Positions 1 through 64,000 of a stretch of 64,000 nt of DNA are shown one piece after another (the first letter of the stretch is position 1; every line of letters starts with the position of its first letter). A program made the position numbers and the translations under genes. The notes beneath the pieces were generated by a model. It ran no database searches, was not told the DNA's origin, and saw only the letters and a list, made by a program, of their open reading frames with translations. The stretch is from positions 62,001 to 126,000 of the forward strand of contig CALVUJ010000024.1 in assembly GCA_944363575.1 (NCBI GenBank), written 5' to 3'. This DNA comes from an uncultured Bacilli bacterium. GTDB taxonomy: Bacteria; Bacillota_I; Bacilli_A; RFN20; DUOF01.

Positions 1-410
1 GAGTTTATGTTGCTTTGGTGCATGGTAAGGTAAAAGTAAAAAAAGGAATTATTAATGCTCCAATTGGTAGAGATCCTAAAAGTAGGGTTAAAATGGCTGT
101 AGTAAAAGATGGTAAAGAAGCTATCACTGAATTTAGTGTTTTAAAATATTATCATGATTTTACTTTAATAGAGTGTCATTTAAAGACTGGGAGAACACAT
201 CAAATAAGAGTGCATATGTCCTACATTGGCTATCCACTTGTAGGTGATCCTTTATATGGTCCACGCAAATTAAAGTATGGAGATAAGCAGTATTTACATG
301 CTAAAGAGTTAAGTTTTATTCATCCTACTACTAAAGAAAGGGTAACATTCAAAACTGATTTACCTGAATACTTTCAAAATTTTTTAAACAAAATAGAATC
401 AAATAATTAA
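1..410 (+). CDS. RluA-family rRNA pseudouridine synthase, 3' part
   Basis: The reading frame is already open at the window edge (first full codon at base 3), so the N-terminus, including the catalytic Asp loop, lies outside. The visible C-terminal ~135 residues carry the strongly conserved block GRTHQIRVHMSYIGYPLVGD followed by PLYG, typical of RluA/RluC/RluD enzymes that isomerise specific uridines of 23S rRNA. The end LHAKELSFIHPTTKE is also a family signature. In Bacilli an RluD-like gene (ylyB) often sits beside lspA, but that neighbour would be outside the window. Which uridines are modified cannot be told from the C-terminal half. Confidence 0.9.
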   Translation, partial: VYVALVHGKVKVKKGIINAPIGRDPKSRVKMAVVKDGKEAITEFSVLKYYHDFTLIECHLKTGRTHQIRVHMSYIGYPLVGDPLYGPRKLKYGDKQYLHAKELSFIHPTTKERVTFKTDLPEYFQNFLNKIESNN

Positions 411-446
411 CTATAATGTTATACTTTGAGTAAAGATGTGGTAGGA

Positions 447-878
447 ATGAGAAAACGTATTAGTGGAAGTGGGGGAAATGTACGTTTTGGCCCAACTTTT
501 CATATTTCTGGATGGAAAGGATTTCTCGTTGTAATAGTTATTATTCTAGCGATGGTTGGTATAGGTTATTGTCATTATCGTAATTCAGTTAATGATGTAG
601 TGGAAATAGCTGAAACGGATATTGAGATAAGTACTTATGATACTTTTGGAAATAGGATAGATAGTGTAATTATTACTGCTTATGTTCCTGTCAAAGATCT
701 TAAAATTAGATTTGATTTGTATGGAGAAAATCTGACTTTTATACAATCTATAGAATATAGTAATATTGATTTAGATACAGGAATGTCAAAAGAAATTAAA
801 TTTATAAAAGATATTGATTATGATGAGTTTTATATTGTTTATTATGAATATGAAATTTTAAATGCTTTAAAAGGCTAA
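447..878 (+). CDS. Small membrane-anchored protein, unknown function
   Basis: I do not recognise this family. The protein has a short basic N-terminus rich in Gly/Ser, one hydrophobic membrane segment (about residues 25-43, starting GFLVVIVIILAMVGIGY) and an extracytoplasmic domain of ~95 residues rich in beta-forming residues, Asp and Tyr. The outside part resembles in character the small FxLYD-like beta domains of Firmicutes anchored proteins, but no diagnostic motif is visible. Start choice is uncertain: the ATG used here has AGGA directly before it; GTG at 438 and TTG at 426 are in frame upstream. A TATAAT lies at 413-418. Confidence 0.6.
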   Translation: MRKRISGSGGNVRFGPTFHISGWKGFLVVIVIILAMVGIGYCHYRNSVNDVVEIAETDIEISTYDTFGNRIDSVIITAYVPVKDLKIRFDLYGENLTFIQSIEYSNIDLDTGMSKEIKFIKDIDYDEFYIVYYEYEILNALKG

Positions 879-1016
879 GTTTATTTTTAAAAATTCAAAT
901 TAGCTATTTAGGAAAACTTTCTAATTTTTAATAATACGTAATATTGAAAAGAACTTTTTGCAATAGTATAATTAAAAAGCATAGTTTGTGTTGTTCTAAG
1001 AATTTGAGGTGTAAGT

Positions 1017-1499
1017 GTGATAAAAAGTATAATTAATAAATATCCAAGATTATATGAAATATTTAAATTTTTGCTTGTTGGAGGATTTGCAACAATCATT
1101 GATTTTTTAGTTATGGCTTTAGTTTTATATGCGTTTAACCCTAGCCTTTATAATTATAGTTTTATTAATGCAATTATTGGTGATGCTTCCCCAAGCAATC
1201 TTGCAACTATAATAGGAACGGGATTAGGTTTTATTGCTGGATTAATATTCAACTATATATTTTCAATAATATTCGTATTTAATACTTCTAATACAGATTT
1301 TGCCAAAACAAAAAAAGGATTTTTTATTTTTTCTATGTTGTCATTAGTTGGCTTTTTTATACACACAATAGGTATGTACATTGGGTATGGATTATTAAAT
1401 ATTAATGAATGGTTAATAAAGATTGTTTTAACTTTTGTTGTTCTAATTTTCAACTACATTAGTAGAAAGAAAGTGGTTTTTAAGAATGAAAAAGAGTAG
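1017..1499 (+). CDS. GtrA family membrane protein
   Basis: A 160-residue protein with four hydrophobic segments and the GtrA-family signatures: FLLVGGFATIIDFLV near residues 18-32, a GTGLGFIAGLIFNYIFS block in the middle and a C-terminal FNYISRKKVVF. GtrA proteins are thought to help move polyprenyl-phosphate-linked sugars across the membrane for glycosylation of envelope polymers. The start is GTG preceded by GAGGTG. The gene overlaps the next one (YfhO type) by 14 bp, so the two are probably translated together and act in the same envelope glycosylation step. The substrate is not predictable. Confidence 0.88.
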   Translation: MIKSIINKYPRLYEIFKFLLVGGFATIIDFLVMALVLYAFNPSLYNYSFINAIIGDASPSNLATIIGTGLGFIAGLIFNYIFSIIFVFNTSNTDFAKTKKGFFIFSMLSLVGFFIHTIGMYIGYGLLNINEWLIKIVLTFVVLIFNYISRKKVVFKNEKE

Positions 1500-4152
1500 A
1501 CCATTTTTAAAATATACTCTTATTTTTTTAATCTTTTTATTAATTGGATTATTACCAATTGAAATATCTAATAAAAGACTATTATTTAGTGGATTACATA
1601 ACGATGGGTATACCCAACATCTTGTTTTTTTAAAAGATTATATAATTGATATTAAAAATTTTTTGTTTCATGGGGTTTCTTTCCCTTTATATAAATTTGA
1701 TGTAGGGTTAGGAGCAGATACGATTAACACCTATACATATTATTCACTTTTTGATATTTTTAACATAATAGCAATTATTTTACCAATAAAATATATAGAA
1801 GAAGCTTATTATATTATGGTTATGCTAAGACTATATTTAAGTGGTATCTTTATCATTATTTTAGCCAAAAAATATTTTAACGTAAAAAGTGAACAAGCAT
1901 TGATTTGTACTGCTATATCTTATGTGTTTTGCTATACTGTCATTTTTAGTGGGTTTAAACATGCTATGTTTATCAATGGACCATTATTATTGCCATTAAT
2001 AATTATGGGAATTTTAAATATTTTAAACGGCAAGAATCCATATTTACTTATATTTAGTGTTTGCTATACGATATATGCCCAATTTTATTTCTTTGTATAT
2101 ATAACTTTTGCTGCGGAGATTTTCCTAATTGTCAAATTAATTTGTGAAAAAAAGAAATTTTGGCCTAATTTTATCAAAGTGAACTTATACTATTTGCTTG
2201 GAGTTTTACTAAGTGCTGCCATTATTTTTACTACTCTATATTCTTTAGTTAATACAGATCGCGTTGAATCAAAGAAGTTAGTGCTTAAAGATTTATTTAA
2301 TATATCTTCATTATTCTTTACTTTGCTTATTCCTATTTCATCTTCTAAATATACCGTATCTATTGGAAACATTATTTTGATGATAGCATTCTGTTCTTCT
2401 TTTTATAACAAAAAAGTGGATAAGTCCTTAAAATATTCTTTTTTAGTTATTTTTATATTAAGTTTTTCTAGTTTAGTTACTTTTGTAATCAATGGTATGT
2501 CTTATAGCAACAATAGACATTTATTTTCATTAGCCCTTTTTGTTTCATTAACTATAGGACAATACATTGAAAATTACGAGCCTTTAAAAGAAGACCAATA
2601 CCAAAAAATATTTAAAATTTTTGTAATGGCAATTCAAGTAATCCTTATAACCTTAATAGGTTACGTTATTACTTATTTGTTTGATAATATTTTTGTTGAA
2701 ATTTTGGTATACCTTTTACTAGCTTTATCCATATATTTGATTTATAAAAAAATGAAAAAAGTGACTTTTAAAAAACATTTTAATTTTAATAAAGAAAAAT
2801 GGGTAAAAAGTATTGTTTTATCTCAGTTAATTGTAACAATAGTAGTTGCAAGTATTTATTCAGTAACTTTCGCTACAAAAGATAAATATACTTCTTATTA
2901 TAATAATCCTAAAATATATGATGAAGTGTTAAAAGAAAATGAATATTATAGAATAGAAGAAAATCAATACAATAATGGGTTAAGTTATTTTGCCAATGAT
3001 GCAATAATGCATGAGTATAACGGTACATATCTATATAATACAATGACAAGTTCTTCAGTACTAAAAATAATTGATTATTTTGGCGTGATTAATTCAAATA
3101 AATCTGTTGGATATGAAGGATTTAATTCGAGATTGGCACTTAACACCATTAGTAGTGTTAAATATTTATTTTTAAAGGAAGGAGAAAAACTTACCATACC
3201 ATATGGATATGAGTATTTGACGACTGTTGAAGATAACGAAAAAATTCATATTTATGAAAATAAAAATTATCTTCCATATGGTTTTACATATGATAATTAT
3301 GTTTTAGATAATGATTTAGATGAACTTGATTATGTGGATAAGGAAAATGTTTTACTAGAATCTTTGATTTTAGAAGAAGAAATAGATGGATTAAATAAGA
3401 AGAGTTATTATAAAGAAGATAATTTAGAAAAACCAAACTTAATTCTTGATGGAGTAGAAATTAATAATGGAGAAATTAAGGTTAATAAAAAGGGAGGAAC
3501 CATTAAGTTTTATGTAAAAAATGTTGAGAACTCTAATGTTTATTTATTTCTTGAAGGATTTGAAACAGATCCACACATTTATAGAAAGAATATAAGAGTT
3601 AGCACAAATGAGGCCTATTTAATAGATTGTATAAGTGGTAAAGGTACACAGTTTTATGATGAAGTATATGAAAAAGCATTTAATTTAGGATATTATGAAA
3701 ATGAAGAGGAGTTAGAAGTAACTATTTCTTTGGATGTTGGAAAATATAAATTTACTAATATTTTCTATAAAATAAAAGAAATAAGTAACGAAGAAGAAAA
3801 GATAAATAAATTAAAAGAAAATGTTATTAGTAACTTAAAGTTTAATGATAGAGGGTTTACAGGAACGATTGATTTAGATAAGGAAAAAATGATTTTCTTT
3901 TCTACACCTTATTCTTCTAACTTTAAAGCTTATATAAATGGTAAGGAAACAAAAATATATCGTGCTAATATTGGATATATGGCTATTAAAGGAGAAATAG
4001 GAATTAATAATATTGAATTTAGATACACCACTCCATATTTTAAAGAAGGTTTATATGTAGGAGCGGGTGCTCTAATAGTTACAATACTAACAATACCATT
4101 TTATATATTAAGTAAAAGAAAAAGAAAACAAGAAAATAACAAAAACGATTAG
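1486..4152 (+). CDS. YfhO family polytopic membrane protein
   Basis: A large protein (888 residues) with about a dozen hydrophobic segments in the first ~470 residues, a long soluble extracytoplasmic region (about 480-850) and a final C-terminal membrane helix followed by a basic tail. The early motif LHNDGYTQHLVFLKDY and the repeated LFDIFNIIA-type segments match the YfhO family, membrane proteins of GT-C-like architecture. In Listeria and Bacillus, YfhO-type proteins are linked to glycosylation of teichoic acids. The coupled GtrA gene upstream and an LtaS-like gene facing it support a role in modifying lipoteichoic acid or another surface polymer. That role is inference. Confidence 0.82.
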   Translation: MKKSRPFLKYTLIFLIFLLIGLLPIEISNKRLLFSGLHNDGYTQHLVFLKDYIIDIKNFLFHGVSFPLYKFDVGLGADTINTYTYYSLFDIFNIIAIILPIKYIEEAYYIMVMLRLYLSGIFIIILAKKYFNVKSEQALICTAISYVFCYTVIFSGFKHAMFINGPLLLPLIIMGILNILNGKNPYLLIFSVCYTIYAQFYFFVYITFAAEIFLIVKLICEKKKFWPNFIKVNLYYLLGVLLSAAIIFTTLYSLVNTDRVESKKLVLKDLFNISSLFFTLLIPISSSKYTVSIGNIILMIAFCSSFYNKKVDKSLKYSFLVIFILSFSSLVTFVINGMSYSNNRHLFSLALFVSLTIGQYIENYEPLKEDQYQKIFKIFVMAIQVILITLIGYVITYLFDNIFVEILVYLLLALSIYLIYKKMKKVTFKKHFNFNKEKWVKSIVLSQLIVTIVVASIYSVTFATKDKYTSYYNNPKIYDEVLKENEYYRIEENQYNNGLSYFANDAIMHEYNGTYLYNTMTSSSVLKIIDYFGVINSNKSVGYEGFNSRLALNTISSVKYLFLKEGEKLTIPYGYEYLTTVEDNEKIHIYENKNYLPYGFTYDNYVLDNDLDELDYVDKENVLLESLILEEEIDGLNKKSYYKEDNLEKPNLILDGVEINNGEIKVNKKGGTIKFYVKNVENSNVYLFLEGFETDPHIYRKNIRVSTNEAYLIDCISGKGTQFYDEVYEKAFNLGYYENEEELEVTISLDVGKYKFTNIFYKIKEISNEEEKINKLKENVISNLKFNDRGFTGTIDLDKEKMIFFSTPYSSNFKAYINGKETKIYRANIGYMAIKGEIGINNIEFRYTTPYFKEGLYVGAGALIVTILTIPFYILSKRKRKQENNKND

Positions 4153-6107
4153 TTATTAATATTATTTACATTACTAATATATTTATTTAAATTAACTTGT
4201 ACACCAAAATAATTTTGATAGAAAATTTGATTAATGTAACTTATTTTTTCTAAAATATTCAAAGCTTTTTTCTCTACTTCTTTTAAATAACTTTCATCTA
4301 CACTTTCATCCTTATATAAAATATTATTTAAATTAGAAAAGAAAATTTTATCTGTTAAAAAGATATCATAAGCACGTGAATATAAAATAGAAGCTTCATC
4401 ACTAAATATTGAATTTCCATAATATAAATTAGTAAAATATTTAATCCCAAATAAATCTAGTAAAGTAGGCACTAGATCATACGTAGTTGTAAATTTTGTT
4501 ATCTCTTGTGCTTCTAGTTTAGAATCTAAAATAATTAAAGGTGTTCGATATAGTTCTGTATAATTTTCGCTTTCATATCCATATATATTTTTGACATAAT
4601 TACTTAAACCTTGATAATAGGTATTATGATCCCCAAAAATAACAATCGTAGTATTATCAATCAAATCTTTATTAGTTAAATCTTCAATTATTAAGCCCAA
4701 AGCATAATCAAATTCCATAGTAGCAGCAACATAATTTCTAAAAGTATTTTTCATTTCATCATCTTCACTTTTAGGCAAAGCACCAATTGAATCTAATTTA
4801 TCATACCATTTTTTTAAGTTTTCTCTTTCATAATACATTCCATGCATTGTAATTGAAGTAATGTAAGTACTAAATCTAGTATCAGTAGGGAACATTAAAT
4901 CTTTACATGTAATAATCATTTCAGAGTCCAAATTTCTTTCCCCATTCTTAGTATGGTCAATCATTGTAGGGCTACTATAACTATCTGATATTTCTAACAT
5001 TTCACTCAATCCATAATAATTATCAAACCCATAAGAAGGTATAACTGTATTACGATTATAATAAGTAGAGAATCCGTTATGGAAATATGATGTTTTAATA
5101 TTAGGATCACTATTTTTTAAAGAATTGGCAATTGTAAATGGATTAGTATTATTAGGATAATCATAGTTAATATAAACACCTGTAGGATAACTGCCAATAA
5201 TAGATTCACTTTCAGAAATATCAGTTTTTTCTCTAGTATAATTGTTTACTAAACTGACCCCATTATTATAAAAACTAGTTAAATTAGGAAATAAATAATT
5301 GATTTCATCTTGTGTTAAATCATATAACCCATTAGGGTATTTTTCAGGATCCATAATAAAAGATGTCCACTCAAGCGATTCTACTAAAATAGTAACTAAA
5401 TTATTATTTTCTAGTTTTCCAAAATAGGAAGTAGGAGTACTAACATTTTTATATATAAAACTATCAATTTTAGAAGAACTCATATATTCTGTTTCACTAA
5501 ATACTAATCCTTTATAAAGTTCATTAACGAAATTAGAGGTAGTGCCATACTTTTGATAATTATTCCCATTTTCATATAACCTTTCACTATAATCTACCTT
5601 TTTATCATTTATAGATACAATATAAATAATATTAGATAAAAGTAAGGAAAAAATCAAAACATAATTAATTACATTAATAGATAAACTGTTTTTCCTAGTT
5701 TCCTTTTTAGATAAACTACGCATAAAAATAAAATATCCAGAAAGCAAAATCATAAAGACATAAAAATAATTAAAGTTCATAGGAATATTTTCTAAAATAG
5801 ACATACCATCATTTCTTAAATTAAACATTCCAAAATCAAATAAAGTACCAGTCATATCATACAAAATAATACAAAACAAATTAATAACACCTTGTACCAA
5901 AATAATAAAAGAAGCAAGATAATATCTTATAATTCCTTTTCTTATAAGATATAAAACACTCGTAATAAAAAGTACAAGTGTAATAAAAATCCATGGCTTT
6001 TCTATAATGATATTACCGCATATTATAAAATTAGTATATAACTCTAAAAAAACTGTAATTAATAAATATCCTATTATAGAAATGTTATTTTTTAAAAATG
6101 ACTTCAC
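4149..6107 (-). CDS. LtaS-like lipoteichoic acid synthase (sulfatase-fold)
   Basis: Five N-terminal membrane helices (about residues 1-175) precede an extracellular alkaline-phosphatase/sulfatase-fold domain. The metal-binding ESLE motif (VTILVESLEW), the REKTDISESES stretch that aligns with the catalytic-threonine region of LtaS (GKTSDSE), and a GDH motif near the C-terminal part of the domain (IVIFGDHNTYY) are all visible. Such enzymes move glycerol-phosphate from phosphatidylglycerol to a growing lipoteichoic acid chain. Length (652) suits the family. The start is GTG after AGGAGGT. The stop codon overlaps that of the convergent YfhO gene by a few bases. It could also be a primase or a phosphoethanolamine-type transferase. 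Confidence 0.85.
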   Translation of the reverse strand: MKSFLKNNISIIGYLLITVFLELYTNFIICGNIIIEKPWIFITLVLFITSVLYLIRKGIIRYYLASFIILVQGVINLFCIILYDMTGTLFDFGMFNLRNDGMSILENIPMNFNYFYVFMILLSGYFIFMRSLSKKETRKNSLSINVINYVLIFSLLLSNIIYIVSINDKKVDYSERLYENGNNYQKYGTTSNFVNELYKGLVFSETEYMSSSKIDSFIYKNVSTPTSYFGKLENNNLVTILVESLEWTSFIMDPEKYPNGLYDLTQDEINYLFPNLTSFYNNGVSLVNNYTREKTDISESESIIGSYPTGVYINYDYPNNTNPFTIANSLKNSDPNIKTSYFHNGFSTYYNRNTVIPSYGFDNYYGLSEMLEISDSYSSPTMIDHTKNGERNLDSEMIITCKDLMFPTDTRFSTYITSITMHGMYYERENLKKWYDKLDSIGALPKSEDDEMKNTFRNYVAATMEFDYALGLIIEDLTNKDLIDNTTIVIFGDHNTYYQGLSNYVKNIYGYESENYTELYRTPLIILDSKLEAQEITKFTTTYDLVPTLLDLFGIKYFTNLYYGNSIFSDEASILYSRAYDIFLTDKIFFSNLNNILYKDESVDESYLKEVEKKALNILEKISYINQIFYQNYFGVQVNLNKYISNVNNINN

Positions 6108-6119
6108 TATAATACCTCC

Positions 6120-6767
6120 TTAAATAAGAAAAACAATTACTGCAATAGCATATGTTTTCCAAAAACTTTTATTTGTGTAAGGATAAATAAAACCAAGTAA
6201 AATAATAAAAGGAATAAAAACTAGTTGATAAATATTAAAGTATACAATTAATTGATATATTCCAAAAGTTAATAATACAAAGAAGATAGAAGGACAAAAA
6301 TATTCGTAATTTTTATAATTATTATCATTACAAAACTTTTCAAAACACGCAAACATACACATCATGAAATATACTTCTATAACAAGACATGATAACTCGG
6401 AAAGCTTAGTATAAATGGTAAGAGCGTTATATCTTTCTCCAAGTTCACTAAAAGGTTTAAGTTGCCACCCAGACATAATACTAATAATGGTTATTAGACC
6501 TATAGTAATTAAATAAAGAACAGTTACTCTTTTTAAAGAAAGTTCCGTTTTCTGTTTTTTTATGGGTTTAACTATTTTTTTATAAGCATGATTAAGTGAA
6601 ATAGCAAGAATTAAATAAATGACAGTTCTCAATATGTTACATAGTATATCAGTAATATGCTCATAGTAGATATTATCAAATAGAGGCCTAAACAAAATAG
6701 AAATATACCCTAAGAATATAGAAAAAAAATATAATAGGGAAAATAAAAGATTAATTTTGCTTTTCAC
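6120..6767 (-). CDS. Polytopic membrane protein, unknown
   Basis: I do not recognise the family. The 215 residues hold about six hydrophobic helices with short loops, Tyr- and Ile-rich, and no catalytic motif that I can see. The start is GTG with a near-perfect Shine-Dalgarno AGGAGGAG. It lies 12 bp upstream of the LtaS-like gene on the same strand, so the two probably form one transcript. A function in envelope polymer synthesis is possible from context only. Confidence 0.7.
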   Translation of the reverse strand: MKSKINLLFSLLYFFSIFLGYISILFRPLFDNIYYEHITDILCNILRTVIYLILAISLNHAYKKIVKPIKKQKTELSLKRVTVLYLITIGLITIISIMSGWQLKPFSELGERYNALTIYTKLSELSCLVIEVYFMMCMFACFEKFCNDNNYKNYEYFCPSIFFVLLTFGIYQLIVYFNIYQLVFIPFIILLGFIYPYTNKSFWKTYAIAVIVFLI

Positions 6768-6845
6768 TAAAACTCCTCCTAAAGCTTAACACGTAAAATA
6801 ATAACATAAAAAAATAAAATATAAAATATAATTAATAATTTAATG

Positions 6846-6874
6846 TTGTTAATAACTGTTTTTTTATTTATAAT
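6846..6874 (+). promoter_or_regulatory. Sigma-A type promoter of the DUF697-like gene
   Basis: TTGTTA (6846-6851), a 17-bp spacer and a perfect TATAAT (6869-6874) lie 16 bp before the next start codon, which is preceded by GGTGG. It sits in the 122-bp gap between divergent genes. Confidence 0.55.
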
Positions 6875-6889
6875 AAAAACGGTGGTTGT

Positions 6890-7888
6890 ATGAAAAAGAA
6901 AAATATAATTTCATGTTTATTTATAATTTTAGGATTTGTAGCTTTTTTATTGTGGGTTATATCTTCTGCATTTAAAATAGGAAATAATTTAAAAGAGATT
7001 AGTGTCTATTTACAATATGTATACTATGTTACGGCATTAATAGTTATCTATTTTTTATTAATAAAACCATTTTTAGTAGTAATGTTTGCTCCTTCTTTTT
7101 CATTAGAAAGAATTAATAAAACATTAGAGGGAAAGCAAAAAAAGGTAGTAGTAGCAAATAATTATAAAAAATTAAGAAAATTAGCTAATAGACTAATAAA
7201 AAAGAATTTAGTTAATGAAGAAAATAAGAAATTGTTGAAAAATGAATTAAAGAAAAAGGAAGGTACATTAGTAGAAAAATATCTTTCTTTAAAAGAATTA
7301 ATAGATAATTGTATAAATAAAAATTTAAAAAGTGATATTCGTAGTATTGTTATTAATGCTAGTAGGGATACATTATATTTAACTTCAATTTCACAAAATA
7401 GTTTTATAGATGTTTTAGTAGTTGTCATAAATAATTTTAGATTACTAAAAAAGATTGTTTTAAGGTGTGGCTTTAGGCCTTCTTTTATGAGACTATTAAA
7501 GTTTTACATTAATGTTTCTTTTAGTGCTTTAATTGCTGATGGTGCTCAAAAAATTGATGTTAATAGTGTTTTTGGAAATGCTTTAAAAGGATTAGCAAAA
7601 CCTGTTGTAGGTAGTTTATTAGATGGAACTGTTAATGCTTTCTTCATGTTAAGAACGGGCTTTTTAGCAAGAAATTATATTTTAGAAGAGTGTGATGATA
7701 CAGATAGTAAAGAATCAATCAGAAGGAGTGCTTTTATTGATGCTTCTGCGGCAATTCCAGAGTTAACTGTTCAAACTATCATTGCTCCTGTTACTCAAGC
7801 CATTATGGGAGGAGTAGTAAATCCTACAAAAAAGGCTGTCAAAGATTTATTTTCTAAAAAAGAAAAATTAGTTATTGAAGATGAATAA
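6890..7888 (+). CDS. DUF697 / YcjF-like (UPF0283) membrane protein
   Basis: Two N-terminal membrane helices (about residues 7-27 and 42-70) are followed by a charged, coiled-coil-like stretch and a conserved C-terminal domain. The latter contains GFRPSFMRLLKFY, then a glycine-rich helix pair (SFSALIADGAQK ... KPVVGSLLDGTVNAFFMLRTGFLARNYI). This matches the DUF697 domain found in YcjF-type proteins, often linked to GTPases of the TrmE/Era superfamily. No GTPase domain is fused here. Function in Firmicutes is not established. It is followed after 28 bp by a small membrane protein. Confidence 0.72.
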   Translation: MKKKNIISCLFIILGFVAFLLWVISSAFKIGNNLKEISVYLQYVYYVTALIVIYFLLIKPFLVVMFAPSFSLERINKTLEGKQKKVVVANNYKKLRKLANRLIKKNLVNEENKKLLKNELKKKEGTLVEKYLSLKELIDNCINKNLKSDIRSIVINASRDTLYLTSISQNSFIDVLVVVINNFRLLKKIVLRCGFRPSFMRLLKFYINVSFSALIADGAQKIDVNSVFGNALKGLAKPVVGSLLDGTVNAFFMLRTGFLARNYILEECDDTDSKESIRRSAFIDASAAIPELTVQTIIAPVTQAIMGGVVNPTKKAVKDLFSKKEKLVIEDE

Positions 7889-7916
7889 TTACATAAAATA
7901 AAAATGGTGATAATTT

Positions 7917-8306
7917 ATGAAAAAAATAATATCTTATTACATAATGAGTTTATTATTTTTTAATATATTATTTATCTTTTTTTATTATTTTAAAATCGTT
8001 AATTATTTATATATAGATTTTATAAATTTAAATAAGTTTTTAAATATTATCGTTACAAATTTATTTATTATTGTTATAGATTCATTGATTATCATCATTT
8101 ATAAATTATTTTTTTATAATAAATTTTCTTTTTTATTAACTATTTGTTTAGGGTCATTAATTGGAACAGTTATAAGCATTTTTTTATTAAATAAAGATTA
8201 TGAATTAAATGATTATCTTGGGATTTTATCTTTTTTTATTATAAATACACTTTTCATTATATATTCTTTATATTTTGAAAAACACAAAGAAAAAGTTTTT
8301 AACTAA
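7917..8306 (+). CDS. Small four-helix membrane protein, unknown
   Basis: A very hydrophobic 129-residue protein with four predicted membrane helices, dominated by Phe, Ile, Leu and Tyr; no motif is recognised. The start ATG follows GGTGAT at good spacing. Its codon and base use are even more AT-rich than its neighbours. It sits between the DUF697-like gene and efp, and has its own short gap on both sides. Confidence 0.6.
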   Translation: MKKIISYYIMSLLFFNILFIFFYYFKIVNYLYIDFINLNKFLNIIVTNLFIIVIDSLIIIIYKLFFYNKFSFLLTICLGSLIGTVISIFLLNKDYELNDYLGILSFFIINTLFIIYSLYFEKHKEKVFN

Positions 8307-8360
8307 TATATTTATTTTCATCCTTATATTTGATAAAATCTTTATGAAGGAAGGGAAACT

Positions 8361-8918
8361 ATGATATTAGTAAATGACTTAAAACCAGGCTCTACTTTTT
8401 TAGATGAAAATAATATTTATATTGTTTTAGATATTAATCGTAATAAAAGTGCTAGAGGGCAAATGATTATTAAAGTAAAAGTTAAAAACTTAAGAAGTGG
8501 TGTTACTACTGAATTATCATATACTGCTGGAGATAAAGTAGAACAAATTTATCTAGATAAGAGATCAATGGTATATTTGTATGATGATGGTGATATGATT
8601 GTTTTCATGGATAATGAAAATTATGAACAAGTAAGTATCCCTAGAGTTAGACTTAAATGGGAATTAAATTTTCTTGTTCCAGATAAAACGGCTACGATTA
8701 CCTACTATCAAAATGAAGTGTTAGGCATTGAATTACCTGCTAAAGTTAGTTTGAAAGTTAGTGAAACTGCAGATGCCGTTAAAGGAGATACTGTTACAAG
8801 AGCTACTAAAGATGCCGTGCTTGAAACAGGATTAAAATTAAGAGTTCCATTGTTTATAGAACAAGATGAAATGATTGTTGTAAAAACCGATACTGGTGAA
8901 TATGACTCAAGAGCGTAA
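8361..8918 (+). CDS. efp: Elongation factor P
   Basis: EF-P binds the ribosome between P and E sites and speeds peptide-bond formation at proline runs. The 185-residue length and three-domain layout fit: N-terminal KOW-like domain, central OB domain (PDKTATITYYQNEVLGIELP) and C-terminal OB domain ending ETGLKLRVPLFIEQDEMIVVKTDTGEY. The loop tip that reaches the P-site tRNA normally reads PGKG in Bacilli, with a lysine carrying 5-aminopentanol; here it is KSARG, placing Arg at residue 32. Arg32 is the rhamnosylated residue in Pseudomonas-type EF-P, and Mollicutes EF-P has a similar SGRG/QGRG tip. The start follows GAAGGAAGGG. Confidence 0.95.
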   Translation: MILVNDLKPGSTFLDENNIYIVLDINRNKSARGQMIIKVKVKNLRSGVTTELSYTAGDKVEQIYLDKRSMVYLYDDGDMIVFMDNENYEQVSIPRVRLKWELNFLVPDKTATITYYQNEVLGIELPAKVSLKVSETADAVKGDTVTRATKDAVLETGLKLRVPLFIEQDEMIVVKTDTGEYDSRA

Positions 8919-8931
8919 AGGAGAGATAAAA

Positions 8932-9258
8932 ATGAATGATAAAGAGAGAAATAATTTAAAAATTATATATGGAATAGATTTAATAATTTTTGGTATTGTG
9001 CTAGCCTTGCATTTATCAAAAGTATTTGATTTTAATAAGTTTTGGTGTTTATTTTTAGTGGTACCTTCAATCGTAGATATTGCTTTAAATAAACTTAATG
9101 TATTTAATGGTGCTTTATTATTAATAAGTGCTCCATTATTAAGTTACTTTGTTAGTAAAAACTTTTGGGTTCCAGTAGTAGTTTTAGTCATTTTAGTAGG
9201 AGTTTTATTATTAGTAGGTAAATATTTAAAACCTAAAGAAGAGAAAAAAGATGCTTGA
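8932..9258 (+). CDS. Small LiaF-like four-helix membrane protein
   Basis: A basic N-terminus is followed by four hydrophobic segments in paired hairpins and a Lys/Glu-rich tail. The pattern of short helices with KFWCLFLVVPSIVDI resembles the LiaI/LiaF-like transmembrane region of Firmicutes envelope-stress proteins, but no extracellular LiaF domain is present. ATG with AAAGGAGAG was chosen; an in-frame upstream ATG overlapping efp has no ribosome site. It overlaps the next gene by 8 bp. Confidence 0.62.
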   Translation: MNDKERNNLKIIYGIDLIIFGIVLALHLSKVFDFNKFWCLFLVVPSIVDIALNKLNVFNGALLLISAPLLSYFVSKNFWVPVVVLVILVGVLLLVGKYLKPKEEKKDA

Positions 9259-9628
9259 AGAAAAAGTTAAAGCACCAGAATTAGAAGTTTATAATCAAGA
9301 AGGTAAACTTATTAGCTTAAGTGATTATAAAGGGAAAAAGGTCATTTTATATTTTTATAGTAAAGATAATACTCCTGGATGTACTAGACAAGCTTGTTCA
9401 TTTAATGAGAACTATGAATATTTTACTGAAAATAATATTGTTGTATTAGGGGTAAGTAAAGATAACGTTTCTAGTCATCAGAATTTTATTAATAAATATG
9501 ATTTGAAGTTTTCTTTACTATCAGATAACGAATTAAAAATTAATAAACTCTACGATGTTTGGAAAGAAAAGAAGCAATATGGTAAAACGTATATGGGTAC
9601 CGTTAGAACTACATACTTGATAGATTAA
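9251..9628 (+). CDS. bcp: Bcp/PrxQ-type peroxiredoxin, interrupted by stop codon
   Basis: Thiol peroxidase of the Bcp (PrxQ) family, reducing peroxides with thioredoxin. The thioredoxin-fold start and the active-site motif NTPGCTRQACSF are intact, with peroxidatic Cys44 and likely resolving Cys49. The frame ends with TYLID followed by TAA, exactly where family members continue with a charged residue and an Asn-Gly turn. After that TAA the same frame stays open for 27 more sense codons that look like the normal C-terminus (NGYIEKVWKNVKP), stopping at 9707-9709. One base change therefore removes the last ~27 residues. It may be a recent nonsense mutation or an assembly error; the truncated enzyme may be weak or unstable. 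Confidence 0.85.
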   Translation: MLEEKVKAPELEVYNQEGKLISLSDYKGKKVILYFYSKDNTPGCTRQACSFNENYEYFTENNIVVLGVSKDNVSSHQNFINKYDLKFSLLSDNELKINKLYDVWKEKKQYGKTYMGTVRTTYLID

Positions 9629-9707
9629 AATGGCTACATTGAAAAAGTATGGAAAAATGTTAAACCAGATAATAATGTTAATCAAATAAAAGAATACTTA
9701 AGTAAAT

Positions 9708-9739
9708 AAAAAGAAATAGTCGCATCTATTTCTTTTTTT
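9708..9739. terminator. Bidirectional Rho-independent terminator
   Basis: The arms AAAAAGAAATAG and CTATTTCTTTTT flank a 6-base loop, giving a T tract in either direction. It sits between the bcp frame and the convergent prs gene and can end both transcripts. Confidence 0.8.
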
Positions 9740-9741
9740 GT

Positions 9742-10818
9742 TTATATAATTTTTTGAATATTTTTAGTTATCTTTTTACGATCATCAAGTAATTCTGTTA
9801 AAGGTAGTTTTTTATTTAAATGTTCGATTATCTTAGCAATTTGTTTAGAACAATCTACTTTAACAAACCATTTTTCATTACTAATTTCATCATTAACATA
9901 ACTTAAATTAGTAGAGTACACACGATCAAATATTCCTTTTTCATAAGCTTCCTTAAATTTACTTATCCCATTAGTAAACAAAGCAAAAGTAGCAGTTAAA
10001 TATACTTTATTAGCCCCTAATTTTTTTAAAGAAGTGGCAACATCAATCATTGAATCTCCACTAGCAATCATATCGTCCACGACCATAATATTCTTACCAT
10101 TTACATCTTCACCAATATATTTATGTTCTATAATAGGGTTCTTACCATTTACAATTTTCGTTAAATCCCTTCTTTTATAAAACATACCTACATTAGTAGA
10201 AAAAATATCAGCATATAATCTAGCCCTATCAACCGCTCCTGTATCTGGACTAACAATCAACATATTACGCAAATCAATATCTTCACTCTTTACAAACTCA
10301 TTTAAAATAGTCATCGTAGGATAAAAATTCTCAAAAGATGTTAAAGGAACTGCATTTTGCATCCCCACATCATGAGCATCAAAAGTAATAATATTTTTCA
10401 CATTTAACCTAGCCAAATCTTGTAATCCTAAAGCACAATCTAAAGACTCTCTAGCTTTACGACGATGTTGCCTACTTTCATATAAAAGGGGAGTAATCAC
10501 ATGAATTTGACTAGCTTGCCCTTTTATCGCATAAATAACTCTTTTAATATCCTGAAAATGATCATCACAACTTTTATGATTTTCAAAACCAAACATGTTA
10601 TAAGTACAACTATAATTACCAATATCAGATAAAATAAAAACATCTTTATCCCTAATAGAATCTTTAATTACTATTTTACCTTCACCATTACTAAATCTAA
10701 CTTCTTCAATAGGCACAATAAAACTTGTATTGACATTATAAATTTTTTTTAAATGTTCATCCACCTTTTTGCCTACCTCACTAAAATTACTAAGCACTAT
10801 TAATTTTAAATCATCCAT
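9742..10818 (-). CDS. prs: Ribose-phosphate pyrophosphokinase, long form
   Basis: Makes phosphoribosyl pyrophosphate from ribose-5-phosphate and ATP for nucleotide, His and Trp synthesis. The C-terminal PRPP-binding loop VVDDMIASGDSMID, the flexible-loop region ESRQHRRKARESLD and the SPDTGAVDRARLYAD block are present. At 358 residues it is longer than the usual ~315; an extra segment near residues 65-90 (NYSCTYNMFGFENH) replaces the short turn of classical enzymes. Long forms like this are known in some clostridia and uncultured Bacilli. ATG start follows GGGAGGG. It is 39 bp downstream of rnhC on the same strand. Confidence 0.92.
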   Translation of the reverse strand: MDDLKLIVLSNFSEVGKKVDEHLKKIYNVNTSFIVPIEEVRFSNGEGKIVIKDSIRDKDVFILSDIGNYSCTYNMFGFENHKSCDDHFQDIKRVIYAIKGQASQIHVITPLLYESRQHRRKARESLDCALGLQDLARLNVKNIITFDAHDVGMQNAVPLTSFENFYPTMTILNEFVKSEDIDLRNMLIVSPDTGAVDRARLYADIFSTNVGMFYKRRDLTKIVNGKNPIIEHKYIGEDVNGKNIMVVDDMIASGDSMIDVATSLKKLGANKVYLTATFALFTNGISKFKEAYEKGIFDRVYSTNLSYVNDEISNEKWFVKVDCSKQIAKIIEHLNKKLPLTELLDDRKKITKNIQKII

Positions 10819-10857
10819 AAAATCCCTCCCACTTTCTAAAATGATTAAAAAAAGATA

Positions 10858-11739
10858 TTATTCAGTTAATATCTTTTTAGTATTAGCAAAATGCCATTTA
10901 CAATATTGTTTTAATTTTTCTTCACCATATTTTTTTACAAATTTCTTACCAAAAGAATCTACTTTTTCTCCAGCACCTTTAGGTAAAAGCATTCCAACCT
11001 CTTTAGACAATGCAGTCATCTTCACTAAAAAAGAATATCTAGCAATAATCGAAGAAACAGCCACTGAAGGGTATTTAGACTCTGCTTTAGTTTCAAAAGT
11101 AATATCCTTTTCAATATTTTTAGAAAACTTAATATATTCATAATATTTATTTTCAGTAGCAAACTGATCAATAATAGTAAGTATTTTTAACTTATTCAAT
11201 TTTAATCTTAAATTATGGATAACTTGATTATGAAGCATAGATTTAATTTTACCTTGATTGTAACCATTTTCAATCAAATTATTATACTTAACTGGATCAA
11301 CACTCATTTGTGAATAAGGAATTTTTTTTATTAACAAAGGAGCAATGTCGATAACCTTATCATCACTTAAGTTTTTAGAATCAGTAACACCAAGTTCATT
11401 TAACCAATCAATATCTTTTTCACAAACATAACAAGCACATACACATATAGGCCCAAAATAATCTCCTGTTCCTACTTCATCACTACCTATTTGTTCCTTA
11501 ACATATTTCCAAACAATTTTATTATTAGGTTCACCCCAAATTTGTGCTTCATATTCAGCATTTTTTCCTTGAAAAACAACCTTATTACTATGATAAATAG
11601 TAATAGTAACATCATCTAGTTTTATAAGTGTTGAAATAAATTCACTTTTACTAGGAAAAATATTATCTTCATAAAAAGATTTCATTTTTTTAATTTTTTC
11701 GTCATCAAGAGATAACGTTATCGTTAAATTATTTTCCAT
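10858..11739 (-). CDS. rnhC: Ribonuclease HIII
   Basis: Cleaves RNA in RNA-DNA hybrids. The N-terminal ~75 residues form the TBP-like substrate-binding domain typical of RNase HIII. The catalytic domain begins with the family signature SDEVGTGDYFGP (Asp87-Glu88), and later carries the DSK and FETKAESKYPSVAVSSIIARY regions. Length 293 is normal. It heads a two-gene minus-strand unit with prs. The 183-bp divergent gap to mutS2 separates two genome-maintenance units. Confidence 0.94.
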   Translation of the reverse strand: MENNLTITLSLDDEKIKKMKSFYEDNIFPSKSEFISTLIKLDDVTITIYHSNKVVFQGKNAEYEAQIWGEPNNKIVWKYVKEQIGSDEVGTGDYFGPICVCACYVCEKDIDWLNELGVTDSKNLSDDKVIDIAPLLIKKIPYSQMSVDPVKYNNLIENGYNQGKIKSMLHNQVIHNLRLKLNKLKILTIIDQFATENKYYEYIKFSKNIEKDITFETKAESKYPSVAVSSIIARYSFLVKMTALSKEVGMLLPKGAGEKVDSFGKKFVKKYGEEKLKQYCKWHFANTKKILTE

Positions 11740-11862
11740 ACAATCACTCTATCCTATCAAATAAAATAACTTTCAATGAGGATAATATGCTCCTTTCTTT
11801 AAAGTTTCTTCAATTGTTCATTATAATAATAGCAATTTACGATATTTAACTTCATTTTTATT

Positions 11863-11890
11863 TTATCACAAAATTAATAAATGTTATAAT
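11863..11890 (+). promoter_or_regulatory. Probable sigma-A promoter of mutS2-uvrC
   Basis: TTATCA (11863-11868), 16-bp spacer, perfect TATAAT (11885-11890), then AGGTGA and ATG at 11923. The -35 is a weak match (4 of 6). Confidence 0.5.
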
Positions 11891-11922
11891 ATTTTTGGCA
11901 AAAATTTAGGCAGGTGAAAGAT

Positions 11923-14229
11923 ATGAAAACGATTAAATCATTAGAATTTAATTTAATTAGAGACGATTTATCTAACTATGCTTTTAATAATTTAACAAAA
12001 CAAAAAATATTAAATTTAGAATTAATTAATAATAGTGATCTTCTTAAACAAGAATTAATTAAAACTGATGAAGCAAGCAAAATATTGTTAAGTTATGGAA
12101 ATATTATTATGGAAGAGTTAAATGATATATACGCTAGTGTTGATAAGGCTAATAAAGGATCTGTATTAAATATCGATGAATTATACGATATAAAAAGAAG
12201 CTTTATATTAGTTAAAGAAAATAAAAATTTTTCTAAAATGGTAAAACTTGAAGATTTTCCAATGTTTTCCTATATTTTAAAATATTTAAATAATTGTCCA
12301 GAAATAGAAAATGCTTTGAATAAGACAATAGATAATAATAAGACTATATTAGATAGTGCTTCTTCAAAACTAAAAGAAATAAGAATAGAAATTAAAAAAT
12401 TAGAAAATGAAATAAAAGAGAAATTATTAAAATTAATAAATACTTATAGTGCTATCTTGAGCGATACTAATATTATTTATAAAAATGGCAAGCAAGTTTT
12501 AGCCGTTCAATCTATTCACAAACATAAACTAGGAGGAGTTATCGTAGAAGAATCTAATTCTGGATATACAAGTTATGTAGAACCAGAAGCAGTCTATAAA
12601 ATAACCAGTAAAATTAATATTTTAAAAAGTGAAGAAAAAGAAGAAATTTTAAAAATTTTAACAGACTTATCTAGAAAGGTTGCAAAGTATGGTAATGAGA
12701 TAAGAACTAATTTTGAAGAAATTTTAGAGTTGGATTTTATGTTTGCTAAAGGAAACTATGCGAATAAAAATAATAGTAAAGTAGCTACTTTAAGTGATAA
12801 TACTTTAAAACTAGTAAAAGCTAAACACCCACTTATTGATAAAGAAAAAGTAATAAGCAATGATTTTTATTTAAGTGATGAAAATAAAAAGATTTTACTT
12901 ATAAGTGGACCTAATACTGGAGGAAAAAGTGTGGCCTTAAAAACAGTAGGTATCTTATCGTACATGAATCAATGTGGTTTAGCCATTCCTGTTGATGGGG
13001 AAGCTATATTGCCTGTTTTTGATAATATTTATGTTGATATAGGAGATAATCAATCTATTATTTCTTCCTTATCCACCTTTTCTTCACACATCTCAAATAT
13101 TGCCTACATTCTTGAAAATATCACCAATAAATCATTAGTACTACTAGATGAAATAGGAGCAGGAACTTCACCAAAAGAAGGAGAAGGATTAGCGATGGCT
13201 ATTATAGATTATTGCCATCAAAAAGAATGCTTTCTATTAACCTCTACTCATTACGATAATTTAAAAACCTTTGCCTTAAATCAAGACTATATTCAAGTAT
13301 CATCAATGGAGTTTGATAAAGTGAATTTAAAACCTACTTATCACTTACTAAAAAATCAAATTGGCAAATCATATGCTTTAGAAATAGCAAATCGCTATAA
13401 TTTAAAAAAAGAAGTTATTAATAAAGCTTATACTTATATAGATGAATATGCTAGTGAAACTGAAAGAACTCTAAAAAGATTAGAAAGTAAACTAGAAGAA
13501 CAATTAGAGATTATTAAACTATATGAAAGCAAAAAAGAAGAATTAGATAAGTTAATTGAAGAAAATAAATTAAAAGAACAATTTTTAGATAGAGAAAAAG
13601 AAAGAATAAAAGAAGAAGCAGATTTAGAAATAGAAGAAATAATTAAAGATAAAAAGCAAGAAATAAAAGATATTATTGAAGAGATTAAAAATAAAGATAA
13701 TTTGAAAGTTCATGAAGCATTAATAGCAAGTAAAAAATTAGATAATTTAATAGAAAAAGAAGAAGAAAAAAAAGAAAGTGAAAATTTTAAAATAAATGAT
13801 GATGTTAAGATTGTTTCTTTAGAAAAGACAGGAAAGATTGTAAGTGTTAATAAAAATAAATATGGTGTTAATATTGGTAATCTTACGATTAATGTTGATG
13901 GAAGTGATCTAATAAAAATAAAAGTAAAAGAGAAAAATAGTAAAGTAATCATTAGTAGCAAAGTAAAAATATCTAAAATGAGTAGTGAATTAAATCTTAT
14001 CGGTAAAAGAGTAGAAGAAGCTTTAAAAGAATTAGAAATTTATTTAGATAAAGCTCGTGTTTTACATTTATCATCAGTGCGTATTATTCATGGCTATGGG
14101 ACAGGAAAACTACAAAAAGCAATTCATGAGTACTTAAAAAAAGATAATTCACTTACTTATCATTTTGGTGGAGAAAATGACGGAGGAATGGGCTCTACGA
14201 TTGTTGAGTTTGGTATAAAGGGGAAGTAA
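11923..14229 (+). CDS. mutS2: Endonuclease MutS2
   Basis: MutS2 is a MutS-like ATPase with a C-terminal Smr nuclease domain, linked to recombination control and, in Bacillus, rescue of collided ribosomes. Visible parts in order: MutS core/clamp helices (1-310), Walker A GPNTGGKS (about residue 328), Walker B LVLLDEIGAGTSPKEG, a long charged coiled coil (about 510-625), a KOW-like beta region, and the Smr domain with VRIIHGYGTGKL near the end. Length (768) is near the usual 780. ATG with AGGTGA at 5-base spacing is preferred over a GTG three codons upstream. One base separates its stop from uvrC, so the two are co-transcribed. Confidence 0.95.
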   Translation: MKTIKSLEFNLIRDDLSNYAFNNLTKQKILNLELINNSDLLKQELIKTDEASKILLSYGNIIMEELNDIYASVDKANKGSVLNIDELYDIKRSFILVKENKNFSKMVKLEDFPMFSYILKYLNNCPEIENALNKTIDNNKTILDSASSKLKEIRIEIKKLENEIKEKLLKLINTYSAILSDTNIIYKNGKQVLAVQSIHKHKLGGVIVEESNSGYTSYVEPEAVYKITSKINILKSEEKEEILKILTDLSRKVAKYGNEIRTNFEEILELDFMFAKGNYANKNNSKVATLSDNTLKLVKAKHPLIDKEKVISNDFYLSDENKKILLISGPNTGGKSVALKTVGILSYMNQCGLAIPVDGEAILPVFDNIYVDIGDNQSIISSLSTFSSHISNIAYILENITNKSLVLLDEIGAGTSPKEGEGLAMAIIDYCHQKECFLLTSTHYDNLKTFALNQDYIQVSSMEFDKVNLKPTYHLLKNQIGKSYALEIANRYNLKKEVINKAYTYIDEYASETERTLKRLESKLEEQLEIIKLYESKKEELDKLIEENKLKEQFLDREKERIKEEADLEIEEIIKDKKQEIKDIIEEIKNKDNLKVHEALIASKKLDNLIEKEEEKKESENFKINDDVKIVSLEKTGKIVSVNKNKYGVNIGNLTINVDGSDLIKIKVKEKNSKVIISSKVKISKMSSELNLIGKRVEEALKELEIYLDKARVLHLSSVRIIHGYGTGKLQKAIHEYLKKDNSLTYHFGGENDGGMGSTIVEFGIKGK

Positions 14230-14230
14230 C

Positions 14231-15970
14231 ATGAAAGAAGAAAAGATTAATTTATTACCTGATTTACCTGGCTGTTATTTAATGAAAGATAAAAATAAAG
14301 AAATTATTTACGTAGGTAAAGCTAAAAATTTAAAGAAAAGAGTTAGTCAATACTTTACTAAACCGCATGATGGTAAAACGGCTTTAATGGTTAGTAATGT
14401 AGATGATTTTGATTTAATTATTACTAATAGCGAAAAAGAAGCTTTGATACTTGAAGCTAATTTGATAAAAAAATATGATCCTAAATTTAACATTTTATTA
14501 AAAGATGATAAAAGATATCCTTATGTTAAACTGAATTTAAAAGAGCATCCTTATCTAGAAATAGCCCGTGATATAAAAGATAAAAAAGCTAAATATTTTG
14601 GTCCTTTTAGTGATTCTACTGCAGCTTATGAATCCATTAATTTACTTAATAAAATATATCCATTAAGAAAATGTAAAAACATCCCTAAAAAAGAATGTCT
14701 ATATTATCATTTAGGTATGTGTTTGGGCCCTTGTATTAATAAAATAAATAAAGAAGAGTATGATGAAATAGTAGAAAAAATAACGAAATTTTATAATGGC
14801 GATGCAAGTGAAGTAAAGAAAAAGTTAATTGAAAAAATGAATAAATTAGCTAGTGAATTAAAGTTTGAAGAAGCAAATGAGTGTAAGAAAATGATTGAAT
14901 ACTTAAATCATTTGTTAATTAATCAAAATGTAGAGTTAAATAAAAATCTGAATGTTGATTTCTTTTCTAGTCATAGTAAAGAAGGTTATGTTTCGTTTAC
15001 AGTCTTTATTTATCGTAATGGGACTTTAATTCATAAAGAGAGCAGTGTTCATGAACTTATTGGGGATCTAAAAGAAAGTTTTGAATCTTTTATTACTTCT
15101 TATTATTTAAAAAGAGTTAAACCCAAAGAGATTTTTGTCCCTACTTATTTAGATAAACAATTATTAAGTGATGTATTAGAGATAAAGGTTAGCAATGCCC
15201 TTCAAGGGTCTAAAAAAGATATTATGGATATGGTAGGTAGAAATGCAATTAAAGAGTTAGAAGATGCCTTTGCTAAAAGTAATGGTAGAAAGCAAGTATT
15301 ATTAAACTTACAAGAATCTTTACAAATAGGGTATCCTCATCGTATCGATTTATTTGATAATTCTCATTATGCAGGAGATAATGCTATTGGGGTAAAAGTA
15401 TGTTTTGAAGATGGAGTGAGTAACAAAAAATTATATCGTAAATATCTTATAAAAGGAGATAATAAAAAAGATGATTTAGCGAGTATGAAAGAAGTAGTGT
15501 ATCGTCGCTTATTCAAGATTATCTCTGAGAATGATTATAAACCTGATCTCATTATCGTAGATGGAGGCCTTAATCAATTAAATATCGTTAAAGAGATGGT
15601 AACTAACTTAAATTTAGATATCCATCTGGCAGGACTAGTTAAAGATGACAAGCATAATACACGTGCTTTAATTAATGAAAATGGTGAAGTAGTGGAAATA
15701 GATAAACATAGTGATTTATTCTTTTTCCTTATGAAAATGCAAGATGAAGTTCATCGTTTTGCTATCACTTCTCATATTAATAAAAGAAAAAAATCTTTAA
15801 CTAGTTCTATTCTTGATGAAGTAAAAGGGCTTGGTAGCAAACGAAAAGAAACCTTATTAAAAGCATTTCCTTCTACTATAGATTTAAGAAATGCAAGTAT
15901 TGAAGAAATAAGTCAATATGTTCCTTTAAGTGTTGCTAAAGAGATCAAAAAAATTCTTGAAAACAATTAA
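14231..15970 (+). CDS. uvrC: Excinuclease ABC subunit C
   Basis: UvrC makes both incisions in nucleotide excision repair together with UvrB. The GIY-YIG nuclease domain is at the start (GCYLMKDKNKEIIYVGKAKNL), followed by the Cys region CLYYHLGMCLGPC, the UVR motif that pairs with UvrB (about 195-230), the RNase H-like endonuclease domain (RIDLFDNSHYAG, LIIVDGGLNQL) and a C-terminal helix-hairpin-helix region (VKGLGSKRKETLLKAF). Length 579 is normal. In Bacillus uvrC also lies near gerE, and here gerE follows directly. Confidence 0.96.
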   Translation: MKEEKINLLPDLPGCYLMKDKNKEIIYVGKAKNLKKRVSQYFTKPHDGKTALMVSNVDDFDLIITNSEKEALILEANLIKKYDPKFNILLKDDKRYPYVKLNLKEHPYLEIARDIKDKKAKYFGPFSDSTAAYESINLLNKIYPLRKCKNIPKKECLYYHLGMCLGPCINKINKEEYDEIVEKITKFYNGDASEVKKKLIEKMNKLASELKFEEANECKKMIEYLNHLLINQNVELNKNLNVDFFSSHSKEGYVSFTVFIYRNGTLIHKESSVHELIGDLKESFESFITSYYLKRVKPKEIFVPTYLDKQLLSDVLEIKVSNALQGSKKDIMDMVGRNAIKELEDAFAKSNGRKQVLLNLQESLQIGYPHRIDLFDNSHYAGDNAIGVKVCFEDGVSNKKLYRKYLIKGDNKKDDLASMKEVVYRRLFKIISENDYKPDLIIVDGGLNQLNIVKEMVTNLNLDIHLAGLVKDDKHNTRALINENGEVVEIDKHSDLFFFLMKMQDEVHRFAITSHINKRKKSLTSSILDEVKGLGSKRKETLLKAFPSTIDLRNASIEEISQYVPLSVAKEIKKILENN

Positions 15971-15984
15971 TTTTTTAAATCATT

Positions 15985-16012
15985 AACACTTTCAATTTAA
16001 TAACATACTATA
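15985..16012 (+). promoter_or_regulatory. SigK-like mother-cell promoter of gerE
   Basis: CATACTATA (16004-16012) fits the SigK -10 consensus CATAnnnTA, and AACA (15985-15988) fits the mACm -35 element with a 15-bp spacer. In Bacillus subtilis gerE is a SigK gene. sigK itself is not in the window, so use of this promoter is inference. The -10 is also close to the SigE consensus. Confidence 0.5.
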
Positions 16013-16031
16013 AAGTAGTATGGAGGTTTTA

Positions 16032-16238
16032 ATGATGCCATCAATCTTAACAAAAAGAGAAAAAGAAGTCTTTGACTTATTAGTAGCCAATAAAACGACT
16101 AAGCAAATAGCTTCCTTACTATATATTAGTGAAAAGACTGTTAGAAACCATATTTCTAATGTCATTCAAAAGCTTGGTGTAAAAGGTCGAGCGCAAGCCG
16201 TAATTGAACTAATAAGATTAAAAGAAATTACTTTATAA
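16032..16238 (+). CDS. gerE: Spore coat transcription regulator GerE
   Basis: A stand-alone LuxR-type helix-turn-helix protein of 68 residues, almost colinear with Bacillus GerE (74 residues). The block LTKREKEVFDLLVANKTTKQ, then SEKTVRNHISNVIQKLGVKGR and QAVIELIR, is the GerE signature. GerE acts late in the mother cell, switching on and off coat genes. The GGAGG site 5 bases before ATG 16032 decides the start; ATG 16035 is also possible, and the ATG at 16020 lies before the site. Position between uvrC and gerM matches the Bacillus neighbourhood. A strong terminator follows at once. Confidence 0.92.
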   Translation: MMPSILTKREKEVFDLLVANKTTKQIASLLYISEKTVRNHISNVIQKLGVKGRAQAVIELIRLKEITL

Positions 16239-16264
16239 CCTCGTTAATTCGAGGTTATTTTTAT
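16237..16264 (+). terminator. Rho-independent terminator of gerE
   Basis: AACCTCG and CGAGGTT pair perfectly around a 6-base loop, followed by ATTTTTATTT; the stem begins inside the stop codon. Confidence 0.85.
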
Positions 16265-16320
16265 TTACTATAATAATTAAGGTATAAAAAAACTTAAGAT
16301 ACAGTAATAAGTATTAATAG

Positions 16321-16360
16321 TTTAGATGCTACTGCAAAAACATATCAAGAAGCATCTAAA
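16321..16360. repeat. 10-bp inverted repeat in the leader of the next gene
   Basis: TTTAGATGCT and AGCATCTAAA are perfect inverted copies with a 20-base spacer, about 58 bp before the start of the 166-residue protein gene. It could be an RNA hairpin or a protein-binding site. The same stretch also reads as a 34-codon open frame without a start codon, so it may be gene debris. Confidence 0.5.
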
Positions 16361-16417
16361 TTCAGACATACGATAAATAAATATTTGTGTTATCATAATT
16401 AAAAGGAGATATAAATT

Positions 16418-16918
16418 ATGTTAATGAATATACGAGAAGAATTAATAAATAGAAAATTAAGAGGAGCAACAGTTAATGTTTATGTTTATCCTGATATGGA
16501 TTATGTAATTGTTCCAATGGGACAATCACCAACAAAAGAGTGGTTTGGATTTAGAAATATTGATTGTCTTGAAAGAGGAAATATAAGGGTAGATTCTGAA
16601 GAAACTTTTATGAAAAAACTAAGTAAATCTTTTAAAGTTGGCTATGACTATATTAATATGGGGTTAAAAGCATCACCTAAAGATGTAGAAGCTAGATTTA
16701 TAAAGGAAGGTAAAGAAAATAATTTCAAAAATTACTGTTACCTTTCATTAAATATACTTTCAAGTGAAGAAGCGATTCAAATAAACGTTATGAAAAATAA
16801 AGATAAAAAAGGTATGGAATGGGTTGGAGAAAGAGATTCTAAGATTGTCTTGCCTTTAAACGATAGTGAAAAAATTTATAATTGTGTAAAAAAGTTTGTA
16901 AATAACGTTATTAAATAA
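16418..16918 (+). CDS. Conserved-looking hypothetical protein
   Basis: I do not recognise this 166-residue soluble protein. It is mixed alpha/beta with no membrane segment, an aromatic centre (KEWFGFRNIDCLERG), a block GYDYINMGLKASPKD, and a C-terminal amphipathic helix. ATG follows AAAAGGAGAT at good distance. It is monocistronic, with a terminator just after it. The reading frame, ribosome site and terminator make it a real gene, but nothing shows its role. Confidence 0.7.
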   Translation: MLMNIREELINRKLRGATVNVYVYPDMDYVIVPMGQSPTKEWFGFRNIDCLERGNIRVDSEETFMKKLSKSFKVGYDYINMGLKASPKDVEARFIKEGKENNFKNYCYLSLNILSSEEAIQINVMKNKDKKGMEWVGERDSKIVLPLNDSEKIYNCVKKFVNNVIK

Positions 16919-16938
16919 TTAAGATTATATAAAAATAT

Positions 16939-16966
16939 AAGCCAAGATATTTTGCCTTGGCTTTTT
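16939..16966 (+). terminator. Rho-independent terminator
   Basis: AAGCCAAG pairs with CTTGGCTT around a 9-base loop and runs into a T tract; it closes the 166-residue hypothetical gene. Confidence 0.85.
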
Positions 16967-17101
16967 ATTCATAGATATTAATGTAAAAATAATAACTATT
17001 AAAGAAATAATTAATATGCCTAGTAAAACGTAATAATTAGGTAAATAGTAGATTATAGGTCTATATAATAAGCCATATTCATAGGGTATACTGGTGATGA
17101 T

Positions 17102-17626
17102 ATGTTAAAGATTATCTTAATTAGTATACCTTTTCTATTTATTATAGGAAGTGTTTTTCATTTTGTGTACAAGTGGAGTAATTATAATAAATTAGTAGGT
17201 TTTATAGCCCCTATTAATGAGAGTATATTTGAACACACTAAATTATTATTTTTTCCATTACTTCTTTTTTGGATTATTCTAGCTTTTTTTATAAAAGATA
17301 TAAATTTAAATAGTTATTTTCTAGCTATGCTAGTATCAATCATTTTTTCTATAATAACTATGATTTCTTTTTACTATACTTATAAAGGAGTGTTAGGAAA
17401 ACATTATTTAATATTAGATATTTTAGACCTATTAATATCTTTAATAATAGGGCAACTAATCGCTAATCATGTTTACATATACAGTCACAATTTTCCTTAC
17501 ATAATATCTATCATCATTTTAATTATTATTTTTATAAGTTACATTTACTTTACAATCAAACCTTTAAAAATTCCTTTTTTTTATGATAATTTATCAAAAA
17601 CTTATGGAATAAATAAAAAACAATGA
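17102..17626 (+). CDS. DUF6512-like membrane protein
   Basis: Five to six hydrophobic helices in 174 residues. The region HFVYKWSNYNKLVGFIAPIN followed by ESIFEHTKLLFFP matches the family DUF6512 (the ESxWEH motif after a proline-rich turn), common in Firmicutes. Function is unknown. The ribosome site is GGTGATG-like and weak. It lies 28 bp upstream of gerM and may be co-transcribed with it. Confidence 0.72.
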   Translation: MLKIILISIPFLFIIGSVFHFVYKWSNYNKLVGFIAPINESIFEHTKLLFFPLLLFWIILAFFIKDINLNSYFLAMLVSIIFSIITMISFYYTYKGVLGKHYLILDILDLLISLIIGQLIANHVYIYSHNFPYIISIIILIIIFISYIYFTIKPLKIPFFYDNLSKTYGINKKQ

Positions 17627-17654
17627 GCATAGTGTTTAGTGTAAAGGGGGAACA

Positions 17655-18659
17655 ATGATGAAAAAGTTTATGAAAAAAAGATTTTTTATATTTTTATTTC
17701 CAGTTATAGCAATTTGTATAACAATAGGAGCACTAGTTTTTTCTAAAAATGATAAAGGGTTGAAACAAGAATTTAATGTAAGCGTAGAAAAGGAGCAAAC
17801 ATATCGTAAAGTGTATATGTTAGATAAGGATAATTACTTAGTACCTTTAACATTTGCTTTTGATTCAAAAGAATTACTAGCAGATGATATTCGCTATGTT
17901 ATTTCTATGTTAAGAGATGAAAGTCCATTAACAAGCAAGGGATATTCAACATTATTAAATGAAAATGTCCAAATCCAAGGTATAGAATTAGATAATAATA
18001 TTTTAAATGTCGATTTCTCAAAAGAATTTAAAGAACATGATAAAGATAAAGAAGAAAAAATTATTGAATCATTAACTTGGACATTACTTCAATACGATGA
18101 AGTTAATGGTTTAACAATAAGTGTAGATGGTGTAAAACTTGAAACATTACCTCAAAGTGGGATAGTGTTACCAAGTGTTTTAGATAAAACAATAGGGATT
18201 AACAAGTATTACGATACAACAGGTAATATTTACAATACAACTAGCGTTACTGTTTTCTATGAAAAAGAAAATAATGATGAAATAGTATATGTACCTGTGA
18301 CTAGAAGAGTTATAAATGAAGAAAACATTAGAAGAACAGTATATAATGCGATGTTTGAGGATATTGCTGTAATGAGTGGATTAAGTAAAATAGATGAATT
18401 AGAGTTGATAAATACTACTAGTAGCATCAATTTTGAAGAAGAAGATTTAACGATATCTTTAGTAACAAATGCTTTAATTGAAGAAGGAATAGTAGACAAT
18501 GAATTATATGAATTGCTTGTTATGACTTATAATGATTTAAATGATATTGAAGTAAGTGTTAACTTTGAAGTTGATGAAGAGCAAGTTAGTGTAAATGGGT
18601 ATAGTGATGAAGAGGAGTTTAGTGTAAGTTCAATTATCATTAATGAAATAGAAGCCTGA
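17655..18659 (+). CDS. gerM: GerM-like spore protein with two GerMN domains
   Basis: An N-terminal membrane segment (about residues 9-28) is followed by two GerMN domains (about 50-165 and 190-320). The pattern YRKVYMLDKDNYLVPLTF, then NVQIQGIELDNNILNVDFSKEF and ESLTWTLLQYDEVNGLTISV is typical of GerMN. In Bacillus GerM is a lipoprotein of the forespore-mother-cell channel, needed for anchoring SpoIIIAG and for germination; here no lipobox Cys is seen, so a membrane anchor replaces the lipid. Neighbouring gerE strengthens the call, since the two genes are close in Bacillus as well. Confidence 0.87.
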   Translation: MMKKFMKKRFFIFLFPVIAICITIGALVFSKNDKGLKQEFNVSVEKEQTYRKVYMLDKDNYLVPLTFAFDSKELLADDIRYVISMLRDESPLTSKGYSTLLNENVQIQGIELDNNILNVDFSKEFKEHDKDKEEKIIESLTWTLLQYDEVNGLTISVDGVKLETLPQSGIVLPSVLDKTIGINKYYDTTGNIYNTTSVTVFYEKENNDEIVYVPVTRRVINEENIRRTVYNAMFEDIAVMSGLSKIDELELINTTSSINFEEEDLTISLVTNALIEEGIVDNELYELLVMTYNDLNDIEVSVNFEVDEEQVSVNGYSDEEEFSVSSIIINEIEA

Positions 18660-18672
18660 AAAGGCTTTTTTT
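18652..18672 (+). terminator. Rho-independent terminator of gerM
   Basis: AAGCCT pairs with AGGCTT around a GAAA tetraloop-like turn that contains the stop codon, followed by a run of T. Confidence 0.8.
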
Positions 18673-18735
18673 ATTTTATGGAAGAAAAGTAGTTAAAAAT
18701 TTTTAATGTGTGTTAAAATAATCTGGGTGTTAGTA

Positions 18736-20313
18736 ATGGACAATGAAGAGTTATTAAAAAATTATTATAAAGAAACAGATGAAAAGATGCGCTTAAGATA
18801 TTTAGATTTAATGTTATTAGATCTTGATATACTAGCTTTAATCTTAAAAAATATTAAAGAAAATGTAGAGTTAAAGAATAATGCTTATGCATTAAATATT
18901 TTATCTAAAAAGAAAAAGGTCCAAGATTATTTAAGTGAACACTTAACGTTAACTACTTTATTAATTTTATTAAATAGCGATGATCCTAAAATAAGAAAAA
19001 ATACTTATATTATGTTAGGCAACGTTACTTTTAATGGCTATGAAAAACTACTATTAGAAGCTTTAGAAAAAGAAACTACTAATTATTGTATTTCTTCGAT
19101 TATTCTTTCTTTAGGGAATTATAAAATAGATGAATTAGAAAAAATATTAAATGATAAATTAAAACAATTAGGGGATTTATTAAAAGAAAATAAAATAGAA
19201 GAAAAACATTATTTAGAAATTAAAAAAAGCATTGAAAAAGTTCTTTTAAAAAACAGTGATTTTATAAAGCATGAATTTAAGGGGTTTATTGATAAAAGAG
19301 GGGTTATATTAACTATTATGCCTGCTTTAAAAAATGCTAGCATGAATGAAATAAAAGCTAAATTTAATGATGCTCGTTTTGTTGAAGATGGCATTTTAAT
19401 AAAAACTAATGATTATAATAGTATCTTTAGTTTAAGAACTTTTTATGAAGCTTTATTGTATAGTAAAGAAGGAATTAATCTAGATAAAGATAAAGTTAAA
19501 ACTTTTATTAGTAATATTTTAAAAAAAGGTCTTATTTCTTCTTGCCATTATGAAAATAATAATCCTTTTTATTATCGAATTGAAATAAAAAGTATCATGA
19601 ATAAGAAACAAAAAATATGCTTAATTGATAGCATTAAAGAAGAAATAGACAACAAATTAAAGGGAGAATACATTAATAATCCTTCTAATTATGAGTTTGA
19701 AATAAGAGTTAGTGAGAAAGAAAATAAATATAATGTATACTTCAAATTATATACAGTAAAAGATACACGTTATAGTTATAGGGTTACCGATTTACCAGCC
19801 TCTATCAATCCTACGACAGCCTCTATTATCATGCAAGAAATTAAAGGATATTTAAAAGAAGATAGCGATGTTTTAGATGCTTTTTGTGGGACTTTTACGA
19901 TGCTAATTGAAAGAAGTTTTATTAAAAAATATAAATCCTTGACAGGACTTGATATTAGTGAAGAAGCTATTAATTATTCTAAGATAAATGCTAATAATGT
20001 GCCTTTAAAAATTAACTTGATTTGGGAAGACATCTTAAAATATAAAGGATTAGAGTTTGATGAGATAATTTCTAATATGCCTTTTGGTAATCGTGTTTCA
20101 AATCATGAACTTAATGAAATATTATATAAAAGATTCATTAGTATTTTAGATACTTTATTAAAAGAAAATGGTTATGCTTTTCTTTTAACTAGTGAAATTT
20201 CATTAATGAAAAATTTAATTAAACAAAATCAAAAATTGAAATTAGTAAAAAATATTTATGTAGAAAGTGGAGGCTTGAAACCGCACTTGTTTATCATTAA
20301 AAAAATAAGTTAA
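18736..20313 (+). CDS. THUMP-type RNA methyltransferase with helical N-terminus
   Basis: The C-terminal ~170 residues form a SAM-dependent methyltransferase: motif I DVLDAFCGTFTMLIE, an acidic end LTGLDISEEAI, and the catalytic-type motif IV SNMPFGNR, as in THUMP/Trm14-like RNA guanine methylases (often NPPY or NLPFG). The middle (about 200-350) looks like a degenerate THUMP-like RNA-binding region, and the first ~180 residues are helical, resembling HEAT-like repeats (LLLNSDDPKIRKNTYIMLGN). This layout is unusual for bacteria. ATG 18736 was chosen after a GGGTG stretch; the upstream in-frame ATG has no site. The modified RNA is unknown. Confidence 0.75.
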   Translation: MDNEELLKNYYKETDEKMRLRYLDLMLLDLDILALILKNIKENVELKNNAYALNILSKKKKVQDYLSEHLTLTTLLILLNSDDPKIRKNTYIMLGNVTFNGYEKLLLEALEKETTNYCISSIILSLGNYKIDELEKILNDKLKQLGDLLKENKIEEKHYLEIKKSIEKVLLKNSDFIKHEFKGFIDKRGVILTIMPALKNASMNEIKAKFNDARFVEDGILIKTNDYNSIFSLRTFYEALLYSKEGINLDKDKVKTFISNILKKGLISSCHYENNNPFYYRIEIKSIMNKKQKICLIDSIKEEIDNKLKGEYINNPSNYEFEIRVSEKENKYNVYFKLYTVKDTRYSYRVTDLPASINPTTASIIMQEIKGYLKEDSDVLDAFCGTFTMLIERSFIKKYKSLTGLDISEEAINYSKINANNVPLKINLIWEDILKYKGLEFDEIISNMPFGNRVSNHELNEILYKRFISILDTLLKENGYAFLLTSEISLMKNLIKQNQKLKLVKNIYVESGGLKPHLFIIKKIS

Positions 20314-20371
20314 ATATATTCTAAGTTTAAAAATTAGTATATAATAAGAAAGATTAGTAGGAGGAGATATT

Positions 20372-21247
20372 GTGGTAGATGCTTATGAGTTACTACTCCA
20401 AGATGAGCAATTAAAAGGAATGTTTGAAAATTGGGGATATGATGATAAAATTATAATTTCTAGATGTAATGATTTATTGTATAAAATAAAAAGCCATCTA
20501 TATACTTTTAATTACGAAAGTGTAAAAGAAGGAGTAAGTAAAGATATTACTTTTAATGATGCTTGTATTAATGATATTGTGCAAATAAGAAAACTATTGC
20601 AAATGTTACCTAAAACTCATATCGAAGCATTGCAAAATTTAGGTATTATTGTTATTGCTCCTAATGGTGTTAATTCTAAGCCTTTTATTCCTTTTAATGA
20701 TATTGTTATTAAAAATATGGAGAAAGTTTTTGATGATATTTTAGGACAATATCAGAGTAATAAAACAGATATTTTAGCTAATTCTACTTTAAAAACAATT
20801 ATAAGAGGAATAAGTTTTGAAGAAGATAAAGAAATTGCTAGATTAAAAGAAAAATTATTAGAATCAATTGAATACAAAGATGTTAACATGATTAAAGATT
20901 GTGTTAGTTTAATTAATCAAGTTCAAAAATTGTCTTATCATTTACAAAGGTGTGAAGTAAAAACTTACCATGATTTTACTAAGGATAAGGCTGCTCAAGA
21001 TGCTATTTCATATACTTTACAAGAAGCCATTAAAGGACTTGAAAAAGCTTCAAATGAAACAAAAAATGTTTTACAAGATTTAGGTGTTGATATGAAAAGA
21101 CTTATTAAACCTCATGTTTTAGTTGTACAAAAGGGAATGAGTCCATTTGAAAGTATTAGTGAAAATTATTATTTAGAAGAATTATGGGATCAAATAAAAG
21201 TTTTAAATAAGTTATGTTTATCTTTAGGAGAAATTGTTTTAAAATAG
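20372..21247 (+). CDS. Helical soluble protein, unknown
   Basis: I do not recognise this 291-residue, almost fully helical protein. It has no membrane segment and no nucleotide-binding motif. Notable stretches are IRKLLQMLPKTHIEAL and a C-terminal LEELWDQIKVLNKLC. The GTG start is preceded by a strong AGGAGGAG. It lies between a methyltransferase and a lipoprotein gene (gap 19 bp), and probably shares a transcript with the latter. Confidence 0.65.
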   Translation: MVDAYELLLQDEQLKGMFENWGYDDKIIISRCNDLLYKIKSHLYTFNYESVKEGVSKDITFNDACINDIVQIRKLLQMLPKTHIEALQNLGIIVIAPNGVNSKPFIPFNDIVIKNMEKVFDDILGQYQSNKTDILANSTLKTIIRGISFEEDKEIARLKEKLLESIEYKDVNMIKDCVSLINQVQKLSYHLQRCEVKTYHDFTKDKAAQDAISYTLQEAIKGLEKASNETKNVLQDLGVDMKRLIKPHVLVVQKGMSPFESISENYYLEELWDQIKVLNKLCLSLGEIVLK

Positions 21248-21266
21248 TAAAAAGGATGTGAAAAAT

Positions 21267-21995
21267 ATGAAAAAAATATGGATGGTGATTTTATTAGTAG
21301 TTCCTTTTTTTATAAATGCATGTTCGTGTGATAAATTTGATATAAACACATATGCAAGTGCTGTTCGCAATTATAACAATAGTGTAGCAATTGATTATAA
21401 TCTAACTATTACTACTCGTTCTAGTGGCTCCGATAATTATGAATTAGAAGAAAGTAATTATAACTATGAATTTTCTACTACAAAACAAGTATTAAATTTT
21501 GCTTCCACTTTAAAAAAATATAAAATTATTGTTAGTAGTTCTGGAACAGAAAGTGCACCTCAAAAAGAATATGAATTAAATAGATATTATAAAAGTGATG
21601 TTCAAAAGTTTTACATTAATAGAATAGCCTACGTTGATAATAAAAGGGTTGAAAATATTACTTATGAAAACAAGTATGACTCTACTAGCCCATATCACGT
21701 TAATAATTTAGTTCCTGTTTTTGATGCCGATAAAATAACGGAGTTTTCTATAACAAAAGATAGTGCTAATAAAGGGTACAGTATTGCTACTTTCAAGGGG
21801 GCATGTCCTACTACAATTGAATGTGATGCTTCTACACTAGTTAGTTATAAAGTGACTATTAATCGTGAATTCTATTTTGATAAAATTGAATTTACCATTG
21901 TAAATGAAGAAAAAACTATTGAATATAAATATGAGTTTTTAAATTATAATAGTGATGTTACAGTTAATTTTCCAAATGATCTAGATAGTTACTAA
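21267..21995 (+). CDS. Lipoprotein, unknown function
   Basis: A typical lipoprotein signal: basic start MKKIW, a hydrophobic core, then the lipobox INAC with Cys at about residue 19 of the ATG-start form. The mature part (~225 residues) is beta-rich with many Tyr, Thr and Ser and contains one more Cys pair (GACPTTIEC). No family is recognised. ATG is placed after AAAGGATGTGA; a GTG three codons earlier is less likely. It ends 17 bp before a tRNA-Arg gene. Confidence 0.75.
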   Translation: MKKIWMVILLVVPFFINACSCDKFDINTYASAVRNYNNSVAIDYNLTITTRSSGSDNYELEESNYNYEFSTTKQVLNFASTLKKYKIIVSSSGTESAPQKEYELNRYYKSDVQKFYINRIAYVDNKRVENITYENKYDSTSPYHVNNLVPVFDADKITEFSITKDSANKGYSIATFKGACPTTIECDASTLVSYKVTINREFYFDKIEFTIVNEEKTIEYKYEFLNYNSDVTVNFPNDLDSY

Positions 21996-22012
21996 TAACT
22001 AACTATCTTTAT

Positions 22013-22089
22013 GCACCGTTAGCTCAACTGGATAGAGCATTGGTCTTCGAAACCAAGGGTTACGCGTTCAAGTCGTGTACGGTGCACCA
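22013..22089 (+). tRNA. tRNA-Arg (anticodon TCG), CCA encoded
   Basis: The acceptor GCACCGT pairs with ACGGTGC, the D stem GCTC with GAGC, the anticodon stem TTGGT with ACCAA around CTTCGAA (anticodon TCG, codon CGA) and the T stem ACGCG with CGTGT around TTCAAGT. Discriminator A and encoded CCA follow. Its last 29 bases before CC are repeated at 23021-23049, the mark of an integration site. Confidence 0.93.
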
Positions 22090-22554
22090 TAAACACTTTT
22101 AATTTAGAACAATCTAGCAAGTCTTATTTCGCTAGATTTTTTATTTTTAAAATTATAATCCAGCAAAAGTTTTAAATTTAATTGTTCGTTTTTTGTCAAT
22201 GAGTTCAATTTGCTTAAAGAACTAGAATAATACACTGACACATTTAAGTTCAATAAAAAAACTATCTGCTTTGGAGTATTTGTGGTATGAGCAAAAAAAG
22301 TTATATTCAAAAGCTCATCTTACACATTCTTAATGGGATAAAGGGCTTATTGATATTTCAGACTTTGAAAAAGATTATGTTAAACAAACTAAACATTTTT
22401 TGTAGCAATGATTCCCAAAAATATTCAATACAAAATCATTAACCGATTAAGATAAATATTAAAAAAGATAAAACTAATGACATAAAAAACTTTTTCCTAA
22501 TCAAATTGACTTGAAAAAGTACTTTATGATAGTATCCTAGTGGAGGGATAGATT
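22090..22554. other. Gene-free, decayed sequence after tRNA-Arg
   Basis: No intact gene is seen. On the plus strand a frame from 22271 to the stop at 22403-22405 reads as 44 codons broken by one TAA (22331), for example WDKGLIDISDFEKDYVKQ, and looks like the end of a dead coding sequence of unknown type. No integrase motif could be made out. The stretch lies inside the tRNA-bounded remnant island. Confidence 0.5.
22506..22535 (+). promoter_or_regulatory. Possible promoter of the pyrophosphatase gene
   Basis: TTGACT (22506-22511), an 18-bp spacer and TAGTAT (22530-22535), then GGAGGG before the start codon. Confidence 0.45.
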
Positions 22555-22890
22555 ATGAACGAAAATTATCTAAATAAAACTGTAACAGTGAAAATGGATA
22601 GGCCATTAGGAACAAAACATCCTAAACACGGGTTTGTTTACCCAGTAAATTATGGATATATTCCAAACACTATGTCTGGCGATGGTGAAGAACTTGATGC
22701 ATATGTGTTGGGAATATTTCAACCACTAGAAGTATTTGAAGGAAAGGTAATTGCTATTATCCATAGAACCAATGATAATGATGACAAACTTGTTGTTGTT
22801 CCTGATGGAAAAAACTACACTGACGAACAAATAAGAGCATTGACCGAATTTCAAGAACAATGGTTTGAAAGTATAATTGTTCGTGCATAA
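22555..22890 (+). CDS. Short inorganic pyrophosphatase-family protein
   Basis: A 111-residue protein of the soluble inorganic pyrophosphatase fold (family I). The conserved pieces are DRPLGTKHPKHGFVYPVNYG, then YIPNTMSGDGEELDAYVLG, which holds the acidic metal ligands, and IIHRTNDNDDKLVVVPDG. Such short forms (~110-125 residues) are widespread in Firmicutes and lack the final part of the classical ~175-residue enzyme, so hydrolysis of pyrophosphate is likely but unproven. The gene lies between the tRNA-Arg and its partial copy, so it may have arrived with a mobile element. Start follows GGAGGG. Confidence 0.88.
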   Translation: MNENYLNKTVTVKMDRPLGTKHPKHGFVYPVNYGYIPNTMSGDGEELDAYVLGIFQPLEVFEGKVIAIIHRTNDNDDKLVVVPDGKNYTDEQIRALTEFQEQWFESIIVRA

Positions 22891-23227
22891 TAATTAAAAA
22901 TTTAAGTTTAAAAATAATAAAATGTCTTTCCGTAAATAACGTAATCAAATATGAAAAATATGTAAAAAATGATAGAAAATATGTATAATCTGGTGTTTGT
23001 TTCATTTTCTTTAAGTCAATGGTTACGTGTTCAAATCGTGTGCGGTGCAATTTTATTTATTGTTTTTTAGTGATTTTATGATCACTATTTTTATTTAAAT
23101 ATATTTTTAAATTTTAAATTTGTATCTTATGTTAAAATAAATAATAAAAAAAAGATATTAATATTTGCTAAAGCAATAGCAATTTGTTAGAATTTCTAAG
23201 GCATGTCGCTAAATATATGGAGGATGT
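22891..23227. other. Gene-free stretch with the tRNA 3'-end copy
   Basis: No supported gene. It contains the tRNA-Arg 3' duplicate at 23021-23049 and very AT-rich flanks. GGAGG lies just before the next start codon. Confidence 0.6.
23021..23049 (+). repeat. Partial copy of tRNA-Arg 3' end (attachment-site-like)
   Basis: These 29 bases match tRNA-Arg 22058-22086 with three differences (26 of 29 identical): variable loop, T arm and 3' acceptor strand, without the CC of the CCA end. Direct orientation and 3'-end content are what site-specific recombination into a tRNA gene leaves behind. Confidence 0.8.
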
Positions 23228-24085
23228 ATGGAAAATATATTAAGTTGCAATGATGAAAACAAACTTTTAGAGGAGTTTACAAAGTTATACAATGCTGGTG
23301 ATTATGAAAATTGTGTTACTTACATTGAGAAAAAAATGTCTGTGTTTTCTAATAAGTTTTACGATATCATGATCATTTATTTAAATTCTTTAATTAATAC
23401 TAATCAAAAAGAAAAGGCTTTAAAATTAGTGAAAGAAGAACTTTCTATGCCTTATATTCCAATGAATTTTGAAAATAAATTTATGGATATATATAAGGAA
23501 GTTGCTTATATAGAAAAAGAAGGAAAAGAATTTAATTTATCAAGGGAAAAAATTGAGGAGATTTTATGTGTTGAAGAAGATAAGAATATGATTATTCTAG
23601 CTATCGTTGAGCTTTGTAAATTAAATATTAGAGATTTTATAGAGTATATAAATGTTTTCTTTAAAAGAGATGTTAAAAATATCTATAAGGTAATGCTTAT
23701 TGATGCTTTAAGAGGACAAGGAGTTGATAAAGAGTTTGTGCTTGTAAATAAAGGCAAAGAGTATAAAGTTATACCAATATATAGTGAAAATGTTTTAGAA
23801 AGTAAAGCATACATTTATATACACAAATTAATTGAAGATAATACTGGGAAAGATGTTCATATTAATAGTATTGCTTTAGAAAATTTAATGTTATATTTAA
23901 GTGATATATATCCTGCAAGTTTAGATGAAAGCGAATATGCTACCGTGGGATGTGCCTTACATTACTACGCAAGTAAACTATATGGGGAAAGCAAAGAATT
24001 AGAAGAGTATTGTAATTCATATGGTGTAGAAAAAGAAGAGTGTAAAAAATATTTACAAGAATTGCAAAGTGCTTGTGCAATATAA
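23228..24085 (+). CDS. DUF3196-like TPR-type helical protein
   Basis: A soluble, helical 285-residue protein. The first ~90 residues form paired helices of tetratricopeptide character (LYNAGDYENCVTYIEKKMS, KEKALKLVKEELSMPYIPM). The layout and its place directly upstream of tig resemble DUF3196 proteins of Mollicutes and related Bacilli; that family call is from memory and moderate. The C-terminal part (SLDESEYATVGCALHYYASKL) is well ordered. No catalytic motif is visible. It may act as an adaptor. Confidence 0.6.
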   Translation: MENILSCNDENKLLEEFTKLYNAGDYENCVTYIEKKMSVFSNKFYDIMIIYLNSLINTNQKEKALKLVKEELSMPYIPMNFENKFMDIYKEVAYIEKEGKEFNLSREKIEEILCVEEDKNMIILAIVELCKLNIRDFIEYINVFFKRDVKNIYKVMLIDALRGQGVDKEFVLVNKGKEYKVIPIYSENVLESKAYIYIHKLIEDNTGKDVHINSIALENLMLYLSDIYPASLDESEYATVGCALHYYASKLYGESKELEEYCNSYGVEKEECKKYLQELQSACAI

Positions 24086-24114
24086 TTGAAGTAATAATTT
24101 TATTTTGCTATAAT
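24086..24114 (+). promoter_or_regulatory. Sigma-A promoter of tig-lon
   Basis: TTGAAG (24086-24091), 17-bp spacer, TATAAT (24109-24114) with the extended TGC before it, followed by GGAGGAG and the tig start. Confidence 0.7.
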
Positions 24115-24140
24115 ATATAAGGTTTGGAGGAGAATTATAA

Positions 24141-25421
24141 ATGGAAAAAACTATCGAAAGAAAAGAAAATTGTAAAAGTATTATAAATTTTAAGGTTAAT
24201 GGGGAAGATTGGAAGGCAGAAATTGAAAAAGCTTACAAGAAATTAGAGAAAAATGTTAGTGTGCCTGGTTTTAGAAAAGGAAAAGCACCAGAGAATTTAA
24301 CAAGGAGTAAAGTTTCTACTGATGAAGTAATGAATGAGGCTTTAAATTCTTTTTTAATGGCTAATTATGAAAAAACTTTAACTGAGGAAAACTTAAATCC
24401 TATTATTAGACCTGCAGTAAATGTAAGTAAAATTAGTTTAGAAGAAGTAGAGTTATCTATTACGATTATAGGAGCTCCTACTGTTACATTAGGGGAATAC
24501 AAAAATATAAAAATAGAAAAATCTTTGATTGTTGTTACTGATGAAGATGTTAATGAAGAATTAGTAAAATTACAACAAAAAAATGCTGAGATAAGTGTTA
24601 AAGATGAAGGAACTGTTGAAAACGGTAATATTGTAACTATCGATTTTGAAGGTTTTGTTGATGGTGTCGCTTTTGAAGGTGGGAAAGCAGAAAAGTATGA
24701 TTTAGAGATTGGATCACATAGTTTTATACCAGGGTTTGAAGAACAAATCATAGGTATGAAGAGTGGTGAAGAAAAAGATATTAATGTTAAGTTTCCTGAA
24801 AACTATGCACCTCAATTAGCAGGTAAGGATGCTACTTTCAAAATTAAGTTACATGAAATTAAAATAAAGAGTTTACCTGAAATTAATGACGATTTAGCTT
24901 TAGATGCTAATTTAGATAATGTATCTACTTTGGATGAATTAAAAGAATATTATCGTGAGCAAATTCGTAGTAAGAAAGAAAATGAGGCTAATGATGCCGC
25001 TACTAATAAATTATTAGAGATTATCGTTAATTGTTCTACTTTTGAAGTAGCAGATGAAATAATAGAGGATGAAGCTAACCATCATTTAGAAGATGTTAAC
25101 CATCAATTAAGTGCTAGAAATATGACTTTAGAGAAATATTTAGAAATGATTAATATGACTAAAGAAGATTTTATGAGCAAATTAAAAGAAGATGCTTTGA
25201 AAAATTTAAAATATGCTTTTGTTATTATGAAAATAGCTGAAGTGGAAAAAATAACAGTTAGTAAAGATGATGTTAATAAAGCATATGAAGATATTTCTAA
25301 AATGTATGGTATGGCTGTAGATGATGTTAAAAAGGCTTTAGGTAATAGAGAGGAAAGTTTAAGAAGAGATTTAGTAAATCAAAAAGTGCTTGAATTTTTG
25401 AAAAAAGAAAACAATTTATAA
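24141..25421 (+). CDS. tig: Trigger factor chaperone
   Basis: Ribosome-bound chaperone and peptidyl-prolyl isomerase that meets nascent chains. The N-terminal ribosome-binding signature VPGFRKGKAP is at residues 38-47; the FKBP-type domain follows (about 150-235: NGNIVTIDFEGFVDGVAFEG, FIPGFEEQIIGMKSGEEKDI), then the long helical C-terminal arms. Length 426 is normal. lon follows after 17 bp. In many bacteria tig, clpP/clpX and lon are neighbours; here only lon is. Confidence 0.97.
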   Translation: MEKTIERKENCKSIINFKVNGEDWKAEIEKAYKKLEKNVSVPGFRKGKAPENLTRSKVSTDEVMNEALNSFLMANYEKTLTEENLNPIIRPAVNVSKISLEEVELSITIIGAPTVTLGEYKNIKIEKSLIVVTDEDVNEELVKLQQKNAEISVKDEGTVENGNIVTIDFEGFVDGVAFEGGKAEKYDLEIGSHSFIPGFEEQIIGMKSGEEKDINVKFPENYAPQLAGKDATFKIKLHEIKIKSLPEINDDLALDANLDNVSTLDELKEYYREQIRSKKENEANDAATNKLLEIIVNCSTFEVADEIIEDEANHHLEDVNHQLSARNMTLEKYLEMINMTKEDFMSKLKEDALKNLKYAFVIMKIAEVEKITVSKDDVNKAYEDISKMYGMAVDDVKKALGNREESLRRDLVNQKVLEFLKKENNL

Positions 25422-25438
25422 TAAAAGGAGGGGTTTGA

Positions 25439-27793
25439 ATGGAACTTGATAAAAATAAGATTTCATTGCCACTAATTGTTACTAGAGGTTTTATTATGTT
25501 TCCACATAATAGTGCATCTTTAGATATCATTAAAGAAGAAAGTGAAAGAGCAGTTAATAAATCACAAAATGAGTATGATGGGTATTTAATACTAACATCA
25601 CAAATTAATACTAGAATTGGTGATGTTAATACTGATAACATTTATAAAGTTGGTTGTTTATGCCAAATTACCTCTAGTAAAACAAATCCTGATGGTTCTA
25701 TTAAAGTTGGTTTAAGAGCCATTACTAGAGTTAAAATGGATGATATTACTATTGTAGATGGTCTAATGGGGCATGGAAGAATTGCCGATGAAATTTCAGG
25801 TGATTATGAAACAGAAGCAGCTCTAGTAAGAATTATTGCTAAAACTTTAAATACGAATAATCTCTCTTTTGGTTCAATGCCTGCACCTGTTGCTAGTAAT
25901 TTAGCACGTGGTGTATCTGCGTCAGTACTTGCTAATACTTTAGCATTTTATCTTGATGTTGATCGTAGTAAAAAACAAGCTATTCTAGAAGCAGATAACA
26001 TCAATGATAAATTAAACATGATTATTGAAAGATTAAATCAAGAAAAATTGATTAATGAAATAGAACAAGAGATTAATAATAAAGTTAAAGAAAAACTTGA
26101 AGAAAGTCAGAGAGATTATATTTTAAGAGAAAAATTAAAGATTATTAAAGAAGAATTAGGTGATGTTGCTAATAAAGATAAAGATATTGATGAGATTAGG
26201 GAAAAAGTAGAAAATAACCCTTATCCTGCGAATGTTAAAACAAAGATTTTTGATGAAATTAAGAAGTATGAAATGACACCTTCTAGTTCACCAGAAGCTG
26301 CTATTATTAGAACATATATTGAGTTATTAGTTAATTTACCTTGGTATCAAACTAGTGAAGAAAATATTGATATTAATTTAGTAGAAAAAGTTTTAAATGA
26401 AGATCATTATGGTTTAAAAAAGCCTAAAGAAAGAATACTTGAATATTTAGCAGTTCGTAAATATACAGAATCAGTTCGTTCTCCTATCCTATGCTTTATA
26501 GGTCCTCCTGGAGTTGGTAAAACATCGCTTGCTTTATCTATTGCTAGAGCAATCAATCGTAAGTTTATTAAAATTTCTTTAGGAGGAGTGCATGATGAAT
26601 CTGAGATAAGAGGACATCGTCGTACTTATATTGGAGCAATGCCAGGTAAAATTATTAATGGTATGCGTAAAGTTGGTGTTATCAATCCTGTGTTTGTTTT
26701 AGATGAAATTGATAAGTTAAGTAATGATTATCGTGGAGATCCATCTAGTGCATTACTTGAAGTATTAGATCCTGAACAAAACTATATGTTTAATGATCAT
26801 TACTTGGAAGAGCCATATGACTTGTCTAAAGTATTGTTCATTGCCACTGCTAACTATATAGGAAATATACCACCAGCATTAAGAGATCGTTTAGAAATAA
26901 TTAATTTATCTTCATATACAGAAATTGAAAAGTTATTTATTGCTAAAAATCATTTAATACCAAAACAAATTAAAGCTCATGAATTAGAAAAAGAAAAAAT
27001 TGCTTTTAGTGATGATGCTATTTTGCATGTCATTAGATATTACACTAAAGAAAGTGGCGTACGTCAATTGGAAAGATTTATGGCTGAAATTTGTCGTAAA
27101 ATAATTACTAATTCAGTAAAAAATAATGAAAAGAGTATTCAAGTTTTAGTAGACGTTAATAAAGTTAAAGAATATTTAGGTAAAGAAAAATTTGATTACA
27201 CTAAAAAAGAAAAAACAGATCAAGTAGGTTTAGTAAATGGTCTAGCATATACTGACTTTGGTGGAGATTTAATACCAGTTGAAGTTAATTATTTTACTGG
27301 TAAAGGAAGATTAGTCATTACTGGTAATTTAGGAGATGTTATGAAAGAGTCTGCTAATATTGGACTTGACTATATTAAGGCTAATTCTGGTAAATTAGGA
27401 ATAGATGAAAATATTTTTGATAAAATAGACATTCACATTCACGTTCCTGAAGGAGCAGTACCTAAAGATGGTCCTAGTGCTGGAGTAACAATGGCTACTG
27501 CTATTATAAGTGCTTTAACAAATGAACCAGTTAGAAATGATGTAGCAATGACGGGAGAAATAACTTTAAGAGGTAATGTTTTACCAATTGGAGGTTTAAA
27601 AGAAAAATCTATTTCAGCTCATCGAGCAGGAATTAAAACGATTATTATTCCTCATGAAAATGAAAAAGATTTAGATGAAATACCAGATATTGTAAAAGAT
27701 AACGTTAAAATTGTTTTTGCAGATAAATTAGAAGATGTTTTGCAAGTTGCTCTTGTAAATAGTGGTACTAACAATGTTTCTGTCCAAAATTAA
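25439..27793 (+). CDS. lon: ATP-dependent protease Lon
   Basis: Cytoplasmic AAA+ protease that removes misfolded and regulatory proteins. The N-terminal substrate domain starts LPLIVTRGFIMFP; Walker A GPPGVGKTS (about residue 350), Walker B VFVLDEIDKL, and the proteolytic domain with KDGPSAGVTMATA, giving the Ser680-Lys723 dyad (GGLKEKS). Length 784 is standard. It overlaps engB by 20 bp. The lonA-ysxC(engB) pair is as in Bacillus. Confidence 0.97.
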   Translation: MELDKNKISLPLIVTRGFIMFPHNSASLDIIKEESERAVNKSQNEYDGYLILTSQINTRIGDVNTDNIYKVGCLCQITSSKTNPDGSIKVGLRAITRVKMDDITIVDGLMGHGRIADEISGDYETEAALVRIIAKTLNTNNLSFGSMPAPVASNLARGVSASVLANTLAFYLDVDRSKKQAILEADNINDKLNMIIERLNQEKLINEIEQEINNKVKEKLEESQRDYILREKLKIIKEELGDVANKDKDIDEIREKVENNPYPANVKTKIFDEIKKYEMTPSSSPEAAIIRTYIELLVNLPWYQTSEENIDINLVEKVLNEDHYGLKKPKERILEYLAVRKYTESVRSPILCFIGPPGVGKTSLALSIARAINRKFIKISLGGVHDESEIRGHRRTYIGAMPGKIINGMRKVGVINPVFVLDEIDKLSNDYRGDPSSALLEVLDPEQNYMFNDHYLEEPYDLSKVLFIATANYIGNIPPALRDRLEIINLSSYTEIEKLFIAKNHLIPKQIKAHELEKEKIAFSDDAILHVIRYYTKESGVRQLERFMAEICRKIITNSVKNNEKSIQVLVDVNKVKEYLGKEKFDYTKKEKTDQVGLVNGLAYTDFGGDLIPVEVNYFTGKGRLVITGNLGDVMKESANIGLDYIKANSGKLGIDENIFDKIDIHIHVPEGAVPKDGPSAGVTMATAIISALTNEPVRNDVAMTGEITLRGNVLPIGGLKEKSISAHRAGIKTIIIPHENEKDLDEIPDIVKDNVKIVFADKLEDVLQVALVNSGTNNVSVQN

Positions 27794-28352
27794 GTTTATT
27801 ATAAGTGCTCCTAATAAAGCATCTTGGCCAAAAGATTCCTTAAATGAAATATGTTTATTAGGGAAAAGTAATGTAGGAAAATCTAGTTTTTTAAATGCCA
27901 TTAGCAATAACAATAAAATAGCTAGAGTTTCATCAACTCCAGGATGTACAAAGTTATTAAATTTCTTTGAAGTTGATAGTAGCTATCGTATCGTAGATGC
28001 TCCAGGGTATGGGTATGCTAAAACTTCTATTCTAGATGATAAAAAATTTGCTAAGATGATGGAAGAATATATTTTTGAAAGAGAAAACGTTAAGTTATTC
28101 ATTTTACTTGTAGATTCTAGAAGAGAACTTAGTCATGATGATATAGATTGCTTAGAGATGCTAAAAAAAACTAATAAAGAAGTTTTAGTTATAGGCACTA
28201 AAGCTGATAAACTTAATCAAAGTATGAAAAGTAAATTTATAAAAAATATTAGTAATGTCATTAGTAGCAAAGTTTATTTAACAAGTATTTTAAAAAAAGA
28301 TTCTTTTAATGAAATAATAATGTACATTGATAAAGTAGGAAGACAAGAATAA
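27774..28352 (+). CDS. engB: Ribosome-assembly GTPase EngB/YsxC
   Basis: Small TRAFAC GTPase needed for 50S subunit maturation. G1 is GKSNVGKSS, G3 DAPGYGYAK, G4 TKAD; about 192 residues. The ATG at 27774 is chosen because family members begin just before the FIISA block, even though the ribosome site is weak, so translation is probably coupled to lon. A strong terminator overlaps the stop codon, which ends the tig-lon-engB unit. Confidence 0.95.
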   Translation: MFLSKIKFIISAPNKASWPKDSLNEICLLGKSNVGKSSFLNAISNNNKIARVSSTPGCTKLLNFFEVDSSYRIVDAPGYGYAKTSILDDKKFAKMMEEYIFERENVKLFILLVDSRRELSHDDIDCLEMLKKTNKEVLVIGTKADKLNQSMKSKFIKNISNVISSKVYLTSILKKDSFNEIIMYIDKVGRQE

Positions 28353-28368
28353 TTGTCTTCTTTTTTTT
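28339..28368 (+). terminator. Rho-independent terminator of tig-lon-engB
   Basis: GAAGACAA and TTGTCTTC pair perfectly around a 6-base loop with the stop codon of engB inside, followed by eight T. Confidence 0.9.
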
Positions 28369-28370
28369 GT

Positions 28371-28397
28371 ATAATATTTTATTTTCCTTCATACATT
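28371..28397 (+). promoter_or_regulatory. SigE-like promoter of spoVID-ysxE
   Basis: CATACATT (28390-28397) is a full match to the SigE -10 consensus CATACAnT; ATAATA (28371-28376) can serve as -35 at a 13-bp spacer. It sits between a terminator and the spoVID ribosome site, fitting mother-cell expression of coat genes. Confidence 0.5.
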
Positions 28398-28415
28398 TAA
28401 TTAGGAGGAATAAGT

Positions 28416-29132
28416 ATGCAACATCTTAATTTAACTAAAACTTTAGAAATGGAAAATGATATTATCGATTTAATTTTAATAGGAATAGATGATAAATTAG
28501 AAACAATTGAGGATAAAGATGGAATAAGAATTTCTGGTAATATTAATATAAATGGAACGGTGAAAACCGTTGATGGTAATAAAGATTTTTTTGATAGTAT
28601 AGATATAGATTTATTTTTAACACATGAAGAAATAATAGATAAAAGTAATTTAAATGTTTCCGTAGATGATTTTACATATAAAATAGAAAACAATAAACTT
28701 TTATTAAATATTTCTTTAAAAATAGAAGGATTAAAAGATATAGAAACAACCTTTCCTACCGAAGAAGATAATGAATTTTTTTCTAAAGAAGAAATAGAAA
28801 AAGAAGTATATATAGATGAAGATATAAAAGTAGAAGATGAGCGTGATAATTTAAAAGAAGAAGATAAAAGATCAAATATAGAAGAGATTGAAAGTAAAGA
28901 AATAACTAATAAACAAGAAGATTTAAAAGAAACTAAAAAAAGTTTACTAAAGAGTGTTTTTTCACATAAAAGAATTAAAGAAGAAGTATCATGGAAACTA
29001 CATTGTGTAAAAGAGGAAACGACCTATGAACAAATAGCGGCAAAATATAATATAAGTCTAAAAGAATTAATAGAAATTAATAAAAATGAAAAATTAGAGG
29101 AAGGTAAATTAATCTTTTTACCTTTAAAATAG
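28416..29132 (+). CDS. spoVID: SpoVID-like spore coat assembly protein with LysM
   Basis: SpoVID is the mother-cell protein that drives encasement of the forespore by coat proteins. The layout fits: an N-terminal beta domain (about 1-115, resembling the SPOCS-like region), a long acidic linker (about 115-185, runs of Glu/Asp/Lys), and a C-terminal LysM module (YEQIAAKYNISLKELIEINK). At 238 residues it is much shorter than the ~575 of Bacillus, mainly by a shorter linker. Context decides the name: it follows lon-engB and precedes ysxE exactly as in Bacillus, where the hem genes lie between. Confidence 0.8.
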   Translation: MQHLNLTKTLEMENDIIDLILIGIDDKLETIEDKDGIRISGNININGTVKTVDGNKDFFDSIDIDLFLTHEEIIDKSNLNVSVDDFTYKIENNKLLLNISLKIEGLKDIETTFPTEEDNEFFSKEEIEKEVYIDEDIKVEDERDNLKEEDKRSNIEEIESKEITNKQEDLKETKKSLLKSVFSHKRIKEEVSWKLHCVKEETTYEQIAAKYNISLKELIEINKNEKLEEGKLIFLPLK

Positions 29133-29133
29133 G

Positions 29134-30069
29134 ATGAAAGATATTATTTTAGAGTTATATGACATTAATGCATTAACATTTATTAAAGTGTCTAATAATG
29201 TCTATAAAATAAAAACTAATGATCGAGATTATGCTTTAAAATATATCGAGCAAACAGGCTTAGAATCAATCATTGAAAAACTTAAATTAATTAAAATAAA
29301 TGATTTTGTTTTTCCTCTTAAAAATAATTACAATCAATATGTTTCTTTTTATGAAGGAATAGGGTTTATTATTTTACCTTGGATAGAAGAAGAAAATGTT
29401 TTATTAAAAGATTTAAAACTAAAGTTTTTTTTAGAGTTTTTAGCTAAGTTACACAATAGCAGTTTTTACACAATTAAAGTTAATGAAAGTTTTTTTAATG
29501 AAACTTATGATTATATTGCAAATAAAATTGATAAAGTTAGTGAAGATTTAGAAAAGTATATTTCCAAAATAGAAAGATTAGATTATAAATCACCATCACA
29601 GTGGCTTTTTTTACTAAATTATCCTTTATATATGCAAGCTATAGATAAGGCAAATAAATCCTTAGAAAATTTTAAAGAAAAGAGTGAAACTAAAAATACT
29701 GTAAGAATGGCTTTTACTTATAATGATTTTGATTATAAACATATCATATTAAAAGAAGAAAAAATATTAGGAGTAGAAAAGATTGAGTTAGCTCCTCCTA
29801 TATATGATGTTTTTTATACATTTACTTCATTAAATGAAATAAATGTTGATACTAAAATATATTATGAAAAATATTTTAAGAAATTTATATTAGATGATTA
29901 TGAAAAAGAATGGCTTTTATCGTTATTATATATACCTAAAATAGATGAATTTACTTTAGATGAAGCAAACAATATCGTAAATGTAACCTCTTCATTAAAC
30001 TATTTAAAAAACAGTGAAGAAATAGCTAATATAATTAATAAAAAAGGCATTTTAGAAGAAAATGATTAA
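29134..30069 (+). CDS. ysxE: YsxE-like spore coat protein (CotS/kinase-fold)
   Basis: A 311-residue protein of the CotS/YsxE family, which has an aminoglycoside-phosphotransferase-like fold. The N-terminal lobe (YKIKTNDRDYALKYIE) has the kinase lysine-type motif, and the middle holds a degenerate catalytic-loop-like stretch (AFTYNDFDYKHIIL) where active kinases have HGDxxxxN. Loss of the HGD motif suggests a structural or low-activity role. The ATG follows the spoVID stop by one base without an own ribosome site, so translation is coupled. Inner-coat location is inferred from Bacillus. Confidence 0.78.
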   Translation: MKDIILELYDINALTFIKVSNNVYKIKTNDRDYALKYIEQTGLESIIEKLKLIKINDFVFPLKNNYNQYVSFYEGIGFIILPWIEEENVLLKDLKLKFFLEFLAKLHNSSFYTIKVNESFFNETYDYIANKIDKVSEDLEKYISKIERLDYKSPSQWLFLLNYPLYMQAIDKANKSLENFKEKSETKNTVRMAFTYNDFDYKHIILKEEKILGVEKIELAPPIYDVFYTFTSLNEINVDTKIYYEKYFKKFILDDYEKEWLLSLLYIPKIDEFTLDEANNIVNVTSSLNYLKNSEEIANIINKKGILEEND

Positions 30070-30094
30070 AAACACTTTTAGTAAGTGTTTTTTT
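30069..30094 (+). terminator. Rho-independent terminator of spoVID-ysxE
   Basis: AAACACTT pairs with AAGTGTTT around five bases, followed by a T tract, directly after the ysxE stop. Confidence 0.85.
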
Positions 30095-30121
30095 ATTTTC
30101 TTTATGTTAAGATATGAATAC

Positions 30122-30209
30122 GGACAGATACTCAAGTGGTTAAGAGGCTTGCTTGGAAAGCAAGTAGACCCTAAAAGGTGCATGGGTTCGATCCCCATTC
30201 TGTCCGCCA
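30122..30209 (+). tRNA. tRNA-Ser (anticodon GGA), CCA encoded
   Basis: Acceptor GGACAGA pairs with TCTGTCC; anticodon stem CTTGC/GCAAG around TTGGAAA gives GGA; a long class II variable arm (ACCCTAAAAGGT hairpin) and the T arm with GTTCGATC follow; discriminator G and CCA are encoded. Confidence 0.95.
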
Positions 30210-30261
30210 TCTTGTGAATATAACTTAAGACATATATGAAAATAAAAGCTTTCTTGAATAA

Positions 30262-30290
30262 TTGATATTTATGATTAAAATATATAAAAT
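30262..30290 (+). promoter_or_regulatory. Sigma-A promoter before the 111-residue gene
   Basis: TTGATA (30262-30267), 17-bp spacer, TAAAAT (30285-30290); AGGTGA and ATG 30307 follow. Its presence argues against an earlier start codon for that gene. Confidence 0.6.
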
Positions 30291-30306
30291 AAAACTAGGT
30301 GATTTT

Positions 30307-30642
30307 ATGCATATTATTATTAAAGAAGAAAACGGTTTTATGCCCACGACTACAATTAAGATAACAGAAAATAAAATTGAAGTAGAAGAAAATAATAAGC
30401 TTCGTATTTTAAAATATCAAGAAAATGAGATAAAAAAAATAATGGAAGCATTTTTAATAATATTTAAAAATTGGAAAGATAAATATGTTAAAGAAAGTAT
30501 TATTGATGATGAGATTTATAGTATTTCTATCGTTTCTAGTAAAATAAAAACAATTTATATTAAAAATGATTATCCTCAAAACTGGGAAAAATTTATTGTA
30601 CTTAGAAATCATTTAGTGAGAGAAGATTTAGATTTTGAATAG
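30307..30642 (+). CDS. Small soluble hypothetical protein
   Basis: A 111-residue protein I do not recognise. It starts with beta strands (MHIIIKEENGFMPTTTIKIT), then a helix, then strands again, ending in a charged helix (EKFIVLRNHLVREDLDFE). AGGTGA lies 4 bases before the chosen ATG, and a promoter overlaps the region upstream. The next gene, a peptidase E homologue, starts 11 bp later, so the two probably share a transcript. Confidence 0.62.
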   Translation: MHIIIKEENGFMPTTTIKITENKIEVEENNKLRILKYQENEIKKIMEAFLIIFKNWKDKYVKESIIDDEIYSISIVSSKIKTIYIKNDYPQNWEKFIVLRNHLVREDLDFE

Positions 30643-30653
30643 GAGAGTATAAA

Positions 30654-31349
30654 ATGAAAGCAATTTTTTTAACAAGTGGGCCAACTTTTTATAAAAATCA
30701 TAAAATTATTAATAAGCCTCTAGTAGAACAATTAAAAAAAGAAATTATTAAATATGATTATTTGTTGTTAATAGCAAGTACACCTGATAGTTATGATTTG
30801 AATGAAAAATATGGTCAAAATTTGAAAAAAGAATTAGAATCAGCAAAGATTAAATTCGCTTATACTGATATTTTAGATAGTCGCAATTGGCTTTTTTCTA
30901 AAAGTTTAATCAAAAATGCTGATTTGATTATTGTCATGGGAGGAGATCCTCTTGAACAAATAGAGTTTTTAAACAACATTGATTTTAAAGAAAAACTAAA
31001 AAAATTTAATGGGTGTTTGATGGGAATAAGTGCAGGCAGTCTTAATTTAGCAAATTATGTATATTGTAGCCAAGATAAAGATATTGAGCAGAGTGTATAT
31101 TATCGAGGAGTAGGAGTCACTAACTTAAATATAGAGCCACACTTTGATATTAATGATACAACTAGAATAAATAATGTTTTATTAAAAGATAGTAAAGAAA
31201 GAAGTTTTATAGCATTACCTAATGAAAGTTTTATTGTAGTAAAAGATAATAAATATGATTTATATGGAGATGCTTATTATTTTGAAAATAGTAAATATAG
31301 AAAAATAGTAAACATTAATGATTTAGGTGAAGGTGAAAATAATGATTAA
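30654..31349 (+). CDS. Peptidase E (S51 family, GATase1-like)
   Basis: Aspartyl dipeptidase-like protein with the class I glutamine-amidotransferase fold. The nucleophile elbow is GISAGS (about residues 122-127) with Ser instead of Cys, as in peptidase E and cyanophycinase. MGGDPLEQIEFL and the later IEPHFD with a candidate catalytic His fit the family. At 231 residues the length is normal. It may hydrolyse Asp-X dipeptides. The end overlaps the HAD gene by 8 bp, and both follow a small hypothetical gene. Confidence 0.85.
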   Translation: MKAIFLTSGPTFYKNHKIINKPLVEQLKKEIIKYDYLLLIASTPDSYDLNEKYGQNLKKELESAKIKFAYTDILDSRNWLFSKSLIKNADLIIVMGGDPLEQIEFLNNIDFKEKLKKFNGCLMGISAGSLNLANYVYCSQDKDIEQSVYYRGVGVTNLNIEPHFDINDTTRINNVLLKDSKERSFIALPNESFIVVKDNKYDLYGDAYYFENSKYRKIVNINDLGEGENND

Positions 31350-32055
31350 AAATATTATATTTGATTTAGATGGAACGTTGATTAATACTTTACAAGAAGA
31401 TTTAGATAAGAATTGCTTAATCAAAATGAGACAAAAATTCTATAGTGATGGATTAGATGGTAATTTATTAATGCCTATAATAATAAATGGAATTGAGATA
31501 ATAGCGAAAAATAATGGTGAAAAAACTAACGAAGAAGCATTTTGGGAATATGTTACCCAAAACAGCAATATTTCAATAGAAAAATTAAAAACATCGTTGG
31601 AGCAATTCTATCAAGAAGATTATAACCAGTTAAATGGTTATGTTAAAAGAGTGGAGATAATGCAAAAGGCTGTACAACTATTGAAAGAGAAAGGATACAA
31701 TTTAATTCTAGCTACGAATCCTTATTTTCCAGCTACAGCTATCGAAAAAAGAATGATATGGGGCAACATAAATCCGCAAGATTTTAGTTATATAAGTAGT
31801 TATGAAAACTCTTCATACACAAAACCAAATACAAAATACTATGAAGAAATTATCACTAAAAACAATTTAAAAACAAGTGAAACGATAATGTTTGGAAACG
31901 ATTTGATTTGTGATTTATCAATTGAAAAAATAAAAATACCATGTTTTATTATTACTAATCATATGTGTAATATTCACGAAATAGAGAAATGCAAATTAAA
32001 AGGAGATTATGAACAATTTTTTTATTATATTCAAAATCTCCCAAACATTTGCTAA
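31342..32055 (+). CDS. HAD-superfamily hydrolase
   Basis: Haloacid-dehalogenase-type phosphatase. Motif I is FDLDGTL with the nucleophile Asp near residue 8, motif II is LILATNP, and motif IV is FGNDLICD. The helical cap between about 20 and 100 is of the C1 type, as in small-molecule phosphatases. The substrate cannot be told. ATG 31342 follows AGGTGAA; the earlier in-frame GTG lacks a site. Its stop overlaps that of the convergent acidic-protein gene. Confidence 0.82.
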   Translation: MIKNIIFDLDGTLINTLQEDLDKNCLIKMRQKFYSDGLDGNLLMPIIINGIEIIAKNNGEKTNEEAFWEYVTQNSNISIEKLKTSLEQFYQEDYNQLNGYVKRVEIMQKAVQLLKEKGYNLILATNPYFPATAIEKRMIWGNINPQDFSYISSYENSSYTKPNTKYYEEIITKNNLKTSETIMFGNDLICDLSIEKIKIPCFIITNHMCNIHEIEKCKLKGDYEQFFYYIQNLPNIC

Positions 32056-32861
32056 TCTTTATTTTTCAAATCACTTAAAATATCTTTAATATTTAATTCC
32101 AAAGTATCATTGTTATTATATAAAGGAGCATCAGAGGTATTAGCAATCTTATCTACGGCATTTAAATATATATCAATACTAGTTAAAGAATCATCTAATC
32201 CATCAATATCATCTATATTAGAAGCTTTCTTTATCATATATGGTTTTAGCATCTTATTTATTTGTCTTCTTCCGATGATAGGTTTTCCTTTATTTTTTTC
32301 AAGTGCTTCTTGTCTAATTTCTTCAATAACGGCTTTAACATCTACTACTTTAATAAAAGTACCTTTAGGCTTCTTAGCTTTAAAATTATCAGGATATTTA
32401 GCTATTTCTCCATCAAATTTTATTTCTTCCTCTTCTTCATCTTCCTCTTCGTCCTCATCTTCATATTCTAAATATTCTAATTTTTCATCCTCATCTTCTT
32501 CAAAATCATCATATTCATTAATTTCTTCAACAACATTAATATCATCTTCTAGATTATCATCCTCATCCATAACAACTTCAGTTAAAACCTCTTCCTCTAC
32601 ATTTTCTTCAAGTAATTTATATTCAGAAATATAATTATGAAGATTTTCTAATAATAATTGTTGGTTAGCTAGTTCTTCACTTATGGAAATTTTAAAATCT
32701 GAAAAAGGCAACTTATAATACAAATGAGGTTTAGTATCAAATAAAATACTAACATTTTTATACTTGCTATGATCATAAGCAAGCGAATTCTCTAATTTTG
32801 CTTTAAGTTGTGTTGTACTTAATGCTATGTTTTTAATTGTATCAACCTGCTCTTTTTTCAT
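32052..32861 (-). CDS. Very acidic protein, unknown
   Basis: I do not recognise this 269-residue soluble protein. The N-terminal ~90 residues are helical; the centre (about 95-155) is extremely rich in Asp and Glu, a low-complexity run that is probably disordered; the C-terminal ~110 residues are ordered (KPKGTFIKVVDVKAVIEEIR, IIGRRQINKMLKPYMI). ATG follows GAGGTGG. It is divergent from the small double-glycine peptide gene. The layout, ordered ends with an acidic centre, could suit a DNA- or RNA-mimicking or chaperone-like protein; this is only a guess. Confidence 0.7.
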   Translation of the reverse strand: MKKEQVDTIKNIALSTTQLKAKLENSLAYDHSKYKNVSILFDTKPHLYYKLPFSDFKISISEELANQQLLLENLHNYISEYKLLEENVEEEVLTEVVMDEDDNLEDDINVVEEINEYDDFEEDEDEKLEYLEYEDEDEEEDEEEEEIKFDGEIAKYPDNFKAKKPKGTFIKVVDVKAVIEEIRQEALEKNKGKPIIGRRQINKMLKPYMIKKASNIDDIDGLDDSLTSIDIYLNAVDKIANTSDAPLYNNNDTLELNIKDILSDLKNKD

Positions 32862-32998
32862 AATACCACCTCAACTATCTATATTATAAAATAAAAGAAA
32901 ATTAATATCAATTAAAAATAATTCCCCAAAAAATTAATTTAATAAAAAACGTTACATTTTCATTAATAATCTAATTTATTTATAAAGGGGAGAAAATT

Positions 32999-33190
32999 AT
33001 GAATTATGAAATATTAAATGAAAGTGAATTAAAAAGCATATGTGGAGGTGCTATACCTCAACTTGCTACTATTCTAGCAATAGGAGCAATTGCCTTAATA
33101 ACCGTAACAGTGTTTAAAATTTATCAATCTACTAAAGGTAAATCATCATTTGGAAGTGGGTTTAATTTTGAATGGGAAATTAAGGATTAA
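32999..33190 (+). CDS. Small double-glycine-leader peptide, bacteriocin-like
   Basis: A 63-residue peptide. The first 17 residues, MNYEILNESELKSICGG, match the double-glycine leader pattern (LxxxELxxIxGG) of class II bacteriocins and ComC-type peptides cut by C39-peptidase transporters. The ~46-residue remainder has a hydrophobic helix (about 20-42) and a polar Gly/Ser/aromatic tail. Ribosome site GGGGAG. No ABC transporter or immunity gene lies next to it, and its stop shares a base with the radC start (TAATG), so it is translated together with radC. Alternative: a plain small membrane protein whose leader likeness is chance. Confidence 0.6.
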   Translation: MNYEILNESELKSICGGAIPQLATILAIGAIALITVTVFKIYQSTKGKSSFGSGFNFEWEIKD

Positions 33191-33870
33191 TGAATTATAA
33201 AATTGAAAAGATACCATTATATGATAGGCCTAGAGAAAAGGCTATTAACTTAGGGATTGAATATTTATCAAATGAAGAATTATTGGCACTTGTTTTAAGA
33301 TGCGGAACTAAAAAAAGAAGTGTTTTAGAATTAGCACATTTTATCATGGAAAAATATTCTTCATTTAGTAATTTATTAAATTGTAATTATGAAGAGTTAA
33401 TTTTAATTGAAGGAATAAAAAAAGCTAAAGCTATAGAGATATTAGCTATCATGGAAATTGCAAAAAGAGTTCAAAAAAATAAAATAAATAATTTGAAAAA
33501 GATTAATGATCCAGAGGATATATATAATTATTTTTCTTTATTAATAAAAGATGAAAAGCAAGAAGTTTTTATGGTTGTTTTTTTAGATATTAAAGCTCAT
33601 ATTATTAAATATGAAAAATTATTTGTTGGAGGAATATCGAGTTCGATAATTGATATTAATGTAATTTTTAAAAAAGCATTACTTTATGGTTCGAGTAAAA
33701 TTATCTGTCTTCATAATCATCCAAGTGGCGATCCTAGTCCTAGTAATCAAGATATTTTTATTTCACAAAAAATTATGAAATTAGGCGAACTTTTAAATAT
33801 AAAATTAATGGATCATATCATTATAGGTAAAAAAGGATATATATCTTTAAAAAAAGAATCATATATTTAA
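33190..33870 (+). CDS. radC: RadC-family JAMM protein
   Basis: RadC-like proteins carry an N-terminal helix-hairpin-helix region (LRCGTKKRSVLEL, LILIEGIKKAKAIEILA) and a C-terminal JAB1/MPN metalloprotease-like domain with HNHPSGDPSPSNQD. Both are visible; length 226 is standard. The role is debated and DNA repair is not proven. In Bacillus the gene (ysxA) also lies upstream of the minCD region, with mreBCD between, which are missing here. Translation start overlaps the upstream peptide stop. Confidence 0.92.
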   Translation: MNYKIEKIPLYDRPREKAINLGIEYLSNEELLALVLRCGTKKRSVLELAHFIMEKYSSFSNLLNCNYEELILIEGIKKAKAIEILAIMEIAKRVQKNKINNLKKINDPEDIYNYFSLLIKDEKQEVFMVVFLDIKAHIIKYEKLFVGGISSSIIDINVIFKKALLYGSSKIICLHNHPSGDPSPSNQDIFISQKIMKLGELLNIKLMDHIIIGKKGYISLKKESYI

Positions 33871-33883
33871 TTGTTCTACTTTT

Positions 33884-33907
33884 TTCGACAGAGCTTCTTT
33901 TTATAAT
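33884..33907 (+). promoter_or_regulatory. Candidate Spo0A box and -10 before minC
   Basis: TTCGACA (33884-33890) is the reverse complement of the Spo0A box TGTCGAA, all seven bases matching, and lies 11 bp upstream of a perfect TATAAT (33902-33907), where a -35 element would overlap. A similar arrangement is known at Spo0A-activated promoters such as spoIIG. The box is short and can occur by chance. Confidence 0.45.
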
Positions 33908-33926
33908 GCTAAATGAGGTGAAATAA

Positions 33927-34535
33927 ATGGATGTTTTGTTTAAAAATATAAATGGGAACATAAATATTATTGTTAATGAAAATCTGTCATTTGATAGTTT
34001 TTTATATAGTTTAAAAAATCGTTTAGAAAAATTATATATTAAAGATGATTTACTACAATCATGTGTGATTTTAGATATTCACAATTTATCTTTAAATGCT
34101 AAAAATATTCTTCAAATTTTTGATGTTTTTTCTCTTTATGAAAATATATTTTTAAAAAAAATTATATATAAACATAATACAAACAAAAATATTATATTAC
34201 ATGAGGGAAATATTCGTTCTGGTGAAATAAAATTATTTTCTAACAATACTTTATTAATAGGTAATATAAATATAGGAGCAAAAGTAATTGTAAATGGCAA
34301 TTTATATGTAATTGGAAAGACTAGTGGCTTCATAGAGTTCAAAAATGTGCATAACAAACTAATTAGTTCAAATATAGAAAATGCTCATATAAAAATATGT
34401 AATTATGAAAAGCAAATAGAGCAATTGCAAGAAAATAGTCTTGTAAGAATAGAAGATGAAAAAATGATTATAGAAAAATTTATGGATAGGAGAGAGAAAA
34501 TATATGGCAAGAGTAATTGTTGTTACATCGGGTAA
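33927..34535 (+). CDS. minC: Septum site-determining protein MinC
   Basis: Inhibitor of FtsZ polymerisation at the wrong sites. The N-terminal ~95 residues form the divergent FtsZ-inhibiting domain; the C-terminal beta-helix domain is recognisable by GNIRSGEIKLFSNNTLLIG, then GNINIGAKVIVNGNLYVIG and KTSGFI. At 202 residues it is a short MinC. The end overlaps minD by 32 bp. Start follows GAGGTGAAA. Confidence 0.88.
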   Translation: MDVLFKNINGNINIIVNENLSFDSFLYSLKNRLEKLYIKDDLLQSCVILDIHNLSLNAKNILQIFDVFSLYENIFLKKIIYKHNTNKNIILHEGNIRSGEIKLFSNNTLLIGNINIGAKVIVNGNLYVIGKTSGFIEFKNVHNKLISSNIENAHIKICNYEKQIEQLQENSLVRIEDEKMIIEKFMDRREKIYGKSNCCYIG

Positions 34536-35277
34536 AGGTGGAGTTGGAAAAACAAGTGTTACTTCTAATTTGGGAATAGCATTATCAAAAAGTAGTAAAG
34601 TTTGTTTAATTGATGCTGATTTAGGATTAAAAAATTTAGATGTTGTTTTGGGATTAGAAAATAGAGTTATTTTTGATATGCAAGATGTGATAACAGGAGT
34701 GTGTAGCTTATCACAAGCTTTAGTTAAAGATAAAAGAAATAATAATTTATTTGTTTTACCTGCTTGTAAATCAATTGATGTTCAAAAAATTAATTTTAGT
34801 TATTTAGAAAAAATGATTGAAAATTTAAAAGAGAGTTTTGATTATATCTTAATTGATTCTCCAGCAGGTATTGAAAGAGGTTTTTATAATGCGATTAGAA
34901 ATGCAGATGAGGCGATTGTTGTTATTACCCTAGATATTTCATCAATTAGAGATGCAGATAAAGTTATAGGAATTTTAAATAGTAATAATATTCAAGATGT
35001 GAAGTTAGTTATTAATAGAGTAGATATGAAACATATTGAAAATGGTGTTTCTCTTACAATGAGTGATGCCGTTGATGTTTTAGGGGTTAATGTCTTAGGT
35101 GTAGTTTATTATGATGAAGAAATTAGTTTAGGTAATAATAAAGGAGTACCTGTTTGCTATAATGGTAAAAGTATTTCATCTAAATGTTTTAATAATATAA
35201 GTAGAAGAATGAATGGAGAATATGTTGAACTTTTAAAATATCGTAAAAAAAGTTTTTTAGAAAAATTATTTCAATAG
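34504..35277 (+). CDS. minD: Septum site-determining ATPase MinD
   Basis: Deviant Walker ATPase that recruits MinC to the membrane. The Walker motif is GKGGVGKTS (near residue 11), with LIDADLGLKNLD and IDSPAGIE following, and a C-terminal amphipathic membrane-targeting helix (KKSFLEKLFQ). Length 257 is normal. No minE is near, as usual in Bacilli, where DivIVA/MinJ place MinCD. Start follows AGGAGAG. Confidence 0.96.
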   Translation: MARVIVVTSGKGGVGKTSVTSNLGIALSKSSKVCLIDADLGLKNLDVVLGLENRVIFDMQDVITGVCSLSQALVKDKRNNNLFVLPACKSIDVQKINFSYLEKMIENLKESFDYILIDSPAGIERGFYNAIRNADEAIVVITLDISSIRDADKVIGILNSNNIQDVKLVINRVDMKHIENGVSLTMSDAVDVLGVNVLGVVYYDEEISLGNNKGVPVCYNGKSISSKCFNNISRRMNGEYVELLKYRKKSFLEKLFQ

Positions 35278-35325
35278 TGTCATTAAAATTAAATATTTTT
35301 AATATCTTTTATTGAGGTGGAAAAG

Positions 35326-35940
35326 ATGAGTGAATTAGAGAATATTAAAAATAGAATTCAAAATAGAAGAAGTAATAGTAAGGATGTAAATGTAGATGTA
35401 GTAGAAATAGAGAAGAAGTACACTAAAGCTAGTAAATTATACAAAGTTTCAATGTTAGTGTTAGTGCTAATGGCTTTATTTTTAGCAATAGGGGTGTATG
35501 CGAAAAAAGATGAAAATGGGAAATTTTTAAAAAATACTTTTGGAATAAATGTTAATTTTGCATCTTTTAATAAAACAATGAATAAACTTATAAATTTTAG
35601 AGTGGTAGAAAATGTTACTAGTACTGATGCACCAGTTTCTAATGTGCCAAATTATGTACATATGGGTAATGATATGTACGTAAATGGTAGTAGTGAAGTA
35701 AAAAGCATTGATGATGGTGTCGTTACATACATTTACGGTGATGAAACAGGTTATCTAGTAATAGTAGAAAATGATTCTGGATTTCGTAGTGTTTACTCAA
35801 AAATGAGTGATGTAAGTGTAGCAGTAAATGATCGTATATACTTTGATAGTGTAATTGGAGTAGTAGAGGAACAAGTGCAAATTATCTTTAGTAAGGACAA
35901 TGAAAAAATAACATATGAGCAAGTTCTTGAACTTCTTTAG
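35326..35940 (+). CDS. spoIVFA: SpoIVFA-like membrane protein (degenerate M23)
   Basis: In Bacillus SpoIVFA holds and stabilises the SpoIVFB protease in the outer forespore membrane. The layout matches: a charged cytoplasmic N-terminus (~40 residues), one membrane helix (about 43-62), and an outside domain ending in an M23/LytM-like beta fold (SIDDGVVTYIYGDETGYLVIV, DRIYFDSVIGVVEE) that lacks the HxH/H metal ligands. Position minD-spoIVFA-spoIVFB is diagnostic. ATG 35326 is chosen after GAGGTGG. It overlaps spoIVFB by 26 bp. Confidence 0.83.
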   Translation: MSELENIKNRIQNRRSNSKDVNVDVVEIEKKYTKASKLYKVSMLVLVLMALFLAIGVYAKKDENGKFLKNTFGINVNFASFNKTMNKLINFRVVENVTSTDAPVSNVPNYVHMGNDMYVNGSSEVKSIDDGVVTYIYGDETGYLVIVENDSGFRSVYSKMSDVSVAVNDRIYFDSVIGVVEEQVQIIFSKDNEKITYEQVLELL

Positions 35941-36709
35941 TAAAATTGAAGTTAGTCCAATATCAGTAATCTTTATTATTTTAACGTTAATAACTAATAG
36001 CTATAAATTATTCTTTATCTATTTTTTAATTACATTTATTCATGAATTAGGGCACGTAATAGTAGCTCTTTTTTTAAAACTAAAAATAAATAAAATAAAA
36101 CTATTGGCTATAGGATTTAATGCTGAAATAGATAACTTAGATTACACAAGTAGCATCAAAGAATTGCTAGTAACTATCGCTGGTCCATTAACTTACTTCA
36201 TCACTTTACCTTTTTTAAAATATCTTTATCAAATTTCTTTTATCTCATACAATGCTTACTTACAATCATTATTAATAAACAAATATATCCTCATATTTAA
36301 TTTATTACCAATTGTTCCTTTAGATGGGGGAAGAATTTTAAAAATCATTTTAGATTCCTTTTTTACAAAAAAAAGAGCAATGATTATATGTTCATTTTTA
36401 TCTAATATTTTTATTATTTTATTAATATATAAAACTCTTATAACTCCCCAATGGTTAATGTATGTCTTTTTAATTTTAAATAACATTATTTATTTATTAT
36501 CAATTAGTAAAAAATGGAAATTATTTTTAATTAATAGACTAATTACACAAAATAAACAAAAAGAAAAAATTCATAACCATTGTGATCTATATCGCAACCG
36601 TTATAATTATTTAATTATGAATAAAAAAATCTTTAATGAAGAAACAGCAATTAGAGAAATATTGGCAAATAATGTTGCAAATGCAACTAAAAACAAATTA
36701 AATAGATAA
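35915..36709 (+). CDS. spoIVFB: SpoIVFB site-2-type intramembrane metalloprotease
   Basis: Processes pro-SigK in the mother cell. Zinc ligands HELGH fall at His43, Glu44 and His47 and the partner Asp at residue 137 in NLLPIVPLDGGR, the same numbers as in Bacillus SpoIVFB, with six membrane helices and a C-terminal cytoplasmic CBS-like region (about 200-264). Sequence numbers agreeing with the Bacillus enzyme support ATG 35915. It ends just before a pfl operon that interrupts the usual spoIVFB-rplU order. Confidence 0.93.
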   Translation: MSKFLNFFSKIEVSPISVIFIILTLITNSYKLFFIYFLITFIHELGHVIVALFLKLKINKIKLLAIGFNAEIDNLDYTSSIKELLVTIAGPLTYFITLPFLKYLYQISFISYNAYLQSLLINKYILIFNLLPIVPLDGGRILKIILDSFFTKKRAMIICSFLSNIFIILLIYKTLITPQWLMYVFLILNNIIYLLSISKKWKLFLINRLITQNKQKEKIHNHCDLYRNRYNYLIMNKKIFNEETAIREILANNVANATKNKLNR

Positions 36710-36724
36710 TTTTTGCTTTTTAAA

Positions 36725-36752
36725 TTGAATATAATTATGGTTATGTTATAAT
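36725..36752 (+). promoter_or_regulatory. Sigma-A promoter of pflB-pflA
   Basis: TTGAAT (36725-36730), 16-bp spacer, TATAAT (36747-36752) with the extended TG before it; GGGGAGAG follows before pflB. Confidence 0.65.
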
Positions 36753-36781
36753 CGTTGTACAAGCAGTAAGGGGAGAGAATT

Positions 36782-39007
36782 ATGAGTAATGCATGGAGAA
36801 ATTTTAAAGGAAACCAATGGAAAGAAGAAATAAATGTTTCTAATTTTATTGATGAAAATTATACTGAGTATGTAGGTGATGATTCTTTTTTAGAAGGAGT
36901 TAGTAGTAAAAGTAAAAGTGTTTGGGATAAGTGTTTAAAATTATTTATTAAAGAAAATAAACACGGTATTGTAGGAGTAGATTTAAAAAATATTTCTGGT
37001 ATTAATAGTTTTAAGCCAGGATATATAAATAAAGATGATGATGTTATCGTTGGTTTACAAACCGATCAACCATTAAAAAGAATTGTTAATCCTTATGGTG
37101 GTTTTAGAATGGTTAAAACTTCTTTAGATGCATATCATTTAAAAATAAATAGCGAACTTAATAAAATCTTTACTGAATATCGTAAGACACATAATGATGG
37201 TGTTTATGACGCATACACACCTGAAATTAGAGCTGCTAGAAGTGCAGGGTTACTTACTGGCTTACCAGATAGTTATGGTAGAGGGCGTATAATTGGTGAC
37301 TATCGAAGAATTGCTTTATATGGCATTGATACTTTAATTGAAGAAAAAAGAAAAGATTTATTAGAGATAAAAGAAATTAATGAAAATAATATTCGTTTAA
37401 GAGAAGAAGTTAATGAACAAATTAGAGCATTAGGTTTAATAAAAGAAATGGCTAAAGGTTATGGTTTTGATATTTCTAAACCTGCATGTACTGCTAAAGA
37501 GGCTACTCAATGGCTATATTTTGGTTATTTAGCAGCGATTAAAGAAAATAATGGTGCAGCAATGAGTCTTGGTAGAACATCTACTTTCCTTGATATTTAT
37601 ATAGAAAGAGATTTAAATGAAGGCACAATAACGGAAAAAGAAGCACAAGAAATAATTGATCAATTTATTATAAAATTAAGACTAGTAAGGCATTTAAGAA
37701 CACCTAGCTATGATGAAATTTTTGCAGGAGATCCTACTTGGGTTACTGAATCCATTGGGGGAATGTTAGATGAAAAAAGAAGTTTAGTTACAAAAAATTC
37801 TTTTAGATATTTGCATACTTTATACAATTTAGGGTCCAGTCCTGAGCCAAATTTAACTGTTCTATGGTCCAATAACTTACCAGAAAACTTTAAAAGATTT
37901 TGTGCTAAAGTTTCTATTGATACAGATGCTATTCAATATGAAAATGATGATTTAATGCGTCATATATATGGGCATGATTACGCAATTGCTTGTTGTGTTT
38001 CTGCGATGCAAGTTGGTAAGCAAATGCAATTTTTTGGAGCTAGGTGTAATTTAGCAAAAGTTTTATTATATTCTATTAATGGAGGTATTGATGAAAAGAG
38101 TCACAAATTAGTAGTAGAAGGATTAAGTGGTCTTAGTGATGAAGTTTTAGATTATGATAAAGTTAAAAAAGAATTTTATAAAGCTATGGAAAAGATTGTT
38201 GCTACTTATGTAGATGCGATGAATATTATTCATTATATGCATGATAAATATGCTTATGAAAGAGGACAAATGGCTTTACATGACACTAATATTGAACATT
38301 TAATGGCTTTTGGTGTAGCGGGGTTATCAGTTGTGTGTGATTCTTTATCTGCGATTAAGTATGCTAAAGTTTATCCAATTAGAGATGAAAAAGGGATTAG
38401 TGTTGATTTTAAAGTAGAAGGTGAATATCCTTGTTATGGTAATGATGATGATCGCGTTGATGAAATTGCTAAAGAAGTTGTTACTAAATTTAGTGAAGAA
38501 TTAAAGAAGCATCCATTATATAAAAATGCTAAACATACTTTAAGTGTTTTAACAATAACTTCTAATGTAATGTATGGCAAGAAAACAGGATCTACTCCAG
38601 ATGGAAGAAAGGCCGGAGAGCCATTTGCTCCAGGTGCTAACCCAATGCATGGTAGAGATAAAACGGGTGCTTTAGCCTCTTTAAACTCAGTTGCCAAAAT
38701 ACCATATTGTGATGTTTGTGAAGATGGTATTTCAAATACTTTTTCAATCGTACCTAATGCTTTAGGACATAGTTTAGAAGAAAGAATTAATAATTTAGTA
38801 GATATTCTTGATGGCTACTTTAAACAAAATGCACATCATTTAAATGTCAACGTTTTAAATAGAGAACTACTTATCGATGCTATGAATAATCCATATAAAT
38901 ATCCAACATTAACAATTAGAGTATCTGGTTACGCCGTTAATTTTAATAAATTAAGTGACGCACATAAAAGAGATGTCATAGCAAGGACTTTTCATGAATC
39001 AATGTAA
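36782..39007 (+). CDS. pflB: Formate C-acetyltransferase (pyruvate formate-lyase)
   Basis: Glycyl-radical enzyme turning pyruvate and CoA into formate and acetyl-CoA, central to anaerobic fermentation. The active-site Cys pair is in [12 protein letters not shown], and the glycyl radical site RVSGYAVNF near the C-terminus puts Gly at about residue 716 of 741. Length is right. The activase pflA overlaps by 14 bp. The pair lies between spoIVFB and rplU, an unusual place. Oxygen would destroy the radical form, so the cell should be an anaerobe. Confidence 0.97.
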
Positions 39008-39725
39008 TGTAACAGGAAAAATTAATAGTCTTGAAACAATGGGATTAGTAGATGGTCCAGGTATAAGAATTGTTATTTTTATGCAAGGGTGTAGATTGCG
39101 TTGTATATATTGTCATAACCCAGAAACATGGCAAGAGTCTTCTAATAACATTGTAACTGTTGAAGAACTAGTAAATAAGATTTTAAAATATAAAAGTTAC
39201 ATATCAAAAAATGGAGGAGTAACTTTTTCAGGTGGCGAACCTTTACTACAAAGTGCTTTTCTTTATGAGTGCATAAAAGAATTAAAAAAGCATGAATTAC
39301 ATGTATGTATAGATACTTCAGGTGTTGGTTATAATTATGAGAAATTAGTTGACTTAGTAGATTTGTTTATTGTTGATGTAAAGTCCACTAATAGAGAAAT
39401 GTATAAATATATTACAGGATTAGAAATGGATGAATTTAATAAATTTATGCAATTAATTCAAAGTAAAAATAAAAAGATGTGGATTAGGCAAGTTATTGTT
39501 CCTAATCTTAATGATAATGAAGAAAATATTATAGAATTAGCTAATTATGTTAATTCTTTAAATAACGTTGAAAAAGTAGAACTGTTACCGTATCATACTC
39601 TAGGTAAAGAAAAATATGAAAAATTAAATATTAAATATCGTTTAGATAATATCGATAATTTATCAAAAGTAAAAATCAATTATTTACAAAATTTATTAAA
39701 TAAGCATTTGTTAATATATAGATAA
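38994..39725 (+). CDS. pflA: Pyruvate formate-lyase activating enzyme
   Basis: Radical SAM enzyme that makes the glycyl radical on PflB. The cluster motif is GCRLRCIYC (CxxxCxxC, near residue 30), with [13 protein letters not shown] for SAM binding and [10 protein letters not shown] near the end. Length 243 fits. Start ATG 38994 lies inside the pflB end, giving coupled translation. Confidence 0.96.
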
Positions 39726-39737
39726 AGGTCAAATTAT

Positions 39738-39766
39738 TTGACATATGTTTAAACATATGCTAGAAT
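39738..39766 (+). promoter_or_regulatory. Strong sigma-A promoter of rplU with palindromic spacer
   Basis: TTGACA (39738-39743), 17-bp spacer, TAGAAT (39761-39766). An 18-bp perfect palindrome, CATATGTTTAAACATATG (39742-39759), fills almost the entire spacer, as an operator would. Confidence 0.75.
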
Positions 39767-39773
39767 AACGACG

Positions 39774-39880
39774 TTGTGCCTCGATTAGGGGCTACAACCG
39801 CACAAAAAAGGTTCTTTAAAGTATTAAATTACTACCTTCAAGGCGAGTCTTAGTGCCATAAAATATTATAGGAGGTGCAT
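39774..39880 (+). ncRNA. Ribosomal protein L21 leader
   Basis: The ~105-base leader before rplU contains TTGTGC (39774-39779) pairing with GCACAA (39800-39805) around an inner CCT/AGG turn, and a second stem AAGGT/ACCTT (39808-39838). Position and form fit the Firmicutes L21 leader, an autoregulatory RNA element of the rplU-prp-rpmA operon. GGAGGTGC is the ribosome site at its end. Confidence 0.7.
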
Positions 39881-39882
39881 GT

Positions 39883-40191
39883 ATGTACGCAGTTATTCAA
39901 ACAGGTGGTAAGCAAATTAAAGTTGCTAAAGGTGATTCAGTTTTAGTTGAAAAACTAGAAGGCAAAGAAGGAGAAACAGTTACTTTTGACAAAGTTCTAT
40001 TAGTAGGTGGAAGTAAGATGAAAGTTGGAGCTCCATATGTTAAAGGAGCAAGTGTTACTGCTACTATTGAGAAACAAGGAAAAGCAAAGAAAATAATCGT
40101 TTTCAAGTATAAGCCTAAAACTACTTATCATAAGAAACAAGGACACCGTCAACCTTATACAAAAGTTAAAATCGAAGAAATCGTTGCTTAA
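39883..40191 (+). CDS. rplU: Ribosomal protein bL21
   Basis: 50S subunit protein. [18 protein letters not shown] is the classical N-terminus and [16 protein letters not shown] the C-terminal L21 signature; 102 residues. It starts the rplU-prp-rpmA-obg set and is preceded by its leader RNA. Confidence 0.98.
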
Positions 40192-40192
40192 A

Positions 40193-40504
40193 ATGATAAA
40201 AATAAAAATAAACTTAACAGAAAACAGATATTCTTCATTAGAAGTTAGTGGGCACTCTAACTATGATGAAAAAGGAAAAGATATTGTTTGTGCAGGAGTA
40301 AGTAGTGTAGTCGTTGGAGGATTGAATGCACTAACTTATGAGAACAAGAAAAAAGTTTCTATAAAAATGAATGATGGTTATGTTAAGGTTGATATTCTTG
40401 ATTTAAATGATGATAAGTTACAATTAATAATGAATGTTATTATCATTCAACTTAAATCAATTGAAGAAAGTTATAAAAAATACATAAAAATTGAAGAAAA
40501 GTAA
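40193..40504 (+). CDS. prp: Ribosomal-processing cysteine protease Prp
   Basis: Prp (YsxB) removes the N-terminal extension of bL27. The active-site His and Cys are in [17 protein letters not shown]; 103 residues from ATG. One base separates it from the rplU stop, so translation is coupled. The bL27 encoded next carries a matching cleavable extension. Confidence 0.93.
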
Positions 40505-40517
40505 GGAGGTTAGTGCT

Positions 40518-40802
40518 ATGAATTACAAGTTAAATTTACAATTATTTGCTTCTAAAAAAGGTGCTGGTTCTACTAAAAACGGCCGTGATTGTGAATCAAA
40601 AAGATTAGGAGCTAAAAAATCTGATGGAGAAAAGATTAATGCTGGATCTATCATATATCGTCAAAGAGGAACTAAGATACATCCTGGTAATAATGTAGGT
40701 ATTGGTGGAGATGATACATTATTTGCTCTAATTAACGGTTATGTAAAATTTGAACGTTTAGGAAAAAATCGTACTAAAGTTTCAGTTTATCCAACTAGAT
40801 AA
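40518..40802 (+). CDS. rpmA: Ribosomal protein bL27 with Prp-cleavable extension
   Basis: The protein starts [19 protein letters not shown]: the LQLFA/SKKG region matches the Prp site in staphylococci, where cleavage leaves ASKKG. The rest ([29 protein letters not shown]) is standard bL27. AAGGAGGT lies before ATG 40518; the earlier in-frame ATG is inside prp. A good terminator follows. Confidence 0.97.
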
Positions 40803-40806
40803 TTAT

Positions 40807-40828
40807 AAGTCCCTGAAGGGACTTTTTT
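40807..40828 (+). terminator. Rho-independent terminator of rpmA
   Basis: AAGTCCC pairs with GGGACTT around TGAA, then a run of T. Confidence 0.9.
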
Positions 40829-40843
40829 AAAAGAGGTGAAAAC

Positions 40844-42121
40844 ATGTTTATTGATAAAGTAGAGTTATATATTAAAGCTGGTAAAGGTGGTAACGGAGCC
40901 ATTGCTTTTCATCGTGAAAAATTTATTGATAGAGGTGGTCCAAGTGGTGGCGATGGTGGTAAAGGCGGAAGCATTTACTTCGTTTCTAATAGTGGATTAA
41001 CGACTTTGATAGATTTTAAATATATGCATAAAATTATTGGTAATGATGGAGAAAATGGACAAAGCGAAAAATGTTATGGCCGAAGTGGAGAAGATATTTA
41101 TGTTGATGTTCCTGTGGGTACGATTGTTACTGATAAAGCTACTGGTAGAGTGCTAGCGGACTTTAACGAACCTAATCAAACAATTGAAATAGCCAAAGGT
41201 GGTAAAGGCGGTAAAGGAAATGCTAAATTTGCTAATAGTCGTAACCAAACTCCAAAAATTGCTGAAAATGGCGATGAGGGCGAAGAATTTAATATTATTA
41301 TTGAATTGAAATTATTAGCAGATGTTGGTTTAGTAGGTTTCCCATCAGTAGGAAAATCAACTTTATTAAGTGTCTTAACTAATGCTAAACCAGAAATAGC
41401 TGATTATCATTTCACAACTCTAAAACCTAATTTAGGTGTTGTTTCTATAATTGATGGTTATGATTTTGTTATTGCTGATTTACCAGGTTTAATTAAAGGA
41501 GCACACTTAGGAAAAGGGTTAGGATTAGATTTTTTAAAGCATTTAGAAAGATGCCGTGTCATTTTACATGTTATTGACATGTCCGCAGCTGATCATCGTG
41601 ATCCATACGAAGATTATTTAGCAATTATGGAAGAACTAAAACAATATGGTATGAGACTACTTGAAAGACCTATGTTAATTGTAGCTAATAAAATGGATGT
41701 TGATGGTAGTGAACTATATTTAGAAGATTTTAAAAGTAAACTAAAAGAAAATATAGAAATCTTTCCTATTAGTTCATTTACAAGAGAAGGGTTAATTCCG
41801 CTTGTAAAAAGAACTTATGAATTAGTCAAAACAACTCCTGAATTTCCTTTATATGAAAAGGAAGAAATCGAAGAAGTTACTACCTTTACATTTAAAGAAG
41901 AAACAAAGTTTAACATAAGAAAAGAAAAAGGAGTCTTTATTGTTGAAGGATATGAAGTAGAAAAAATATACAAAAAAATTAATATAACTACTGATGAGGG
42001 TATCATGAAACTTGCTACCATTTTAAATAAAATAGGTGTAGAAGATGCCTTAAGAAAAAATGGTATCAAAGATGGTGATACTGTTCGTATATGTGATTTT
42101 GAATTTGAATATTATGAATAA
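40844..42121 (+). CDS. obg: GTPase Obg
   Basis: Essential ribosome-associated GTPase linked to 50S maturation, stringent response and, in Bacillus, sporulation entry. The glycine-rich N-terminal domain (GGDGGKGGSIYF, GGKGGKGN), G1 GFPSVGKST (about residue 165), DLPGLIKGAH, NKMD, and the C-terminal OCT domain (FIVEGYEVEKIYKK) are in order; 425 residues. spo0B, between rpmA and obg in Bacillus, is absent here. Confidence 0.97.
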   Translation: MFIDKVELYIKAGKGGNGAIAFHREKFIDRGGPSGGDGGKGGSIYFVSNSGLTTLIDFKYMHKIIGNDGENGQSEKCYGRSGEDIYVDVPVGTIVTDKATGRVLADFNEPNQTIEIAKGGKGGKGNAKFANSRNQTPKIAENGDEGEEFNIIIELKLLADVGLVGFPSVGKSTLLSVLTNAKPEIADYHFTTLKPNLGVVSIIDGYDFVIADLPGLIKGAHLGKGLGLDFLKHLERCRVILHVIDMSAADHRDPYEDYLAIMEELKQYGMRLLERPMLIVANKMDVDGSELYLEDFKSKLKENIEIFPISSFTREGLIPLVKRTYELVKTTPEFPLYEKEEIEEVTTFTFKEETKFNIRKEKGVFIVEGYEVEKIYKKINITTDEGIMKLATILNKIGVEDALRKNGIKDGDTVRICDFEFEYYE

Positions 42122-42162
42122 ATAGAAACTAATTTCATATACTTTATTAGGAGGTAAAGCAC

Positions 42163-42447
42163 ATGAAATTTCATATAGTTCAAATAGGAGAAGATCTTGA
42201 TAAAATTTGTAAATTATATGGTATAGATAAAAGCACAATAGAGAAATTAAATCCTACGATTAATTCAAGAAGTTTAATAGTAGGTGAGAAGATTAGAGTT
42301 GTGATTAAAGAGGATAAGAAAATAGTAGATGATATTTCATCGATTTATACAAGCGATAGTAGTGAAGAAATACAAGATGAAAAATACATTTGCCCACATT
42401 GTAAAAATATAATTTTAATTCCTAAAAATAAATATAATCATTATTAA
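42163..42447 (+). CDS. LysM protein with single CxxC, unknown
   Basis: A 94-residue protein. Residues 1-47 are a LysM module (HIVQIGEDLDKICKLYG, LNPTINSRSLIVGEKI), followed by an acidic linker and a C-terminal CPHCKN that looks like half a zinc ribbon. No signal peptide or membrane helix is visible, so it is probably cytoplasmic, as are several spore-coat LysM proteins (SafA, SpoVID). Coupling to sporulation is only suggested by that comparison. GGAGGT precedes the start; a long T-run terminator follows. Confidence 0.7.
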   Translation: MKFHIVQIGEDLDKICKLYGIDKSTIEKLNPTINSRSLIVGEKIRVVIKEDKKIVDDISSIYTSDSSEEIQDEKYICPHCKNIILIPKNKYNHY

Positions 42448-42487
42448 ACAAATAGGTTTAGGCTTATTTGTTTTTTTTTTTTTTTTT
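42446..42487 (+). terminator. Rho-independent terminator with 17-T tract
   Basis: AAACAAATA pairs with TATTTGTTT around a 10-base loop and runs into 17 consecutive T. It ends the obg/LysM unit. Confidence 0.85.
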
Positions 42488-42496
42488 AAAAATATT

Positions 42497-42525
42497 TTGA
42501 CATTGCTCTATAAAAAAAATATTAT
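42497..42525 (+). promoter_or_regulatory. Strong sigma-A promoter of the AAA+ gene
   Basis: Perfect TTGACA (42497-42502), 17-bp spacer, TATTAT (42520-42525). AGGAG and ATG 42551 follow. Confidence 0.75.
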
Positions 42526-42550
42526 GTAAATATGCTTAGGAGTGAATATA

Positions 42551-44164
42551 ATGAAAAAAGAGAAGTACTATCAAAGTTATTTTAATTGCTACAATGCCAT
42601 TTTAGATATCACCGGTTTAATTATGAATTTTTTTAATGTTAACATATATACAATCAATGAAGTAAGCTATGAAAATGATGCAAATTACAATTTAAAAATA
42701 ATAAAAGACCACTTAAATAACTATTCTTTTAATTCATTAGTTAGTGAAGAGTTTATTAAAATTCTTAATGTTTTTTATCCTAAAAACCAAAGAGAAATTA
42801 ATAAATTATACGATTCCCTTGAATATGAAGTTAATTATAAGTTAAGAAAAACCCTTTTTTGGCTTAAAAACAGGTATTTACCATTTCTTAAAGCATATTG
42901 GATAGATCATTTAAATACGCATAATAATTATTCAAATAAAGAAAGTAAATGGGAAGAAATATTATCAAATAATGAAAATATAGAACTTTTGCGTGACGAA
43001 ATTAATGAAATTCTAATGATGTGTATGAATATTGAAAGTGATGAAAGAATTGATAATATAATAAAAATCGATAAAAATATAAGTACAAGTGAGTTGGAGA
43101 AATATATTTCAGGTGGTGTTGCACTAGATAATGTAGAGAAAAATGAAAAAGAAATGAATACAAAAGATAAAGTTATAGAAAATGTGAATTTTAAAAAGTT
43201 TGATTATTTTTTTAATAGTATTATTGGGCAAGATGAAGCTATTGATGGTATATATAAAGTTTTAAAAGAAAACATTACCTTTTTTAATGCTGAAAATATT
43301 GATGGCTCTACTAGTGAAGAACAAAAGCCATTAGCAACATTTATGTTTTATGGTCCTACAGGAACAGGGAAAACAGAAACTGCCAAAATTATAACAAAGT
43401 TCTTATTTAATGATAAGAAGAAATTACTAATGTTAGATATGAATTGTTATAAGGATTCCAAAACAGCAGCTAGTTCAATTAAAGGGCATCCAGAAGGATA
43501 TGTTGATAGTGATAATGGTACAGATTTTATTAGATTTTTAAAAGCAAATGATAGAGGAGTTATACTACTAGATGAATTTGAAAAAGCACCTATAGATGTA
43601 AGGGAAATTTTCATGACTATGTTAGATGAAGGTTACTTTAAAGATGCTTTAGGCAACGTCTATGATTTATCCAAATATGTTTTTATTGCTACTACTAATG
43701 CAAGCGATCAATATGAAAGGGAAAACAGAAAAATTGGGTTTGTTAAATATGATGATAATGAAAAGGAAAAAGATACTCAAGATTTTTTACGAGAAGTGTT
43801 TGGTTCACCTATATTATCACGTTTTAACAAAGTCATTCATTTTAAAAGTATTAAATATGATGATGCTAAAAAAATTGCTAACAATATAATTAAAAACATC
43901 TGTCTTGACTTTCAAAGAAAAAAATTTAATGATGTGATTCCTAAAATTAGTATTGATAATTTAGATGAAATACTTGTTAAAATATTAAAAGATAGTAATT
44001 TTGAAAAAGAAGGAGTTCGCTGTTTGAAAAACACAATTAGAGATACTATTAGCAACCAAATAATTAATTTAATTAGTGAAGGAAAAAAAGATATTTTAAT
44101 TACATATCGTGAAGGTAAAGTGCTCGTAGAAAGCCCTAAAAAGAATTTAAGTGCTAGATGCTAG
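42551..44164 (+). CDS. Hsp100-like AAA+ ATPase with novel N-terminal domain
   Basis: The C-terminal ~300 residues are one AAA+ module of the ClpA/ClpB D2 type: start IIGQDEAIDGIYK, Walker A GPTGTGKTE, a HPEGYVDSDNG pore-region-like loop, Walker B GVILLDEFEKAP, sensor 1 FIATTNAS, an arginine finger region in SPILSRFNKVIHF and sensor 2 GVRCLKNTIRDT. The first ~215 residues are helical, contain a short hydrophobic start, and match no Clp N-domain, D1 or ClpX zinc domain that I know. It is neither ClpX nor ClpC. ATG with AGGAG was chosen. The next genes, DUF1622 and CpaE-like, lie downstream. Confidence 0.8.
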   Translation: MKKEKYYQSYFNCYNAILDITGLIMNFFNVNIYTINEVSYENDANYNLKIIKDHLNNYSFNSLVSEEFIKILNVFYPKNQREINKLYDSLEYEVNYKLRKTLFWLKNRYLPFLKAYWIDHLNTHNNYSNKESKWEEILSNNENIELLRDEINEILMMCMNIESDERIDNIIKIDKNISTSELEKYISGGVALDNVEKNEKEMNTKDKVIENVNFKKFDYFFNSIIGQDEAIDGIYKVLKENITFFNAENIDGSTSEEQKPLATFMFYGPTGTGKTETAKIITKFLFNDKKKLLMLDMNCYKDSKTAASSIKGHPEGYVDSDNGTDFIRFLKANDRGVILLDEFEKAPIDVREIFMTMLDEGYFKDALGNVYDLSKYVFIATTNASDQYERENRKIGFVKYDDNEKEKDTQDFLREVFGSPILSRFNKVIHFKSIKYDDAKKIANNIIKNICLDFQRKKFNDVIPKISIDNLDEILVKILKDSNFEKEGVRCLKNTIRDTISNQIINLISEGKKDILITYREGKVLVESPKKNLSARC

Positions 44165-44189
44165 ATATTAATCTTAGTAAATATATAAA

Positions 44190-44218
44190 TTGATTTTTAA
44201 GAATAATTTTGGTAAATT
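44190..44218 (+). promoter_or_regulatory. Possible promoter of DUF1622-cpaE pair
   Basis: TTGATT (44190-44195), 17-bp spacer, TAAATT (44213-44218); AAGGAGAGGG follows before the start codon. Confidence 0.45.
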
Positions 44219-44242
44219 ATATAAGGAGAGGGTGAAAAATTG

Positions 44243-44632
44243 ATGGAAGAGTTTATTAACAATATTTTATATTATCTAATATGGATAATAGAAATCATAG
44301 GAATTGCTATCATTGTTTTTGGAACCTTTTATTCTTTGATTAAGTTTGCTGTGGAGTTTTATAGACATAAAAAAGATCCTAAATCTTCTAATTCATCCAT
44401 CAAACTAGTACTTGCAAATTATTTAGCTTTAGGCTTAGAATTTATGTTAGCAGCTGAAATATTGAGAACAGTTACTACTAATAGGACACTAGAAGAAATT
44501 ATGGTTTTAGGAGCCATTATAATATTACGTGCTGCTATGAGTTTGCTAATCTATTGGGAACTTTCATATGAAGAAAAAAAGGAACTTTTGATTGAAAAAA
44601 AGAAAAATAAATCTACAATTAAGCCGTTATAG
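44243..44632 (+). CDS. DUF1622 family membrane protein
   Basis: Three membrane helices in 129 residues: an N-terminal one with YYLIWIIEIIGIAIIVFG, then LVLANYLALGLEFMLAAEILRT, then EEIMVLGAIIILRAAMSLLI. These are the DUF1622 signatures. The function is unknown. ATG 44243 is preferred over an adjacent TTG. The gene lies 14 bp before the CpaE-like gene, with GGAGGG between, so one transcript is likely. Confidence 0.83.
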   Translation: MEEFINNILYYLIWIIEIIGIAIIVFGTFYSLIKFAVEFYRHKKDPKSSNSSIKLVLANYLALGLEFMLAAEILRTVTTNRTLEEIMVLGAIIILRAAMSLLIYWELSYEEKKELLIEKKKNKSTIKPL

Positions 44633-44646
44633 GAGGGATTAAGAAG

Positions 44647-45807
44647 ATGTATAAGGTATATGTTGATAGGGGCTTTGTTAACAAAGTATGGAGAAGAATT
44701 GAAGAAGATAAAGATATTGATTTCATTATCTATAATGGTTTTTCAGATTTGATTTTAAAAATAAATATTGAAGATAAAAATATTATTTATTTGTATGACT
44801 ATAATACGAATAATGATTGTTATGAAAAAGCAAGGGTATTAAAAGGAAAATTTTCTACTTGCGTTATCAATATAGTTGAAAATGGTGTAACTATTAATAC
44901 TAAACATTTAAATCGAATTGGTGTTAATGCTTTAATAAGGTCAAATGACTACAATATAATAATGGATAATTTACAAAAATCCAAACACTTAAGTGATACT
45001 TATTTTAGTGATCAATATGTCCATATTGATGAAAATGAATTAAAGTATAAAGATATCAATGTAGTTACTGTTATGGGAGCTAGTGGAGGTGTAGGAAAGA
45101 CTACTATCGCTACTAATTTAGCAGCAAGTTTTGCCGAGTTTGGTTTGAAAACATGTATTGTAGACCTAAGTTTACAGTTTGGTGATGTGGGGTTATTTAC
45201 GAACATTAAGCCTACTTTTACAATTTATGATTTACTAATTAATAATGCTAATTTTAATCCTAATATGAACTTGTTTATTGAACATGTAAATCCTAATTTA
45301 TTTGTTTTACCTGCTCCTGTATTGCCAGAGCAAGCAGATTACATTACAAGATCAATGATTGTTACTTTAATTAAAGGATTATCATTATACTTTGATGTAG
45401 TAGTTTTTGATACTCCTTCTATAATCAATGATTTATGTTTAGAATTATTTCAAATGTCTCAACAAATAGTATTAATAACCACTAAAGATTTAGGATCTTT
45501 AAAAAATACTAAGTTGGCCATTGATATTTTAACTAAGTTGAAAGTAAATGATAAAATAAAATTAGTTTTAAATAAATATGATAGCCCTAAATTTGTTGTA
45601 GAAGATGAAATCGTTGGAAGAATGCTTGGAGTTAAAGTTATTTCCTCTATACCACACACAAATACCATTACTGGTAATGCAATTAATATGGGTGTACCAT
45701 TTATATATTCATACCCTCGTGAACCAATTAGCGATGCCGTTAGAGAATTAATGAGCAAAGTTCGTTATAATTGCATGGTAGGAGATACTAAAATTGAAAA
45801 AAAATAA
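44647..45807 (+). CDS. CpaE-like MinD/ParA-family ATPase, orphan
   Basis: Residues 1-135 form a receiver-like N-terminal domain without an obvious phospho-acceptor, and 140-386 a MinD/ParA ATPase with the deviant Walker motif GASGGVGKTT, then LSLQFGDVGLF and VVFDTPS. This is the layout of CpaE/TadZ pilus-positioning proteins. No tad/cpa pilus gene (CpaF, TadB/C, pilin, secretin) lies near, which makes this an orphan. It may localise some other membrane machine, perhaps with the DUF1622 protein. Start follows GGAGGG. Confidence 0.82.
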   Translation: MYKVYVDRGFVNKVWRRIEEDKDIDFIIYNGFSDLILKINIEDKNIIYLYDYNTNNDCYEKARVLKGKFSTCVINIVENGVTINTKHLNRIGVNALIRSNDYNIIMDNLQKSKHLSDTYFSDQYVHIDENELKYKDINVVTVMGASGGVGKTTIATNLAASFAEFGLKTCIVDLSLQFGDVGLFTNIKPTFTIYDLLINNANFNPNMNLFIEHVNPNLFVLPAPVLPEQADYITRSMIVTLIKGLSLYFDVVVFDTPSIINDLCLELFQMSQQIVLITTKDLGSLKNTKLAIDILTKLKVNDKIKLVLNKYDSPKFVVEDEIVGRMLGVKVISSIPHTNTITGNAINMGVPFIYSYPREPISDAVRELMSKVRYNCMVGDTKIEKK

Positions 45808-45889
45808 TTTAAGCTTAATAAGTTTTATCGCCATCATAGGTTGTTTAATTGTTAGTTTAATTTATATCATAATTATTATAAAATCATAA
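45794..45889 (+). CDS. Possible 31-residue membrane peptide
   Basis: A TTG start lies 8 bases after TAGGAGA, inside the end of the CpaE-like gene in another frame. The peptide starts MKKNNLSLISFIAI and continues as one hydrophobic helix, ending in Lys-Ser. The stop is overlapped by a terminator. The good ribosome site and single-helix design suggest a real miniprotein, but such short frames are easily accidental. Confidence 0.4.
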   Translation: MKKNNLSLISFIAIIGCLIVSLIYIIIIIKS

Positions 45890-45917
45890 AATAATAGTGC
45901 TTACTATTATTTTTTTT
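45888..45917 (+). terminator. Rho-independent terminator of the AAA+/CpaE cluster
   Basis: AAAATAATAG pairs with CTATTATTTT around a 6-base loop, then more T. Confidence 0.8.
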
Positions 45918-45958
45918 ATAAAAAAGTTTATAATAAAGGTAGAAAAGGGGAGATTTTT

Positions 45959-46237
45959 ATGTTAGAAAACAAAATAGATCTTGTTAAAGTTAATGAAGAA
46001 GAATTTAAAAATGTATTAAATGAGTTAACTAAAGAAGAAGTAAGCGAATTATTATTAGGATTAAAAAAGGAAATAAGTAAAGATTATGAATCATTTACTT
46101 TTGAATTTCAAAATATTCCTTTTGAAAGAATTAGAAGAATAACTGGTTATCTAGTAGGGACCTTAGATCGTTTCAATGATGCTAAAAAAGCAGAAGTTGA
46201 AAAAAGAGTTAAACACGGCTTTGAAGATGTAAATTAA
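45959..46237 (+). CDS. Stand-alone protein resembling the NrdD C-terminus
   Basis: A 92-residue protein whose second half, RRITGYLVGTLDRFNDAKKA followed by EVEKRVKHG, resembles the extreme C-terminal part of anaerobic ribonucleotide reductases (RxTGYL...W/FNxxKxxE...RxxH), where the glycyl radical lies. Here it stands alone, without the CxxC zinc site, and the first half is a helical, acidic region. It cannot be a reductase; it could be a YfiD-like spare part or only a shared fold. Ribosome site GGGGAG; a terminator follows directly. Confidence 0.6.
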   Translation: MLENKIDLVKVNEEEFKNVLNELTKEEVSELLLGLKKEISKDYESFTFEFQNIPFERIRRITGYLVGTLDRFNDAKKAEVEKRVKHGFEDVN

Positions 46238-46263
46238 GAAGTGCTAAGTAACTTCTTTTTTTT
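46236..46263 (+). terminator. Rho-independent terminator
   Basis: AAGAAGT pairs with ACTTCTT around an 8-base loop, then a T tract; separates the small gene from murE. Confidence 0.8.
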
Positions 46264-46413
46264 ATATAAATAAGTAATTTATTGAATAAATTGCTAAAGT
46301 TTACTTTAATTTAAAAACTTTGCGGTAATTATTGTTATTAATGAAAATGGTAATACTCTTTTAGGTATAAATTTATTTCCTGTTTCGTAAGTTTTATTAA
46401 GGGAGGTAAATGA

Positions 46414-47826
46414 ATGAAATTAAAAGAGTTATTAGAACAAGTTGGTGTAAGTTTTACAAAAGATATTGATATAAAAGGGATAACTTGCAATAGCAATGAG
46501 GTTAAAAAGGGATATCTATTTGTAGCAATTAAAGGTCTTAAACATGATGGAAACGATTATATTAAAGATGCCTTTGATAAACAGGCGAGTTATGTAATTA
46601 GCGATTCGTTATCAGGAGATAAAATTTTAAAAGTAGAAAATATTAAAGAACTAAAAGCTGAACTATTTTATTCTTTTTATGGATATCCTCAAAATTCTTT
46701 AAAAATAATTGGAATTACAGGAACAAATGGTAAAACAAGTACAGCATATATTTTATATGATTTGTTAAACAAATTAAATAATAAAGCTATGTATATCGGT
46801 ACTTTAGGAATTTATGATGATAAGTATTATAGAGCATTAGATAATACTACTCCAGATTGCGATATTTTAGCAGAAGAGTTTTATAAAGCAGTAAAAAGAA
46901 AAACGAAATATGTAATCATGGAAGTATCTAGCCATTCATTATCATATGATAGGGTAAAACTAATAAATTTTGCTGGAGCTATTTTTACTAATTTAACTCA
47001 TGAACATTTAGATTATCATCTAACTATGGAAAATTACTTATTAGCAAAGCAAAAATTATTTAATTGTTTAAAAGAAGAAACATTTGCTATTATAAACTAC
47101 GACGATAAATATCATTTTGACATAGAAAAATATTGCAAAGCGAAGATAATACATTATGGCTTAGAAAAGAATGATTATAAAATAAGTAATATTATTAGAG
47201 GCTTAGATGGAATAAATTTTGATTTAGGAGAATATACGAATATTCATTCAAAATTATTAGGTGTCATTAATGTTTACAATATAAGTGCTGCTTTTCTATG
47301 CTTAAAAGAATTAGGATTTAATGAAGAAGAAATAAAAGAAAATATTAAAGATATAGAAACAATAAATGGTAGATTAGAAAAAGTATATAATGACCAATAT
47401 TGTGTGATTTTAGATTATGCCCATACTCCAGATGCGATGGAAAAGGTGCTAGTAGAAATAAAACCATTAGTATCAAATAGATTAATAGTTCTTTTTGGAT
47501 GTGGTGGAAACAGGGATAAAACAAAAAGAGCGATAATGGGAGAAATTGCTAGCACATATGCAGATATCGTATATGTTACTAGTGATAATCCAAGATTTGA
47601 AGAACCGCTTAATATTATTAAAGATATATTAAAAGGATGTAAAAATGAAAAGAAGATTGTAGTTGAAGAAAATAGAGAAATGGCTATAAAGAAAGCTCTT
47701 AGTGAAATAGAAAGTGGAGATATTTTAATGGTTTTAGGTAAAGGCCATGAAAAATATCAAATCATCGGAGACAAGCATTACTATTGTAGTGATGAAGAAA
47801 TGATCAATAAATGGCTACGAGTATAA
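46414..47826 (+). CDS. murE: UDP-MurNAc-L-Ala-D-Glu ligase MurE (meso-DAP type)
   Basis: Adds the third amino acid to the peptidoglycan stem peptide. ATP loop GITGTNGKTSTAY (about 100-112), the carbamylated-lysine region TNLTHEHLDYH, and ILDYAHTPDAMEK are in place. The amino-acid-binding motif reads SDNPRFE; DNPR is the form that selects meso-diaminopimelate, whereas L-Lys enzymes differ. Length 470 is short but normal for Bacilli relatives. First gene of a large dcw-type cluster; it overlaps mraY by 16 bp. GGGAGG precedes the start. Confidence 0.95.
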   Translation: MKLKELLEQVGVSFTKDIDIKGITCNSNEVKKGYLFVAIKGLKHDGNDYIKDAFDKQASYVISDSLSGDKILKVENIKELKAELFYSFYGYPQNSLKIIGITGTNGKTSTAYILYDLLNKLNNKAMYIGTLGIYDDKYYRALDNTTPDCDILAEEFYKAVKRKTKYVIMEVSSHSLSYDRVKLINFAGAIFTNLTHEHLDYHLTMENYLLAKQKLFNCLKEETFAIINYDDKYHFDIEKYCKAKIIHYGLEKNDYKISNIIRGLDGINFDLGEYTNIHSKLLGVINVYNISAAFLCLKELGFNEEEIKENIKDIETINGRLEKVYNDQYCVILDYAHTPDAMEKVLVEIKPLVSNRLIVLFGCGGNRDKTKRAIMGEIASTYADIVYVTSDNPRFEEPLNIIKDILKGCKNEKKIVVEENREMAIKKALSEIESGDILMVLGKGHEKYQIIGDKHYYCSDEEMINKWLRV

Positions 47827-48794
47827 CAATATTTATAAAATTACTATTAGCCTTATTATTAAGCTTTTTATTATCTATTTTCTTTACTAAAAAAATTATC
47901 AAAATAAGCAAAGAAAAAAACAAAGCACAAATTGAAAGAGAATATTTACAAAATCACATCAAGAAAAAAGGAACTCCAACTATGGGAGGAATAGCAATTG
48001 TGCTAGGAAGTCTTTTATCCTTTTTAATTGTCAATTTCAATGAAAAGATTACTTATGGAGTAATGGCTATTATTTTAGGATATTTAGGATTCTTTCTTAT
48101 AGGATTTATAGATGATTATCTAAAATTAAAAATTAAAAGTTATGATGGTTTAAAAGCAAGTATTCGTATACTTTTAGAAATAGTTGTTAGTATTTATGTG
48201 ATTGTTATTCTTAAAGAAGGTAATTATTTTGTGGACAGGCTTTATATCCCTATATCAAAAAGTTTTTTTAACATATCGTTCTTCTTCTTACCTTTTTTAT
48301 TATTAGTCATAATAGGAACCTCTAATTCCATAAATTTAAGTGATGGATTAGATGGTTTGGCTAGTGGATTAGTAATGATAGCACTTACCCCATTTATTTT
48401 ATTAAGTTTAATTAAAGGAGATTATCAACTAGCATTATTTTTAATTTCAATTGTAGGGGCTATATTAGGTTTTCTTATATATAATTTTCATCCAGCTAAA
48501 ATTTTCATGGGAGACTGTGGTTCTTTAGCACTAGGTAGCATACTAGGCATAAGTTCAATTATATTAGATAATGAAATCATTCTTGTAATAGCTGGCATTT
48601 TATTTGTTTTAGAGACATTTAGTGTAATCATTCAAGTTTTATATTATAAATTAACACATAAAAGAATTTTTTTAATGGCACCACTGCACCATCATTTTGA
48701 AAAAAAGGGTTGGGAAGAATCAAGAGTGGTAATGATGTTTTATTTAATTGGATCTTTTGCCTCTTTACTAGCAATTATAATCGAGGTGATATAA
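47811..48794 (+). CDS. mraY: Phospho-MurNAc-pentapeptide transferase MraY
   Basis: Polytopic enzyme making lipid I from UDP-MurNAc-pentapeptide and undecaprenyl phosphate. KKGTPTMGG near residue 52, the NLSDGLDGLASG catalytic loop and APLHHHFEKKGWEE near the C-terminus are the classical MraY blocks; about ten membrane helices, 327 residues. No clear ribosome site; translation is coupled to murE by overlap. Confidence 0.97.
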   Translation: MATSITIFIKLLLALLLSFLLSIFFTKKIIKISKEKNKAQIEREYLQNHIKKKGTPTMGGIAIVLGSLLSFLIVNFNEKITYGVMAIILGYLGFFLIGFIDDYLKLKIKSYDGLKASIRILLEIVVSIYVIVILKEGNYFVDRLYIPISKSFFNISFFFLPFLLLVIIGTSNSINLSDGLDGLASGLVMIALTPFILLSLIKGDYQLALFLISIVGAILGFLIYNFHPAKIFMGDCGSLALGSILGISSIILDNEIILVIAGILFVLETFSVIIQVLYYKLTHKRIFLMAPLHHHFEKKGWEESRVVMMFYLIGSFASLLAIIIEVI

Positions 48795-48795
48795 A

Positions 48796-50049
48796 ATGAA
48801 TTATTTGCTTTTAGGTGGAGGTAAAACAAGTTTAGAATGTTTAAAAACCTTAATTAAAAGAAAGAAAAAAGTTTCTATATGTTTACAAAAAGAAGAATTA
48901 ATTAAAATAAAAGAATATTATAGTTTAATCGAAGATGTTTATGTTTTTAATAATTTTTATGATATAGATTTTAATAAATATGATTTTATTGTAAGAAGTC
49001 CTGGGTTAAGTATTTTAAATCCATATATTAAATACTTAAAAGAAAATAATATTAAGTTAGTTAATGAAATGGAATTAGCATATCTTTTAACTAATAAAAA
49101 AGGATATTACATAGGAGTAACAGGAAGCAATGGTAAAACAACAACTGTAAGTTTATTATACGAATGTATAAAGAAACAAACAAATAATGTCATATTAGCG
49201 GGCAATATTGGTATACCTTTAATTTCATTGATAGATAAAATCAATAACTATACTATTATTATATTAGAAATGTCTAGCTTCCAACTAGAAGATATGCATG
49301 AATTAAAATTTGATATAGCATGTATACTTAATTTATCTGTTAATCATTTAGATAATGTTTTAAATCTAGATTATTATTATAAAAGTAAATTTAATATAAC
49401 TAATTTACAGACAAGTAATGATTACTTAATCATAGATAGTAACGATACTTTAATCAATCAATACTTAAATAGTAAATTAAAAGCCAAAATTATAAACTAT
49501 CAAAAAATAGAGTTAAATTTTAATGATTATAAATTAAAAGGAGAACATAATTTAAAAAATATAAAAGCGGTTGCAACAATTTTAAAAATATTAGGCTTTA
49601 ACCTTGATTATCAAATAATAAAAAAATTTGAACCATTACAATATCATTTACAAGAAAAACAATATTCAAATCATTTAATCGTTAATGATTCAAAATCAAC
49701 AACCGTAGAATCCTTAAAAAGTGCGATTAATACCTATAAAGATAGAAATATTATTTTAATTTTTGGAGGTAAAAATAAAGGTGGTAATTTCTTATTTTTA
49801 AATGACATAACACTAAAAAAGAAAATATGTTTTGGATCATTAAGCAAAGAAATAACGGATCTTTATTTAGATTATAAATGTTATGATTTAGAAGAAGCAG
49901 TACAATATGCCTGTAATTATATGGAAAAAGATGATGTATTATTATTTTCTTGTGGGTGTTCCTCTTTTGATTTATTTGATAATTATAAACAACGCGGAGA
50001 AGTTTTTAATAGATTAGTTAGTAAATACATAAATGAAATTAGTAATTAA
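48796..50049 (+). CDS. murD: UDP-MurNAc-L-Ala:D-Glu ligase MurD
   Basis: Adds D-glutamate to UDP-MurNAc-L-alanine. The ATP loop GVTGSNGKTTTV (about residues 108-119), NLSVNHLDN, and a C-terminal NDSKSTTVES region match MurD; 417 residues, slightly shorter than the usual 440-450. Starts one base after mraY with GAGGTGAT as ribosome site. The gene order mraY-murD-spoVE follows Bacillus. Confidence 0.94.
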   Translation: MNYLLLGGGKTSLECLKTLIKRKKKVSICLQKEELIKIKEYYSLIEDVYVFNNFYDIDFNKYDFIVRSPGLSILNPYIKYLKENNIKLVNEMELAYLLTNKKGYYIGVTGSNGKTTTVSLLYECIKKQTNNVILAGNIGIPLISLIDKINNYTIIILEMSSFQLEDMHELKFDIACILNLSVNHLDNVLNLDYYYKSKFNITNLQTSNDYLIIDSNDTLINQYLNSKLKAKIINYQKIELNFNDYKLKGEHNLKNIKAVATILKILGFNLDYQIIKKFEPLQYHLQEKQYSNHLIVNDSKSTTVESLKSAINTYKDRNIILIFGGKNKGGNFLFLNDITLKKKICFGSLSKEITDLYLDYKCYDLEEAVQYACNYMEKDDVLLFSCGCSSFDLFDNYKQRGEVFNRLVSKYINEISN

Positions 50050-50071
50050 TATAATTAAATAGGTGATACTT

Positions 50072-51181
50072 GTGTTAAAAAAGAATGGAAAAAAAGTATT
50101 ATATTGTGTTTTGTTATTAACGATAATTGGAGTGTATGAAGTTTATAGTGCTAGTAATGTATGGGCTTTGTATAAAGAGGGAGATTCGTTATATTATTTT
50201 AAAAGGCAATTTTGTTTTGCAATAGTAGGAATAATAGCAATGTTTATTGGAATAAAAATAAAAAGAGAAACTTTATTTAAATATTCTAAGTATATTTTAT
50301 ATTTAGGATTAATTCTTTTAGTGCTAGTATTGATTCCAGGGTTAGGTTTAGTAAGAGGAGGAAGTAGAAGTTGGTTTGGGGTAGGAAGTTTTGCCATACA
50401 GCCATCAGAATTTTTTAAAGCCGCTATTATTATATACAGTGCAAACTATTTAGATAAAAACTATAAAAACACAAAAATTTTTCATAAGGGAATACTTCCT
50501 ATATTATTAACAACATTTATAGGTTTTGCCTTAATAATGCTCCAGCCAGATTTAGGAAGTGGGGTTGTTATGATCGGTGCAATTATTATTATGAGTATAG
50601 TATCTCGTGCTTCTTTTAAAAATTATTTAAAATTAGCGATATTAGGAGTATGTGCTTTTGCTTTCTTAATCATTTCAGAACCATATCGAATGAATAGGAT
50701 TACTGCTTTTATTGATCCCTGGGAAGATCCATTAGGCACTGGATTCCAAATTATACAATCGATGTATTCATTAGGACCTGGAGGATTACTAGGAAGTGGA
50801 ATAGATGGGAGTATTCAAAAACATTTTTATTTACCTGAACCACAAACGGATTTTATATTTGCTATTTTTGCAGAAGAATTTGGTTACATTGGCTGTCTTT
50901 TTGTTTTAACTATTTTTACTATATTAATTGTAAATGGTTTTAAAATATCTAAAAAAGCTAGTGATTTAAAAAGTTCTTTTTTAGCAGTAGGAATAACCTC
51001 CCTTATAGCTATTCAAGTAATTATCAATTTATGTGTAGTTGTAGGTATTTTCCCTGTAACAGGCATTACTTTACCGTTTTTTTCATATGGAGGATCATCG
51101 CTTGTATTAATTCTTTTTTTAAGCGGAGTGTTAATAGGTATTGATAAAAAGGAGAAGAAAGATGAAGATATTAGTAACTAG
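50072..51181 (+). CDS. spoVE: SEDS glycosyltransferase SpoVE/FtsW
   Basis: Peptidoglycan polymerase of the SEDS (FtsW/RodA/SpoVE) family with ten membrane helices. The signature loops QPSEFFKAAII, LMLQPDLGSG (read LIMLQPDLG), ITAFIDPWEDPLGTGFQ and the C-terminal GVVVGIFPVTGITLPFFSYG-type end are present, with slight variation. In Bacillus the copy between murD and murG is spoVE; here it could serve both division and spore cortex synthesis if no other FtsW exists. The GTG start follows AGGTGAT. It overlaps murG by 20 bp. Confidence 0.9.
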   Translation: MLKKNGKKVLYCVLLLTIIGVYEVYSASNVWALYKEGDSLYYFKRQFCFAIVGIIAMFIGIKIKRETLFKYSKYILYLGLILLVLVLIPGLGLVRGGSRSWFGVGSFAIQPSEFFKAAIIIYSANYLDKNYKNTKIFHKGILPILLTTFIGFALIMLQPDLGSGVVMIGAIIIMSIVSRASFKNYLKLAILGVCAFAFLIISEPYRMNRITAFIDPWEDPLGTGFQIIQSMYSLGPGGLLGSGIDGSIQKHFYLPEPQTDFIFAIFAEEFGYIGCLFVLTIFTILIVNGFKISKKASDLKSSFLAVGITSLIAIQVIINLCVVVGIFPVTGITLPFFSYGGSSLVLILFLSGVLIGIDKKEKKDEDISN

Positions 51182-52205
51182 TGGAGGAACTGGTGGGCAT
51201 ATTTATCCTGCTATTTCTTTAATAAAATATTTGGAAAATAACGGAGAAGAAGTATTATTCATAGGAGCCAAAAATAGATTGGAAGAGGAAATATCACAAA
51301 AAGAAGAAATTCCCTTCGTTGGTTTAGAATTCAATAAAAAGAATAAAATTAAATATATAATTAGTTTATTTAAATCATTAAAAAGAGTTTTAAAAATTAT
51401 AAATAAATATAAATTTGATATAGTTATAGGCTTTGGAAATTACATTAGCTTTCCAGTAGTTCTAGCAGCATACATAAAAAGAATTCCTATTATTTTACAT
51501 GAGCAAAATAGTGTCATGGGAAAAGCTAATTATTATTTAGGTTTCCTAGCTAAAAAAATAGGATATAGTCTACCTTTACTAAAACAACCACATAAACATA
51601 AATTAGTAAATGTAGGTAACCCTCGTTCCAATGAATGTATTAAGAGTTCTTCTAAATGCTTAAATTTAGATTATTCTAAAAAAAATGTTTTAATTTTCAT
51701 GGGAAGTTTGGGCTCATCATCTATTAATAAAGTTTTAAAACAATTTATTAAAGAAAAAAATGATGAATATGTCTATCATATAGTAACAGGTAAAGCACAT
51801 TATGAAGATTTTATACAAAGTGTTCCTATAAAAGATAATGTAAAACTATATCCATACATAGAAGACATGTTATCATTGATGAAAAAATGCGATTTAGTAA
51901 TAACTAGAAGTGGCGCTACTACTATAAGTGAAATTATTACCTTAGGATTACCAAGTATTCTTATTCCTAGCCCTTATGTTGCCCACAATCATCAATATTA
52001 TAATGCTAATTACTTATTAAAAAACGGTGCTTGCCTAATGATAGAAGAAAAAAATCTAACCTCAAAGCTACTACAAGAAAAAATCAATTATTTACTAAAC
52101 AATAGTGAAGAAAGAATAAGACTAAGAATTAATAGTTTAAAATTAGCGATTTTCAATTCCAATGAAAAGATATATAAACTTATTAAGGAGATACATCATG
52201 AATGA
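51162..52205 (+). CDS. murG: MurG lipid II synthase
   Basis: Transfers GlcNAc to lipid I on the inner membrane face. N-terminal SGGTGGHIYPA, the middle HEQNSVMGKANYYL, the UDP-GlcNAc site region FMGSLGSSSIN, and ITRSGATTISEI are standard. 347 residues. ATG 51162 follows AAGGAGAAG inside the spoVE end. It overlaps murB by 8 bp. Confidence 0.96.
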   Translation: MKILVTSGGTGGHIYPAISLIKYLENNGEEVLFIGAKNRLEEEISQKEEIPFVGLEFNKKNKIKYIISLFKSLKRVLKIINKYKFDIVIGFGNYISFPVVLAAYIKRIPIILHEQNSVMGKANYYLGFLAKKIGYSLPLLKQPHKHKLVNVGNPRSNECIKSSSKCLNLDYSKKNVLIFMGSLGSSSINKVLKQFIKEKNDEYVYHIVTGKAHYEDFIQSVPIKDNVKLYPYIEDMLSLMKKCDLVITRSGATTISEIITLGLPSILIPSPYVAHNHQYYNANYLLKNGACLMIEEKNLTSKLLQEKINYLLNNSEERIRLRINSLKLAIFNSNEKIYKLIKEIHHE

Positions 52206-53082
52206 TCTTTTTATTCAAGATATAAGAAAAATTAATCAAAAAATAATTACGTGCCATGCTTCTTTAAAAAATTTAAACACCATGAAAATAGATGGAAAAG
52301 TAAAGTACCTTATAAAACCAACAACTTTCCTTGAAACCAAAAAAGTTTTACAAGTCATCAAGAATTATCATATACCATATCATATAATAGGAAATGGCTC
52401 TAATATCCTTTTTACTAACAAAGAAAAAGAGTGTATCGTTAAATTAGCTTTTTCATTTAAACATCCTTTAAATATCTTATTAGCCAATGAATTAATTCCT
52501 GTTATTGCAGAAAAATTCTTAAAAAACAATTATAAAGGACTAGAATATATGTCAATGATACCTGCTAGTATAGGTGGTGCAATAGTCATGAATGCTGGCA
52601 GTTATAATCACCATCTAAGTGATATTATTGAATATGTATATTATCTAGATGAAAACTTGAATTTTAAAACTATAAATAAAGAAAACTGTTGCTTTCAATA
52701 TCGAAACAGCCTCTTTAAAAATAGTTCTAAAATAGTTTTAGGGTGCAAAGTTAAGTTAATAAATGAAAGTAACGAGATTCTAAAAAAGGTTATGCATGAG
52801 TGTTCTTTACTTAGAAAAAATAGTCAACCATTAGAATATCCCAATAGTGGATCAATTTTTAAAAATCCTTTCAAATATAAAGCATGGGAATTGATAGAAA
52901 AAGTAAACTTAAAAGGTTATAAAAAAAATGGAGCGATGATTAGTGAAAAACATGGTAATTTTATAGTTAATTATCATCTTGCTAAATATGAAGATATTTT
53001 GTATTTAATTAAAATAATAGAAGAAAAAGTAAAGAAAGAATTTAACATAGACTTAGAAAGAGAAATAATAATTATAGATTAA
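52198..53082 (+). CDS. murB: UDP-N-acetylenolpyruvoylglucosamine reductase MurB
   Basis: FAD-dependent reductase completing UDP-MurNAc. GNGSNILF (FAD site), PASIGGAIVMNAGSY, the YRNSLFKN block and the catalytic Ser in PNSGSIFKNP fit type IIb MurB of Gram-positives. 294 residues. AAGGAGAT before ATG 52198. Confidence 0.95.
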   Translation: MNDLFIQDIRKINQKIITCHASLKNLNTMKIDGKVKYLIKPTTFLETKKVLQVIKNYHIPYHIIGNGSNILFTNKEKECIVKLAFSFKHPLNILLANELIPVIAEKFLKNNYKGLEYMSMIPASIGGAIVMNAGSYNHHLSDIIEYVYYLDENLNFKTINKENCCFQYRNSLFKNSSKIVLGCKVKLINESNEILKKVMHECSLLRKNSQPLEYPNSGSIFKNPFKYKAWELIEKVNLKGYKKNGAMISEKHGNFIVNYHLAKYEDILYLIKIIEEKVKKEFNIDLEREIIIID

Positions 53083-53145
53083 ATTCATATCAATTGAATT
53101 ATATTTTTAAAAAGTGTATTCTAATATAGTAATGGAGTGAGTTTA

Positions 53146-53943
53146 ATGGACAGTAACACAACTACTTATACCAAGACTTTTTCTATTGATTTAGAAAGAA
53201 CTAATTATCACTTAAAACTGAAAAAAAGAAGGATAAAAAGAATTTTTGTAATAGTTATCTTATGGATTATGATTATTCTCTATTTTGTTACACCACTTAG
53301 CAAAGTTAATTTAAAAGTTACTGGTAATGTTTATTATAGTCAAGAAGAATTAAGAAAGATGTCTTATATAAATAAAAATGATTTTTGGTGGTTAGTTGAT
53401 GAAAAAAAAGTTATTAAAGTATTAGAATCCTATGAATACATTAGTCATGTTGAAGTAAAAAAAGGGATTACTGGAATAAAGATGAATATTACAGAAATAT
53501 ATCCAATTGGAGTAAAAAATAATAAATATATTTTAAATAATAGTGCTGTTATTGATAAAAGTGATTATCCATTGAATGATAAAATAACTAATCTTACTAA
53601 TTTTGATAGTATTGATAATGATGATTTAAATCAAGTTATTAATAAATATAATGAGGTAAATTTAGAAATTAGAGAAAAGATTAATAAGTTAGAAATTGTT
53701 AAAGATGCTAATGATTATAGTTATATTAAATTATATGGTAATGATGAAAGAGTAGGATATTTTGTAATAAAATGTGATTTAGTCTACTTAAATACCAAAT
53801 TTAATGAAAATAAATACTACAAAATTATAGAAGAAATAAGTAAAAAAGATGTAAAATATAGTGAAGATAAGCCATGTTTAGTTGCTTATCATTATCTAAA
53901 TGAAGAAGAATTTCATATAGTGGATGCCTTTGAGGAGGAGTAG
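53146..53943 (+). CDS. divIB: Cell-division protein DivIB/FtsQ
   Basis: A short cytoplasmic N-terminus, one membrane helix (about 34-53), a POTRA domain (VTGNVYYSQEELRKMSYINK) and a C-terminal beta domain; 265 residues. Part of the FtsL-FtsB/DivIC complex that activates septal wall synthesis. Position between murB and ftsA is the Bacillus one. ATG 53146 after GGAG. Confidence 0.9.
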   Translation: MDSNTTTYTKTFSIDLERTNYHLKLKKRRIKRIFVIVILWIMIILYFVTPLSKVNLKVTGNVYYSQEELRKMSYINKNDFWWLVDEKKVIKVLESYEYISHVEVKKGITGIKMNITEIYPIGVKNNKYILNNSAVIDKSDYPLNDKITNLTNFDSIDNDDLNQVINKYNEVNLEIREKINKLEIVKDANDYSYIKLYGNDERVGYFVIKCDLVYLNTKFNENKYYKIIEEISKKDVKYSEDKPCLVAYHYLNEEEFHIVDAFEEE

Positions 53944-53945
53944 TT

Positions 53946-55166
53946 ATGAATAGAAATCAAATTTTTACTACTATTGAATTTATTGATGATCTAATTAGAA
54001 TGACTATAGGAGAATATTATAACGATAAGTTTTATGTGTTTGATACATTTAAATGTAAATGTAACGGTTTAGATAAGACAAACATTGTTGATAAAGAAGA
54101 AGTAAAAAGAACCATTCTAGAATTAGTAAAACTTATTAAAGATAAAACGGAGATTATTGTTGAAGAATTAATTCTTTGTATGCCTAGTGAACATTTAATT
54201 ATCGAAAATTTTACTTCCACTTCACCTGTCAATAGTAAAAATTTCTTAATAAGTCAATATGATATTAATGAGGTTTATAAATCAACTAGTAGATATAGAC
54301 ATTCAGATGATAGAAAAATTATTGCTTTTGCTCCATTAGAGTATCAACTAGATGATGGACAAAAATTAGATATTGCCCCTATTGGATATAAATCAACAAC
54401 ATTTAAAACTTTATTTAATGTATTCATGTTACCTATTGATGTTTTTGATAGTTATATTGATGTAATTAATGAATGTGATTTGAAAGTCGATAAATATTAT
54501 CTAGATGCTGATTGTTTATATGCAAGTGTTTTTGAAGAAGACAATATTCTTTCTTCTATTTTAAATGTTGATAAATATAGTTGTAGTTTATATTTATACA
54601 AAAAAGGTAAATTACTAAATAAAATAAGTCTTACATATGGCACAAATATTATTGAAGAAGAAGTAGAAAAAACATTGCAAATTAATGATTACAATGAACT
54701 TAAAAAAATGATATATAATGTTGGAAGTTGTCTAGAATCATCTAATGATTATTTGAGTGTATGTCAAAATAGTGAAAATCGCTTTATTAGTGAAAAAGAG
54801 TTAAATGCTATTATTAATAGTTGCACTAGAAAACTTTTAAATGACTTGATTAGTATGGCTAATAAAGAAAGTACCCTTACTAATTTAGATGTTTACATTA
54901 CTGGTTATGGTGCAAATATTAGAGGAATTGATAAATTATTTAGCGATATATCTGGATGCAACGCAAGTATTTATGTTTCTTCAATATTAGGGTTAAATAA
55001 TGCTAGTTATTGTGAAACTATTGGATTAATAAAGTTAAATTATAAAAAAATAAGTCAAAATAAATATATAAATTTACAAAATGATAATTATAATGATATA
55101 ATTGTTAGTAGAGATAAAAACTCTAAATTTGATAAATTTATTTTAGATGAAGAAGAGTTAGATTAG
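53946..55166 (+). CDS. ftsA: Divergent FtsA-like division protein
   Basis: Named mainly by place, directly before ftsZ, and by length (406). An actin-like fold with the 1C-type region (about 85-160) is plausible. Known FtsA motifs are mostly changed: the first phosphate loop (DIGTS) reads EFIDD, the second (DIGGGTT) is NVDKYSC, while the adenosine motif remains partly as YITGYGANIRGI. The C-terminal amphipathic membrane helix of normal FtsA is not seen; the end is acidic (ILDEEELD). ATP binding and direct membrane binding are therefore doubtful. SepF is present in the same cluster and could anchor FtsZ. Confidence 0.8.
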   Translation: MNRNQIFTTIEFIDDLIRMTIGEYYNDKFYVFDTFKCKCNGLDKTNIVDKEEVKRTILELVKLIKDKTEIIVEELILCMPSEHLIIENFTSTSPVNSKNFLISQYDINEVYKSTSRYRHSDDRKIIAFAPLEYQLDDGQKLDIAPIGYKSTTFKTLFNVFMLPIDVFDSYIDVINECDLKVDKYYLDADCLYASVFEEDNILSSILNVDKYSCSLYLYKKGKLLNKISLTYGTNIIEEEVEKTLQINDYNELKKMIYNVGSCLESSNDYLSVCQNSENRFISEKELNAIINSCTRKLLNDLISMANKESTLTNLDVYITGYGANIRGIDKLFSDISGCNASIYVSSILGLNNASYCETIGLIKLNYKKISQNKYINLQNDNYNDIIVSRDKNSKFDKFILDEEELD

Positions 55167-55177
55167 GAGGAGTTTTA

Positions 55178-56305
55178 ATGGGTATTGAAGATAAGTTTGC
55201 TGATTTAGATACATATCAAAGTTTATGTACTATTAAAGTTGTTGGTGTTGGTGGTGCAGGAAATAATGCGGTAGATCACATGGTTGAGGTTGGTATTCCA
55301 GGAGTAGAGTTTTGGGTTGCTAATACCGATGTTCAAATGTTATCTAAATCAAAAGCAACAAATCGTATTATTTTAGGCGAGACTATAACTAAAGGTTTAG
55401 GGGCAGGTGCTAATCCAAGTGTTGGTAAAGAAGCTGCTCTTGAAAGTGAAGATAAAATAAGAGAAGCACTTGATGGTGCAGATATGGTTTTTATTGCAGC
55501 TGGAATGGGTGGAGGAACTGGTACTGGTGCTGCTCCAGTTTTTGCTAAAATTGCTAAAGAATTAGGTGCATTAACAATTGGTGTTGTTACTCGTCCATTT
55601 AGTTTTGAAGGCAAAAATCGTAGTTCACAAGCTAGCGAAGGAATTCAAAACCTAAAAGAAAACGTTGATTCATTAATCATTATTTCTAACGATCGCCTAT
55701 TACAAATGAATGGTTCATTACCTATTTCTGAATCATTTAAAAAAGCTGATGATATTTTGGGTCAAAGTGTTCGTACTATCACAGATTTAATTAGTACAAC
55801 AGGGTTAATTAATAGAGATTTTGCAGATGTAAGAACGGTTATGTATAATAAAGGTATTGCAATGATAGGTTTTGGAAGTGCAACTGGTCCTAATAAAGTT
55901 AGTGAAGCCACAAACAAAGCTATTTCATCTCCACTATTAGAAGCTTCTTTTCAAGGGGCAAGACAAGCAATTGTCAATATTACTGGTGGAACTGTTGCCT
56001 TATATGACGTTAATGATGTAACAGAAATTATCAGTGAAGCAGCTGGAAATGATATAAATATTATTTTTGGAATGTCTGAAGTTCCTGAATTAGGTGAAGA
56101 ATTAAGAGTTTCAGTTATTGCTACCGATTTTGATGAAGCAAGCATTGCTAAGAATGAAGCGGTATACAAAAAGAGTTCTCCTCTTGAATATCAGCAAACA
56201 ACTTTACTAATTGATGATTCAACTAAAGAAAATGCTGAAGAAATAGAGGAAAAAGAAGAAAAAGAAAATTATAAAGAAGATTTAATTCCAGATTTCTTAA
56301 AGTAA
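55178..56305 (+). CDS. ftsZ: Cell-division GTPase FtsZ
   Basis: Tubulin-like protein forming the Z ring. GVGGAGNNAVDHM near the start, GGGTGTGAAP (the GTP signature), the T7-loop region with NRDFADVRTVM, a variable linker of Glu/Lys and the conserved C-terminal peptide EDLIPDFLK that binds SepF and FtsA; 375 residues. AGGAGG before the start. A terminator follows, separating it from spoIIGA. Confidence 0.98.
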   Translation: MGIEDKFADLDTYQSLCTIKVVGVGGAGNNAVDHMVEVGIPGVEFWVANTDVQMLSKSKATNRIILGETITKGLGAGANPSVGKEAALESEDKIREALDGADMVFIAAGMGGGTGTGAAPVFAKIAKELGALTIGVVTRPFSFEGKNRSSQASEGIQNLKENVDSLIIISNDRLLQMNGSLPISESFKKADDILGQSVRTITDLISTTGLINRDFADVRTVMYNKGIAMIGFGSATGPNKVSEATNKAISSPLLEASFQGARQAIVNITGGTVALYDVNDVTEIISEAAGNDINIIFGMSEVPELGEELRVSVIATDFDEASIAKNEAVYKKSSPLEYQQTTLLIDDSTKENAEEIEEKEEKENYKEDLIPDFLK

Positions 56306-56327
56306 ACGAGTTTAACTCGTTTTTTTT
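56304..56327 (+). terminator. Rho-independent terminator of the dcw cluster
   Basis: AAACGAGT pairs with ACTCGTTT around a very short loop, followed by further T. Confidence 0.8.
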
Positions 56328-56343
56328 ATATTTAGAACTAAAA

Positions 56344-56375
56344 ATCGACATTTTTTACAATACATCTACTATAAA
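56344..56375 (+). promoter_or_regulatory. Candidate Spo0A-dependent promoter of spoIIGA-sigE
   Basis: ATCGACA (56344-56350) is a 6-of-7 match to the reverse Spo0A box TTCGACA and includes the -35-like TCGACA; TATAAA (56370-56375) follows after 19 bp, a long spacer as at the Bacillus spoIIG promoter. Ribosome site AGGTGAT follows. Confidence 0.5.
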
Positions 56376-56394
56376 CTTAATATAGGTGATACAA

Positions 56395-57126
56395 ATGAAT
56401 GCCTATATTGATTTATCATATCTATTTCATCTTTTTTTATGCTTATCAAGTATAAAATTAATGAAAATTATTATTAATGAAAGTTTAAGTAAAAGAAAAA
56501 TAATATTTTTTCTAATAACTAGCATTATTATTTATTTTAATGTTTTGATTATGCCTTATGAAAGTATTTACTTAAATACCTTTTACTATTTATTAATTTT
56601 TTTACTGTTATTTAAGAAATCATTTTTAAAGCCTTTATTAGTATTTCTTTTCGCGTACTATAGCCAAGCATCAATTATAAGAATTTTTACCAATAATATT
56701 TACTTTTATAAAGGGATAATGATGTTAAATACTCCTAAAAGTTTCTCTTATATATTAATAATTCCAATTATATTAATAATAATTGAACTAGTAACAAGAA
56801 GTATAAAATCTTTAATTTTCTTAAAAAAATATCGTTATGAAGTTAAAGTAACAATTAAAGATAAAATATATAATTTAAAAGCTTACTTTGATAGTGGGAA
56901 TACTCTTAAATTTAATAATTTACCTGTTATTTTCTTAACAGATGAATTAAAAGATAAAAATATAGATTATGAGCAATTTGTAGTAGATGGTATTGGAAAA
57001 GAAAATAGCGAATATTTAAAAGGAAAAATATTATTTAAGAATAAGGAAAAAGAAGTATATTGTGCCTATGTTAAAAAGAAAAGTTTTAATGGATGTAAGT
57101 GTTTGTTGAATGTTTATTTATTATAG
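56395..57126 (+). CDS. spoIIGA: Sigma-E processing protease SpoIIGA
   Basis: Membrane aspartic protease of the septum that activates pro-SigE after the forespore signal SpoIIR. Five N-terminal membrane helices (to about residue 145) and a cytoplasmic domain with the aspartic-protease motif AYFDSGNTL and the pattern VIFLTDEL. 243 residues, shorter than the ~309 of Bacillus. AGGTGAT precedes ATG 56395. The next gene is its substrate, sigE, 15 bp away. Confidence 0.9.
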   Translation: MNAYIDLSYLFHLFLCLSSIKLMKIIINESLSKRKIIFFLITSIIIYFNVLIMPYESIYLNTFYYLLIFLLLFKKSFLKPLLVFLFAYYSQASIIRIFTNNIYFYKGIMMLNTPKSFSYILIIPIILIIIELVTRSIKSLIFLKKYRYEVKVTIKDKIYNLKAYFDSGNTLKFNNLPVIFLTDELKDKNIDYEQFVVDGIGKENSEYLKGKILFKNKEKEVYCAYVKKKSFNGCKCLLNVYLL

Positions 57127-57141
57127 AAAGGGGAAATAAAA

Positions 57142-57837
57142 ATGAAAATCTTAGAAAAAATTAAATTAATTATTAGAAAGTATTTTTTAGATGGTGAAGT
57201 TTATTACATAAATGGTAATGAAACCTTATTGCCTCCATTAGAAAAAGAGGAAGAAAGTTTGCTTTTAGAAAAAAGTATAAATGGAGATATCGAAGCACGT
57301 AATAAATTAATAGAGCATAATCTTCGTTTAGTAGTTTATGTTGCCAAAAGATTTGAAACTAATTCTTTTAATTTGGAAGATTTAATAAGTATTGGAACAT
57401 TAGGGTTAATTAAAGCAATTTCTACCTTTAAAAGCGATAAAAACATTAAACTAGCAACTTATGCTTCAAGATGCATTGAAAATGAAATACTTATGTTTTT
57501 AAGGAAAAAATCCAAGACAAACAGAGAAATTTCACTAGATGAGCCATTAAAAATGGATTATGATGGAAATGAATTATTACTTAGTGATGTTTTAGGAACA
57601 GATTCTAATGAAATAAGTGATAATTTAGTTAATGAAGAGAAAAAAGAAGCTTTGTATCACGCTATTGAGAGTTTAAAAGAGAGAGAAAAACTTATACTAA
57701 AAATGAGATTTGGTTTATTTGAATGCGAAGAAATGACTCAAAAAGATGTAGCAGATACCTTGGGAATATCACAATCTTATATTTCTAGACTTGAAAAAAG
57801 AATTATTAAAAAACTAAAAAACAAACTTGTTAAATAA
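57142..57837 (+). CDS. sigE: Sporulation sigma factor SigE (pro-form)
   Basis: Mother-cell sigma factor. The N-terminal pro-sequence (about 20 residues, basic and amphipathic) precedes [16 protein letters not shown], close to the Bacillus processing area. Region 2 ([31 protein letters not shown]) and region 4 ([22 protein letters not shown]) are classical; 231 residues. It shares a transcript with spoIIGA. It should direct spoVID-type genes. Confidence 0.96.
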
Positions 57838-57839
57838 CT

Positions 57840-57867
57840 GAATAAAGAATATTTTTTTGGGAATACT
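57840..57867 (+). promoter_or_regulatory. SigF/SigG-like promoter of sigG
   Basis: GGGAATACT (57859-57867) fits the SigF -10 consensus GGnrAnAnT at every fixed base; GAATA (57840-57844) fits four of five bases of the -35 GywTA with a 14-bp spacer. In Bacillus sigG has a SigF promoter in this same gap. Confidence 0.55.
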
Positions 57868-57890
57868 CCTACTAGAAAGTGGGAGAAAAT

Positions 57891-58670
57891 ATGGCCAAAC
57901 ATAAAGTAGAAATTACGGGCATTAAAACAACAAATTTACATGTTTTACAAAACGAAGAAACAATTGAATTATTAAAAAAATATAAAGAGAGTAATGACAA
58001 TCTTCTTCTTGAAAAAATAATTATGGGTAATATGAAACTAATATTATCTGTAATTAAAAACTTTGCTAATAGGTGTGATAATCAGGATGATTTATTTCAA
58101 ATAGGATGCATAGGTTTAATAAAAGCTATTAATAATTTTGATATTCAATTTAATTTAAAATTTTCTACTTATGCTGTACCTATGATTATAGGTGAAATAA
58201 AAAGATATTTAAGAGATAATACACCAGTTAGAATATCTAGACAGATAAAAGATTTGGCATATAAAAGCTTAAAAGCAAGGGAAGAATATATAGAAAATAA
58301 TCATCAAGAACCAGATAACAATACTTTAGCAAACTTACTAAATGTAGAAACAAGTGATATACAAGAAGCATTAAATTCAACTCAAAGTATTGTTTCATTA
58401 TACGATACAGTATATGGCGAAGGAGATGAAAGTATTTTAATAATTGATCAATTAAAAGATGAAACACAAAGCAATGAGAAAACAATTAACTATATTACTT
58501 TAAAAGATGCTGTTTCAAAACTTAATGATAATCAAAAAGAAATAATTAAAAACAGATACTATCTTGGGAAAACACAATTTGAAATAGCAAATGAATTTAA
58601 TATTTCACAAGCTCAAGTGTCAAGAATAGAAAAAAGTGCTATTGATTCATTAAAATCATTTTTTTATTAA
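57891..58670 (+). CDS. sigG: Forespore sigma factor SigG
   Basis: Late forespore sigma factor. The start MAKHKVEITGIKTTNLHVLQ matches the Bacillus SigG N-terminus; region 2 (FQIGCIGLIKAINNFDIQF), region 3 and region 4 (GKTQFEIANEFNISQAQVSR) follow; 259 residues, as usual. ATG follows GGGAGAA. It can be read from sigE and from its own promoter. Confidence 0.95.
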   Translation: MAKHKVEITGIKTTNLHVLQNEETIELLKKYKESNDNLLLEKIIMGNMKLILSVIKNFANRCDNQDDLFQIGCIGLIKAINNFDIQFNLKFSTYAVPMIIGEIKRYLRDNTPVRISRQIKDLAYKSLKAREEYIENNHQEPDNNTLANLLNVETSDIQEALNSTQSIVSLYDTVYGEGDESILIIDQLKDETQSNEKTINYITLKDAVSKLNDNQKEIIKNRYYLGKTQFEIANEFNISQAQVSRIEKSAIDSLKSFFY

Positions 58671-58700
58671 TAATTCATATAATTAAAATAGGTGATTATC

Positions 58701-58940
58701 GTGAAATTAAAACATTTAAAAAAAAGAAGTATAATAAATGTTTATAACGGAAATTTCATGGGATATATCATAGATGTTAATATCAAATTACCAGAAGGTA
58801 ATCTTGAATCCTTAATTATAAAATTACCCTTTTTTAAAAGAATAACTAAAACATTTTCTAAAAACACTTTTACAATTCCTTGGAATAATATAGTTTCTAT
58901 TGGAAAAGATGTAATTTTAGTAAATATAATTGATAATTAA
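58701..58940 (+). CDS. ylmC: YlmC/YmxH-type PRC-barrel sporulation protein
   Basis: A 79-residue PRC-barrel-like beta protein (RSIINVYNGNFMGYIIDVNI, WNNIVSIGKDVILVNI). In Bacillus ylmC lies between sigG and sepF, and the YlmC/YmxH family is linked to sporulation. GTG 58701 is chosen after AGGTGAT. Function is poorly known. A promoter for sepF overlaps its end. Confidence 0.82.
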   Translation: MKLKHLKKRSIINVYNGNFMGYIIDVNIKLPEGNLESLIIKLPFFKRITKTFSKNTFTIPWNNIVSIGKDVILVNIIDN

Positions 58941-58957
58941 CTAATTTTTTGTATAAT
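58930..58957 (+). promoter_or_regulatory. Sigma-A promoter of sepF
   Basis: TTGATA (58930-58935), 16-bp spacer, TATAAT (58952-58957), inside and after the ylmC end; GAGGTG follows. It would allow sepF expression in vegetative cells without sporulation sigma factors. Confidence 0.6.
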
Positions 58958-58979
58958 AAAATAAATAGAGGTGTTCTTA

Positions 58980-59312
58980 ATGGGGTTTTTAAATAAATTA
59001 AAAAACAAGTTATTTCCAGAGGAAAAAGAGATATTATATTATGAAAATAATAGTGCTAAAAAAGAAAATAGATTTATTAATGAGTCTTTACTAGAAAATA
59101 ACATTGTTAAGTTCACTCCTAAATCTTTTGCGGATACTCAACAAATAAGTGATACTTTAAAAAAAGGTAATACCGTTGTAGTGGATATAAGTGAATTAGA
59201 TAAAAGTGAAGCATTAAGGATGATCGATTTTTTAGGTGGGGTCATGTATGCCTTAAATGGAGATATGAAAAGAATAAATAAGACTGTTTTTGAATTTAGT
59301 ACCCCAAAATAA
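58980..59312 (+). CDS. sepF: Cell-division protein SepF
   Basis: Membrane anchor of FtsZ that bends and aligns protofilaments. The N-terminal amphipathic helix (MGFLNKLKNKLF), a flexible acidic middle and the C-terminal domain with ISDTLKKGNTVVVDISELDK, FLGGVMYALNGD fit SepF; 110 residues, shorter than usual because of a short linker. Given the divergent FtsA it may be the main anchor. Confidence 0.93.
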   Translation: MGFLNKLKNKLFPEEKEILYYENNSAKKENRFINESLLENNIVKFTPKSFADTQQISDTLKKGNTVVVDISELDKSEALRMIDFLGGVMYALNGDMKRINKTVFEFSTPK

Positions 59313-59373
59313 CTTGAATACAATATAATGACAACAGAGAAAAATAAAAAATAGTTTAATTATATTAATTGTA

Positions 59374-59402
59374 TTGCCATAAACTTTGCTTTTTGCTATA
59401 AT
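59374..59402 (+). promoter_or_regulatory. Promoter of tRNA-Leu
   Basis: TTGCCA (59374-59379), 17-bp spacer, TATAAT (59397-59402) with extended TGC, 8 bp before the tRNA. Confidence 0.7.
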
Positions 59403-59410
59403 TGTGACAT

Positions 59411-59495
59411 GCGCAAATGGCGGAATGGTAGACGCAGTGGACTCAAAATCCACCGGTTAACAGCCATGAGGGTTCGAGTCCCTCTCTGCGCACCA
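59411..59495 (+). tRNA. tRNA-Leu (anticodon CAA), CCA encoded
   Basis: Anticodon stem GTGGA/TCCAC around CTCAAAA gives CAA (codon TTG). Class II variable arm (GGTTAACAGCC) and T arm GAGGG/CCCTC follow. The acceptor GCGCAAA against TCTGCGC has one A-C mismatch at the sixth pair. Encoded CCA. Confidence 0.92.
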
Positions 59496-59539
59496 GATTG
59501 ATAGGAAACTTGAACACTTTGTTTCGAGAGTAATAAATG

Positions 59540-59564
59540 CTAACTAGAAATAGTTAGTTTTTTT
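59540..59564 (+). terminator. Rho-independent terminator after tRNA-Leu
   Basis: CTAACTA pairs with TAGTTAG around GAAA, followed by seven T. Confidence 0.85.
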
Positions 59565-59785
59565 GTACTTAAGAAATGGAGTTGATTATATATTTGAGTT
59601 AGAAACAAAAAAAATTAGAGATAAGTAAAACACTAAAGAGAAAGATAGAAATGATATGTAGGTTTGCTAGTGTTAAATATGAACTGATAAGTGATGTATT
59701 AAATCAGTTAAAAATAGTAATTTGTCTCTCAGGTTGTAATTTTAAATTTAAATAAAATGAGTAAATAATTGTATAAGATTTAGAG
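59565..59785. other. Gene-free spacer with a broken small frame
   Basis: No intact gene is seen. A frame from ATG 59576 to the stop at 59753-59755 is broken only by TAG at 59600-59602 and could be a dead small gene; its reading (KIEMICRFASVKYEL) matches nothing I know. In such AT-rich DNA chance frames of this size are common. Confidence 0.4.
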
Positions 59786-59817
59786 TGAGTATATTAGTTT
59801 TGATATGCTCATTTTTT
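59786..59817 (+). terminator. Terminator-like hairpin without a gene upstream
   Basis: TGAGTATAT pairs with ATATGCTCA (one G-T pair) around an 8-base loop, followed by six T. It may be left from a lost gene between here and tRNA-Leu. Confidence 0.6.
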
Positions 59818-59876
59818 ATTAACTAACGTAGAATTTCTCATACCTCCTTTATTAATTATGTAAAATGAGCAAAATG

Positions 59877-59904
59877 TTGTAAAATATAGTTGTAGTTTTA
59901 TATT
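59877..59904 (+). promoter_or_regulatory. Promoter of the TetR/ABC operon
   Basis: TTGTAA (59877-59882), 16-bp spacer, TATATT (59899-59904); AGGAGGT follows before the first gene. Confidence 0.55.
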
Positions 59905-59907
59905 GCA

Positions 59908-59922
59908 ATACTTCTAAAGTAT
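59908..59922. promoter_or_regulatory. Palindrome at the start site, candidate TetR operator
   Basis: ATACTT-CTA-AAGTAT is a perfect 15-bp palindrome with a 3-base centre, placed where transcription should begin. The second gene of the operon is a TetR-type repressor, so autoregulation is likely. Confidence 0.5.
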
Positions 59923-59936
59923 AGGAGGTAATTGTC

Positions 59937-60287
59937 ATGATAGAATTATTTGTGAATAAAGTGATTGACTTAACAAAAGAATTTCTAGACAATAACCAAA
60001 GAACGAAGTTAAAAAAATTAGATGCTAAAGCAAAGGAGACTGCTAATATTTTTAGTTACAGTTTTGGTATTATTATGACTTTAGTGCTTGGAACAGGTAT
60101 GTGTTTAGCAATGAAAGTAATTGGAGAAGGAACATCAATGATGATTTTAGGTATTGTTATAGGAATTATAGGAATAATAGGTGTTTCTATAAATTATCCT
60201 ATCTATAAAGTTATTTTAGAAAAGAATAAAGAAAAATATGGTCCAACCATTATAACTCTAGCTAAAGAAATTATTGATGAAGAATAG
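59937..60287 (+). CDS. Small membrane protein of the TetR operon
   Basis: Not recognised. 116 residues: an amphipathic, charged N-terminal helix (IELFVNKVIDLTKEFLDNN), two membrane helices (about 40-62 and 66-86) and a charged C-terminal helix. AGGAGGT is a strong ribosome site. It is the first gene of the operon and overlaps the TetR gene. Confidence 0.65.
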   Translation: MIELFVNKVIDLTKEFLDNNQRTKLKKLDAKAKETANIFSYSFGIIMTLVLGTGMCLAMKVIGEGTSMMILGIVIGIIGIIGVSINYPIYKVILEKNKEKYGPTIITLAKEIIDEE

Positions 60288-60867
60288 TATGAATAAATAT
60301 GAAGCAAAATATTTTTATACAGCATCATTAATGAATGAAGCTTTATTAAAAATTCTTGAAGAAAAAGAATATAATTTTATAAATGTTAAAGAAATATGTG
60401 AAAAGGCAGGGGTTAATCGCTCTACCTTTTATCTTCATTATGAATCTATTGATGATCTATTAAAAGAAACAATAGATAACATTAATAAAGCTTTTTTTGC
60501 TTCTTTTGAAGAAAAATTATCTAAAGAAAATATTTTAAAAGAACACACGATGGATGATTTATTATCGGAAAAATTCTTAAAAGTTTATCTTGAATATATT
60601 AAGAAAAATCAAAGAATTCTAAAATTATATAAATTAATTCCACATATTCTAGATGCTAATAAAAATTATGATTACTTATATAATAAAATATTCAAACCAA
60701 TTATGGATCTTTATAACATCCCTGAAAATGAGCAAAAATATTACATGGCTTTTTATATTGAAGGAATTATGGGAATCATTTATAAGTGGTTAGATAATAA
60801 CTGCGATACTGATATTGAAAGTATGATTATCATTATAAGAAGAGCATTTTTAAAAGATTTATGGTAA
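60277..60867 (+). CDS. TetR/AcrR-family regulator
   Basis: The N-terminal helix-turn-helix domain holds INVKEICEKAGVNRSTFYLH followed by YESIDDLL, the TetR signature; the C-terminal ~130 residues are a helical ligand domain (about 196 residues in total). Regulators of this type near ABC exporters usually repress them until an effector binds. The start is uncertain (ATG 60277 or ATG 60289, both with weak sites). A palindrome upstream of the first gene is its probable operator. Confidence 0.85.
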   Translation: MKNSMNKYEAKYFYTASLMNEALLKILEEKEYNFINVKEICEKAGVNRSTFYLHYESIDDLLKETIDNINKAFFASFEEKLSKENILKEHTMDDLLSEKFLKVYLEYIKKNQRILKLYKLIPHILDANKNYDYLYNKIFKPIMDLYNIPENEQKYYMAFYIEGIMGIIYKWLDNNCDTDIESMIIIIRRAFLKDLW

Positions 60868-60878
60868 GGAGCAGTTGT

Positions 60879-61766
60879 ATGAAATATAAAGAAATATTAA
60901 AAAAAATCTTGTTTCCACCATTAATTATTATGGTTTTATTATTGGTTTTTTCTATTATTTTTTTAATATATTCTTTTGCTAATTTAGAATCTAATTCTAT
61001 TATAGCAATTATTTCATATGTTCTTTCTGCTTATACTTTAACTATTTGGTGTTTTAAGATTCCTAATATAATTAACTTTATAAAAAAAATAAGAAAAGAG
61101 AATAAATATGTAGTAGAGTGGCTATCAAACCCACGATTACGCATTAATACCTCTCTTTCTTTTTCATCTATTTTTAATATTATATATGCTATTTTTAATT
61201 TATGCATAGGTCTTTTTCATGATTCAATTTGGTTTATATCCGTAGCCATTTATTTTGCACTTCTATCTATAATAAGAGTATATTTGCTTAGTTATGCTAG
61301 AAAAAATTTACCTGGAGAAAATATGCAAAAAGAATTATTAAAAAGCAAAATATGTGGGATAATTCTTTTATTTATGAATATATCTTTAACGGTTATGACT
61401 TTTTTAATGGTAAGTAATTATAAGGTATTCATACACCATCAAATAACAACAATCGCTATGGCTGTTTATACCTTTACTTCTTTTACTATCGCTATTGTAA
61501 ATATTGTTAGATATAAAAAATACAATAGTCCAATATATTCAAGCTCCAAAGCAATTAATTTAGTATCAGCAAGTGTTTCCATGCTTACTCTAGAAGCAAC
61601 TATGTTAACAGTATTTTCTAAAGAGAGCACATCCATCATCGAAAAGAAAGTTTTATTATCAATAACCGGTGCAATTATTGCTATCTTTATTACTTCATTA
61701 GCTATTTACATGATTGTAACAAAAAAAAGAGTAAATATTAAAAATAATAAAGAAAATATATTATAA
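60879..61766 (+). CDS. Polytopic membrane protein in the TetR/ABC operon
   Basis: Not recognised. 295 residues with seven or so membrane helices and a basic cytoplasmic loop (IKKIRKENKYVVEWLSNPRL). No transporter signature is evident. ATG 60879 follows AAGGAGC; an earlier in-frame start overlaps tetR. The gene lies before an ABC exporter and probably belongs to the same function. Confidence 0.65.
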   Translation: MKYKEILKKILFPPLIIMVLLLVFSIIFLIYSFANLESNSIIAIISYVLSAYTLTIWCFKIPNIINFIKKIRKENKYVVEWLSNPRLRINTSLSFSSIFNIIYAIFNLCIGLFHDSIWFISVAIYFALLSIIRVYLLSYARKNLPGENMQKELLKSKICGIILLFMNISLTVMTFLMVSNYKVFIHHQITTIAMAVYTFTSFTIAIVNIVRYKKYNSPIYSSSKAINLVSASVSMLTLEATMLTVFSKESTSIIEKKVLLSITGAIIAIFITSLAIYMIVTKKRVNIKNNKENIL

Positions 61767-61799
61767 TGGAGCAGTAATAGAAGTATAGGAAGTGGTTAA

Positions 61800-62792
61800 A
61801 TGAAGATAATCGAAGTAAATAATTTAAGTAAAGTATTCATTATCAAGAAAAAATATAAGGGGAAAGAACGTTGGAAAAATCTTTTTAAAAAGAAAGAAAA
61901 AACAATAAAAAAAGCTGTAGATAATATCTCCTTTTCTATAGAAGAAGGAGAATCTATTGCTTTTATTGGCCCTAATGGTGCAGGTAAATCTACGACAATA
62001 AAAATGTTAACAGGAATTCTTTATCCAACGGAAGGTACTATCCGTGTCTTAAATTTGAATCCTAGTAAAGATAGAGTAAAACTTTCATATAATATAGGTA
62101 CCGTTTTTGGTCAAAAAGAACAATTGTGGGTTCATTTATCCGCGATGGATAACTTTTTGTTTTTCGGATCAATTTACGATATTCCTAAGAAAGAATTACA
62201 AAAAAGAATTAAAACATTAGCAGAAACTTTTGAAATAAATGAATTTATTAATCAACCAGTTAAAAGTTTAAGTTTAGGACAAAGAATGAAATGTGAAATG
62301 GTGGCAAGTCTTTTACATAATCCCAAAATATTGTTTTTTGATGAGCCTACGATTGGTTTGGATCCTGTTGCTAAAGAAACGTTGCGTAAACTTATAAAAA
62401 AGATGAATAAAGAATTAGGTGTTACGGTCTTTTTTACTTCACATGATGTAGGAGACATAGAAGAGTTATGTAAACGAGTTATTATTATAAATGATGGAAA
62501 AATAATGTTAGATGATAGTATGAGAAATTTGAAGTATCATTATTTAAATAAAAAAATAGTAGAAGTAAATCTAAAAAAGGATATTAAAATAAAAGAATGT
62601 GAAGGAATCAAAATTTTAAAACATAAAGACACGATGTATAAAATAGAAGTTGATATGAATTTTAAAACTATGGATGATATGATGGGTTTATTTAAAGCCG
62701 ATGATTTACAGGATATTTCTATTTCAACAACGCCACTTGAAGACATTATTAAACTAATATATAAAAGAGGAAATAACAATGAAAAAAATTAG
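61800..62792 (+). CDS. ABC-2 type exporter ATP-binding protein
   Basis: Walker A GPNGAGKST (about residue 60), Q-loop region GTVFGQKEQLWVHL, signature SLGQRMKCEM, Walker B ILFFDEPTIGLD, and the H-loop FTSHDVGDIE. The insert between the first strands (KKKYKGKERWKNLFKKKEKT) and the GQKEQLW Q-loop point to the COG4586 subfamily, which pairs with two permeases. 330 residues. It overlaps the first permease by 14 bp. Confidence 0.9.
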   Translation: MKIIEVNNLSKVFIIKKKYKGKERWKNLFKKKEKTIKKAVDNISFSIEEGESIAFIGPNGAGKSTTIKMLTGILYPTEGTIRVLNLNPSKDRVKLSYNIGTVFGQKEQLWVHLSAMDNFLFFGSIYDIPKKELQKRIKTLAETFEINEFINQPVKSLSLGQRMKCEMVASLLHNPKILFFDEPTIGLDPVAKETLRKLIKKMNKELGVTVFFTSHDVGDIEELCKRVIIINDGKIMLDDSMRNLKYHYLNKKIVEVNLKKDIKIKECEGIKILKHKDTMYKIEVDMNFKTMDDMMGLFKADDLQDISISTTPLEDIIKLIYKRGNNNEKN

Positions 62793-63582
62793 AAAGTATT
62801 TTTCTGTATTTCATACTAGTTTTAAGCAATCTAAAGATGTTGTGGTAGATATATTATTTGGTAGTATTTGTTTTCTTATTTTTATGTATGTTTTCATTCA
62901 ATTATGGGGTTATATATACAAGAAAGATACAAGTAGTTTAATAAATGGATATTCTTTAGGACAAATGATTTGGTATTTGATTATCGCGGAGTTAATTACT
63001 AGTGTTTCTAAAACTAATCATTTTACAAAAACTATTTCAAACGAAGTAAAAACTGGTAATATATCGTATAAATTAAATAAGCCATATAACTATTATTTTT
63101 ATCAAATAACATCTTTTATGGGAAACTCCGTATTTCAACTTCTTTTTTATGTTCCAATTGCTTTAATCATTGGATTTATATTTATAGGTAATATACCTAG
63201 CTTTACATGGACACAAATAATACCTTGTTTAATAGTTATTATCTTATCTATTCTAGTTAACCTCACTCTTTTTGCTATTGTAGGTTTGATTTCTTTTTGG
63301 ATTCAAGATTCAACTCCTTTTGTCTGGATTATTAAAAAATTTTTAATGATTTTTGGTTTGTTTTTTCCACTTGAATTTTTCCCATTGAAACTACAGCCAT
63401 TTATTAAATATAGCCCAGTTTATTCCATAATGTCTGGACCATCTAGTTTAGTAGCTAACTTTTCATGGAATCTTTTTTTACAAGTTAGTCTTTCACAAGT
63501 TTTTTGGATTATCATTTTTGTGATTATAGGATTGCTAACGTATCATTTTGGAAAAAGGAAGGTGGTTTCTAATGGCGGGTAA
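62779..63582 (+). CDS. ABC-2 type permease, first subunit
   Basis: Six membrane helices in 267 residues with the ABC-2 pattern: N-terminal cytoplasmic helix, paired helices, and a conserved loop (NEVKTGNISYKLNKPYNYYF) before the third helix, as in COG4587-like permeases that pair with COG4586 ATPases. It overlaps the next permease by 11 bp. The exported substrate is not predictable. Confidence 0.85.
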   Translation: MKKIRKYFSVFHTSFKQSKDVVVDILFGSICFLIFMYVFIQLWGYIYKKDTSSLINGYSLGQMIWYLIIAELITSVSKTNHFTKTISNEVKTGNISYKLNKPYNYYFYQITSFMGNSVFQLLFYVPIALIIGFIFIGNIPSFTWTQIIPCLIVIILSILVNLTLFAIVGLISFWIQDSTPFVWIIKKFLMIFGLFFPLEFFPLKLQPFIKYSPVYSIMSGPSSLVANFSWNLFLQVSLSQVFWIIIFVIIGLLTYHFGKRKVVSNGG

Positions 63583-64000
63583 TATATCATTAATATTTAA
63601 GTATCTTAAATTGAACATTACAAAAGTTATGCAATATAAAACATCTTTTATAATGCAAATAGTAATGATGATATTAAACAATGCTTTTTTTATCTTTCAA
63701 TGGATAGTAATATTTAACATAACTGACTCAATTAATGGATATGGTTTTAATGAGGTTATGCTTTTATGGGGCTTGACTGCAGGCAGTTATGGAGTAGCTC
63801 ATTTGTTCTTTAATGGGGCTTTTAGTATTGGCGATTTGGTATATGAAGGAAAAATAGATGTTTATCTCACACAACCTAAAAATGTTCTTATTAATATTTG
63901 CTCATCATCTTCTTCTATATCTGCGATAGGTGATATCATATATTGCTTTTTAATGCTAATAATTGCTAAGGCTGCATGGTGGTGGTATTTAGCAGCAATC
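63572..64000 (+). CDS. ABC-2 type permease, second subunit, 5' part
   Basis: Open to the window edge; 143 codons are visible. It starts MAGNISLIFKYLKLNITKVM after GGAAGGTGG and has the permease loop GDLVYEGKIDVYLTQPKNV matching the one in the first subunit. This is the COG3694-like partner. Its end is outside. Confidence 0.85.
   Translation, partial: MAGNISLIFKYLKLNITKVMQYKTSFIMQIVMMILNNAFFIFQWIVIFNITDSINGYGFNEVMLLWGLTAGSYGVAHLFFNGAFSIGDLVYEGKIDVYLTQPKNVLINICSSSSSISAIGDIIYCFLMLIIAKAAWWWYLAAI

Follow-up and report, generated by a model that had tools for sequence, protein, structure and literature searches.

Conserved operon for a DUF1622 protein, a CpaE/TadZ-like ATPase and a mini membrane protein, adjoined by a putative lineage-specific ClpP-type AAA+ gene, in uncultured Bacilli

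What is understood of positioning ATPases of the MinD/ParA type usually comes from their cargo. For TadZ of Eubacterium rectale, ATPase activity has been reported even though the protein carries neither of the two Walker A lysines (PMC10482377). Unfoldases that deliver substrates to ClpP bind its H-pockets through a loop of the form (L/I/V)-G-(F/L) (PMC8745299; PMC13125188). The literature on DUF1622 yielded a passing mention, and no paper on its function was found. Genes for relatives of all of these proteins adjoin one another in a 64-kb window, the whole stretch of DNA analyzed here (G000:C24:62001-126000), from the genome of an uncultured Bacilli bacterium (1.13 Mb, 26 contigs, 90.9% complete). 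The initial annotation had joined them into one cluster. We lean towards a different explanation, in which 2 independent units lie side by side: a conserved operon of 3 genes and a lineage-specific gene for a ClpP-type AAA+ protein.

The genes that had been named (AAA+, DUF1622, and CpaE-like) were all located in the sequence as claimed. Upstream of them is a gene for a small LysM protein of 94 amino acids (42163-42447, +; Pfam LysM, 28.7 bits), which follows obgE in the window genome as well as in G001 and G002, 2 genomes that represent other genera of the family. Further upstream, a ribosomal protein L21 leader (RF00559; 39786-39860, +) was observed 5' of rplU-ysxB-rpmA-obgE. The LysM and AAA+ genes are set apart by a terminator-like hairpin, AAACAAATA/TATTTGTTT, with a tract of 17 Ts behind it (42446-42487, +); the T run itself (42471-42487), situated between this hairpin and the promoter-like site of the AAA+ gene, could vary in length. 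The AAA+ protein has 537 amino acids (42551-44164, +), and its gene starts with an ATG at 42551 that has GGAG upstream. The strong promoter proposed for this gene corresponds to TTGACA-17-TATTAT (42497-42525, +), a consensus match only. It is the top match in the region (11/12), but the total of 35 pattern matches is about the number expected from shuffled sequences (33.6).

On the same strand, after a gap of 78 bases in which no clear terminator was seen, follow the genes for the DUF1622 membrane protein (129 amino acids; 44243-44632, +; alternative TTG start at 44240), the CpaE/TadZ-like ATPase (386 amino acids; 44647-45807, +), and a mini membrane protein of 31 amino acids with a single span (45794-45889, +). 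A second terminator-like hairpin with a T tail, AAATAATAG/CTATTATTT (45889-45917, +), marks the end of the operon. The closing terminator of the initial annotation is visible by eye in this form, but both AU-rich hairpins have one G-C pair each and fall below the G-C rule of the scanner. Downstream, we observed a gene for a 92-amino-acid protein (45959-46237, +). Over its last ~38 residues (ERIRRITGYLVGTLDRFNDAKKAEVEKRVKHG...), this protein nearly matches the C-terminal end of the NrdD that the genome encodes (G000:C24:36877-38817). It has no enzyme barrel and resembles a spare glycyl-radical part of the anaerobic ribonucleotide reductase, comparable to YfiD for pyruvate formate-lyase.

Judged by its sequence, the AAA+ protein belongs to the Clp-type unfoldases with a single ring. 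It matched Pfam AAA_2 with 99.6 bits, and its top whole-protein match was the D2 half of Clp/Hsp100 proteins. The AAA+ domain (residues 220-515) forms a single ring and carries intact Walker A (GPTGTGKT), pore (GYV), and Walker B (VILLDE) motifs, while alignment additionally placed the sensor TTN, an arginine finger, and the sensor-2 motif GVR. The best PDB matches were to ClpC D2, in which VGF is aligned with an IGF tripeptide of the AAA+ protein. Within the order, a tripeptide of this docking type was seen in the alignment of ClpC-like proteins, one of which (L036) reads MGY at this position. A tree placed the AAA+ protein on the ClpC-like side (support 96/85), to which little weight can be given as its branch is very long. 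Since the genome encodes ClpP, in one copy, and IGF stands at the position of the docking loop, the AAA+ protein probably feeds the ordinary ClpP protease of the cell, with IGF as the candidate docking tripeptide. The earlier remark that no protease partner is near is therefore true locally, but not for the genome, which has ClpP for a protein with such a tripeptide. The same 2 features argue against the membrane-placed remodelling machine that had been considered, and a lineage-specific ClpP partner is the more likely role. A disaggregase of ClpB type that works independently of ClpP would also agree with the match of the AAA domain to ClpB D2; we consider this unlikely, as the GF tripeptide is missing from the ClpB-like proteins of the order in the alignment and the AAA+ protein has a single ring and no middle domain.

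The N-terminus of ~215 residues had been described as lacking a known family, and this description holds. No Pfam, PADLOC, or PDB family matched residues 1-215, and neither a Clp_N nor a zinc finger domain was found there. Matches to PHROGs were sub-significant (E 0.09). Searches of 278 further genomes from the order and 394 further genomes from a class sample gave no real relative; the matches obtained were scattered and short (E 8.7e-5 or weaker), the best of them falling inside a DNA polymerase III-like protein, and were rejected. The region is probably helical. Its structure prediction was set aside for its low confidence (mean pLDDT 41). Candidate relatives of the AAA+ protein in phages and plasmids were likewise rejected, as these were generic Clp matches with a coverage of at most 64% among the matches listed; no match had a coverage of at least 80%, and none came from viral contigs.

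The remaining genes recur together in other genomes. In both G001 and G002, the gene order is obgE, LysM, DUF1622, and CpaE-like, with identities to the window copies of 68% and 58% for the CpaE-like protein and 47% and 30% for the DUF1622 protein. Among the carriers of the CpaE-like gene, the nearest named relative is a metagenome-assembled genome (MAG) from sheep rectum, Bacilli bacterium RGIG6178, followed by a MAG labelled bacterium AS08sgBPME_148. The DUF1622 protein scored 72 bits against PF07784, with a cut-off of 24, and has about 3 membrane spans by hydropathy. In G003, a fourth genus (86% complete), the DUF1622 gene is located elsewhere, adjoining an ABC-F protein, and neither a CpaE-like gene nor obgE was found in this genome. 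There (L126:2460-4291), DUF1622 is followed by 2 membrane-anchored proteins of 235 and 227 amino acids without a family, so that its set of partners differs from that in the window. A different family of the order has DUF1622 on its own, beside unrelated genes.

The third gene of the operon overlaps the last 14 bases of the CpaE-like gene and starts with a TTG, with a Shine-Dalgarno-like AGGAG at 45780-45784. In all 3 genera, an open frame of 29-31 codons that begins with TTG was found in the same register, preceded by a purine-rich sequence; in G001, there is an additional ATG upstream of the TTG. The encoded proteins, MKKNNLSLISFIAIIGCLIVSLIYIIIIIKS in the window and MKRNNFPIISLVIVIIALLFGLLYYMIIL and MNKNNYSLIALVSVISFTLISAIFLILYLIS in the relatives, each contain one hydrophobic span. 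Under a first-order Markov null, the chance of such a frame was 0.0016, 0.0158, and 0.003 in the 3 genomes, where the overlap with the CpaE-like gene partly dictates the first few residues, so that the independent evidence comes only from the part after NN. The mini membrane peptide, listed as possible in the initial annotation, is real by this conservation of register, length, and hydropathy across genera. By these comparisons, the conserved unit is a DUF1622 protein, a CpaE/TadZ-like ATPase, and a mini membrane protein, in a small sample of 3 genera. The operon has 3 carrier genomes and the AAA+ gene has one, all apparently MAGs or drafts.

Profile searches on the CpaE-like protein detected a MinD/ParA ATPase domain that begins near residue 137, with 80 bits for the MinD profile and a match to 3ea0 that spans the ATPase domain. 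Residues 1-111 may form a pseudo-receiver-like N-domain; they have no Pfam match, and lie in a region whose model shows the alternating strand/helix order of a receiver-like fold (pLDDT about 60). The structure model as a whole had low confidence (mean pLDDT 42); with this model, Foldseek retrieved MinD, FleN, and ParA structures, as well as 3fkq over both domains. The latter is annotated as an NtrC-like two-domain protein of Eubacterium rectale, which we take to be the TadZ structure of this species. In the deviant Walker A motif, GASGGVGKTT, the terminal lysine is retained and the signature lysine is replaced by serine. The signature lysine is missing in all 3 genera (GASGGVGKTT or GASGGIGKTT), whereas Tad-linked CpaE copies of the class, which have CpaF next to them, retain it (GTKGGIGKTT or SSKGGVGRTT). 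Its loss need not abolish ATPase activity, since activity in the absence of both lysines has been reported for TadZ of E. rectale.

The genome's own MinD has the signature lysine and a basic/hydrophobic C-terminus. As a canonical MinC-MinD pair is encoded within the same window, the CpaE-like protein is not the MinD of this genome. No C-terminal membrane-targeting helix was apparent in it by eye, its sequence ending in VGDTKIEKK compared with YRKKSFLEKLFQ in MinD. No type II/IV secretion ATPase (T2SSE/CpaF/TadA) scored over the cut-off in the 90.9% complete genome, in a search that gave a match in 13 of 14 control genomes. On this ground, the CpaE-like ATPase is an orphan, in agreement with its earlier description; given the completeness of the genome, a pilus locus could also be missing from the assembly. 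No CpaE-like proteins were found in viral contigs. The best reading of these features is that the ATPase descended from TadZ/CpaE and was reused away from pili.

The occurrence of Tad-linked CpaE followed by CpaF elsewhere in the class, the missing CpaF, and the lost signature lysine could also be explained by decay, in which case the CpaE-like gene and its neighbors would be functionless remnants of a lost Tad locus. We regard this as quite unlikely. The frames are open in 3 genera at 58-68% identity, the GGxGKTT and FDTP motifs of the CpaE-like protein are invariant across them, and the overlapping mini gene is conserved together with its start site, all of which indicates selection on the operon. 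Moreover, the Tad loci of the class that were looked at showed no DUF1622.

The AAA+ gene does not share this pattern. It is missing from the corresponding locus in both G001 and G002, so the conserved unit excludes it, and its membership in this unit was ruled out by synteny. Together with the terminator and the promoter-like site of its own that precede it, this speaks against its earlier grouping with the DUF1622/CpaE-like pair. In the relatives with a CpaE-like gene, the pair stays together and the AAA+ gene is absent, so that the scattering named in the initial annotation as a refutation applies to the AAA+ gene and not to the pair. Of the initial interpretation as a whole, the orphan ATPase, the pairing with DUF1622, and the mini gene thus stand, and the membership of the AAA+ gene does not. 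The simplest account of these loci is that the AAA+ gene is lineage specific and was inserted between the LysM gene and the conserved operon. Read-through could couple it to the operon in this one species.

That all 4 proteins form one membrane machine, in which DUF1622 and CpaE place the AAA+ protein at the membrane and membrane proteins are remodelled, therefore seems very unlikely to us. The AAA+ gene does adjoin DUF1622 on the same strand without a clear terminator in the gap, and its codon usage fits the genome (z -1.6, no outlier). Against this stand its absence from the other 2 operon-carrying genera, its own promoter-like site, the lack of a membrane span of its own by hydropathy, and the simpler role given by IGF and ClpP. 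Highly improbable, finally, is an anti-phage defence ATPase of the DolB or PDC-M37B type, as the PADLOC matches of the AAA+ protein (PDC-M37B 115.6 bits, DolB 95.3 bits) are exceeded by those of the genome's ordinary ClpC and ClpB (116.6 and 131.6; 108.1 and 118.9), which makes them generic to the AAA domain and led us to reject this role, and no known defence partner was found adjoining the gene.

If 2 independent units are indeed present, the CpaE-like ATPase would bind ATP and dimerize, with an ATP switch that may be altered through the loss of the signature lysine. The DUF1622 protein and the mini protein would stand in for its missing membrane anchor, and the complex would mark or position a non-pilus component of the envelope. 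The AAA+ protein, in turn, may assemble into a hexamer that works as an unfoldase docked on ClpP, with its own N-domain recruiting the substrates. A bolder version, which we consider possible but doubtful, is that the DUF1622 protein, the lysine-less CpaE-like protein, and the mini protein constitute an undescribed, minimal, pilus-free positioning module in which small proteins replace the anchor, joined in this genome by a dedicated ClpP-coupled unfoldase. If true, the operon was kept after the loss of a pilus or in its absence, with DUF1622 and the mini protein as the only fixed partners of the ATPase. Such a pilus-free operon would test how an ATPase reaches the membrane without a targeting helix of its own, and would give the first functional lead for DUF1622. 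The AAA+ protein would add to the cases in which a ClpP partner receives its substrates through a lineage-specific domain.

Compared with TadZ/CpaE of Tad (type IVc) pilus loci, the ATPase shares the MinD/ParA ATPase domain, which is preceded by an N-domain that may be pseudo-receiver-like. It differs from them in the serine at the position of the signature lysine, in the lack of CpaF/TadA in the genome, and in its neighbors, which are DUF1622 and a mini membrane gene rather than CpaB and CpaF. With MinD it has the ATPase fold in common, to which it adds the N-domain, without an apparent C-terminal targeting helix. The DUF1622 protein is a member of PF07784 by its score over the cut-off, and its place beside a CpaE-like gene differs from the lone setting of DUF1622 elsewhere in the order. 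The AAA+ protein resembles ClpC, ClpE, and ClpX in its D2-type AAA domain, its intact motifs, and the IGF at the docking position, and is set apart from them by its single ring, the absence of a Clp_N or zinc domain, and an N-domain without a family match.
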